A stretch of 33,157 nucleotides of DNA. Origin: Clostridium sp. (GTDB taxonomy: Bacteria > Bacillota > Clostridia > Clostridiales > Clostridiaceae). Position 1 is the stretch's first letter; each line of letters begins with the position of its first letter. The stretch spans positions 1 through 33,157 of the forward strand of contig NZ_JAENWM010000041.1 of NCBI RefSeq assembly GCF_016650035.1, written 5' to 3'. The notes under the pieces were generated by a model. That model was not told the origin of the DNA, did no database searches, and was given only the letters and a program-made list of their open reading frames with translations. The position numbers and the translations under genes are program-made. Shown here in pieces: positions 1 to 33,157 of this stretch.

Positions 1-47
1 GTTTCTTTTTTAAAAAAGTAAAGCACGCGGTAGGTCTGTTAAGCTTA

Positions 48-117
48 CCCAAAATCATACTTTTACAAAAGCAAAGCACCAACAATTAGTTGGTGCTAAT
101 GTTTCACATGATTTGGG
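48..117. other. Foldable intergenic segment at the window edge
   Basis: The segment can fold into a branched structure. An outer stem pairs 48-58 (CCCAAAATCAT) with 108-117 (ATGATTTGGG) with one bulge, and a strong inner hairpin pairs 75-83 (AGCACCAAC) with 89-97 (GTTGGTGCT) around a 5-nt loop. Read on the minus strand the inner hairpin is followed by a T-rich run, so it could be a terminator for a minus-strand transcript, but no minus-strand gene is visible upstream of it. It may be the tail of something outside the window. I do not recognise it as any riboswitch class. Confidence 0.25.
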
Positions 118-159
118 ACATTTTCAAAAATGCTTGACATGTATAAATATAATTAACTA

Positions 160-187
160 TTGCAAATTAATTCAAATTTGGTATCAT
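160..187 (+). promoter_or_regulatory. Possible promoter for the aromatic-acid-exporter-like gene
   Basis: TTGCAA at 160-165 and TATCAT at 182-187 are separated by 16 bp and lie about 70 bp before the chosen start at 261. The match to the vegetative consensus is moderate. A better -35 (TTGACA, 134-139) lies upstream but has no well-placed -10. Confidence 0.3.
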
Positions 188-260
188 ATAAAAGTATCTA
201 AAATTATTTGTAATTCACTTTAATTAATCTGAACCGTTGAATAGTCAGGAGGTCACTAAT

Positions 261-1166
261 ATGCAAAATATAGGAATGAGAAATATTAAAACTGCACTTT
301 CAGTTTTTTTATGTCTAATTTTATTAAGAACTTTCCATCATTCATTTCCATTCTATGCCTGTATTGCTGCAGTTATAACTATGCAAAGTACTGTACACAA
401 CTCCTTTACTACGGGTAAAAACAGAATGATTGGTACTATTATAGGTGCAATTTGCGGATTGTTATTCGCACTCATAAGTCCTAATAATGTATTTCTTACA
501 AGCATAGGAATAGTAATGGTAATTTACTTTTTAAACCTTTTAAATAGAAAAAATTCTATTATAATTGGTTGCGTAGTATTTTTAGCAATAATGACAAACC
601 TTAGAGATAGCACCCCTCTAATTTATAGTATCAACAGGGTTATAGAAACTTTTGTAGGAATATTTATATCAGTCTTGGTCAATTACCTTATATTCCACCC
701 TAGATTTTTAGATAACTTGCATGTGGATGGAAATATTTTAGTCAATAATATTTTTGAGACATCTGAAGATGTGTTTAATTTCAGGGGAAATATTAATCTT
801 TCTAACTTAAATATCCAAATATCATTATTAAAAAAATCACTCGATTCATATTTAAGTGAAATAAGAAGTGACAACGCTGAAAGTCAAGATATAATTATTA
901 TTAATAAGGTAATAGCAGCTTCACAAACCGCTTATAATCACTTGGTTATATTAAACTCTTTAACTGAAGACCACGTGCCATTTGATTACCACTTTAATGA
1001 AAATAACCGTAATAAATTAAATGAATTATTCCATGAAAATAAAATTAGTCCTTCTTATATAAGTAATGACATAAACATAGTATTTAACTACCATGTTCAC
1101 AATTTGATTCAAACGTTGACTATTTTAAGTTCATTTAACAACAAAAAAACTTCAGTTGGAAGATAA
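261..1166 (+). CDS. Aromatic acid exporter family membrane protein (ArAE/FUSC-like)
   Basis: Predicted integral membrane protein of 301 residues. The N-terminal half has about four to five hydrophobic segments, with the family-like motif around NRMIGTIIGAICGLLFA. The C-terminal half (from about residue 150) is a soluble, mostly helical domain ending near the stop. This is the layout of the Firmicute ArAE_1 proteins, related to FUSC-type exporters of aromatic acids; the real substrate is unknown. The reading frame opens at a TTG at 237, but the Shine-Dalgarno AGGAGGT at 248-254 sits seven bases before ATG 261, so 261 is the likely start. The gene stands alone, and its stop codon lies inside a hairpin shared with the convergent degV-like gene. 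Confidence 0.8.
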   Translation: MQNIGMRNIKTALSVFLCLILLRTFHHSFPFYACIAAVITMQSTVHNSFTTGKNRMIGTIIGAICGLLFALISPNNVFLTSIGIVMVIYFLNLLNRKNSIIIGCVVFLAIMTNLRDSTPLIYSINRVIETFVGIFISVLVNYLIFHPRFLDNLHVDGNILVNNIFETSEDVFNFRGNINLSNLNIQISLLKKSLDSYLSEIRSDNAESQDIIIINKVIAASQTAYNHLVILNSLTEDHVPFDYHFNENNRNKLNELFHENKISPSYISNDINIVFNYHVHNLIQTLTILSSFNNKKTSVGR

Positions 1167-1181
1167 ATCTCCTTCTGAAGT
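1149..1181. terminator. Bidirectional terminator between convergent genes
   Basis: ACTTCAG (1149-1155) pairs with CTGAAGT (1175-1181), with further inner pairing (GGA/TCC). On the plus strand it is followed by CCTTTTATT. On the minus strand it is followed by seven T residues, making it a strong terminator for the DegV gene. It overlaps the stop codon of the plus-strand gene. Confidence 0.75.
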
Positions 1182-1192
1182 CCTTTTATTAA

Positions 1193-2050
1193 CTATAAAT
1201 CCTTCTCTGTATAATACACAATACCGAGTGCACCAGGACCAACATGAGTTCCTATTACAGGTCCAATTGGGGCTATATCTATTTTTTTGCCTGTACATTC
1301 TTCAATTGTTTTTGCAAAAGCCAGTGCTCCCTCCACATCATTTATGTGATGGATCATTACCTCACCTAGTCCATTTTTTTCTATGTCTTCAATAAATTTA
1401 TCAACCATAGTTTGTATAGCACGTTTTTTTGTTCTTACTTTATGAAACAATTCTGTTTTTCCATCTATAACAGTAAGTATGGGCTTAATTTGAAAAATAG
1501 TACCCAGCAGTGCACTAGCACCACCTATTCTTCCACCTTTTTTTAGATATTCTAAAGTATCAGGAATAAACAAAAATCTACTTCTCTTTATATTATCTTT
1601 TACGAGTGTAACTACTTCGTCTATTGATTTCCCCTTATGTGCTGCTTTGGCAGCTGTTAATACTGCAAAACCCAGTTGCATACAATTAGATCTAGAATCT
1701 ATAATTTCAATTAACGCATTTGGGTATTTTTCAAGAATCATACTTTTTGCAAGGCATGCATTTGAATAAGTTCCACTCATATCTGAAGAAAGGAAAACAC
1801 CAACCACTTGATTATTATCCAATACTTGCTTTTCTAGTAAATTATACATTTCATCTAAAGATGGTTGTGATGAAGTAGGTACAATCATACTCTCATCTAG
1901 TTTATTATAAAAAGTCTTATTTTCAATATTAATCTCTTTAAGCTCCTCATTTCCAAAAAAAACACTTAATGAAACTATAGAAATATCATATTTTTCCTTT
2001 AGTTCCTCACTTATGTAAGAGGTGCTATCCGTTACAATTTTTATAGTCAT
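1193..2050 (-). CDS. DegV family protein (fatty-acid-binding, FakB-like)
   Basis: A 285-residue cytosolic protein of the DegV family. Family members bind a fatty acid in a deep pocket; FakB members present it to the kinase FakA for entry into phospholipid synthesis. Visible hallmarks are IVTDSTSYIS at the N-terminus, the TSQPS loop, SSDMSGTYSNA, IIDSRSNCMQLG, the YLKKGGRIGG segment, the basic RTKKRAI motif and the C-terminal HVGPGALGI. Length is typical. The frame runs upstream to 2071, but GGGGGAAG lies just before ATG 2050, which matches the usual family N-terminus MTIKIVTDST. No fakA is nearby. Function at family level is secure; the exact ligand is not known. Confidence 0.92.
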   Translation of the reverse strand: MTIKIVTDSTSYISEELKEKYDISIVSLSVFFGNEELKEINIENKTFYNKLDESMIVPTSSQPSLDEMYNLLEKQVLDNNQVVGVFLSSDMSGTYSNACLAKSMILEKYPNALIEIIDSRSNCMQLGFAVLTAAKAAHKGKSIDEVVTLVKDNIKRSRFLFIPDTLEYLKKGGRIGGASALLGTIFQIKPILTVIDGKTELFHKVRTKKRAIQTMVDKFIEDIEKNGLGEVMIHHINDVEGALAFAKTIEECTGKKIDIAPIGPVIGTHVGPGALGIVYYTEKDL

Positions 2051-2410
2051 TATTCTTCCCCCACTTATCAAGTATTATATATATTATACTACAATATTCT
2101 GGTAAACAATACCCCAAAGGTTTATAATTAATCCTTATTATATATAAACCAATATAAAGATAATAAATATAGAATATATTATCTTTATAGCTACAATAAA
2201 TGTAATATATTTCATAAAATATTAAATTAATTTAAACTTCTACAAATAGTACTTAAATACTCCATGATATGTTACACTTATAGTATATAAAAGTAGGTGA
2301 TACAAATAATCATTAAACTTGACGTAGTGATAGACTTAATAATATAAGGGGGTGCTGCAGATATATAGGTAAAATATTAATATGGCACCTATATTTATGA
2401 GCAGAAAAAC
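2051..2410. other. Divergent intergenic region with two AT-rich inverted repeats
   Basis: This 360-bp gap separates the divergent degV-like gene and the membrane-anchored protein. It has two AT-rich inverted repeats: GGTTTATA 2119-2126 with TATAAACC 2143-2150, and TATAAAGATAAT 2153-2164 with ATTATCTTTATA 2178-2189. Neither has a T-run that would make it a clear terminator. A minus-strand TATAAT-like -10 for the degV-like gene is visible around 2080-2090. No RNA gene or ORF is recognised. Confidence 0.4.
2319..2348 (+). promoter_or_regulatory. Probable promoter of the membrane-anchored NlpC-like gene
   Basis: TTGACG at 2319-2324 and TATAAG at 2343-2348 are 18 bp apart. Transcription would start near 2355, giving a leader of about 55 nt. 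That leader contains a hairpin (ATATAGGT 2363-2370 with ACCTATAT 2387-2394) and a 10-codon frame from ATG 2382 that ends at TGA 2412-2414, overlapping ATG 2411. Confidence 0.45.
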
Positions 2411-3256
2411 ATGAGTGAAAATAAAAAAGAGAATGAAGAAAATAAAGAAATTATAACAGACGATAATAGTGAAATTATAAATAAAATGTATTCAAATAAC
2501 AATGCTTCAGAAAATAACAATCCCAAAACTGAGTATAGCAGTAGGAAATCTAAGTCAAAAGATATTGACACTAGTGAGAAGTACATAAAAGAAATGCGCC
2601 TGTTAGCAGATAAAAACGAATTTAAGAACAATATAATTGTTTTAGCACTTGGTATAGTTGTAGTATCTATAATACTATTTTCTATATTCATGAACAGTTC
2701 TTTAATGAAACCTAAAGCTGATGTAGTAGCTGACGAACAAACGAATAAAGAAGTAAGTGAAGTAGTAACTAAACCTACTGTTGATAGTGCATCTACTATA
2801 GTAGCTGAAACCCAAAATGATATTTACGAATATTTAAATTTAGAATCAAATAGAGTATCTTCGCTAGAAAAAGCACTCAGTTTAAACAATGGGAATAAAA
2901 CAGGTATTACTGTTTATCTCTTATCAGAAATTTTGAGAGCTAACAACTATGATATACCTACTAATACCTCTACAGTTAATGGTTTGTTAGAAAGGTTAAC
3001 TTCTATGGGATGGGAAAAAAATACTGACTTCAATGAACTAGAAAAAGGAGATATTTGTTTCACTACAGATTTACCAGAAGAACCTGGTAGCCCTTCACAT
3101 ACATATATATTTATGAGCTGGTTAGAAGATGGCAAAACTGATTACGCAAATATAGTTGATGGTCAAATTCAAGAATTTGATAAAGTGCTTCATGAGCGTA
3201 GTATATCGATATCAACGCCACAAAAGGATAAATTCAGTTTTTTCCTTAGAAAATAA
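2411..3256 (+). CDS. Single-pass membrane-anchored protein with an NlpC/P60-like C-terminal domain lacking the catalytic Cys
   Basis: A 281-residue protein in three parts. Residues 1-72 are charged and Asn/Glu/Lys-rich, and look disordered and cytoplasmic. Residues 74-95 form one transmembrane helix. Residues 96-281 lie outside: a low-complexity linker to about 135, then a compact domain. That domain reads like secreted papain-fold peptidases (NlpC/P60 or CHAP): VYLLSEILR where the Cys helix should be, ELEKGDICF like the GD turn, and HTYIFMSW like the His strand. The expected nucleophile position is Thr167, and the only cysteine in the protein is Cys216 in GDICF. If the alignment is right it is a catalytically dead wall-binding or sensing module. 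The fold assignment is inference from pattern. No strong Shine-Dalgarno precedes ATG 2411. Confidence 0.65.
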   Translation: MSENKKENEENKEIITDDNSEIINKMYSNNNASENNNPKTEYSSRKSKSKDIDTSEKYIKEMRLLADKNEFKNNIIVLALGIVVVSIILFSIFMNSSLMKPKADVVADEQTNKEVSEVVTKPTVDSASTIVAETQNDIYEYLNLESNRVSSLEKALSLNNGNKTGITVYLLSEILRANNYDIPTNTSTVNGLLERLTSMGWEKNTDFNELEKGDICFTTDLPEEPGSPSHTYIFMSWLEDGKTDYANIVDGQIQEFDKVLHERSISISTPQKDKFSFFLRK

Positions 3257-3270
3257 ACTTTAAGCTTAAA

Positions 3271-3298
3271 AAAGATAGCCAATGGCTATCTTTTTTTT
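3271..3298 (+). terminator. Rho-independent terminator
   Basis: A perfect hairpin (AAAGATAGCC 3271-3280 with GGCTATCTTT 3284-3293, 3-nt loop) is followed by an eight-T run starting at 3291, 15 bp after the stop of the membrane-anchored protein. Confidence 0.92.
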
Positions 3299-3400
3299 AT
3301 GTATTTATCATTATAACTGGAAATTTATATATATTTTTAGTAAACTAAAGATAAACAAAAATCTAAAAAAGTTGTTATTATTTATGAGGGGAGGAAACCC

Positions 3401-3415
3401 ATGAGAAATCAATGA
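3401..3415 (+). promoter_or_regulatory. Four-codon upstream frame created by an 11-bp duplication of the MFS start region
   Basis: ATGAGAAATCA (3401-3411) is followed directly by ATGAGAAATTC (3412-3422). The good Shine-Dalgarno GGGGAGG (about 3389-3395) is spaced for the first ATG, which encodes only M-R-N-Q before TGA 3413-3415. That stop overlaps the second ATG (3412) as ATGA, an arrangement suited to termination-reinitiation. The duplication and overlap are seen directly; coupling is inference. Confidence 0.6.
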
Positions 3416-4650
3416 GAAATTCAAATATTCTAAAACCATACTCCGGCTTGCCTAAAAGCATTTATGTTATATTCTTTGCTCGGATTATTAACAGTATGGG
3501 AAGTTTTGTTCATCCGTTTCTAACACTATTTCTTACAAAAAGCTTAGGACTTGGAATAGAAACAGCTGGTTTATTTTTAATGATGGCTGCGGTTTCTTCT
3601 ATACCTGGCTCACTTATAGGTGGAAAATTAGCAGATCATATCGGAAGAAAAAAAGTAATTATCATTTCCCAAGGGGTGGCTGCAATGTGTCTGATTCCTT
3701 GTGCATTCCTTGGGAAATCTTTAATAGTACCTTACCTTTTAATTCTTTCATCTTTCTTCGGAGGTGCTGCACAACCACCCAATAGCGCCATGATGGCTGA
3801 TTTAACAACAACAAAAAACAGAAAAGCAGCATACTCGCTTTTATACTTAGGTATTAATATAGGTTTTTCACTTGGACCATTAATTGCAGGTTTTTTATAC
3901 AATAATCACATGAAAATTTTATTTTTAGGAGATGCCGCGACAACTATACTATCTTTAGTACTAGTCGCTGTGTTTGTAGAAGAAACCCTTCCAGATAAAG
4001 CAATCACATGCGATAAAGTCAGTTCTGATTTCTATAGTGAAACAGAAAAGGCCCAAGATGGTAGCTTATTTAGCGTTCTTTTAAAAAGGCCTTATCTTAT
4101 AGCCTTTGCCATGGTTTCAATGATATATTCGTTTATGTATGCACAACATGGTTTTATAATACCTATGCAAATGGATACGCTTTTTAGTAGCCATGGCCCA
4201 AAACTTTATGGTTCTCTAATGGCAATCAATGGACTAGTAGTAGTTACTATGACAACAATTATAACAGTTGTAACAAAAAAACTTAGACCTATACTTAATA
4301 TTACCTTAGCTGGTCTATTTTTCTCTTTAGGTTTTGGAATGTTATTTTTAGCAAAAACCTATATGGTCTTTATTATATCTACAATAATATGGACAATAGG
4401 TGAAATACTATCTGCCACTAATTCTGGAGTATATATTGCCAATCATACACCAATGTCCCATAGAGGTCGGTTTAATGCAGTCCTACCATTAATTACTGGT
4501 ACAGGCTTTGCAGTTGGTCCCTTTATGATGGGTTTATTTATTAGAAATAAAGAAATAAATCACGCATGGATCCTTATATTTTTCGTTGGTATCACTGCTT
4601 CAGCACTTATGTACTTACTATATCTAAATGAAAAGAAAAAAGATGCTTAG
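3412..4650 (+). CDS. MFS transporter, drug/proton antiporter (DHA1) type
   Basis: A 412-residue inner-membrane transporter with about 12 hydrophobic helices. The loop between helices 2 and 3 carries MFS motif A (residues 70-83, GGKLADHIGRKKVI), and the region around residues 145-160 (GINIGFSLGPLIAG) resembles motif C of drug/proton antiporters. A charged loop near residues 195-220 separates the two six-helix halves. It is likely a multidrug or metabolite exporter; the substrate cannot be read from sequence. The chosen start at 3412 is the second of two duplicated start regions: the first ATG (3401) leads to a stop after four codons. The gene is monocistronic, with its own terminator immediately downstream. 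Confidence 0.85.
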   Translation: MRNSNILKPYSGLPKSIYVIFFARIINSMGSFVHPFLTLFLTKSLGLGIETAGLFLMMAAVSSIPGSLIGGKLADHIGRKKVIIISQGVAAMCLIPCAFLGKSLIVPYLLILSSFFGGAAQPPNSAMMADLTTTKNRKAAYSLLYLGINIGFSLGPLIAGFLYNNHMKILFLGDAATTILSLVLVAVFVEETLPDKAITCDKVSSDFYSETEKAQDGSLFSVLLKRPYLIAFAMVSMIYSFMYAQHGFIIPMQMDTLFSSHGPKLYGSLMAINGLVVVTMTTIITVVTKKLRPILNITLAGLFFSLGFGMLFLAKTYMVFIISTIIWTIGEILSATNSGVYIANHTPMSHRGRFNAVLPLITGTGFAVGPFMMGLFIRNKEINHAWILIFFVGITASALMYLLYLNEKKKDA

Positions 4651-4654
4651 AATT

Positions 4655-4688
4655 AACTAATAACCAAGGTAACCCTTGGTTATTAGTT
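4655..4688. terminator. Strong terminator between MFS and YfcE genes
   Basis: A 15-bp perfect stem (4655-4669 with 4674-4688, loop TAAC) is followed on the plus strand by a run of T residues to about 4692. It lies between the convergent stops. The minus-strand side has only TTAATTCT, so termination there is probably weaker. Confidence 0.88.
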
Positions 4689-4690
4689 TT

Positions 4691-5233
4691 TTAAAATACT
4701 ATTTCTTTTATAACATTACCCTGTAAATCTTTTATTTGAAATAAATCATCTTGGAGTATTGCATATGAATTAGGGTGATTTTCCTTAGGTAGCGTTATAG
4801 AACCTGGATTTAGCACATATATTCCATTGTGTTTTTTAGCTACAGGAAGGTGTGTATGTCCATGTATTAGAACATCATTGTCACTTAAACAAGGCATATT
4901 ATCCTCATTGTAAATGTGCCCATGAGTCAAAAATAACCTTCTGTTATCATATAATATTATGGAATAATCCGACATCATCGGATATTCTATGAGCATTTGA
5001 TCTACTTCACTATCACAATTTCCTCTGACAGCAATTATCTTATCTTTATACCCATTTAAGAGGTTTGCTACCGCCTGAGGATTGTAATCCTTGGGTAATG
5101 GATTTCTTGGACCATGATATAAGGCATCCCCTAAAAGTACTACGTAACTAGCTCCTTCTTCTTTATAACGCTCTAAGCCCTTTTCTAAAAAGAAGAGGGA
5201 ACCATGAATGTCTGAAATAAAAAATATCTTCAT
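4691..5233 (-). CDS. yfcE: YfcE/MJ0936-type metallophosphodiesterase
   Basis: A 180-residue cytosolic calcineurin-like phosphoesterase. All metal-binding motifs are present: D8-x-H10 (SDIHGS), G-D36 (LLGDALYHGPRN), G-N72-C-D (RGNCDSEVD), H104 (THGH) and G-H126-T-H128 (HGHTHLP). YfcE proteins hydrolyse phosphodiesters with manganese; the physiological substrate is not established. Length is normal for the family. Start ATG 5233 is preceded by AAAGGGG. It lies 21 bp downstream of the UvrD-like/LexA fusion gene on the same strand and probably shares its transcript, which could place it under the same control. Confidence 0.92.
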   Translation of the reverse strand: MKIFFISDIHGSLFFLEKGLERYKEEGASYVVLLGDALYHGPRNPLPKDYNPQAVANLLNGYKDKIIAVRGNCDSEVDQMLIEYPMMSDYSIILYDNRRLFLTHGHIYNEDNMPCLSDNDVLIHGHTHLPVAKKHNGIYVLNPGSITLPKENHPNSYAILQDDLFQIKDLQGNVIKEIVF

Positions 5234-5254
5234 CTTTATCAGACCCCTTTCAAA

Positions 5255-6712
5255 TTACTTTTTGTGTTTTATAATTCCTACAGCTGTACCTATAATATAT
5301 GTATCTTCACTGTCTATTACAATAGGCTGGTATTTTTCATTTGCTGGCATAAGTAATATTTTATCCTTTTTTATTGAAAGCCTTTTTAAAGTAGCATTTC
5401 CACCTATGTCAACCGCTACAATATCATTATTATTTGCACCATTCTCATGTCTTATTATTACATAATCTCCATGATCAATATTTGCCCCAATCATACTGTC
5501 TCCCTTAACCTTTAAAATAAATGAATTTTTCACTCCTTTTAACCAATACTTCGGAATATAGAAATTACCTTCCACTTCAGAATTAATGAGTATAGGTTCT
5601 CCTGCTGCTATATCGCTATATACTGGCAGTTCCAATAATTCCTCATTTAAATATTCGTAACCTTCTTTTCCATCGCTTACTAAAATGTCTGAAATCCTAC
5701 TATAATCCCTCATGAACTCATATGCTCTACCATGTCTTATATCACAAAATTGAAAGTTCTCAAAGGAATTAACAACTTGTGTTTTATATTTACTTTTAAA
5801 TGAATATGACTTTGCTTTCTCTCCTAGTGGTTTAGTATTAACTCTTTTACCTTTCACCATCCATGAGTTACTCTTACGAGGCTTATCCGTATCAACAAGG
5901 AACATAGTGCTAGAATAAGGTTTTTCGTTAGATAACGCCTTCATAAAATCCATCTGTATTTTAGTTAGATTGTTACTTTTATGGCTTATAATATGGCAAT
6001 ACTTGTCCCCTTTAGTGGCTTTTGCCATTTGAAGAGCGTATATATTAATATCCTCATTATCAACTAAATTCAATGATTTAAGCTTTTCATTATACTTAAC
6101 CATAATTTCATAGATTGCTTTTCTAGCAGTAGAATTTTTTTTTATTCTTTGGAGCCCTTGTCCTTTTTTAGATTTTCTTCCAGTTCTATTTGTCTCTAAA
6201 TATAAATCTATTTCTAAGTAATTACAACTTTTTATCCACTTTACTTCTTCAATATAAAATTCAACATAGTCAGTTCGAAGTATCCTTAGCTTCGGATAAA
6301 TATCTTTAATCTGAAGTATACAACTTTCCATGATGCTAGTTTTTTTATCATTATCCGTAATTATTTTATATTTTAATTTATATTTATTTTGATATTCCAA
6401 AAAATATTTATGTAAAATACTTTCTAATGTAACCACATGAAAGTTTCTCTCACTACTAGAAAATAAGCTTAAATATTCTAATCTAGTTTCCACCTCTGCT
6501 ATGTTATACATGTTTTTAATATTATCTATATCCTCATCCTTTGACGCTAACATTAAGATTTTATCATCTTTGTATAAACAATAGTGATTTTTTAAATAAA
6601 GACTTCTATAAATGGCTGCAGTTGTTTTACCTGAATTTTGCATCCCTCTAATTAAACAATACTTTGAGGGCTTGCTATGTATCAATCTTTGTTGTTCTAA
6701 ACACAATTCCAT
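5255..6712 (-). CDS. UvrD-like ATPase domain fused to a LexA-type self-cleaving domain
   Basis: A 485-residue two-part protein. Residues 1-300 resemble the N-terminal half of a UvrD/HelD-like superfamily 1 helicase: Walker A at 23-31 (GMQNSGKTT), a helical insertion, and LVDNEDINIYALQMAK like the pre-motif II segment. Where motif II (VDExQD) should be, residues 243-248 read SHKSNN, so the acidic pair and Gln are all replaced. Helicase motifs IV-VI are absent. Residues about 362-485 are a complete LexA/S24 peptidase: cleavage site Ala370-Gly371 in DIAAGEP, Ser406 in KGDSM, and Lys443 in TLKRL. The A-to-S and S-to-K spacings of 36 and 37 match LexA. No helix-turn-helix is seen. It is probably a DNA-damage-responsive factor; the role is inferred. 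ATG 6712 follows AGAGGTG. Confidence 0.85.
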   Translation of the reverse strand: MELCLEQQRLIHSKPSKYCLIRGMQNSGKTTAAIYRSLYLKNHYCLYKDDKILMLASKDEDIDNIKNMYNIAEVETRLEYLSLFSSSERNFHVVTLESILHKYFLEYQNKYKLKYKIITDNDKKTSIMESCILQIKDIYPKLRILRTDYVEFYIEEVKWIKSCNYLEIDLYLETNRTGRKSKKGQGLQRIKKNSTARKAIYEIMVKYNEKLKSLNLVDNEDINIYALQMAKATKGDKYCHIISHKSNNLTKIQMDFMKALSNEKPYSSTMFLVDTDKPRKSNSWMVKGKRVNTKPLGEKAKSYSFKSKYKTQVVNSFENFQFCDIRHGRAYEFMRDYSRISDILVSDGKEGYEYLNEELLELPVYSDIAAGEPILINSEVEGNFYIPKYWLKGVKNSFILKVKGDSMIGANIDHGDYVIIRHENGANNNDIVAVDIGGNATLKRLSIKKDKILLMPANEKYQPIVIDSEDTYIIGTAVGIIKHKK

Positions 6713-6733
6713 TTATTCACCTCTATTTTAGAC

Positions 6734-6814
6734 ATACTAATAGTATACAGTACTATTGATCCCATAGTAAAATTTTTATTTAAAAAGTATTAAATACTCT
6801 AGTATGCACATACT
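6734..6814. promoter_or_regulatory. Cluster of ATACT/AGTAT palindromes in the lexA-like/pdaA divergent promoter
   Basis: Three separate palindromes share the same half-site: ATACT-AAT-AGTAT (6734-6746), AGTATT-A-AATACT (6786-6798) and AGTATG-CA-CATACT (6801-6814). An overlapping weaker one, AGTA-N5-TACT, is at 6742-6754. They overlap a candidate minus-strand promoter for the fusion gene (TTTACT and TATACT, 18 bp apart). On the plus strand, GTATT (6787-6791) and CATACTA (6809-6815), 17 bp apart, loosely resemble a forespore sigma-G promoter for pdaA. An operator role is inference. Confidence 0.5.
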
Positions 6815-6866
6815 AAGTTATATATTAATTTGTTGATTTAAAAGTAGATGAATAGAGGTGATCAGT

Positions 6867-7766
6867 GTGAAATCGAAGATTTTGTGTATAATTATTTCCT
6901 CACTACTCAGCATCAACTGTTTTTCAAGTGTTGTTTATAGCAGTGAGTTAAGAAATAATTCCGTTAAAAACTCTAGCAATGATATTCTAAAAGCACCTAC
7001 CCTACTAGATTTTTTAAAAAATGTATTTATTCCTGCTGAGACTACTAATGCAGTAAGTACTAAGGAATATAATTGGTATTTTCAGCCCCGTAATGACAAT
7101 GAGCCACCTGAAGGGCCAAAAGAAACTCGTGAACTTATATCAAAATATCAATGTTATTATTTAGGAGATACATCAAAAAAAGTATTATATCTAACTTTCG
7201 ATGAGGGTTATGAAGCTGGATATACTGCTCCAATCTTAGATGTTTTAAAAAAACATAATGTAAAAGCAGCCTTTTTCGTTGTAAAGCCCTATATTACTTC
7301 TAACCCTGAATTAGTTAAACGAATGGTAGATGAAGGCCACTTAGTATGTAATCATAGTGCCAGACATCCTTCAATGGCATCTATAAAAGATGAAACAAAA
7401 TTCAAAAGTGAATTATCTGATGTAGAAGAAGCTTTTGAAAATGTCACTGGAAAAAAAATATCTAAATATTTTAGGCCACCAATGGGTAAGTATAGTGAGT
7501 TGTCCTTACAATACACTCAAAACTATGGATATAAAACTATATTCTGGAGTTTTGCTTATATGGATTGGCTTACTAATAAACAACCTTCCCATGAAACGGC
7601 TAAAAAAAGAATTTTGCAAAGAACTCACAATGGTGGAATTATGTTACTACATGCAGTATCAAAAACCAATGCAGAGATACTAGATGATGTAATTACTCAG
7701 TGGGAAAAACAAGGTTATGTGCTAAAAACATTAGATGATTTGCCTAGTAACAATAATCTGAACTAA
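6867..7766 (+). CDS. pdaA: Delta-lactam-biosynthetic polysaccharide deacetylase PdaA
   Basis: A 299-residue exported NodB-family deacetylase. In Bacillus, PdaA removes the N-acetyl group of muramic acid during formation of the muramic-delta-lactam of spore cortex, which is needed for germination. Residues 1-25 form a signal peptide (charged start, hydrophobic core). The catalytic domain starts near residue 105: TFDEGYE (Asp112), metal ligands in NHSARH (His163, His167), the FRPPMGKYSE arginine motif (Arg203), FWSFAYMDW and a late LLHAVS. These PdaA-specific variants (TFDEGYE, WSFAYMDW) separate it from generic chitin deacetylases. The frame could open at GTG 6858, but AGAGGTG at 6854-6860 favours GTG 6867. 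It is likely sporulation-controlled. Confidence 0.92.
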   Translation: MKSKILCIIISSLLSINCFSSVVYSSELRNNSVKNSSNDILKAPTLLDFLKNVFIPAETTNAVSTKEYNWYFQPRNDNEPPEGPKETRELISKYQCYYLGDTSKKVLYLTFDEGYEAGYTAPILDVLKKHNVKAAFFVVKPYITSNPELVKRMVDEGHLVCNHSARHPSMASIKDETKFKSELSDVEEAFENVTGKKISKYFRPPMGKYSELSLQYTQNYGYKTIFWSFAYMDWLTNKQPSHETAKKRILQRTHNGGIMLLHAVSKTNAEILDDVITQWEKQGYVLKTLDDLPSNNNLN

Positions 7767-7794
7767 AGGTCTAGATACTTTAATATTAATAACT

Positions 7795-7828
7795 AAAAAA
7801 TCCTATCTATATACAGATAGGATTTTTT
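7795..7828. terminator. Bidirectional terminator between pdaA and the DUF4003 pseudogene
   Basis: Six A residues, stem TCCTATCT (7801-7808), loop ATATAC, stem AGATAGGA (7815-7822), then six T residues. The symmetric A and T tracts make it functional in both directions between two convergent transcripts. Confidence 0.92.
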
Positions 7829-7841
7829 GAATTATTTCTTT

Positions 7842-8629
7842 TTAAGATGCTGAAGCAGCAGCTATAGCTACTGAACTGCTAGCTGCTGCTATGATAGCTA
7901 CTGTTTGTGCCGCAATTAAAGCTTCAATAGAAATTCCAATTGCTGTTTGAATAAGTTCCTTTTGATTTTTCATATTATCAATATATACATCACTAACCAA
8001 AGCAGCAGCCGTATATAAATGGGTTTCTTTCGTTAACCATTTATATTTTTTAGTTGACTTAAGAACTTTTACAACTTCAATAACTTGATCTACTGCCTCA
8101 TACCCTTCTTCTCCAAGTATAGATAAGAACCCAATTACACCATACCCACTAGAATAAACTTTCATATTATTATCTTTTAACCTATCAAATATTTCCTTGC
8201 ACCTTAAAACTTTAGTTTTATTATCTTCTTTGCGAAATCCTAGTATATGAGATAAAAATTGAAGCCCATTATTTTTATGGAATCCATTTTCAGTCAGTAA
8301 GTTATAACATTCTTAAAGCCTGCTTGTTTCATCCTTTTATCATAACTTAGAATTTTATCAAATTCCTGTTTTGGATTATCATATTTACCTGTTAATAATG
8401 CTGATACGATAATCTTAGAAATTCCTCTATAATTAGAAAATATACCCGTAGTTTTCTTCATATGAAATCGCACATCTTGAATTTGTTCTTTATCAAAGCC
8501 TCTGTTATTTAATGTATAAGTCAATGCAGTAAAATGGTTAGTTAAAGCTCCCTCCCATTTATAAACGCTAGATACTTCTTGAAATAAAACAATCAATCTA
8601 TCTAGTTTTAATTTTATTAATGCTTCCAT
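7842..8629 (-). pseudogene. DUF4003 family gene, broken by an internal deletion with frameshift
   Basis: Two frames together look like one DUF4003 protein (usually about 320-330 residues, function unknown). The N-terminal piece (8629 to 8294) matches the family start, ending at KQAGFK before running into NVITY and a stop. The C-terminal piece stays open from 8312 to 7842 (ECYNLLTENGFHKNNGLQ onward) although its first ATG is at 8165, and ends in the Ala/Ser-rich tail typical of the family. Joined at about 8312-8315 they total roughly 262 residues. About 65-70 residues from the middle are therefore missing and the frame shifts at the joint. It is the last gene of a likely traX-elaA-DUF4003 unit, 30 bp after elaA. 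The family assignment is from memory of its sequence pattern. Confidence 0.8.
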
Positions 8630-8659
8630 AAATAATAGCCCCCAGTATTTAATATATAA

Positions 8660-9106
8660 TTAAAAGTTTTTATATAACATTTCTATATGTGGTATATCAT
8701 CTTCCAAATAACTTTCTGAAACTTTAACAAACCCAAAACTCGTATAAAAATCCAACAAATATTCCTGTCCTGATATTCTAATTTCATTCTCTTTTAAGTA
8801 ATGCTCGATAAATTCTATTGCTCTTATCATCATTTGTTTTGCAAAACCTCTCCCACGATATCTTTTGTTAGCTAGGACTCTTCCTATAGATATCTCATTA
8901 TAAGAAACACCTTTTTCTAAAATTCTTAAGTATACAAGGATTTCGCCGTTCTGTTCTGCAAATAAATGATATGATTTTTTGTCTTTGCCATCACAATCTT
9001 CATAGATGCATTCTTGCTCTACAACAAAGACTTCGCTTCTAAGTTTTAAAATTTCATATAGTTCGTCACTACTTAGTTCATTAAATTTTTTAATTATCCA
9101 ATTCAT
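8660..9106 (-). CDS. elaA: GNAT family N-acetyltransferase, ElaA type
   Basis: A 148-residue cytosolic acetyltransferase of the ElaA subgroup. The N-terminal signature KLRSEVFVVEQECIYEDCDG matches the ElaA R.xVFVVEQ.C.Y.D.DG pattern. The acetyl-CoA loop is RGRGFAKQMM (after SIGRVLANKRYR), and the C-terminus has FYTSFGFVKV followed by DDIPHIEM. The acceptor substrate of ElaA proteins is unknown. ATG 9106 is preceded by AAAGGAG. It lies 28 bp after the TraX-family gene and 30 bp before the DUF4003 pseudogene on the same strand, so it is probably co-transcribed with both. Confidence 0.92.
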   Translation of the reverse strand: MNWIIKKFNELSSDELYEILKLRSEVFVVEQECIYEDCDGKDKKSYHLFAEQNGEILVYLRILEKGVSYNEISIGRVLANKRYRGRGFAKQMMIRAIEFIEHYLKENEIRISGQEYLLDFYTSFGFVKVSESYLEDDIPHIEMLYKNF

Positions 9107-9134
9107 AACTCTACACTCCTTTTCACAATTTGTT

Positions 9135-9866
9135 TTACAAAAATATTTTCATCAAACCTAATACCAATAAATGCAATGGATAAAAAGCATAAAAGAAGTA
9201 TTTTAAATCTTTACCCTTCGTATGGTTATACTTAAAAATAAAAATTAATGCCAGTAACGATAATGCCTGACTAAACCAAGCTATCTCTAATGTTATACTT
9301 GGAAATTTGTACACATAAAATAAAATTTGGGAAGCATCAAATATTATATATACAATAGTTTGAGATATAACAGTTTTAATTTTATTATCCCTATAAATAT
9401 AAAAGGCCAATATCATCGCGATTCCATACATACTATAATCTGTATGTAAAACCTCCGCTATCAATGCTAATGATAATACAGCTATAAATCTGCCTAGTTC
9501 TGATTCTTTTTTATCCCATATACGGATTGCTAGAAGTCCTAGTGCTAAAGTAAAAAAAACATTTAAATGTGGATCTGATCCACCTACAAAAAAACTATAA
9601 AAATCAGAGAAACTAAATATACTAGACCGCTCCCCAAATGCTAATGAAAAAGGTATCTGGGATAATCCGGCAAATACAATAAGTCTAGTTAAATATTTAG
9701 AAAATGATTTCGTTTTAGTATATCCTACAACAATCAAATAGGCAAATATAGGGAATGATAATCTTCCTATTAATCTTAAAATTATTGCATCTGAAAAAAT
9801 TACTGCTCCAGTGTGGTCAATTAACATTAATAAAGCTGCAATAACTTTTAACATGCTGGTTGTCAT
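9135..9866 (-). CDS. TraX family integral membrane protein
   Basis: A 243-residue polytopic membrane protein with about eight hydrophobic segments. The start MLIDHTGAVIF, the RLSFPIFAYLIVVGY segment and the HLNVFFTLALGLLAI region are typical of the TraX family, named after the F-plasmid protein that acetylates pilin. Chromosomal Firmicute copies are common and not linked to conjugation; they may be membrane acyltransferases. No conjugation genes are present here, so a transfer role is unlikely. ATG 9866 follows GGGGGAT. It is the first gene of the traX-elaA-DUF4003 unit. Confidence 0.88.
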   Translation of the reverse strand: MTTSMLKVIAALLMLIDHTGAVIFSDAIILRLIGRLSFPIFAYLIVVGYTKTKSFSKYLTRLIVFAGLSQIPFSLAFGERSSIFSFSDFYSFFVGGSDPHLNVFFTLALGLLAIRIWDKKESELGRFIAVLSLALIAEVLHTDYSMYGIAMILAFYIYRDNKIKTVISQTIVYIIFDASQILFYVYKFPSITLEIAWFSQALSLLALIFIFKYNHTKGKDLKYFFYAFYPLHLLVLGLMKIFL

Positions 9867-9966
9867 GAAAATCCCCCCAATAAAAACTTATATATTCCTA
9901 TAACTTTATTTATAAATTATACCATTTATCTTTTATTGTTGCATCATTTCGTTTTTCATCTCAAAG

Positions 9967-10007
9967 TAATAAAATTCCTGAACTCAGTGAGTTCAGGAAT
10001 TTTATTA
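9967..10007. terminator. Strong bidirectional hairpin terminator
   Basis: A 19-bp perfect stem pairs 9967-9985 with 9989-10007 around the loop AGT, with A-rich and T-rich ends. It overlaps the stop codon of the 31-codon minus-strand ORF and terminates that transcript. Confidence 0.88.
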
Positions 10008-10100
10008 TTTTTTAGGTCCTTTATTTTTTTGATTCTTTTTATTTTTTTTCTTACCATTATCTTTAGTCGAAGTACCTTTACTTTTACCCTTATCCGGCAT
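10005..10100 (-). CDS. 31-residue lysine-rich small basic protein
   Basis: A short frame starts at ATG 10100, preceded by AAGGGGG about 8 bases upstream, and ends at TAA 10007-10005 inside a strong terminator hairpin. The product begins MPDKGKSKG and has 13 Lys among 31 residues, plus Gly, Asn, Ser and Thr. It has no hydrophobic residue after Met1 and no Cys or aromatic residue. It must be disordered and strongly positive, which suggests binding to nucleic acid, ribosomes or acidic envelope polymers (inference). A good ribosome binding site and its own terminator support a real gene, although it is short enough to be missed by standard calling. I do not recognise a named family. Confidence 0.6.
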   Translation of the reverse strand: MPDKGKSKGTSTKDNGKKKNKKNQKNKGPKK

Positions 10101-10213
10101 AATATATACCCCCTTGTTTTGATTAGCTAAATCATCTCAACTTTGTTGATTTTTATAATAGTGATTATTATAAAGAGTATGCTAAATATAACTTAAAAGA
10201 ACATAGTATATTT

Positions 10214-10984
10214 TTATATTTCTTGTTTTTCAAATATAAGCCATCCAGCTAATACTAATATTACTGACATAGCCATTACACCTAATACTGGTTTCAAAAA
10301 TTCAATGTTATTTGAACCTGTTAATATATCACTTGCAGTAGATACTAATTCATTTATTGATATAGACTTTAAGAATCCACCTAAATATTGTGGAACTGTA
10401 CTTAAAATAATATATACACCACAGGCTGCACCACCCACAGCTACTTGACTCTTAAGGAAACTTGAAAAGAACATAGTAATTGCAATAATTAGTATTAAGT
10501 TAGGTAAATACACCGTAGTACCTAGCATTATATATGACCAACTTACTTTACCAAATAAAACTTCAATGTAATATGCACTAAAACCAATAGCTATATACAT
10601 ACTGCAGATAATAAGTATAGAATATGAAAAGAATTTCGCGAAATAGTACCTTGCACGTCCTATTGGCTTTACCAATACCATTGCTGTTACTTCTAATGAA
10701 CGTTCACCTGCAATTGTTCCCATTAACATTAATATAATTACAATAGTACCCATTTGCCCAAACTGACCTAGTAAGGACCTCAAAACATCATTAGTAGAAG
10801 GTGGAGCAATTTTAATTACAGTACCCGCGGGTAAATTTGATGCATTTTTTAGTAAGGTTGGAAGCATCTTCATTGTTATTGGTTGCATGAGTGCTAATAG
10901 TATAAAAACCAAAGGAATAATTATAATTTTATAAGTTTTACATAACTCTTTTATTTCTTTATTTAACATCGGTAATTTCATCAT
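10214..10984 (-). CDS. yxlG: ABC transporter permease of the SigY operon (YxlG-like)
   Basis: A 256-residue ABC-2 type permease with six predicted transmembrane helices. A large extracellular loop lies between helices 1 and 2 (about residues 40-70), and the cytoplasmic coupling segment is around GERSLEVTAMVLVKPIGRARYYFAKF, given here in part only as the family-typical RSLEVTAMVLVKP. It pairs with the ATPase encoded just upstream, whose last 26 bp it overlaps. ATG 10984 and 10981 are both possible, following AAAGGTGG. Its position at the end of a sigma factor/YxlC/D/E/F series matches B. subtilis yxlG. The exported substrate is unknown. An AT-only hairpin at 10152-10174 is the only terminator-like structure downstream. 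Confidence 0.85.
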   Translation of the reverse strand: MMKLPMLNKEIKELCKTYKIIIIPLVFILLALMQPITMKMLPTLLKNASNLPAGTVIKIAPPSTNDVLRSLLGQFGQMGTIVIILMLMGTIAGERSLEVTAMVLVKPIGRARYYFAKFFSYSILIICSMYIAIGFSAYYIEVLFGKVSWSYIMLGTTVYLPNLILIIAITMFFSSFLKSQVAVGGAACGVYIILSTVPQYLGGFLKSISINELVSTASDILTGSNNIEFLKPVLGVMAMSVILVLAGWLIFEKQEI

Positions 10985-11900
10985 TAATACCCACCACCTT
11001 TAAGAAAATGTTCTCCAATGTCATTCCGCTCACTTGGTATGAAGTTAAGCTTAATTGCTCATTTACAACTAATTTAAGAAATTCTGTACATGCCTTTTCT
11101 AATTGATTTGTACTGATTTTGAATTTATTTCCTTCAACTTCTACTCTTGACACCCATGTTTTATTCTTTAGTAAATTCACTACATTTTTATCTTCTGACT
11201 CAATTGTAAATTCTATGGTTTTCTCAGCATATTTTTTAATTATTTCATCCATAGAACCCGATAATATTACAGTTCCTTTATTAATTATTATAATTTTATC
11301 CGCAACTCTAGCAATATCATCAATAATATGTGTTGATATAAATATAGTTATTTTATCTTTTAAGTCTTCTATTATATTAAGCACGTCATAACGTCCCTGT
11401 GGGTCTAATGAGGATACTGGTTCATCAAGTATAAGCAATTTAGGATTGTTAATAAGCGCTTGAGCTATTGCCAAACGTTGTTTCATCCCACCACTATATC
11501 CCCCAATTTTTCGTTTTCTCTCTTCCCATATTCCACAGGTTTTTAGCAGTTCCTCACTTCTCGCCTTTATAGTTTGTTTGTCCAACTTGAACATAGATCC
11601 AACCCATTCCATCCATTCTTCACCAGTCATATAATTATAAAATTTCGGTGTCTGAGGACAATAGCCTAATTCTTTTCTAATCTTCTTAATGTCCTTACTT
11701 ACGTCGTACCCAACTACCTCTACTTTGCCAGAAGTAGGTGAAGCGAGTCCAGCTAATATACGTATGATGGTAGTTTTACCTGCACCATTAGGTCCTAAAA
11801 ATCCAATGCATCCAGTGCCTTCTATACTAAATGTTATATTTTCTAATGCTTTTTTATCTTTATAATTTTTAGATACTCCCTCACAATTAATAATTCTCAT
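10959..11900 (-). CDS. yxlF: ABC transporter ATP-binding protein of the SigY operon (YxlF-like)
   Basis: A 313-residue ATPase that energises the YxlG-like permease. Walker A is GPNGAGKT (36-43), the Q-loop is in YCPQTPKFYNYMTGEEW, the signature is YSGGMKQR, Walker B is LLILDEPVSSLDP and the switch His is in ISTHIIDD. The C-terminal about 90 residues form the accessory domain typical of ABC-2 drug/antibiotic exporters. ATG 11900 follows AAAAAGGGAG. It is 17 bp downstream of the yxlE-like gene and overlaps the permease gene, indicating coupled translation of the two transporter subunits. Confidence 0.9.
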   Translation of the reverse strand: MRIINCEGVSKNYKDKKALENITFSIEGTGCIGFLGPNGAGKTTIIRILAGLASPTSGKVEVVGYDVSKDIKKIRKELGYCPQTPKFYNYMTGEEWMEWVGSMFKLDKQTIKARSEELLKTCGIWEERKRKIGGYSGGMKQRLAIAQALINNPKLLILDEPVSSLDPQGRYDVLNIIEDLKDKITIFISTHIIDDIARVADKIIIINKGTVILSGSMDEIIKKYAEKTIEFTIESEDKNVVNLLKNKTWVSRVEVEGNKFKISTNQLEKACTEFLKLVVNEQLSLTSYQVSGMTLENIFLKVVGINDEITDVK

Positions 11901-11917
11901 TTTCTTTCTCCCTTTTT

Positions 11918-12109
11918 TTACTCTTTTTTACCTAATGTTAAGTAAACAATTGGTCCAATTATAGAAACAAGTAAAACCGGAATCCATATAAACTTATTTC
12001 CACCTCTAACAGTTGATTTATCACGTTTTACTAAATCAACTACTGCAATTAAAAGTAGTATAGCCTGAATAATAATTATTGGTATTAATAATGTTAAATT
12101 ATCTCCCAT
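11918..12109 (-). CDS. yxlE: Two-helix small membrane protein, PLDc_N domain (YxlE-like)
   Basis: A 63-residue protein with two transmembrane helices (about 7-27 and 41-59) separated by a basic loop (LVKRDKSTVRGG). The sequence GPIVYLTLGKKE at the end is the signature of the small phospholipase-D N-terminal (PLDc_N) domain. B. subtilis YxlE has the same domain and position and is reported to act negatively on SigY. Here it is separated from yxlD by a 150-bp gap holding a terminator and then its own ECF-type promoter, so it starts a second unit yxlE-F-G. ATG 12109 follows AGAGGTG. Confidence 0.85.
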   Translation of the reverse strand: MGDNLTLLIPIIIIQAILLLIAVVDLVKRDKSTVRGGNKFIWIPVLLVSIIGPIVYLTLGKKE

Positions 12110-12141
12110 GTGATCACCTCTTTTTATATTTTCATAACTTT

Positions 12142-12166
12142 AACGCAATCAAAATCAAAAAGTTCA
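12142..12166 (-). promoter_or_regulatory. ECF-sigma-type promoter before yxlE
   Basis: Read on the minus strand: TGAAC (12166-12162), 16 bp, CGTT (12145-12142), about 33 bp before the yxlE start. The extended elements TGAACTTTTT and GCGTTAAAG closely copy the promoter found before sigY. TGAAC is the common -35 of Bacillus ECF sigma factors. Confidence 0.7.
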
Positions 12167-12230
12167 TTTTATTTTAAAAAATATATATAACGAAACTCAC
12201 CTTCTCTATTCTTAGTAAATTAATACATAA

Positions 12231-12262
12231 CAAAAAAAAATAGCTACTAATTTTAGCAGCTA
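12231..12262 (-). terminator. Internal terminator between yxlD and yxlE
   Basis: On the minus strand TAGCTGCTA and TAGTAGCTA form a 9-bp stem (one G-U) around AAAT, followed by nine T residues (12240-12232). The hairpin starts at the yxlD stop codon. It should separate sigY-yxlC-yxlD from yxlE-yxlF-yxlG unless read through. Confidence 0.85.
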
Positions 12263-12472
12263 ATTTTCCCTTTTATTATTTAATATTACTCTTGTCACTA
12301 ATAGATAAATAAGTAGATGACCTGGTGTATTTATAAGTGCGAATAATCCCCAAAGCCAATAATATTTTTCTTTACGCCTTCTTGCATCATAAAACACCCA
12401 GGCTCCTTGAATTAGTAATATAGGAATAACTATTATTAATAGTATAATTAATCCATTATTTGAAAGTTCCAT
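12260..12472 (-). CDS. yxlD: Small two-helix membrane protein of the SigY operon (YxlD-like)
   Basis: A 70-residue protein with a first transmembrane helix at about 8-28, a highly basic loop (YDARRRKEKYYW) and a second helix at about 42-63. Size, topology and place (third gene after the sigma factor) match B. subtilis YxlD, thought to work with YxlC/YxlE in restraining SigY. Its ATG overlaps the stop of the previous gene as TAATG, so translation is coupled. The stop codon is embedded in a terminator hairpin. Confidence 0.8.
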   Translation of the reverse strand: MELSNNGLIILLIIVIPILLIQGAWVFYDARRRKEKYYWLWGLFALINTPGHLLIYLLVTRVILNNKREN

Positions 12473-12879
12473 TAAACTTCACTTCCCCTTCTTTTCATCG
12501 CTAGTACAGGTATTATTATCCAAGGAACAATGGTAACTATAATCACTTGTGAAATAATAAGTAGCTTAGGGCCAATTTTAATGGTGGCTATTGAACACAA
12601 AGAAAGAATTATAATGGATGATAATATAAACAGAATAAATTCTTTTTTATTCTTCCAGTTTTCTTTTATACACTCTCCTTGCTCTATTATGCTTAGGGTG
12701 TCTATATCAAAATCAAATATATCTTCATTTAACACATCCATTTTCTTAGCTGTGGAATTTAGCACACTTCTAAATTCTAAGTCAGCATCATGGTTCACTG
12801 TGTTTTGGGATGTTTTCTCCTGAGATTCATTGTAAAATTCATCAATTAAAGAGTTTTTATTTCTTTCAGAATCCTTCAT
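12472..12879 (-). CDS. yxlC: Putative membrane anti-sigma factor of the SigY operon (YxlC-like)
   Basis: A 135-residue protein. About 75 hydrophilic, acidic residues probably face the cytoplasm and contact the sigma factor, including the segment SIIEQGECIKENW. Two transmembrane helices follow (about 81-101 and 106-128), ending in a short basic tail. B. subtilis YxlC has the same plan and is the proposed anti-sigma factor for SigY. It follows the sigma gene without a gap (TAA then ATG) with AAAGGAG in the end of the sigma gene. It has no zinc-type anti-sigma motif (HxxxCxxC). Assignment rests on gene order and topology more than on detailed similarity. Confidence 0.75.
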   Translation of the reverse strand: MKDSERNKNSLIDEFYNESQEKTSQNTVNHDADLEFRSVLNSTAKKMDVLNEDIFDFDIDTLSIIEQGECIKENWKNKKEFILFILSSIIILSLCSIATIKIGPKLLIISQVIIVTIVPWIIIPVLAMKRRGSEV

Positions 12880-13410
12880 TTATATAATCTCCTTTCTGTA
12901 AGTTTCATTTATTATATATTTTACTGCATTATGAAGTCTTGACCGAACTGTTCCAATGGGACAGCCTAAAATTTCTGATATTTCCTCATATTTATACCCA
13001 TAATAATGCTTTAAAATAAATACTTCCCTTTTCTCATATGGTAACTTTAAAATAATTTTCATTACCTCATGATATTCAAAATTCAATATTACAGTATCTT
13101 CTAATTGTTTTCCTATATGGATATCAGTTTCCTCTATTTGTTTAACGGATTTATTCTTTCTTAAATAATCTCTGTAAACATTAGTAGCTATTTTTATGAG
13201 CCAAGTGGAAAACTTTGCTCTAGGCTTAAATTTATTTATATTAAGCACAGCTTTAAGCATGGTGTCTTGAATAATATCCTGTGCTAAGTGTGGGTCTCCT
13301 ACCATTTTAACAGTGTAACCTTTTAAAATATTGTAATTATCTTTTAAAAGTGAATTTAGTGCGCTTTTATTTCCATTCTTAGCTTTATTAATAAGTTCTA
13401 GTTCATCCAA
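12880..13410 (-). CDS. sigY: ECF RNA polymerase sigma factor, SigY-like
   Basis: A 176-residue group 4 sigma factor with region 2 (AQDIIQDTMLKAVLNINKF, then STWLIKIATNVYRDYLRKNK) and region 4 (LPYEKREVFILKHYYGYKYE, followed by EISEILGCPIGTVRSRLHNA). It redirects RNA polymerase to TGAAC/CGT-type promoters, including apparently its own. It is followed without gap by YxlC-, YxlD-, YxlE-, YxlF- and YxlG-like genes, the order of the B. subtilis sigY operon. In Bacillus, SigY responds to nitrogen starvation and affects toxin/prophage maintenance; whether that holds here is unknown. The frame opens at TTG 13416, but AGGGGTG is only two bases from it. TTG 13410 (MDELELINKAKNG) has proper spacing. Confidence 0.85.
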   Translation of the reverse strand: MDELELINKAKNGNKSALNSLLKDNYNILKGYTVKMVGDPHLAQDIIQDTMLKAVLNINKFKPRAKFSTWLIKIATNVYRDYLRKNKSVKQIEETDIHIGKQLEDTVILNFEYHEVMKIILKLPYEKREVFILKHYYGYKYEEISEILGCPIGTVRSRLHNAVKYIINETYRKEII

Positions 13411-13435
13411 TAACAATCACCCCTAGCAATACTTC

Positions 13436-13461
13436 AACGTAAAAATCCATTAAAAAGTTCA
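13436..13461 (-). promoter_or_regulatory. Autoregulatory ECF-type promoter of sigY
   Basis: Read on the minus strand: TGAAC (13461-13457), 17 bp, CGTT (13439-13436), 26 bp before the TTG start. The 10-bp element TGAACTTTTT is identical to the one before yxlE, and ACGTTGAAG matches GCGTTAAAG there. Two such copies in one operon strongly suggest recognition by the encoded sigma factor. Confidence 0.7.
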
Positions 13462-13485
13462 CTATATTTATTATAATCCATAATA

Positions 13486-14046
13486 TTAATTAATTTTACT
13501 ATTATTATTTAAAATTCTTTTTTCTTTCAAATAATATGCTATACACACCATAAGACAAGGCGCTGCTAGAGCAAATGAAATAGTCCCTATGATGATTAAT
13601 ATATTTTTTACAATGGTTCCATCTATTTTACTTTTTAGTGAAAATTCAATTAGGTTCACAAAAATTAATATTACTATAGATATAATTGCTGTTTTTTTAT
13701 AGACGTGTTTTGATTTTTCATACTTACTTAAATAGTTCTCTTTTTCAGTGTATATTGAAACAGTTTCAGGTGGGGCTGAAAAAAAATGATACGGACCAAA
13801 AGAACACATATGTTCCCAGCCACTACTCTGAAACACCTCAAAATACTCGTTATCATCTTTACTTAATTCTTTATAATCCATGGAATAAACTATTTCCTTT
13901 GGTTGACCTTTTACTAATTTATACCTAGATAAAGACATTTCTTTAAGTATCCACCCCTCTTTCGCCATTTGACTTAATTTTCTCATTGCTCTATCTTCAT
14001 CAAAAGCTAGCCCCATATTCATTATATACTTATTTTCCTTTTTCAT
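13486..14046 (-). CDS. DUF2812 domain membrane protein
   Basis: A 186-residue protein. The N-terminal about 95 residues form a DUF2812-like domain (early AMRKLSQMAKEGWIL, later FQSSGWEHMCSFGPYHFF). Two transmembrane helices follow (about 113-133 and 148-172), then a basic tail. DUF2812 proteins are usually encoded beside a PadR regulator, as here, and their function is unknown. It overlaps the end of the padR gene. The frame could start at 14055, but GAGGGGG abuts that ATG; ATG 14046 has the right nine-base spacing. It may be the target or effector of the PadR switch. Confidence 0.8.
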   Translation of the reverse strand: MKKENKYIMNMGLAFDEDRAMRKLSQMAKEGWILKEMSLSRYKLVKGQPKEIVYSMDYKELSKDDNEYFEVFQSSGWEHMCSFGPYHFFSAPPETVSIYTEKENYLSKYEKSKHVYKKTAIISIVILIFVNLIEFSLKSKIDGTIVKNILIIIGTISFALAAPCLMVCIAYYLKEKRILNNNSKIN

Positions 14047-14386
14047 TAATATCATCCCCCTCTAAATACTTTAAAGCTTCCTCTCCATGTCTTACCATAG
14101 TTATTCTTCTCTTAATGTCTTTTTTCAATATTTCTTTACCCTTCAAAGTTAGTGTATATGTTTTACGTCTTTCCTCATCATCTTCTAGTAATAGGATCAA
14201 ATCTGCATTTTGTAATTTTTTTATAATTGTATAAAGACTGGCTGGGCCTATTAGCATTTCACCCTTTGAAAATTTTTCGATCTCCTGCATTATGCCATAA
14301 CCATGCATAGGCTTCACAAGTGTCAGTAAAATGCAGTAGGTTGAATCCGTTAAAATGTCCTCATCTAGTGCTTTTCCTCTAGCCAT
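14030..14386 (-). CDS. PadR family transcriptional regulator
   Basis: A 118-residue winged-helix repressor. MHGYGIMQEIEKFS followed by PASLYTIIKKLQNADLI and the wing DEERRKTYTLTLKGKEIL are the PadR hallmarks; the short C-terminal helix for dimerisation follows. Family members sense toxic small molecules or envelope stress and repress the neighbouring membrane-protein gene. ATG 14386 follows AAGGAGG. A consensus promoter with an inverted-repeat operator lies directly upstream, so autorepression together with the DUF2812 gene is likely. Confidence 0.92.
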   Translation of the reverse strand: MARGKALDEDILTDSTYCILLTLVKPMHGYGIMQEIEKFSKGEMLIGPASLYTIIKKLQNADLILLLEDDEERRKTYTLTLKGKEILKKDIKRRITMVRHGEEALKYLEGDDINEKGK

Positions 14387-14410
14387 TTTTTGCCTCCTTA
14401 CATATATATT

Positions 14411-14464
14411 ATTAAATGATATATCGTTTAATGATATAGTATTCTATTTTGATTAAATTGTCAA
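14411..14464 (-). promoter_or_regulatory. padR promoter with overlapping palindromic operator
   Basis: On the minus strand TTGACA (14464-14459) and TACTAT (14441-14436) are 17 bp apart, close to the vegetative consensus. A 22-bp near-perfect palindrome at 14411-14432 (arms ATTAAA/TTTAAT, core TGATATATCG, one mismatched pair) and an overlapping ATATC-N7-GATAT (14421-14437) cover the -10 and start site. That is where a PadR repressor would block transcription. Confidence 0.65.
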
Positions 14465-14530
14465 TTTTTTGTTACATTGTTTATATTACTAATCAAAACT
14501 TATTAATAAGTTTTGTGAAAATATAAATAA

Positions 14531-14561
14531 ACAAAAAAAAACTCTTAAAAATTAAGAGTTT
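14531..14561 (-). terminator. Terminator of the helicase/nuclease cassette
   Basis: On the minus strand AAACTCTTAA (14561-14552) pairs with TTAAGAGTTT (14548-14539) around three bases. A run of T residues to about 14533 follows, just after the nuclease stop codon. Confidence 0.88.
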
Positions 14562-14563
14562 AT

Positions 14564-15316
14564 TTACATATCCTTTAGAACAAAAGCATCACATACGTGA
14601 TTACCTCCAGCAAATTCACAATACTTACACTGCTTACTATAAAGTTCACTGTTAAATTTGGTATCAAAATCATAATTATCCAATCTGCGTATTAGCTCCA
14701 TAATTTTTTCTTCATGAATTCTATGAACACTTTCTGAATAATTAATAGTAATAATGTCATCTTCGAATTGAGGTTGCCAAAATTTCATACTTATATTTTC
14801 AATAGGTGTATCTTTACTAAATATTTCTAAAGACCTTTCTCCTATTATATACATATAAATAATAGCTTGCATTCTTTTACACACTTCTTTATAGTCCAGT
14901 TTCCGTTTCTCTGTTTTCCAGTCCCAAATTTCTATTTTATTATTCGGTTTAATAATTATCAAATCATACTTTGCCTGAATTCTAATATTGTCTTTCCTCA
15001 TTTTAATTTCATATTCCGGTAAATATATATTTTCATCTGAAATCGGAAATTTTTCTTTTAATGAATTATACCAATTTATAAGTTCAGTATTTTTATTATC
15101 TATGCTCACAGGAATACTCGAAAAATATCGTTGACAGATAAGATGAAAATCTAGTCCAATGTTCATATTTTCATAATAATCCTCATCATTTATTGAATCG
15201 TTTTTCCATCTAATATTATCCAAATACTTTATCTTAAATTTTAATGGGCATTTATCAAAAGTGTTTAATAAATTTTGACTATAGTAGATGTGATTTAATT
15301 CTCTAATGTCTAACAT
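14564..15316 (-). CDS. Stand-alone PD-(D/E)XK nuclease with Fe-S cysteine motif (AddB/Cas4-like)
   Basis: A 250-residue RecB-type nuclease. Motif I His58 (GLDFHLICQRY), Asp118 (QAKYDLIII), the D132-W-K134 catalytic pair (EIWDWKTEK) and the QAxxY-like MQAIIYMY (150-156) are all present. Cys23 (DKCPLKFK), Cys230, Cys233 and Cys242 (QCKYCEFAGGNHVC) have the one-plus-three spacing of the iron-sulfur cluster in AddB and Cas4 nucleases. It lacks any helicase domain. Its ATG overlaps the end of the UvrD-like helicase gene (AAAGGGGTG precedes it), so the two are translated together. It is likely the nuclease arm of a three-protein DNA-end processing complex. No cas genes are nearby. Confidence 0.88.
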   Translation of the reverse strand: MLDIRELNHIYYSQNLLNTFDKCPLKFKIKYLDNIRWKNDSINDEDYYENMNIGLDFHLICQRYFSSIPVSIDNKNTELINWYNSLKEKFPISDENIYLPEYEIKMRKDNIRIQAKYDLIIIKPNNKIEIWDWKTEKRKLDYKEVCKRMQAIIYMYIIGERSLEIFSKDTPIENISMKFWQPQFEDDIITINYSESVHRIHEEKIMELIRRLDNYDFDTKFNSELYSKQCKYCEFAGGNHVCDAFVLKDM

Positions 15317-17517
15317 TTACCATCACCCCTTTGTAAGTGTATGTATCTTTGAAGAACATTAAAATAGTGCGAAGGTTTATTTTCATTCCATTTCCCTTCA
15401 TTAGATTTAGATGCCATTAAAATCAAATATTCTTTTGCTCTAGTTATTCCTACATATAAAAGTCGTATTTTCTCATTTATAATTTGTATTTTCGCTTCTT
15501 TAAGCGGATCTTCACAAATACTATTCCCTAAAATTTTTGCAATCTCAGCTTTGCAAAGCACTGTTGGATTTTTAAATTCGTATTTTAAATAATAATAGTC
15601 TTTAAATTTATCTGTTGTCATATATGGGTATTGATAGGATGTTATATTTAATATTAATACGCAATCCCATTCCAGACCTTTAGCTTTGTGACAAGTAGAT
15701 ACTGTTATTCTATCAGGAGAGGGCTCATATCCTTCTAGGTCATAAATTATACCTGAAATAAGATTTAATATACTGTTTTTTTCATCTAGCAGCTGATCTG
15801 CTAGATATCCTAAGGAAAATCCACTATTATCTTTAGACTTTAATCTAATATAAGATGCAACCGCCTCTGCCATTGCTTTGTTTTCAAGACTAAAATTTAA
15901 AATATCGCTAATATGTAAGATCAGTCTATCTAAATGTGTTTGTGGATATTCAAATATAGTTTTAATTTGTTCCATGGACTTTAGAAATTCCTTATACACC
16001 TTTGAATTTAAAATATCTCGTGGAATATCTTTAGAATTTATTATTCCTCCCTCAGGATACATCAGCTTTTCTATTTCGTAATTTTGTATAAAATCGAACA
16101 ATTTTTCGCTTTCTGAATCTCGCTCTTCTATAAACACATTCTGAATTAAATTTTTAAATTTAACACTATCTTGCGGCCTTGAAATAAAATGTAATAGACA
16201 TCCTAAAGTATTCGTAACTTTAATTCTTTTATCTGATTTATTTGATAGTTCATCACACCCAAGATTTAAAGCTCTGAGTTTATCCGCTATTTCTGTAACC
16301 TGATTATTATATGGAACTAATATTGCACAGGTTTTACTTGGATGTTTTTCTTTAAATTTCTGTGCTAAATTAATAGCCCTTTCCATTTCATCTTCACTTG
16401 AGCTACAAACCATAGCACTTATTCCATAATTAAAAGCATTAGATGTTCTGATTTCAAAGTTCTCTGTGAGACTTTTAATCTCTTGGTTTACTAATGCGCC
16501 TCTACATTTTTCTTCTGCATGATGATTATTTGTAAACTGGACTAATTCGTTTGCTAAATTAATAATATTATTTGTACTACGACCTGCCATAAACATTTGA
16601 AACACTTCATTTGCATTATCACTAAACTCTCTGAAAAATTTTGGATCTGATGCTGTAAATGTTCCTGTTATACTTTGATTAACATCCCCTACTCTAACTA
16701 AATTGCCGCTTTTATGGGAGATTAGACTAAGTATTTTTCCCTGGATTAAATTTGAGTCTTGACACTCATCTTCAAATACAAATGTATATTTTTTTTGTAG
16801 TTTTCCTCTAAGTACATCATCATTTTTTAAAAGCTTGTATGCAAGGATTAACAAATCATTATAATCTATATATCCCTCTTTTTTTAGAGTTTTAGTGTAG
16901 GAATCATAAATTTCAGATATATATACTAAAATACTATTTTCATTTAAATATTTTAATTCATCTTTTAATTTTTCTGGAGAAATGTCATTTATCTTAAGTT
17001 CACCAATAATTGTATCCACTGTTTTGAAGAAATCATTCCACCAATCATTTTGTTTTCCTTCGTATTTATTTATGGCTTTATCTGATATCATAGCCTTAAA
17101 TACACTTTCTCCTCCTTTTCTTCTCCACTGTGAAATGCAATTGTTTAAGTACAAACTCTTATTTACATCATCCAATATTTGAAAATCTTCATTAACTCCC
17201 ATTACATCTGGTCTTTCTTTTAAAATCTTTAGTGCCAAGCTATGTATAGTCATAACTTCATAATCATTACTTGCAGTTATACCAGTATTTTGTAACACTC
17301 CTGAAATTCTATGTTTAAAATTATTCACTGCACTATTCATAAAAGTCACTATAAGTATTTTACCAGGTTTATGAACTTTATCTTTTATAATTTCACATAC
17401 TAGATTACATATAATAAAGGTTTTGCCCGCTCCTGGAACTGCTGGCACTGCCATAGTTCCCCCTCGGTATTCCATTATAGGCTTTTGATCATCCCTATAG
17501 ATTATTTCCTTCAACAT
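15310..17517 (-). CDS. UvrD/Rep-family ATP-dependent DNA helicase
   Basis: A 735-residue superfamily 1A helicase with all motifs intact: Q motif (YRDDQKPIMEYRGG), Walker A PGAGKT, Ia VTFMNSAVNNFKHR, II FEDECQDSNLIQ, III VGDVNQSITGTF, IV AGRSTNNIINLANEL, V TCHKAKGLEWD and VI LLYVGITRAKEYLIL. It should move 3'-5' on single-stranded DNA. Unlike AddA or RecB it has no C-terminal nuclease; a separate nuclease gene overlaps its end. The frame extends to GTG 17532, within the preceding gene, but GAGGTG at about 17526-17521 favours ATG 17517 (close spacing) as the start. It is the middle gene of the cassette and the only intact motor in it. Confidence 0.9.
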   Translation of the reverse strand: MLKEIIYRDDQKPIMEYRGGTMAVPAVPGAGKTFIICNLVCEIIKDKVHKPGKILIVTFMNSAVNNFKHRISGVLQNTGITASNDYEVMTIHSLALKILKERPDVMGVNEDFQILDDVNKSLYLNNCISQWRRKGGESVFKAMISDKAINKYEGKQNDWWNDFFKTVDTIIGELKINDISPEKLKDELKYLNENSILVYISEIYDSYTKTLKKEGYIDYNDLLILAYKLLKNDDVLRGKLQKKYTFVFEDECQDSNLIQGKILSLISHKSGNLVRVGDVNQSITGTFTASDPKFFREFSDNANEVFQMFMAGRSTNNIINLANELVQFTNNHHAEEKCRGALVNQEIKSLTENFEIRTSNAFNYGISAMVCSSSEDEMERAINLAQKFKEKHPSKTCAILVPYNNQVTEIADKLRALNLGCDELSNKSDKRIKVTNTLGCLLHFISRPQDSVKFKNLIQNVFIEERDSESEKLFDFIQNYEIEKLMYPEGGIINSKDIPRDILNSKVYKEFLKSMEQIKTIFEYPQTHLDRLILHISDILNFSLENKAMAEAVASYIRLKSKDNSGFSLGYLADQLLDEKNSILNLISGIIYDLEGYEPSPDRITVSTCHKAKGLEWDCVLILNITSYQYPYMTTDKFKDYYYLKYEFKNPTVLCKAEIAKILGNSICEDPLKEAKIQIINEKIRLLYVGITRAKEYLILMASKSNEGKWNENKPSHYFNVLQRYIHLQRGDGKC

Positions 17518-19573
17518 CTTCACCTCGCTCACTTAAAATTTCTACAAGGATATCTGAAAATATACTTTCTTGTTGATATCCATTTAAAGAATATTCACTA
17601 CCATATATATATAATTCACCGCTACATTTCCTTAAAAGTCCATGGACAACGGACATTAAAATTCCGTATATATTATTGTTTTCTTTTTCCTGCGTATAGA
17701 TATCATTAATATCCCAATTACTTCTTAATACATAGGAATTTGATAATTCCTTTATATTTCTTGAACACCACATATTGCTGTTAATATCTGTCCATATTTG
17801 GACCTTAGAACTTAAATTAGAGGTTAAATAAGTATAGGGTGACGTAAAAAGTATAGCATTATCTTGTAAAAGCTTTTCTTGAATTTCATTCAACGAACAA
17901 AATTCACTCCCTTCTCTTAGTATAAATTCTATAAATCTTTCTTCCGAAGACCTTCCTTTAAATTCTAATTTATTTAGTGTATTTACGAAACTTTCGCAGC
18001 ATTCATATAAATTTATGTAGTCCTCTATATGTTCTTTAACTTTTGGTAGCATTATAAGCACTTCTAAAAATGCACTTCTGAAAAATTCAGCTAGCGGCAC
18101 CTTGTGCTCTGAAAAGTGAATTTTATAATTTTCAATCCAATTTTTGAGTTTAATATATTTATCTACGTAAGTAGCCCCTACTCTATCTTTCACTTCATTA
18201 TTAAGCTCGGGAAGTTCGCTAGAAACTACTAACGAAGATAATAATGAACTTCTAATTGGATCTAACTGTAACATAAAAGAAAAAAAGTTTTTATAATCTT
18301 CGCCAGTTAATTTTATACTTTTATAATCATTACAGAGTACCGATAGTACTATTAATGGGTGTAAATATTCATTGTCTATAAATCTATATTTTTTTGAAGT
18401 CTCCATGATTGATATACCCAATGTTTTTGCTTTTTTCTGTAGCGCGTAGGCGATAATAAAATCATTAAACGGACAAATTACAGCTATGTCCACAGGCTTA
18501 AATCCCTGCATTAATAGCTCTTCAACTTTTAATAATATCTTCTGTACCATTTCTGATCTTAGTTGTGATGTCATATCTATATGAGCTTGTAAAAATCCAT
18601 TTATTTTTTCTTTATCGTGGTTATGTGCCCTATTATCTATTACACGTGCAAAATCAATAAATTCGTCATTGCAGCAAAAATGATCATCTAAAGTAATTTC
18701 ATGGTATTCAATATTTAATTCTTCCTTTAGATAATCAGAGTTAGCCCCATAATAACTACAGAATCCACCCTTTGGGTTATAAAATAAGTATGCCTTATCT
18801 ACATTATTAATAATCTTAAATATAAGTTCTAGCTCTGCTGGTGAAGCCTCATCTATATCATCTACAATAAGATATTTTATTTTATTTATATTACAATATC
18901 TTGCGTCCCGAAGTAAATAATTATTATAAAGGTAAAAACACAATCCATAATCTACAACGCCATTACCTAACAATTTTGATATGTAATACTGGGTTACTTC
19001 ATCCAATTGATTATAGGTTTCTTTTACTAAAAAATCATTTACCTCTAATGAATTATATAACCTGCTCCCTATTTCATTAAAAGGCACTAATGATAGTGCA
19101 GCATTATTAATGTTAGATATCAAATCTGAAGCTATTTTAGTAGAAGTTGATATTATATCACTAAAGTACCCTTTAGATGTTCTAAAATGCTCCACTAATG
19201 CTTTCATTGCATAATTTGTAGCATCAAAAGATGCAAATTCAGGCTTTAGCAAATTATTTTCTATTTTCTTACAATTCTCTACTACATAGGGCCAATAAAG
19301 TGATAGTTCTTTCCTAATAAATCCATAGTAGGAGCTTTTTCTAATCTCCCCATTGGTATTAAAAATCATATCTTTTGTCCATGTTATATTTTGATATTTG
19401 TTCATAAACATGCACAATATACTTGTGCTTTTAATGTTTTCGTTTTCTATCATGTTCCTGTATTTAGAAATTGCCAGCGTTGTTTTTCCACTAGCAGAAT
19501 TCCCTTTAACTAAGATACATTGCTGTGTGAATTTATTTTCATTTATTATTTCGTTAGCTGCTGCATATTTCAT
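17495..19573 (-). CDS. Degenerate UvrD-like ATPase (AddB-type pseudo-helicase), first gene of the cassette
   Basis: A 692-residue protein with a superfamily 1 helicase outline but eroded motifs. Walker A is good (24-32, GNSASGKTT). Motif II reads VDDIDE at 237-242 instead of VDExQD. Motif III reads YNPKGGFCSYYGA (265-277) where GDPxQ...RGA is expected. Motifs V and VI are unrecognisable near ILFTSPYTYLTS. It therefore probably binds, and may slowly hydrolyse, ATP without being a motor, like the helicase-like half of AddB. It has no cysteine cluster or nuclease domain at its C-terminus. ATG 19573 follows GAGGTG. It overlaps the helicase gene by 23 bp, and all three cassette genes form one unit ending at 14531. 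A structural partner of the helicase and nuclease is the simplest reading. Confidence 0.8.
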   Translation of the reverse strand: MKYAAANEIINENKFTQQCILVKGNSASGKTTLAISKYRNMIENENIKSTSILCMFMNKYQNITWTKDMIFNTNGEIRKSSYYGFIRKELSLYWPYVVENCKKIENNLLKPEFASFDATNYAMKALVEHFRTSKGYFSDIISTSTKIASDLISNINNAALSLVPFNEIGSRLYNSLEVNDFLVKETYNQLDEVTQYYISKLLGNGVVDYGLCFYLYNNYLLRDARYCNINKIKYLIVDDIDEASPAELELIFKIINNVDKAYLFYNPKGGFCSYYGANSDYLKEELNIEYHEITLDDHFCCNDEFIDFARVIDNRAHNHDKEKINGFLQAHIDMTSQLRSEMVQKILLKVEELLMQGFKPVDIAVICPFNDFIIAYALQKKAKTLGISIMETSKKYRFIDNEYLHPLIVLSVLCNDYKSIKLTGEDYKNFFSFMLQLDPIRSSLLSSLVVSSELPELNNEVKDRVGATYVDKYIKLKNWIENYKIHFSEHKVPLAEFFRSAFLEVLIMLPKVKEHIEDYINLYECCESFVNTLNKLEFKGRSSEERFIEFILREGSEFCSLNEIQEKLLQDNAILFTSPYTYLTSNLSSKVQIWTDINSNMWCSRNIKELSNSYVLRSNWDINDIYTQEKENNNIYGILMSVVHGLLRKCSGELYIYGSEYSLNGYQQESIFSDILVEILSERGEDVEGNNL

Positions 19574-19673
19574 ATTATCACCTCAATATAATCCATTATT
19601 TTATATTTTACCATATTTAGTACAAATTAAACAAAGACCAAGAAAAAAGTAAAAGAGAACATTTTGTTTTTAA

Positions 19674-20723
19674 TTATTTATCAGATGATAATACCTTAAG
19701 TAATAGCTTAGCTATAAAATAACCTATAATAGTGAATATGACAGCCCCAATGGTAAATGTGCTCAACCTTCCCCTTTCATAATAAATACTCCCTGCCAAA
19801 AGCCCTAAGCAGATAGCAAAACCAATGCTAAAGATAGGTTCTAAATTTTTAAAGGATATTAGTTTTAAATTATATTCTAAGCTTCTCTTTTTATAGGATA
19901 CATATGATAAGTACAAAAATAAACAAGTTAATATAAAAAGTATTAATAATTTTAACTTATAATCTATATAATAAAAAGTTCTATACAGTTCTTTACCGCT
20001 ATTTGCTGTATTTTCAAGCCAGCGCTCTTGAGTTAAATTATAACTATAAATATTTAACCAAGGTCCTATTTTATCAACAATTATATAAAAATTTTCCATA
20101 TAGAAGCGATCAATTAAACTCTGCAACACCAATGTTATAAAGTATGGCACTATAAGTATTATTCCACCTACTATACCTGCAACTATGCTATTTCCCATAA
20201 CCGTTTGTGCAAGCATAATAAAAGTAAAAATGCAAATGTACTGAAATATATCCATAAGAACCCATATAACTATATCAGAGTATGGGTTTAATACAGTGTC
20301 AAGGTTGTTAATATTTGCAACATATAATAAGCTTAAGAATATATATGTTACTACAAAACTTATAAGGATACTTAGCACCCCAACAATCCATTTATTGAGT
20401 ATTATCTCTTTCCTAGTAAAGGGCATAGAAGCTAAAAATCCCTGATTTTCACTAGCTTTTTCACCCGCAAATAAAATCATGGCGATTAATATTACAACAA
20501 ATATCATTACAAGCACATATGTACCCCGTTCATGAAGTCCGTTATTAAACCATCTATCAGTCCATACTTCACCATGTTGCTGAAAATATATTTCATTTTG
20601 ATTTAATGCGGATATAACACCATAAACCTTAAAATATAATAATATAACAATAGTTAAAAGGGTTACCCATTTTACATTTATCCATTCCTTATAGAAAAGG
20701 GCCTTATTTATAATTTTATTCAT
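19674..20723 (-). CDS. ABC-2 type transporter permease
   Basis: A 349-residue membrane protein with about eight transmembrane helices. It has a long extracellular loop after helix 1 (about 35-65, with QQHGEVWTDRWFNNGLHERG) and a cytoplasmic segment ENQGFLASMPFTRKEIILNK, the coupling region typical of this permease type. It pairs with the ATPase encoded upstream, whose stop it overlaps by 8 bp; GAGGAGG precedes ATG 20723. With the GntR regulator the trio resembles the B. subtilis ytr system, which exports or senses cell-wall-active compounds. Substrate unknown. No obvious terminator hairpin follows before the helicase cassette 100 bp away, so some read-through into it is possible. Confidence 0.85.
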   Translation of the reverse strand: MNKIINKALFYKEWINVKWVTLLTIVILLYFKVYGVISALNQNEIYFQQHGEVWTDRWFNNGLHERGTYVLVMIFVVILIAMILFAGEKASENQGFLASMPFTRKEIILNKWIVGVLSILISFVVTYIFLSLLYVANINNLDTVLNPYSDIVIWVLMDIFQYICIFTFIMLAQTVMGNSIVAGIVGGIILIVPYFITLVLQSLIDRFYMENFYIIVDKIGPWLNIYSYNLTQERWLENTANSGKELYRTFYYIDYKLKLLILFILTCLFLYLSYVSYKKRSLEYNLKLISFKNLEPIFSIGFAICLGLLAGSIYYERGRLSTFTIGAVIFTIIGYFIAKLLLKVLSSDK

Positions 20724-21606
20724 TTTTATCCTCCTCTTCTACGAAATATATAAAGATATCCTCAAGACTCATATTAAGAATTTCTATAAAGTCAGCACCC
20801 ATATCATAAAGTCTTTTTTTAAATTCTTTTGTGTAATTTTTAGTAATTATATAGTTTACTCTTCCTATAGTCTCAATCCTAATTACTCCCTCAAGAGAAG
20901 ATAGATTTTTATGCGTGTCCTCATTGTCCTTAAATACAACTTGAAGTTTTATTAAGCTATTTTTAGCTTCTTCTATAGAGCTCATGTATTTTATTTCACC
21001 ATTTTTAATTATTGCTACTTTATCACAAATTCTCTCGATATGTTCTAGATGATGTGAGGAAATAAATACAGTTATACCTCTTGAAGCCACTTCATCTACA
21101 ATAATGGACATTATTTCTTTTTTAATCACAGGATCAAGGCCGGATGTGGGCTCATCAAGTATTAAAATATCTGGCTTTAAGCTTAAGTTTAAAAGAATAG
21201 CTACTCTCATCTTCATACCTTTGGAAAGCTCTCTTATTCTTCTCTTCACAGGAATTTTAAATTTTTCATTAAGTTCATCAAATCTCTCCTGTGAAAAATT
21301 ATTATAGGTTTTCTTATAAAAGTTCATAAGTTCCTTTACTTTGAAAGATGAAAAATATTGATTTTCATCGGATACATAACCTATCCTCTGTTTTACTATA
21401 TTATTGTCAAATACCTCTTCATCATTTATTAATATTTCCCCTTCATTAACTCTATAAATACCTGTTAGGCATTTTATTAATGTAGTTTTACCCGCACCAT
21501 TCTCGCCAATTATTCCAAATATACTCCCCTTGTTTACATGTAAATCTACATTCCTTAGAATATATTTACCATCTATCTGTTTGCTCACATTTTTTATATC
21601 AATCAA
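20716..21606 (-). CDS. ABC transporter ATP-binding protein (YtrB-like)
   Basis: A 296-residue ATPase: Walker A GENGAGKT (34-41), Q-loop in SDENQYF, signature LSKGMKMR, Walker B ILILDEPTSGLDP, switch region ISSHHLEH. The C-terminal 75 residues form the accessory domain seen in ABC-2 exporters of the YtrB/BcrA type. It starts at TTG 21606 behind GGGGG; no ATG is available near the family N-terminus. It lies 32 bp after the GntR gene and overlaps the permease gene, which supports one three-gene operon repressed by the GntR protein. Confidence 0.9.
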   Translation of the reverse strand: MIDIKNVSKQIDGKYILRNVDLHVNKGSIFGIIGENGAGKTTLIKCLTGIYRVNEGEILINDEEVFDNNIVKQRIGYVSDENQYFSSFKVKELMNFYKKTYNNFSQERFDELNEKFKIPVKRRIRELSKGMKMRVAILLNLSLKPDILILDEPTSGLDPVIKKEIMSIIVDEVASRGITVFISSHHLEHIERICDKVAIIKNGEIKYMSSIEEAKNSLIKLQVVFKDNEDTHKNLSSLEGVIRIETIGRVNYIITKNYTKEFKKRLYDMGADFIEILNMSLEDIFIYFVEEEDKNE

Positions 21607-21638
21607 ACTAACGCCCCCATTTTATAAATTTCAATAGT

Positions 21639-22010
21639 TTAAAACTCACTATAAATTTCATTAAGTATATCAATTAACGTGCCCTTATCAACTCCTATAT
21701 AATGTGCTTCTATAATTATTTTCTTCATATGTTCTTTTATTTCTCTCATCTTTTCTGCATCCATGATAGGTTTAAAATTCTCTACTACAAAGGTTCCTTT
21801 TCCTCTTATAACTTCAATTGCCTTCATTCGCTCTAGCTCAATATATGCTTTGCTTATAGTATTAGGATTGATTGTTATAAGCGAGGCAAGTTCCCTTACA
21901 GAAGGCAGTTTATCCCCTGGCTTTAATATTCCTTTTATTATGTTTTCCTTTACTTTCTCAATAATCTGTTCATAAATAGGCTTACTGCTTCTGCTGTCGA
22001 TATTTATCAA
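21639..22010 (-). CDS. GntR family transcriptional regulator, YtrA subfamily
   Basis: A 123-residue short GntR regulator. The winged helix is residues about 10-75: IYEQIIEKVKENIIKG, then LPSVRELASLITINPNTISK, then ELERMKAIEVIRGKGTFV. A C-terminal about 45-residue helical tail replaces the large effector domain, which is diagnostic of the YtrA group. Such proteins repress an adjacent ABC exporter operon and release it when cell-wall antibiotics or related stress occur. It starts at TTG 22010 behind AAGGTG. A perfect 8-bp-arm inverted repeat lies between its promoter and start, indicating autorepression. Confidence 0.92.
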   Translation of the reverse strand: MINIDSRSSKPIYEQIIEKVKENIIKGILKPGDKLPSVRELASLITINPNTISKAYIELERMKAIEVIRGKGTFVVENFKPIMDAEKMREIKEHMKKIIIEAHYIGVDKGTLIDILNEIYSEF

Positions 22011-22061
22011 AGTTTCACCTTCTCTCGAATAATTAAACTATCCATTGTATATGTGTACTGT

Positions 22062-22119
22062 GTGTACTACTTTACATAGTACACAACATAAATGTAGTTC
22101 TTTATACTTATATTGTCAA
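22062..22119 (-). promoter_or_regulatory. Promoter and YtrA-type operator of the GntR-ABC operon
   Basis: On the minus strand TTGACA (22119-22114) and TACATT (22096-22091) are 17 bp apart. Just downstream is GTGTACTA (22062-22069) with TAGTACAC (22077-22084), a perfect inverted repeat with a 7-bp centre. An extra GTGTACT half-site is at 22053-22059. Position over the start site suits a repressor. Confidence 0.7.
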
Positions 22120-22185
22120 GTGCCAATTTACAAATATTTATATAATAACGGACCCAAGATTTGAAAAAACGGTAGCATTCTCTTA

Positions 22186-22235
22186 TTGACATAATTTATT
22201 ATAGTGTTATCATTATACATATAATACCGATGTAT
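22186..22235 (+). promoter_or_regulatory. Promoter and PadR-type operator of the padR/HAAS-SEDS operon
   Basis: TTGACA (22186-22191) and TATCAT (22208-22213) are 16 bp apart. ATACAT (22215-22220) and ATGTAT (22230-22235) form an inverted repeat with a 9-bp centre directly at the transcription start. It contains the ATGT/ACAT-type half-sites reported for PadR proteins. Confidence 0.6.
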
Positions 22236-22295
22236 CGAATTGCTAGGCATAAAAACAATACCATCTTAATCAAGAATTATAAAGGAGGCGACAAC

Positions 22296-22637
22296 ATGTC
22301 AATAAACAAAGAACTTTTAAAAGGGAGTACGGTAATTCTCATACTTAAATTAATTAATAAAAAACCAATGTATGGATATGAGATGATAAAAGAGATGGAA
22401 GAAAAATCAAATGGGGTTTTTAAATTAAAGGAGGGTACACTTTATCCGATTCTTCACACCTTAGAGGCAAAGGGACTAGTTGAGGCCTATTGGGATGAAG
22501 GCTCTGGTAATCGTCCCAGAAAATACTACAGGATAATGGATGAAGGTCTATTGTCTTTGAAGGAAAAAGAAGAAGAATGGACAACTTTCCGTTCCACCGT
22601 TGATAAAATATTATGGGAGGCCGTATTATGGGCGTAG
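22296..22637 (+). CDS. PadR family transcriptional regulator
   Basis: A 113-residue repressor: LKLINKKPMYGYEMIKEMEE, FKLKEGTLYPILHTLEAKGL and the wing GNRPRKYYRIMDEGLLSL are classic PadR. The frame stretches back to 22230, but AAAGGAGGCG at 22281-22290 sets the start at ATG 22296. It overlaps the next gene by 10 bp. PadR genes next to HAAS-domain membrane proteins are a common pairing in Firmicutes, in which the regulator controls its own operon. Confidence 0.93.
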   Translation: MSINKELLKGSTVILILKLINKKPMYGYEMIKEMEEKSNGVFKLKEGTLYPILHTLEAKGLVEAYWDEGSGNRPRKYYRIMDEGLLSLKEKEEEWTTFRSTVDKILWEAVLWA

Positions 22638-23920
22638 GAAATAATTCTAAAATTAGTGAATATATAGATTATGTATGTTCTTATGTGAAATATAAAGCAG
22701 CTCATAAAGAAATAAAACAGGAGCTATCATCACACATAGAGGATATTGTAGATGAATATGCTTCAAGCAGAATATTACAAGAAGAAGCGGTAAGTAAAGC
22801 CGTTGAACGAATGGGAGATGGTATAACCCTAGGTAAACAGCTAAATATAGCCCATAAGGGAACCCCAGATTGGATCACATTAATTTTAACCATAATCCTT
22901 GTAAATACGGGTGTTGCTTTGATGTATCTTATGCAATATAAAAGTTCATATCAACATAGTGATTATTTATTTAATCACAGCCTATTATATTCCGCTATCG
23001 GTACCATAGGCATAGTATTATTATATTTCTTCGATTACAGAAAATTAGAAAAGTACTCGCAACATATTTTCGCAGGAATGTGTTTGTTATTTATCCTATT
23101 TATATTTATAGGTAACCCTATAAATGGAAGTCTTTTTATTTCAATTGGTTCTTTTAGTATTGATATTAAAGCAATTAGCTTATATGTATTTATATTTTCC
23201 CTTTCAGGTATATTCAATAACTATGACTGGAACAAAAGAATGAATTTAATTAAAGCTTTTGGCTATTTAATTATTCCGATGTACTTAATACTTTCTGTTC
23301 AAGGCTTAGCTTACTATGGAATTTACTTTATTTCATTTATAGTTTTAGCCCTTAAGTCTAAGATGAAAATAAGATATGCTTTTTACATTATTGCATTTAA
23401 TAGTATATGTTTTATATTATATCTTTTCAATGCACCATATAGAATAGCGAGACTTTTGAGTTTTTTAGACCCATTCTCTGATCCCGATGGAGCTGGATAC
23501 TTAGGTATACAGATGTACAAAATAACTCATACATCTGGAATTTTCGGGAACGGGTTTTCTGCAAATGAAAAACTATTAAAAGTGCCTGAGATGCACTCAA
23601 ATTTTATATTTAATTATATAGTGCACACTTTTGGTTGGCTTGGAGCGGCGGTTATTATTACTATTATTATTTCTTTCATATATCGAATTTTGCATATTTC
23701 AAAATATGTCAGAGATACTTATGGCAGATTACTTATAGCTGGACTAATTAGTATATTTATAGTACAATTTGCAACAAATATATTAATGAATGTAAATTTA
23801 TTCCCTATTATAGGAATTGCACTTCCTTTTATAAGCTATGGAGGTTCTTTAGAGCTTATTAATATGGCATCTGTAGGTATTATTATGAGTGTGTATAGAA
23901 GGAGAAGTTTAACCAATTAA
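22628..23920 (+). CDS. HAAS-domain/SEDS (FtsW/RodA/SpoVE-like) fusion membrane protein with catalytic Asp replaced by Asn
   Basis: A 430-residue protein. Residues 1-75 form a soluble HAAS-type helical domain (EIKQELSSHIEDIVDEY then SKAVERMGDG). The rest is a SEDS-fold membrane protein of about ten helices with the late family motif PFISYGGSLELINM. SEDS proteins polymerise lipid II into glycan strands with a catalytic Asp in the segment PE.HTDFIF. Here the matching segment is PEMHSNFIF, with Asn325 (codon 23600-23602) at the Asp position. The enzyme may be inactive as a glycosyltransferase and act as a regulator or lipid-II-binding protein. GGGAGG at 22615-22620 fixes ATG 22628. It is co-transcribed with padR. 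Confidence 0.85.
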   Translation: MGVGNNSKISEYIDYVCSYVKYKAAHKEIKQELSSHIEDIVDEYASSRILQEEAVSKAVERMGDGITLGKQLNIAHKGTPDWITLILTIILVNTGVALMYLMQYKSSYQHSDYLFNHSLLYSAIGTIGIVLLYFFDYRKLEKYSQHIFAGMCLLFILFIFIGNPINGSLFISIGSFSIDIKAISLYVFIFSLSGIFNNYDWNKRMNLIKAFGYLIIPMYLILSVQGLAYYGIYFISFIVLALKSKMKIRYAFYIIAFNSICFILYLFNAPYRIARLLSFLDPFSDPDGAGYLGIQMYKITHTSGIFGNGFSANEKLLKVPEMHSNFIFNYIVHTFGWLGAAVIITIIISFIYRILHISKYVRDTYGRLLIAGLISIFIVQFATNILMNVNLFPIIGIALPFISYGGSLELINMASVGIIMSVYRRRSLTN

Positions 23921-23977
23921 AAATTGTATCTCAATTACTATTATGTTGCAACCATTAGTTATAGCTATATTTTAATA

Positions 23978-24017
23978 TCAAAAAGCAGTGAGAAAATCTT
24001 ATCTCACTGCTTTTTGA
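23978..24017. terminator. Bidirectional terminator
   Basis: A 16-bp stem pairs 23978-23993 with 24002-24017 (core AAAAAGCAGTGAGA / TCTCACTGCTTTTT). It separates the SEDS gene from the convergent 68-residue gene and carries A/T tracts on both sides. Confidence 0.9.
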
Positions 24018-24021
24018 TTAA

Positions 24022-24228
24022 TTATTTTTCTTTCTCTGAACCTTTTTTTCCATAAATTTTATGTAGTATTGAATCATATTGCCCTAACTTATCTGCTAAC
24101 ATATGCCAATTTTTATGTTCAGCATTGGAAACATTCACTTGATTAGTCTCCACATTTTTTAATCTTGCACTAATATCTTTAATATCCTTATTCATTTGTG
24201 TTAACATTTCTTTTAGTTCGTTATCCAT
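24022..24228 (-). CDS. Small coiled-coil protein, function unknown
   Basis: A 68-residue, highly charged protein. Residues 1-32 have a heptad-like pattern (LKEMLTQMNKDIKDISARLK), continuing as a helix through ADKLGQYDSILHKIYG, with a Lys/Glu tail. It has no membrane segment or signal peptide. It is probably a small helical adaptor that forms oligomers. AAGGAG precedes ATG 24228, and a strong terminator follows its stop. I do not recognise a named family; similar short coiled-coil proteins occur in Clostridium genomes and in phage-derived regions, but nothing else here points to a phage. Confidence 0.7.
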   Translation of the reverse strand: MDNELKEMLTQMNKDIKDISARLKNVETNQVNVSNAEHKNWHMLADKLGQYDSILHKIYGKKGSEKEK

Positions 24229-24327
24229 AATTTATCTCCTTAGTGTGCTTTATATTTTACTTAAATCTATTATACATTATTTTTATATATACCGCATAAT
24301 TAAATCATCATCTGCGATGCTGCAATA

Positions 24328-24435
24328 TTAATGACTTCAGAAGGAGATTTAGACTCCCACTAAAGTTTTTTATTTGTTATAGAATGTAACTCCCACTTAT
24401 AGAAGTAGGAGACTTTCCTTCTGAAATGTCATTAA
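24328..24435. repeat. 108-bp imperfect inverted-repeat element
   Basis: The ends are complementary: TTAATGAC-TTCAGAAGGA (24328-24345) against TCCTTCTGAAATGTCATTAA (24416-24435), with a 2-nt bulge. Inside, GACTCCCACTA (24352-24362) and AACTCCCACTT (24388-24398) are near-copies, and the second forms a hairpin with AAGTAGGAG (24403-24411). There is no coding potential. It could be a miniature or palindrome-ended transposable element remnant (IS200/IS605-like ends are also hairpins) or a structured RNA. Identity is unproven. Confidence 0.5.
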
Positions 24436-24558
24436 ACTATTTCAAAATGACTATATCATTTCCTCCTAATTTTCATATACTATAATTAACATAGATAATC
24501 TTAGGGGGTCATTATTATATTTAAAACAATAAATTTAAGTCACCCCAGAAAAGCATTA

Positions 24559-24831
24559 GTGAGTAGCATTGATAATGTTATCTTCGATACAAAACTAAAA
24601 GACACTAAACACAACACATATCCAGTCATAATAAGTTGTATAATTGGATGTATATTTCTGAAACAAAATTACGCGTATGCTACAGACGCGGTACAAGAAG
24701 GTACAGGCGTTATTAATACTTTATCTATCCTCGGGCCACCAACATTACTTACAGCAGTAGAAATTTATAAGATACGAGGTTATATAAAGAAGTACATCGG
24801 AAATCTAAAATTATACTCACATGAAACTTAA
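24559..24831 (+). CDS. Hypothetical small membrane protein with doubtful start
   Basis: A 90-residue product from GTG 24559. It has a hydrophobic stretch (YPVIISCIIGCIFL, about 21-34) ending before a possible signal-peptidase-like AYA, and a second stretch (VINTLSILGPPTLLTAVEIY, about 51-70) with a basic tail. It resembles a small membrane or exported protein; no family is recognised. GTG 24559 has no Shine-Dalgarno. The frame stays open upstream, and AGGGGG at 24503-24508 sits eight bases before ATA 24517 in the same frame, where an ATG would be expected (IFKTINLSHPRKAL...). Either a rare non-AUG start is used, or a start mutation has damaged the gene. The stop codon lies in a long hairpin. 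Confidence 0.5.
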   Translation: MSSIDNVIFDTKLKDTKHNTYPVIISCIIGCIFLKQNYAYATDAVQEGTGVINTLSILGPPTLLTAVEIYKIRGYIKKYIGNLKLYSHET

Positions 24832-24885
24832 TTGTAAATTGTTAAGGCTCAGAACGAATGCTGAGCCTTAATAATTTACAATTAA
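24828..24885. terminator. Long hairpin shared by two convergent stop codons
   Basis: A 25-bp stem (24828-24852 with 24861-24885, a single G-U pair) around AACGAATG. It contains the stop codon of the plus-strand small protein and that of the minus-strand DMT half-transporter. It has no long T-run, so it may act as a barrier or mRNA-end stabiliser as well as a terminator. Confidence 0.65.
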
Positions 24886-25334
24886 AATTCTTTTATAATC
24901 AATTCTTTCTTGTCCACGGTAGAATTATACATGATTCCAATTAGAATCAATACTCCACCAATAACTTTTCCTTTTGAAACAAATCCAGCTATAAAATAAT
25001 CAATAAGTATTCCTGTGAAAATTTGACCTATGAATATGAGTAAAGTAGTATATATAGTTGGTATTTTAGGAATTACAACGTTTGAGCTTGCAACCACCAT
25101 AACTCCTATTAGTCCACCTAAAAGTGCCCATAATGGTATTTTCGAATAATCATTATAGGATAGGTCCACAAAATTGCGTACTATAATAATCAAGAGTATA
25201 GTAGTTAATAGTCCTACTATGTAGTTTACTAGGGTACCCTGGAATACTCCTACTTTTTTAGCTAAATGTGAATTTATAATCATAGACAATATAATAAAAC
25301 ATCCACATAAAGCTGCTGAAATTATATATAACAT
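24882..25334 (-). CDS. DMT-family half transporter (YdcZ/DUF606), second of a pair
   Basis: A 150-residue membrane protein with five hydrophobic helices. The segments INSHLAKKVGVFQGTLVNYI and PLWALLGGLIGVMVVASSNV are typical of the YdcZ (DUF606) branch of the drug/metabolite transporter superfamily. These five-helix units are often found as tandem genes whose products likely pair into a full transporter; this one follows its partner by 12 bp. GAGGAG precedes ATG 25334. The pair is divergent from a Crp/Fnr-type regulator, a recurrent arrangement. The substrate is unknown. Confidence 0.88.
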   Translation of the reverse strand: MLYIISAALCGCFIILSMIINSHLAKKVGVFQGTLVNYIVGLLTTILLIIIVRNFVDLSYNDYSKIPLWALLGGLIGVMVVASSNVVIPKIPTIYTTLLIFIGQIFTGILIDYFIAGFVSKGKVIGGVLILIGIMYNSTVDKKELIIKEF

Positions 25335-25346
25335 ATTTCCACTCCT

Positions 25347-25772
25347 CTATTTATAATATATCATTGTAACTAACCCTAATGATATTATAAAAAAAACCAC
25401 GATTTTTTTCTTATTAAACTTGTAAATGTCTAAACCAAATAATCCATAATGATCAATAAAGCTGGCTAAAATTAGTTGTCCAAAAACTCCTAAGGACAAT
25501 GTTAACGAAGCCCCAAGGGCATTGAAGCATAAATTGTTTAAAAATACCACCAAAACTCCTATTAATCCACCACTAAACAAATAAATCGGTATATTTTTAT
25601 TTAACCTTAACTTCTGTTTTTTAAATATTAAAATAATAATTACAGCAATAAGACCCACTATATGAATTATTAATAGTGATTGATAGGAATCTGTGTAATT
25701 TGCCAAAATCCCATTAAAAGTTACCATTATAGTAATTAAAATACCTATAAATACCGCAGATGCCTTATACAT
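25347..25772 (-). CDS. DMT-family half transporter (YdcZ/DUF606), first of a pair
   Basis: A 141-residue protein with five hydrophobic helices: early VTFNGILANYTDSYQSLLII, then LFSGGLIGVLVVFLNNLCF, then SLGVFGQLILASFIDHYGLF. It matches the same YdcZ/DUF606 family as its downstream partner but is clearly divergent from it, consistent with a heterodimer in opposite topology (inference). GGAGG precedes ATG 25772. The promoter region shared with the Crp/Fnr regulator holds an 18-bp palindrome. Confidence 0.87.
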   Translation of the reverse strand: MYKASAVFIGILITIMVTFNGILANYTDSYQSLLIIHIVGLIAVIIILIFKKQKLRLNKNIPIYLFSGGLIGVLVVFLNNLCFNALGASLTLSLGVFGQLILASFIDHYGLFGLDIYKFNKKKIVVFFIISLGLVTMIYYK

Positions 25773-25836
25773 TGAATTTCCTCCAGTCTTTAATAAATGC
25801 CTCTTTTATAAGATTAACATAAAAAAGCTTGGTTCT

Positions 25837-25854
25837 ATATGACACATGTCATAT
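25837..25854. promoter_or_regulatory. 18-bp palindrome, candidate Crp/Fnr-family operator
   Basis: ATATGACA-CA-TGTCATAT is perfectly symmetric apart from the 2-bp centre. It lies between the divergent transporter pair and regulator, roughly 47 bp upstream of a start implied by a minus-strand TATAAA at 25805-25810, a usual distance for activation. It resembles TGTGA/TGACA-type Crp/Fnr family sites. Confidence 0.6.
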
Positions 25855-25960
25855 TTCTAGTAAATTTGTTTATACAAAACAAAAACAATCCATTATAATG
25901 ATACTTAGATACTAAATAAATAATTATTTTTCCATGCAATACTAAAAGGAGGTCCCCATT

Positions 25961-26659
25961 GTGAAACGAATAAATAGTAAAAATGAACTAGACAATTATA
26001 TAAAAAAATATAATATCAATGATTTTTTCGGCATAGATATGTATGAATATATGGAGCTACATAGTTTTGATAAAGGAAGTCACCTCGTCAAAACTGATGA
26101 ACCCATAGATTATTTTTATTTTTTTGTACAAGGGAAAGTAAAAATATATACTGTTCTTAAAAACGGTAAATCTCTACTATTTCGGTTACATAAACCACTT
26201 GTTATAATTGGAGATGTGGAATTTATTGATTATGACACGGCGAATTCAAACATTGAAGCCATAACTGAATGTTTGTGCATTGGAATCTCTATGAATAATA
26301 TACGAAAATACGCTGTTAATGATCAAACTTTTTTAAAGTGTATGTGTACAAGCCTTGGCAAAAAATTTATTAGCTCATCTATTTCCAGTTCAATAAATAT
26401 CCTCTACCCTCTAGAAAATAGATTGTCAAGTTACCTACTTGCTATTGCGCCAGAAAACAGCAATCTTTCTACCCTAGATGTTGGAATAACAACTGATAAA
26501 TTTACTGAACTTGCAGATCTGCTTGGAACAAGCTATAGACATTTAATTAGAACCATAAATAAATTATGCAATGAAAAAATAATAAAAAAAGAAAAAAACT
26601 CTATTATCATTCTAAATATGGCTGAATTAGAAAAGCTTGCAGGGGATTTGTACCAGTAA
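25961..26659 (+). CDS. Crp/Fnr family transcriptional regulator (YeiL-like)
   Basis: A 232-residue regulator. The N-terminal beta-barrel sensor domain (about 20-125) includes FDKGSHLVKTDEPIDYFYFF and VIIGDVEFID. The connecting helix follows, then a C-terminal winged helix with recognition segment ELADLLGTSYRHLIRTINKL. The Arg-Ala pair that binds cAMP phosphate is not evident, and there is no N-terminal Cys cluster as in Fnr, so the effector is unknown. AAAGGAGG precedes GTG 25961. It is divergent from a two-gene DMT transporter with a palindromic site between, suggesting it controls that pair. Confidence 0.9.
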   Translation: MKRINSKNELDNYIKKYNINDFFGIDMYEYMELHSFDKGSHLVKTDEPIDYFYFFVQGKVKIYTVLKNGKSLLFRLHKPLVIIGDVEFIDYDTANSNIEAITECLCIGISMNNIRKYAVNDQTFLKCMCTSLGKKFISSSISSSINILYPLENRLSSYLLAIAPENSNLSTLDVGITTDKFTELADLLGTSYRHLIRTINKLCNEKIIKKEKNSIIILNMAELEKLAGDLYQ

Positions 26660-26662
26660 AAA

Positions 26663-26706
26663 AAAGGTGTATACTGCTGTACTATCTTACAGCAGTATAC
26701 ACCTTT
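26663..26706. terminator. Strong hairpin terminator
   Basis: A 19-bp perfect stem (26663-26681 with 26688-26706, loop CTATCT) lies between the convergent crp-like gene and the 108-residue gene. Minus-strand transcripts get a run of T residues from the A-tract at 26658-26665. Confidence 0.88.
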
Positions 26707-26730
26707 AATTATTATCACAAAGAAAGAATA

Positions 26731-27057
26731 CTATCTAATTCCATCTATTCTACCCTTTAATGCCTTAAAACGCCCATTCACATAATTAATAAGTTCTTTT
26801 CTATTCTCTTTTATTTCATTTGGAGCACTAGCAACCATTGTAATTATATCTAATTTGTTACCTTTTATGTCTTTGGCAACATCATATGCTAAGCACTTAT
26901 TTTTTATTTTCCAATAGGTTATGTTAAATTGATCTGCTTGGCGTTTATTATAATATCCTTTTTCAATACCAAACTGAAATAAATCTGCCGCTGATTCTAA
27001 TTCTTCTAAATCTTCAACTTCTAAAGTCTCATTAACTAATTCATCAAATGTTTTCAT
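26731..27057 (-). CDS. Hypothetical cytosolic protein, mainly helical
   Basis: A 108-residue soluble protein, acidic at the N-terminus (EVEDLEELESAADLFQFGIE) and basic at the C-terminus (GRFKALKGRIDGIR). The centre reads KGYYNKRQADQFNITYWKIK. It has no membrane segment, signal peptide or known catalytic motif, and I do not recognise the family. A purine-rich AAAGGAG stands before ATG 27057, and a strong terminator follows. The gene is alone on its transcript. Confidence 0.7.
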   Translation of the reverse strand: MKTFDELVNETLEVEDLEELESAADLFQFGIEKGYYNKRQADQFNITYWKIKNKCLAYDVAKDIKGNKLDIITMVASAPNEIKENRKELINYVNGRFKALKGRIDGIR

Positions 27058-27440
27058 TATAGCACTCCTTTTATCCGATAATATTATAATTGTTATGCAT
27101 AGTATAACTTAAATTTTTGTTTTTATAAAGTCGCCTTTAACTAAATGTTTGTTATACCTTTTATATTTTAACACAAATTTAAGATTATTTGAATTTTTTT
27201 TGTAATATAATATTTCAACCATCATGATTATAATAAAAATACAAGTTGGTGCATAACTTAATGGTGCATAGTGATTTCATATGGTAATATGCCACTGCAT
27301 GAAATGCAAAAGAAAATATAGTGACATATGCTAAAACTGATAATATCATTAGTAATACAAATAGGAATATTAACTGTTAAATAATAAAGATAAAACCAAG
27401 TTGTGTGTTGTGTATAATCAACTTGGTTTGTATTGTCATA
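27058..27440. other. 383-bp intergenic region with a small hairpin and no clear gene
   Basis: It holds the upstream region of the 108-residue gene and, at the far end, the dbpA terminator. Between them, around 27245-27320, are two copies of TGGTGCATA and a hairpin (ATTTCAT ... TGG ... CCA ... ATGAAAT). TATAAT-like boxes occur near 27206 and 27230, but none has a well-spaced -35. A small RNA on the plus strand is possible; I cannot support one. Confidence 0.3.
27393..27429 (-). terminator. Terminator of dbpA
   Basis: An 11-bp stem (AAACCAAGTTG 27393-27403 with CAACTTGGTTT 27419-27429) is followed on the minus strand by TTTTATCTTTATTATTT. It lies 12 bp after the dbpA stop. Confidence 0.75.
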
Positions 27441-28886
27441 CTATTTATTTGCTTTTTCTGCTCTAATAGTTTTACCTTTTATTGTTGATTTATTAAGAGC
27501 TTCTAATACTAACTTTCCTTTTCCTCCCATAATATCTACATGAGAGAAACTATCTTGAATATCTATAATACCTATGTCATCAACACTAACACCCTCAATA
27601 TTGCAAATAGTTCCTACAATATCTACATTTCTAATTTTTTTCTTTTTACCTGCACTGATATATATTTTCATTATATCCAAACTGAAATTAGAGGCTTTAG
27701 TCTTTTTAATAATAGGCTTAGCATCATTTTTTTCATAAAATGCTTCCCTGAACGGTTCGGACTCTTCTTTTGATGGAATTGGCCTTTTAGGGATTTCCAT
27801 ACCAATATAGTTTTCTATGTTTTGTAAAAATCTTTTTTCGTGATGAGTTGTAAATGTTATAGCACGTCCTTTTTTTCCAGCACGTCCTGTTCTTCCTATT
27901 CTATGAACATAATTCTCTTTTTCAAGTGGTAAATCATAATTTATTATATGGGTAATGTCTTCTACATCAATACCTCTAGCTGCAACATCAGTAGCAACTA
28001 AAAATCTAAATTCACCTTTTTTAAATCTCTCCATAGCATCTAATCTTTCATTTTGAAGCAGACCACCATGTATCTTAACGCAGGAATAATGTCGATTTTT
28101 CATTTGATCAGTTATTACATCAACATTTTCTTTTGTTTTACAAAAAACTATACAAGAGTCTGGATTTTCAATATAAAGTGTTCTCTTAAGCAAACTAAGT
28201 TTCTTATCTTCCTCTACTTCATAGCATACTTGATCTATTTTCTCAACGGTTAATTTTTCGGAATCCATTTCTATTTTCACTGGGTTAACCATATATTTCA
28301 TACAAATTGCTTCAATAGATTCTGGTATTGTAGCTGAAAATAACATTGTAACCCTGTTTTTAGGAACAGCCTTAATAACATCTTCTACTTGTTCTATAAA
28401 ACCCATACTAAGCATTTCATCTGCTTCGTCTAATATTAAATATTTCACCTTATCTAAATTAATTGAACCTCTTTTAATATGATCTAAAGTTCTTCCTGGT
28501 GTACCAACTACTACATGAACTCTTTGCTTTAACTGTTTCTTTTGCATTTCTATAGGTTGTTTACCAAAAACAGCTATGGCTCTAACTTTTTTATATCTAC
28601 CTATTTGCGTTATATCCTGACTTACTTGAAGCGCTAGTTCTCTAGTAGGCGATAGTACTAAGACTTGAGGCTCTGTTTCCTCAATATCTATACTCTCACA
28701 AAGTGGAATAGCGAAGGCTGCTGTTTTTCCACTGCCTGTTTGTGATCTTACTATGATATCTTTGCCTTCAAGAGCTATAGGGATAACTGAAGCTTGAACC
28801 TCTGAAGGATTTTCATATCCTAAATTATTAATTGCTTTTAATATTTCTTCGCTAATTTTAAATTCATCAAATTTTATGTTACTCAT
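27441..28886 (-). CDS. dbpA: DEAD-box ATP-dependent RNA helicase DbpA/YxiN
   Basis: A 481-residue RNA helicase of the DbpA/YxiN group that acts on 23S rRNA hairpin 92 during large-subunit assembly. It has Q motif (FDEFKISEEI ... PSEVQ), SQTGSGKT, PTRELA, TPGR, DEADEM, SAT, ARGID and HRIGRTGRAGKKG. Residues about 405-480 (SLDIMKIYISAGKKKKIRNV; SHVDIMGGKGKLVLEAL) are the DbpA C-terminal RNA-recognition domain that gives rRNA specificity, and the length matches B. subtilis YxiN. GAGAGGAAG precedes ATG 28886. It is monocistronic with its own terminator. Confidence 0.95.
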   Translation of the reverse strand: MSNIKFDEFKISEEILKAINNLGYENPSEVQASVIPIALEGKDIIVRSQTGSGKTAAFAIPLCESIDIEETEPQVLVLSPTRELALQVSQDITQIGRYKKVRAIAVFGKQPIEMQKKQLKQRVHVVVGTPGRTLDHIKRGSINLDKVKYLILDEADEMLSMGFIEQVEDVIKAVPKNRVTMLFSATIPESIEAICMKYMVNPVKIEMDSEKLTVEKIDQVCYEVEEDKKLSLLKRTLYIENPDSCIVFCKTKENVDVITDQMKNRHYSCVKIHGGLLQNERLDAMERFKKGEFRFLVATDVAARGIDVEDITHIINYDLPLEKENYVHRIGRTGRAGKKGRAITFTTHHEKRFLQNIENYIGMEIPKRPIPSKEESEPFREAFYEKNDAKPIIKKTKASNFSLDIMKIYISAGKKKKIRNVDIVGTICNIEGVSVDDIGIIDIQDSFSHVDIMGGKGKLVLEALNKSTIKGKTIRAEKANK

Positions 28887-28980
28887 TTTAACTTCCTCTC
28901 TTGTTTTATATATAATTTTTAAGTATAACTTAAATATATTTTTAGCCCATAAGTATATATTATACCATGATTAACGGAAA

Positions 28981-29008
28981 AGAGATAATGATTATAATCA
29001 TTATCTCT
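28981..29008. terminator. Palindromic terminator of the cysteine-rich protein gene
   Basis: A 28-bp perfect palindrome (half-site AGAGATAATGATTA) is flanked by AAAA and TTTTT, 22 bp after the stop of the minus-strand cysteine-rich gene. On the minus strand it is followed by TTTTCCG. Confidence 0.75.
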
Positions 29009-29029
29009 TTTTCTAGATATCTATTAAGT

Positions 29030-29383
29030 TTATTCACAAGGATATATATAATTTGCTGCAACACGAACATCTAAATCTTCAATGTCAATATCGTCTGGAA
29101 GTACAAATACTAATTTTTTTCTAATAGTACCACATGGACCGCAATCATTTTCTTTAGATAATATTTTACAAAATCCTCTAAAAGCAAGTATCCTGTGACA
29201 TTTATCATATATAATACAAGCAACACATACTTTTTTACCAAAGGCTACATTATCGACTTGTACTCTTACAGTCAATAATTTAGCACCGTTTTCCTCCATA
29301 TTTACAGGTTCTGAATTAATAGTATTACATAATTCACTTGGATTGCATTTATTGTTATCATTTGGTCTTTCATCTTTACCCAT
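29030..29383 (-). CDS. Cysteine-rich hypothetical protein
   Basis: A 117-residue protein with nine Cys (13, 19, 53, 56, 62, 72, 81, 84, 116), including a VCVAC pair and a CGPC motif. The first 32 residues are polar and probably disordered. From about 35 on it looks all-beta (LLTVRVQVDNVAFGKK ... TIRKKLVFVLPDD), ending in NYIYPCE. No signal peptide is present. The CxxC pairs could hold a metal or disulfides. Similar beta-rich Cys proteins are common in Clostridium, some linked to spores, but I cannot give a function. ATG 29383 is preceded by AAGGAG. Confidence 0.75.
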   Translation of the reverse strand: MGKDERPNDNNKCNPSELCNTINSEPVNMEENGAKLLTVRVQVDNVAFGKKVCVACIIYDKCHRILAFRGFCKILSKENDCGPCGTIRKKLVFVLPDDIDIEDLDVRVAANYIYPCE

Positions 29384-29704
29384 TTAACAAAACTCCTTTT
29401 TTATATAAATTTATAACGAAATAACACTAGTTTATAAGTTAGTAACGATTTTATGGGTACATATATCACTACAATATATTTAATATATTGCGAAGGTAAT
29501 ATTATGAATTGATATATGTATTTACAAACTAGATTAATATATTGAGTAGTTTTAGTTATAAATTTTTATTAGTTTTACTCTATAGGTAGTAAGTATTTTA
29601 TATAATAATATATTCCTTCATGTAAGTAAATGTGAACAAAAACACTTAATATATTTTATATATGGTAAAATTAAATTAATTACTATTGAAAGAGGTGTAG
29701 CAAA
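29384..29704. other. Divergent AT-rich intergenic region
   Basis: A 321-bp region between the divergent cysteine-rich gene and tag. It is extremely AT-rich, with three copies of TTAATATATT (29480, 29534, 29646). No strong promoter pair, hairpin terminator, ORF or RNA gene is evident, so promoters for both neighbours must lie here but cannot be placed with confidence. Confidence 0.35.
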
Positions 29705-30271
29705 ATGAATAGATGCAGTTGGTGTGGGGATGATCCCTTATATGTGAAATACCACGATGAAGAATGGGGAGTACCAGTCCACGTAGATAGAAAACATTTT
29801 GAATTTCTTGTTCTTGAATCTGCTCAAGCTGGTTTAAGCTGGATTACTGTACTTAGAAAAAGAGAGAATTACAGAATAGCTTATGATGATTTTGATTTTA
29901 ATAAAGTTGCGCAATATGATGATGAAAAAATAGTTGAACTCCTTCAAAATGCTGGTATTATTAGAAATAAGCTTAAAATAGTTGCTTCTATAAATAATGC
30001 TAAAATGTTTCTTAAAATTCAAGAGGAATTTGGTAGCTTTGATAATTACATATGGGCCTTCGTGGACCATATTCCAGTAACTAACCACTGGGAGAATACT
30101 GCAAACGTACCCGCAACTTCTGATTTGTCAGATAGAGTTAGTAAAGATTTAAAAAAACGTGGTTTTAAATTTTTAGGATCAACTATAACTTATGCTCACC
30201 TCCAAGCTACTGGTATAATAAATGACCATATTTCAAGTTGCTTTAGATACAACAGCAGAAGAAATTTCTAA
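29705..30271 (+). CDS. tag: DNA-3-methyladenine glycosylase I
   Basis: A 188-residue base-excision repair enzyme that removes 3-methyladenine from alkylated DNA. It carries the start MNRCSWCGDDPLYVKYHDEE, and the zinc ligands Cys4, His17, His175 and Cys179 fall at exactly the E. coli Tag positions. Glu38 (VLESAQAGLSW) is the active-site acid, and the helix-hairpin-helix region is near AGIIRNKLKI. GAAAGAGGTG precedes ATG 29705. It is followed after 85 bp by a DUF4342 gene with its own ribosome binding site. Confidence 0.96.
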   Translation: MNRCSWCGDDPLYVKYHDEEWGVPVHVDRKHFEFLVLESAQAGLSWITVLRKRENYRIAYDDFDFNKVAQYDDEKIVELLQNAGIIRNKLKIVASINNAKMFLKIQEEFGSFDNYIWAFVDHIPVTNHWENTANVPATSDLSDRVSKDLKKRGFKFLGSTITYAHLQATGIINDHISSCFRYNSRRNF

Positions 30272-30356
30272 TGCAATTCTAATCTTTTGCTAATAAATTT
30301 TTAATTTTTCTACCTTATAATAACAATATAGAAAATAAATATGAGGAGGAATTTAA

Positions 30357-30818
30357 ATGTCAATAAATTTAGAACAAATTGATGAATTAAGGAAAAGAGC
30401 TAACGTAAGTTATGAGGATGCAAAAAATGCGCTAGAGATATCTAACGGAAGTCTTATCGAAGCTTTAGTATATTTAGAAAAACAAGATAAAATTAAGGAA
30501 CCGGAAACCACAAGTTCTGGAGGTCAATTTTTTAAAAAGGTGAAGAAACTTATTAAAAAAGGAAACGAGACAAAACTTATAGTTAAAAAAGATGATACCG
30601 TTGTACTAAATATTTGCGTAACATTAGCAATTATAATATCTATAGCGGTTACACCATTAACAATTATAGCATTAGTATTGGCCCTTGCAACTAACCACAA
30701 AATAAGAATCAAAAAGAAAGATAATGAGTGTTCTGAAGCAAACAATATTTTCGATAAAATGTCCGTTGCTGTTAATAAAGTAACTACAAAAATTACTGAG
30801 GAAATGAAAACTGAATAG
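30357..30818 (+). CDS. DUF4342 domain protein with UBA-like N-terminus
   Basis: A 153-residue protein. Residues 1-45 form a UBA/TS-N-like three-helix bundle (LRKRANVSYEDAKNALEISN, then SLIEALVYLE), as in the start of elongation factor Ts. Residues about 60-115 are the DUF4342 core: a basic segment then one or two membrane helices (VVLNICVTLAIIISIAVTPL). A charged tail follows. The family is common in Clostridium, and its function is unknown. GAGGAGG precedes ATG 30357, and a strong terminator follows 18 bp after the stop. Confidence 0.85.
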   Translation: MSINLEQIDELRKRANVSYEDAKNALEISNGSLIEALVYLEKQDKIKEPETTSSGGQFFKKVKKLIKKGNETKLIVKKDDTVVLNICVTLAIIISIAVTPLTIIALVLALATNHKIRIKKKDNECSEANNIFDKMSVAVNKVTTKITEEMKTE

Positions 30819-30836
30819 TATTGACATAATCTATTG

Positions 30837-30867
30837 CCTACATTTGTAAATGTAGGTTGTTTTTTTA
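30837..30867 (+). terminator. Rho-independent terminator
   Basis: CCTACATTT and AAATGTAGG (30837-30856, 2-nt loop) are followed by TTGTTTTTTT. It ends the DUF4342 transcript. Confidence 0.9.
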
Positions 30868-30949
30868 GAAAACACTAAAATATATATCCAATTGTCTACA
30901 ATTATGTATATAATAAAACTATTGATATTATTTGGGGGTTAATGTATAT

Positions 30950-31633
30950 ATGAGCGGACAAAAGATTTTAATAATAGAGGATGAAATAAAAATAGCGCGG
31001 TTTCTACAGTTAGAACTAGAATATGAGGGTTATATTGTTAGTCAATGTCATGACGGTCGGGGAGGTTTAGATAAAGCAATTAATGAAATTTTCGATGTTA
31101 TAATTCTCGATGTTATGTTACCTTCTTTAAACGGCCTGGAGGTATTACGAAGGTTAAGGCAAGTATCCGCAGTTCCTGTTATAATGCTTACAGCAAAAGA
31201 TGAGATAATGGATAAAGTTATGGGCCTTGATATAGGTGCTGATGACTATATGACAAAGCCCTTTGCAATTGAAGAATTACTTGCAAGAATAAGAACAGCG
31301 TTAAAAAAATCACCTATACTAAAAAAGGTTTCTAATATATTATCTGCTGGTGATCTTTTCATAGACTTAGATGCACATACGGTTACATTCAAAAATGAAT
31401 CTATAGAACTAACAAAGACGGAATTTGATTTACTTAAATACTTAATAGAGAACAAAAATATTGTTCTTACAAGAAATAAGATTATTGATATAGTGTGGGG
31501 ATATGAATATATGGGCGATACTAACGTAGTAGATGTGTACATTAGGTATTTGAGAAGTAAAATTGATGATAGGTTTAACAATAAATTTATTTATACCATG
31601 CGAGGGGTGGGATATCTTTTAAAAGATGAATAA
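30950..31633 (+). CDS. OmpR/PhoB-family response regulator
   Basis: A 227-residue two-component regulator. The receiver domain has the acidic pocket (EDE, residues 10-12), phospho-acceptor Asp54 (VIILDVMLP), Thr in MLTAKDE and Lys in MTKPF. The C-terminal winged helix has ELTKTEFDLLKYLIENKN and VVDVYIRYLRSKID. The frame extends to TTG 30932, but the family N-terminus is MSGQKILIIEDE. ATG 30950 is 11 bases from GGGGG (30934-30938). A three-codon frame (ATG 30942, stop TGA 30951-30953) precedes it and overlaps as ATGA. The gene overlaps the sensor kinase gene by 8 bp, so the two are translationally coupled. Confidence 0.95.
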   Translation: MSGQKILIIEDEIKIARFLQLELEYEGYIVSQCHDGRGGLDKAINEIFDVIILDVMLPSLNGLEVLRRLRQVSAVPVIMLTAKDEIMDKVMGLDIGADDYMTKPFAIEELLARIRTALKKSPILKKVSNILSAGDLFIDLDAHTVTFKNESIELTKTEFDLLKYLIENKNIVLTRNKIIDIVWGYEYMGDTNVVDVYIRYLRSKIDDRFNNKFIYTMRGVGYLLKDE

Positions 31634-33107
31634 TGTAAAATCTATCTTTAGGCTTCTATTGCAATATTTTGGACTTCTCTTAAAATCAACAAAAGTAGTC
31701 CTGATTTTTACGCCGAAATTATTACAGAAATTAACATACGAAATAAATAAGCGACTAAGATTTTCAATTAGTTTCAAAATGACTGCAGTATATACTCTGA
31801 TTTTTTCTATTATACTCTTCATATTAAGCATTGTTTTAATTATAGGATTTAGACTGTTTCTGTTAAATGAGGTAAAGATTGAACTTAATAAGTTTAGTTC
31901 AGTAGCTCTTAATTATGCTAAGTTGGACAATAATTTTGAAAGCTTTGATATAAATATTTTTTCTGATTTAGAATATGTAACCTTAAATGTTTTTGATGAA
32001 AGTGAAAATCTAGTTTATTCTACTGTGGAAGACAAAGAAAATCAAACTTTTTATAAAAAGGCCTCACCCTCCCCCATTATAGATGAAATAAATCAGCAAT
32101 TTGTTTTTGTAACAACTAAATTAGACCAAAATAATGAAATCCATTACCTACAATTTTATAAAAACATTGATAAACAAAATGAATATTGGGTTATTTTCAT
32201 CTTAATTATTTTTTCTATAAATGTATTTTCTTTAATTGTAACGTTAGGTGTTGGATCTAAAGCTAGTAAAAAAATGCTTTTGCCAATAAGAGATATGACA
32301 AAAACTACAAAAGCTATTTCTGTTAATGCCCTAGGAACTAGGCTTAATGTTAGTAATTCTCACGATGAACTAAAAGATTTATCTCAAACTATTAATAAAA
32401 TGCTGGACGGTATCCAAACTTCCTATGAACAACAAAATCAATTCGTATCTGATGCTTCCCATGAGCTTCGAACTCCAATTGCCGTTATAAAAGGTTATGC
32501 AAATATGCTATCACGTTGGGGAAAAGATGACCGGGATGTATTAGATGAATCGATAACCGCTATAAAAGACGAAGCGTACGATATGCAACAGTTAGTAGAA
32601 AAACTTTTGTTTCTTGCAAGAAGCGATAAGAATACTCAAAAGATTAATAAGCAGGAGTTTTACATCAATGAATTGGTAGAGGAAATTATAAAAGAAACGA
32701 AATTAATTGACAGTAATCATGAAATTCGGACTGAAATGAATAAAAAATCACTTATTTATGCAGATAAAAAATTATTAAAACAAGCATTAAGAGTTTTCAT
32801 TGATAATAGCATAAAGTATACTCAAATTGGTGGAATGATAGTGTTAAACTGTTATATTAAAAGGAATAATTTAATTATTGACATTATAGATACCGGAATA
32901 GGCATTTCTAAAGAAGATCTTCCTTTCATCTTCAATAGATTTTATAGATGTGATAAATCAAGAACAAAAGAAAGTGGTGGCACAGGACTTGGATTATCAA
33001 TTGCAAAATGGATTATTGGTAAACACAATGGCTCCATTGTAGTAGAAAGCAGACCCGAAATAGGAACAACCATAAGAATTGGGATCCCGATAAAAAGTAA
33101 ATTATGA
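31626..33107 (+). CDS. Sensor histidine kinase (HAMP-HisKA-HATPase)
   Basis: A 493-residue membrane kinase. After a hydrophobic/basic N-terminal stretch (residues 1-45) come TM1 (about 52-77), an extracellular sensor region (about 78-184), TM2 (about 185-210) and HAMP (about 212-265). The dimerisation helix carries phospho-acceptor His279 (SDASHELRTPIAVIKG). The ATPase domain has the N box (FIDNSIKYTQ), G1 DTGIGIS, F box PFIFNRFYR and G2 GGTGLGLSI. It phosphorylates the response regulator encoded directly upstream. The signal is unknown; no transporter or target gene follows within the window. ATG 31626 lies inside the end of the regulator gene. Confidence 0.95.
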   Translation: MNNVKSIFRLLLQYFGLLLKSTKVVLIFTPKLLQKLTYEINKRLRFSISFKMTAVYTLIFSIILFILSIVLIIGFRLFLLNEVKIELNKFSSVALNYAKLDNNFESFDINIFSDLEYVTLNVFDESENLVYSTVEDKENQTFYKKASPSPIIDEINQQFVFVTTKLDQNNEIHYLQFYKNIDKQNEYWVIFILIIFSINVFSLIVTLGVGSKASKKMLLPIRDMTKTTKAISVNALGTRLNVSNSHDELKDLSQTINKMLDGIQTSYEQQNQFVSDASHELRTPIAVIKGYANMLSRWGKDDRDVLDESITAIKDEAYDMQQLVEKLLFLARSDKNTQKINKQEFYINELVEEIIKETKLIDSNHEIRTEMNKKSLIYADKKLLKQALRVFIDNSIKYTQIGGMIVLNCYIKRNNLIIDIIDTGIGISKEDLPFIFNRFYRCDKSRTKESGGTGLGLSIAKWIIGKHNGSIVVESRPEIGTTIRIGIPIKSKL

Positions 33108-33116
33108 TGAATAATT

Positions 33117-33157
33117 AAAAAAGTAGCAGTGCATGTACATGCACTGCTACTTTTTTA
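33117..33157 (+). terminator. Terminator of the two-component operon
   Basis: A 32-bp perfect palindrome at 33121-33152 (half-site AAGTAGCAGTGCATGT) is flanked by A residues and a T-run that reaches the window end. The symmetric tracts allow bidirectional use. Confidence 0.9.

Follow-up and report, generated by a model that had tools for sequence, protein, structure and literature searches.

A three-gene cassette of Clostridia and the cyanobacterial phylum, probably an AddAB-type helicase-nuclease divided into separate subunits

Introduction

What is the function of a locus in which a dead helicase, an intact helicase and a stand-alone nuclease are encoded by overlapping genes? Such a cassette lies on a contig of Clostridium sp. 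(assembly GCF_016650035.1, NZ_JAENWM010000041.1), which was analysed over its full 33,157 nucleotides and is referred to here as the window; the genome to which it belongs, as contig 156, measures 3.97 Mb and has a completeness rating of 100%. The original prediction, made from the letters of the DNA, viewed the three genes, here named ps, hel and nuc, as AddAB split into parts, serving DNA-end processing or defence.

In AdnAB, a motor and a nuclease are fused in both subunits. PMC4824097 assigns Chi recognition in AddAB to the inactivated helicase fold of AddB, degradation of the 5'-ended strand to the AddB nuclease and that of the 3'-ended strand to the AddA nuclease. Unfused genes for a UvrD-like helicase and a pfam12705 Cas4-like protein, in a predicted operon found mostly in Clostridiales and outside defence, are described in a section of Hudaiberdiev et al. 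2017 (PMC5704561), where DNA repair is proposed as a possible role.

Results

The cassette is a single operon. As predicted, ps, hel and nuc overlap on the minus strand (Table 1), ps and hel by 38 bp (23 bp if hel is counted from an alternative start, the ATG at 17517) and hel and nuc by 7 bp. The hairpin behind nuc folds at -8.4 kcal/mol (z -3.3); it is absent from the output of a consensus terminator scan that requires three G-C pairs. Promoter-like sites are as frequent as in shuffled sequence (35 observed, 35.5 in shuffles). The flanks consist of transporters and regulators (by Pfam and NCBIfam: ABC transporters, PadR/GntR regulators, TraX, GNAT, sigma-70, FtsW/RodA-like and DbpA), and neither recJ nor addB-addA adjoins the trio in the window. 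Does the host possess AddAB elsewhere, as the original prediction proposed to check? It encodes an ordinary AddB that passes its NCBIfam cut-off, and a long AddA adjoins this gene, so that in this host the trio is additional to AddAB.

Table 1. Features of the operon at 14564-19573 of the window and of its 3' end.
Feature	Position	Strand	Description
ps	17495..19573	-	692 aa; dead SF1A helicase subunit, AddB-N/RecC-like fold
hel	15310..17532	-	740 aa from GTG 17532; intact UvrD/PcrA-type SF1A motor without nuclease
nuc	14564..15316	-	250 aa; stand-alone RecB/AddB-family PD-(D/E)XK nuclease, 1+3 cysteine pattern
Probable operon terminator	14533..14561	-	AT-rich hairpin, then T run, after nuc stop

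The ps protein was said to retain Walker A and to have lost its catalytic motifs, and this reading holds: GNSASGKTT is present, and VDDIDE stands where helicases have DExxQD. Among 31 aligned relatives, motif II (DE.QD), motif V and motif VI occur in none and motif III in one; Walker A is seen in 16, some rows beginning downstream of it. The window ps scores below every Pfam and NCBIfam cut-off. Two cyanobacterial ps, that of Salinibacter and one from family f55 are likewise below the Pfam cut-offs, and NCBIfam returned nothing at E 0.01 for one cyanobacterial ps or for the Salinibacter protein. PF04257 (RecC) is not among the Pfam matches of ps up to E 10, and the NCBIfam addB model does not match ps at E 1. 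The predicted structural likeness to AddB and UvrD is borne out: the modelled fold is a complete UvrD/AddB fold that resembles AddB over ~600 residues, and ps aligns collinearly with the N-terminal half of AddB (hhalign E 5.7e-7). The closest named relatives, from Clostridium algoriphilum and C. tagluense, are 78% identical. Two plasmid records match ps. A phage origin was rejected, as no match was found to ps in viral contigs and phages or to nuc among phages.

The second protein is the intact UvrD-type helicase that it was taken for, with motifs II, III, V and VI present in 19/19 aligned sequences and Pfam matches to the UvrD N domain (E 2e-47) and C domain (E 3e-25). Pfam finds no nuclease domain in it, and it reaches 121.7 bits with the NCBIfam addA model (cut-off 707.65). 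Helicases of the trio share the signature EDE[AC]QDS. In a quick tree, which contains two long paralogue branches, 30 of them are separated from PcrA and AddA by a single branch with SH-aLRT 100.

The nuclease matches PF12705 at E 3.6e-21 and stands alone, as first described; its one-plus-three cysteines (C23, C230, C233, C242) and the catalytic residues H58, E101, D118, D132 and K134 are identical in 22/22 aligned rows. Both sequence profile and modelled fold match the nuclease domains of AdnA and AddB, and the modelled fold is also close to ACE1 (9iab, 9iac), an Argonaute-associated Cas4-family protein. The 13 window proteins scanned include no recognisable Argonaute, although nuc itself weakly matches models of Argonaute-associated Cas4-like proteins. 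With the Cas4 model TIGR00372 (cut-off 65) the window nuc scores 15.8 bits, and that of locus L104, from the 'Candidatus Melainabacteria' genome G597, scores 64.7. Fifteen cyanobacterial nuc proteins all keep the catalytic positions, and the fourth cysteine is missing in five. We considered 9iab/9iac as solved orthologues of cyanobacterial nuc and rejected this, as two of these nucleases searched by single sequence gave no match.

Do the three genes belong together? In the family of the host, ps is present in 22/206 genomes (host included; 12/17 within the genus). A tally of 189/225 was set aside, for beyond these 22 genomes the listed matches lie below 40 bits and were taken for UvrD-type helicases. 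Twenty loci were fetched from the family, and 19 of them show the order ps-hel-nuc, whose recurrence the original prediction had implied, the remaining one ending at a contig edge in hel; the locus of G081, whose contig ends beside ps, was left out of this set. Across the class Clostridia ps occurs in 14/391 genomes, 12 of them new, and 10 of these 12 loci from other families hold the trio, L147 and L158 ending at contig edges. All 29 uncut Clostridia loci fetched thus share the order ps-hel-nuc. The ps gene is split into two ORFs in L054, L056 and L185, and hel is split in L147. Each of 11 Clostridia hosts tested also encodes a pair of long PF12705 proteins (988-1,344 aa) that have the size of AddA and AddB.

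A ps profile scan of a species-genome collection gave 44 loci, 15 from Clostridium and 29 of a Gastranaerophilales-type group (Gastranaerophilales/Melainabacteria and unnamed bacteria). All but one of these 29 have ps and hel fused in one ORF of 1,076-1,444 aa, the exception lying at a contig edge; nuc follows the fusion directly in 24 of the 28 and is not adjacent in four. Canonical Walker A is missing from the ps part in 8/8 aligned fusion rows; L118 keeps it. Another long PF12705 protein (867-1,033 aa) is encoded in 9/16 genomes of this type, and in G610 (L114) the fusion is present and a short nuc was not found at E 1e-6. In a further phylum, the trio and recJ are carried on plasmid pSR56 of Salinibacter ruber M8 (SRM_RS00110 to SRM_RS00125); the Ilyobacter ps is alone within 18 kb. 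Distances in the trees of the three proteins are in agreement (r 0.955, 0.878 and 0.886; 26 taxa, 0/2000 permutations as high), which would also be expected from shared descent alone.

Which genes adjoin the cassette? The next gene after nuc, on the same strand, is recJ in G203 of family f1, in 6/6 uncut f55 loci, in 1/2 f63 loci, on pSR56 and in G638 of the cyanobacterial phylum. G203 is the only one of the f1 loci read to have recJ or addB-addA next to the trio. In both f60 genomes, which represent two genera, the trio continues into addB-addA. Among 15 cyanobacterial nuc loci, recJ lies on the same strand at a distance of at most 0.9 kb in three (G634, G837, G802), and in G664 a divergent recJ stands beside ps.

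How far does the trio extend in the cyanobacterial phylum, by which we mean that of G597 (the NCBI Cyanobacteriota/Melainabacteria group, which we take GTDB to treat as one phylum)? At E 1e-9, with the weakest match near that value, ps is found in 226/292 genomes. In those of ~1.5-2.5 Mb the match lies within long frames (1,132-1,580 aa), and larger genomes encode a free ps of ~700 aa. All three genes are present, mostly unlinked, in 15/15 larger genomes picked for their clearest ps matches: hel scores 243-672 bits and carries EDEAQDS, the next helicase scores at most 188 bits, with VDEYQDT in those read, and nuc scores 93-217 bits. The 6.9-19 kb fetched around ps contain neither hel nor nuc in 14 of the 15. 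The trio is found together in G625 and likewise in G638, and ps lies with hel in G628. A 1,052-aa ORF of G628 was considered as a hel-nuc fusion and rejected, being an overlong reading frame with no nuc match. In four larger genomes (10 neighbour proteins tested) ps adjoins a protein above the PcxA cut-off; since we take PcxA to mark cyanobacteria, the larger genomes are presumably photosynthetic.

RecC shows a nearly complementary distribution. By PF04257, 38/285 genomes are RecC-positive; five of them carry ps (G616, G622, G630, G644, G664) and 33 do not. Genomes not scored as RecC-positive have ps in 232 of 239 cases and lack it in seven (277 in total; Fisher p 1e-30, a value without kinship correction that overstates independence because the RecC-positive genomes without ps are clustered). 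These counts include 51 of the 66 first-round ps-negatives, which were re-tested with a wider profile, the remaining 15 being left out of the 277; the RecC search took in 285 genomes and the ps search 292, so that up to seven 'not RecC-positive' genomes stand outside the former. G829 (a 17-bit match, E 7.5e-4) and G725 (23.5 bits) were counted as ps-negative. The 33 genomes with RecC and without ps span 1.6-3.7 Mb and may largely form one clade. In the re-tested set, hel accompanies ps in 11/13 genomes and is absent from 40/40 genomes without ps, as judged by motif reading of the best match in 17 and by score alone (<95 bits) in 23.

This near exclusion agrees with the distribution of rec genes given in PMC5101192. 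There, recB(ec) and recC are listed as missing from Synechocystis PCC 6803 and Nostoc PCC 7120, the well-studied model cyanobacteria are described as having no recB, recC or recD, and recBCD is reported in most Prochlorococcus and several marine Synechococcus. The pattern suggests that one machine replaced another.

Discussion

We set out from the question of what a dead helicase, a motor and a nuclease encoded together might do. Most probably ps, hel and nuc make up a single helicase-nuclease of the AddAB type, which acts on double-strand DNA ends and works with RecJ. Gene linkage, the fold of ps, its alignment with AddB and the matches of nuc all support the idea of an AddAB split into parts, and the components would form a physical trimer of 1:1:1 stoichiometry. 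With all SF1A motifs present, hel would pull on the 3'-ended strand and so unwind the duplex. The ps subunit would replace the N-terminal half of AddB, or RecC, by pairing with hel and by splitting and guiding the strands, and it may scan for a Chi-like sequence. By analogy with AddB, whose C-terminal nuclease it would replace, nuc would cut the 5'-ended strand; removal of that strand would be assisted by RecJ, whose gene is a neighbour of the trio in several lineages. Because the trio has no counterpart of the AddA 3'-strand nuclease, the machine would resect ends instead of degrading both strands, leaving a 3' tail for RecA. Several observations count against this explanation: five genomes hold both ps and RecC, 2/13 genomes with ps have no detectable hel, AddAB is present in the host, many Gastranaerophilales-type genomes encode another long PF12705 protein and one has no short nuc at E 1e-6, nuc is not always adjacent to the fusion or equipped with the fourth cysteine, ps or hel is split in a few loci, the Ilyobacter ps is alone, and the distribution in Clostridia is patchy.

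How does the trio relate to known systems? Like AddAB it pairs an active SF1A motor with a dead SF1 helicase fold and has an AddB-type nuclease with 1+3 cysteines; its parts are AddB cut in two plus AddA minus its nuclease. Unlike AddAB, it has the helicase-like and nuclease parts of AddB as separate ORFs rather than in one chain, and hel is devoid of the C-terminal nuclease that AddA carries. It also fails the NCBIfam addA and addB cut-offs, while coexisting with AddAB in this host. AdnA likewise joins a helicase fold and a nuclease in one chain, whereas the trio proteins are separate. As for RecBCD, ps would do the job of RecC, with which it is nearly exclusive in the cyanobacterial phylum, but PF04257 is missing from ps, motor and nuclease are unfused, and the operon has no RecD. 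In Gabija, the helicase GajB adjoins the nuclease GajA; the partner of hel is instead a PF12705 nuclease, and there is no GajA match in the 10 other window proteins. Unlike Cas4, the window nuc does not reach the TIGR00372 cut-off. The Clostridiales operon of UvrD-like and Cas4-like genes (PMC5704561) resembles hel-nuc in its text description and may represent the same loci; the section that deals with it mentions neither a third subunit nor an AddB-like dead helicase, a distribution in cyanobacteria or a connection to recJ.

Could the trio instead attack foreign DNA, as an anti-phage helicase-nuclease comparable to Gabija or to UvrD-Cas4 fusions? We consider this improbable. PADLOC models of GajB match hel (best E 1e-49) and weakly ps (two models, E 8e-4 and 2e-3), but GajB is itself a UvrD-type helicase, so that such matches would be expected of any UvrD. 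A PADLOC model of Argonaute-associated Cas4-like proteins matches nuc at E 2e-9, the nuc fold is close to ACE1, and the trio is patchy in Clostridia and plasmid-borne in Salinibacter. On the other side, PADLOC yields for the 10 other window proteins nothing beyond similarity to ABC-ATPases and DEAD-box helicases and a single weak match to PDC-M43B; the trio is linked to recJ and addB-addA instead, is widespread in one phylum, and its ps has no phage or viral match. Of the two roles originally offered, end processing is supported and defence is not, with no system recognised among those 10 proteins and no phage or viral copy.

A repair complex for gaps, stalled forks, crosslinks or transformation DNA, acting with RecJ in the RecFOR pathway, would account for recJ as the commonest informative neighbour and for the two long PF12705 proteins of AddA/AddB size kept by all Clostridia hosts tested; PMC5101192 gives gap repair, besides resection, as a role of RecJ. 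We nevertheless hold it unlikely, as the domain content of the trio is that of end-resecting enzymes, its exclusion with RecC is nearly complete, and it shares an operon with addB-addA in two genera. That three repair proteins merely share an operon and act separately seems to us barely credible: the lack of linkage of ps to hel and nuc in 14 of 15 larger cyanobacterial genomes would fit, but the genes overlap in Clostridia, ps and hel are fused in another lineage, and the two are present or absent together.

Beyond the UvrD/Cas4-like pair reported from Clostridiales in 2017, searches of open-access literature gave no account of ps, the trio, the fusion, a cyanobacterial trio or the recJ link, which therefore appear to be new. 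The ps-hel fusion, the cyanobacterial spread and the links to recJ and addB-addA also go beyond what the original prediction could see. Does an AddAB-type machine of this kind constitute, next to RecBCD, AddAB and AdnAB, a fourth class of enzyme for end resection in bacteria, defined by three separate subunits, one nuclease and a RecJ partner? We advance this tentatively and are almost evenly divided over it, including its corollaries that most photosynthetic Cyanobacteria have in the trio their missing counterpart of RecBCD and that a small-genome, probably marine, lineage swapped it for RecBCD. In the many Cyanobacteria devoid of RecC, the trio may serve as the principal enzyme of this type, and since its relatives are found in many cyanobacteria and their gut kin, it may fill the place of a repair enzyme that many of the former appeared to be without. 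An AddAB divided along its domain boundaries and left with one nuclease would offer a natural test of the purpose of the AddA nuclease and of Chi attenuation. With a conserved three-gene candidate at hand, DNA-end processing in cyanobacteria becomes directly testable by gene deletion in Synechocystis or Nostoc.

Neighborhood of the trio and of its relatives

The trio is flanked by two ABC-transporter gene pairs that are accompanied by PadR and GntR type regulators, and the PadR neighbor is conserved in genome G076 (locus L041). In one Clostridium relative, a shortened second copy of the nuclease gene nuc, encoding 131 amino acids, lies ~5 kb from the trio. The inactive helicase gene ps also occurs elsewhere: pcxA adjoins free ps in four larger genomes of the cyanobacterial phylum (L189, L190, L191 and L193), at each of which the call as PcxA, a proton extrusion protein, is over cut-off. 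Ilyobacter polytropus (Fusobacteriota) carries a solitary ps on its 962 kb plasmid pILYOP01 (L283), annotated as 'UvrD-helicase domain-containing protein', with neither hel (the UvrD-type helicase gene) nor nuc found in the surrounding 18 kb.

Coordinates of flanking genes, fusions and additional copies
Feature	Locus	Position
ABC-transporter gene pairs, either side of trio	window	10214-11900; 19674-21606
Regulator genes (PadR and GntR types)	window	14030-14386; 21639-22010
DUF559-bearing ps-hel fusions	L131	7992-12326
	L194	2329-7059
	L195	2059-6510
Shortened second nuc	L047	1179-1574
Second AddB-like protein with adjoining UvrD/AddA-like helicase	L058	14527-19909

Possible domain insertion and an additional AddAB-like pair

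At least three genomes encode a ps-hel fusion protein whose ps portion contains an in-frame DUF559 domain (PF04480), at a similar position in the three tabulated fusions; this domain is perhaps a mobile insert that preserves the reading frame. The trio's host encodes, on contig C29 of its own genome (L058), a second AddB-like protein of 1,021 amino acids, which scores 129 bits against the addB_Gpos model, far below the cut-off, and adjoins a UvrD/AddA-like helicase of 775 amino acids. These genes make up a further two-gene AddAB-like pair within this host.
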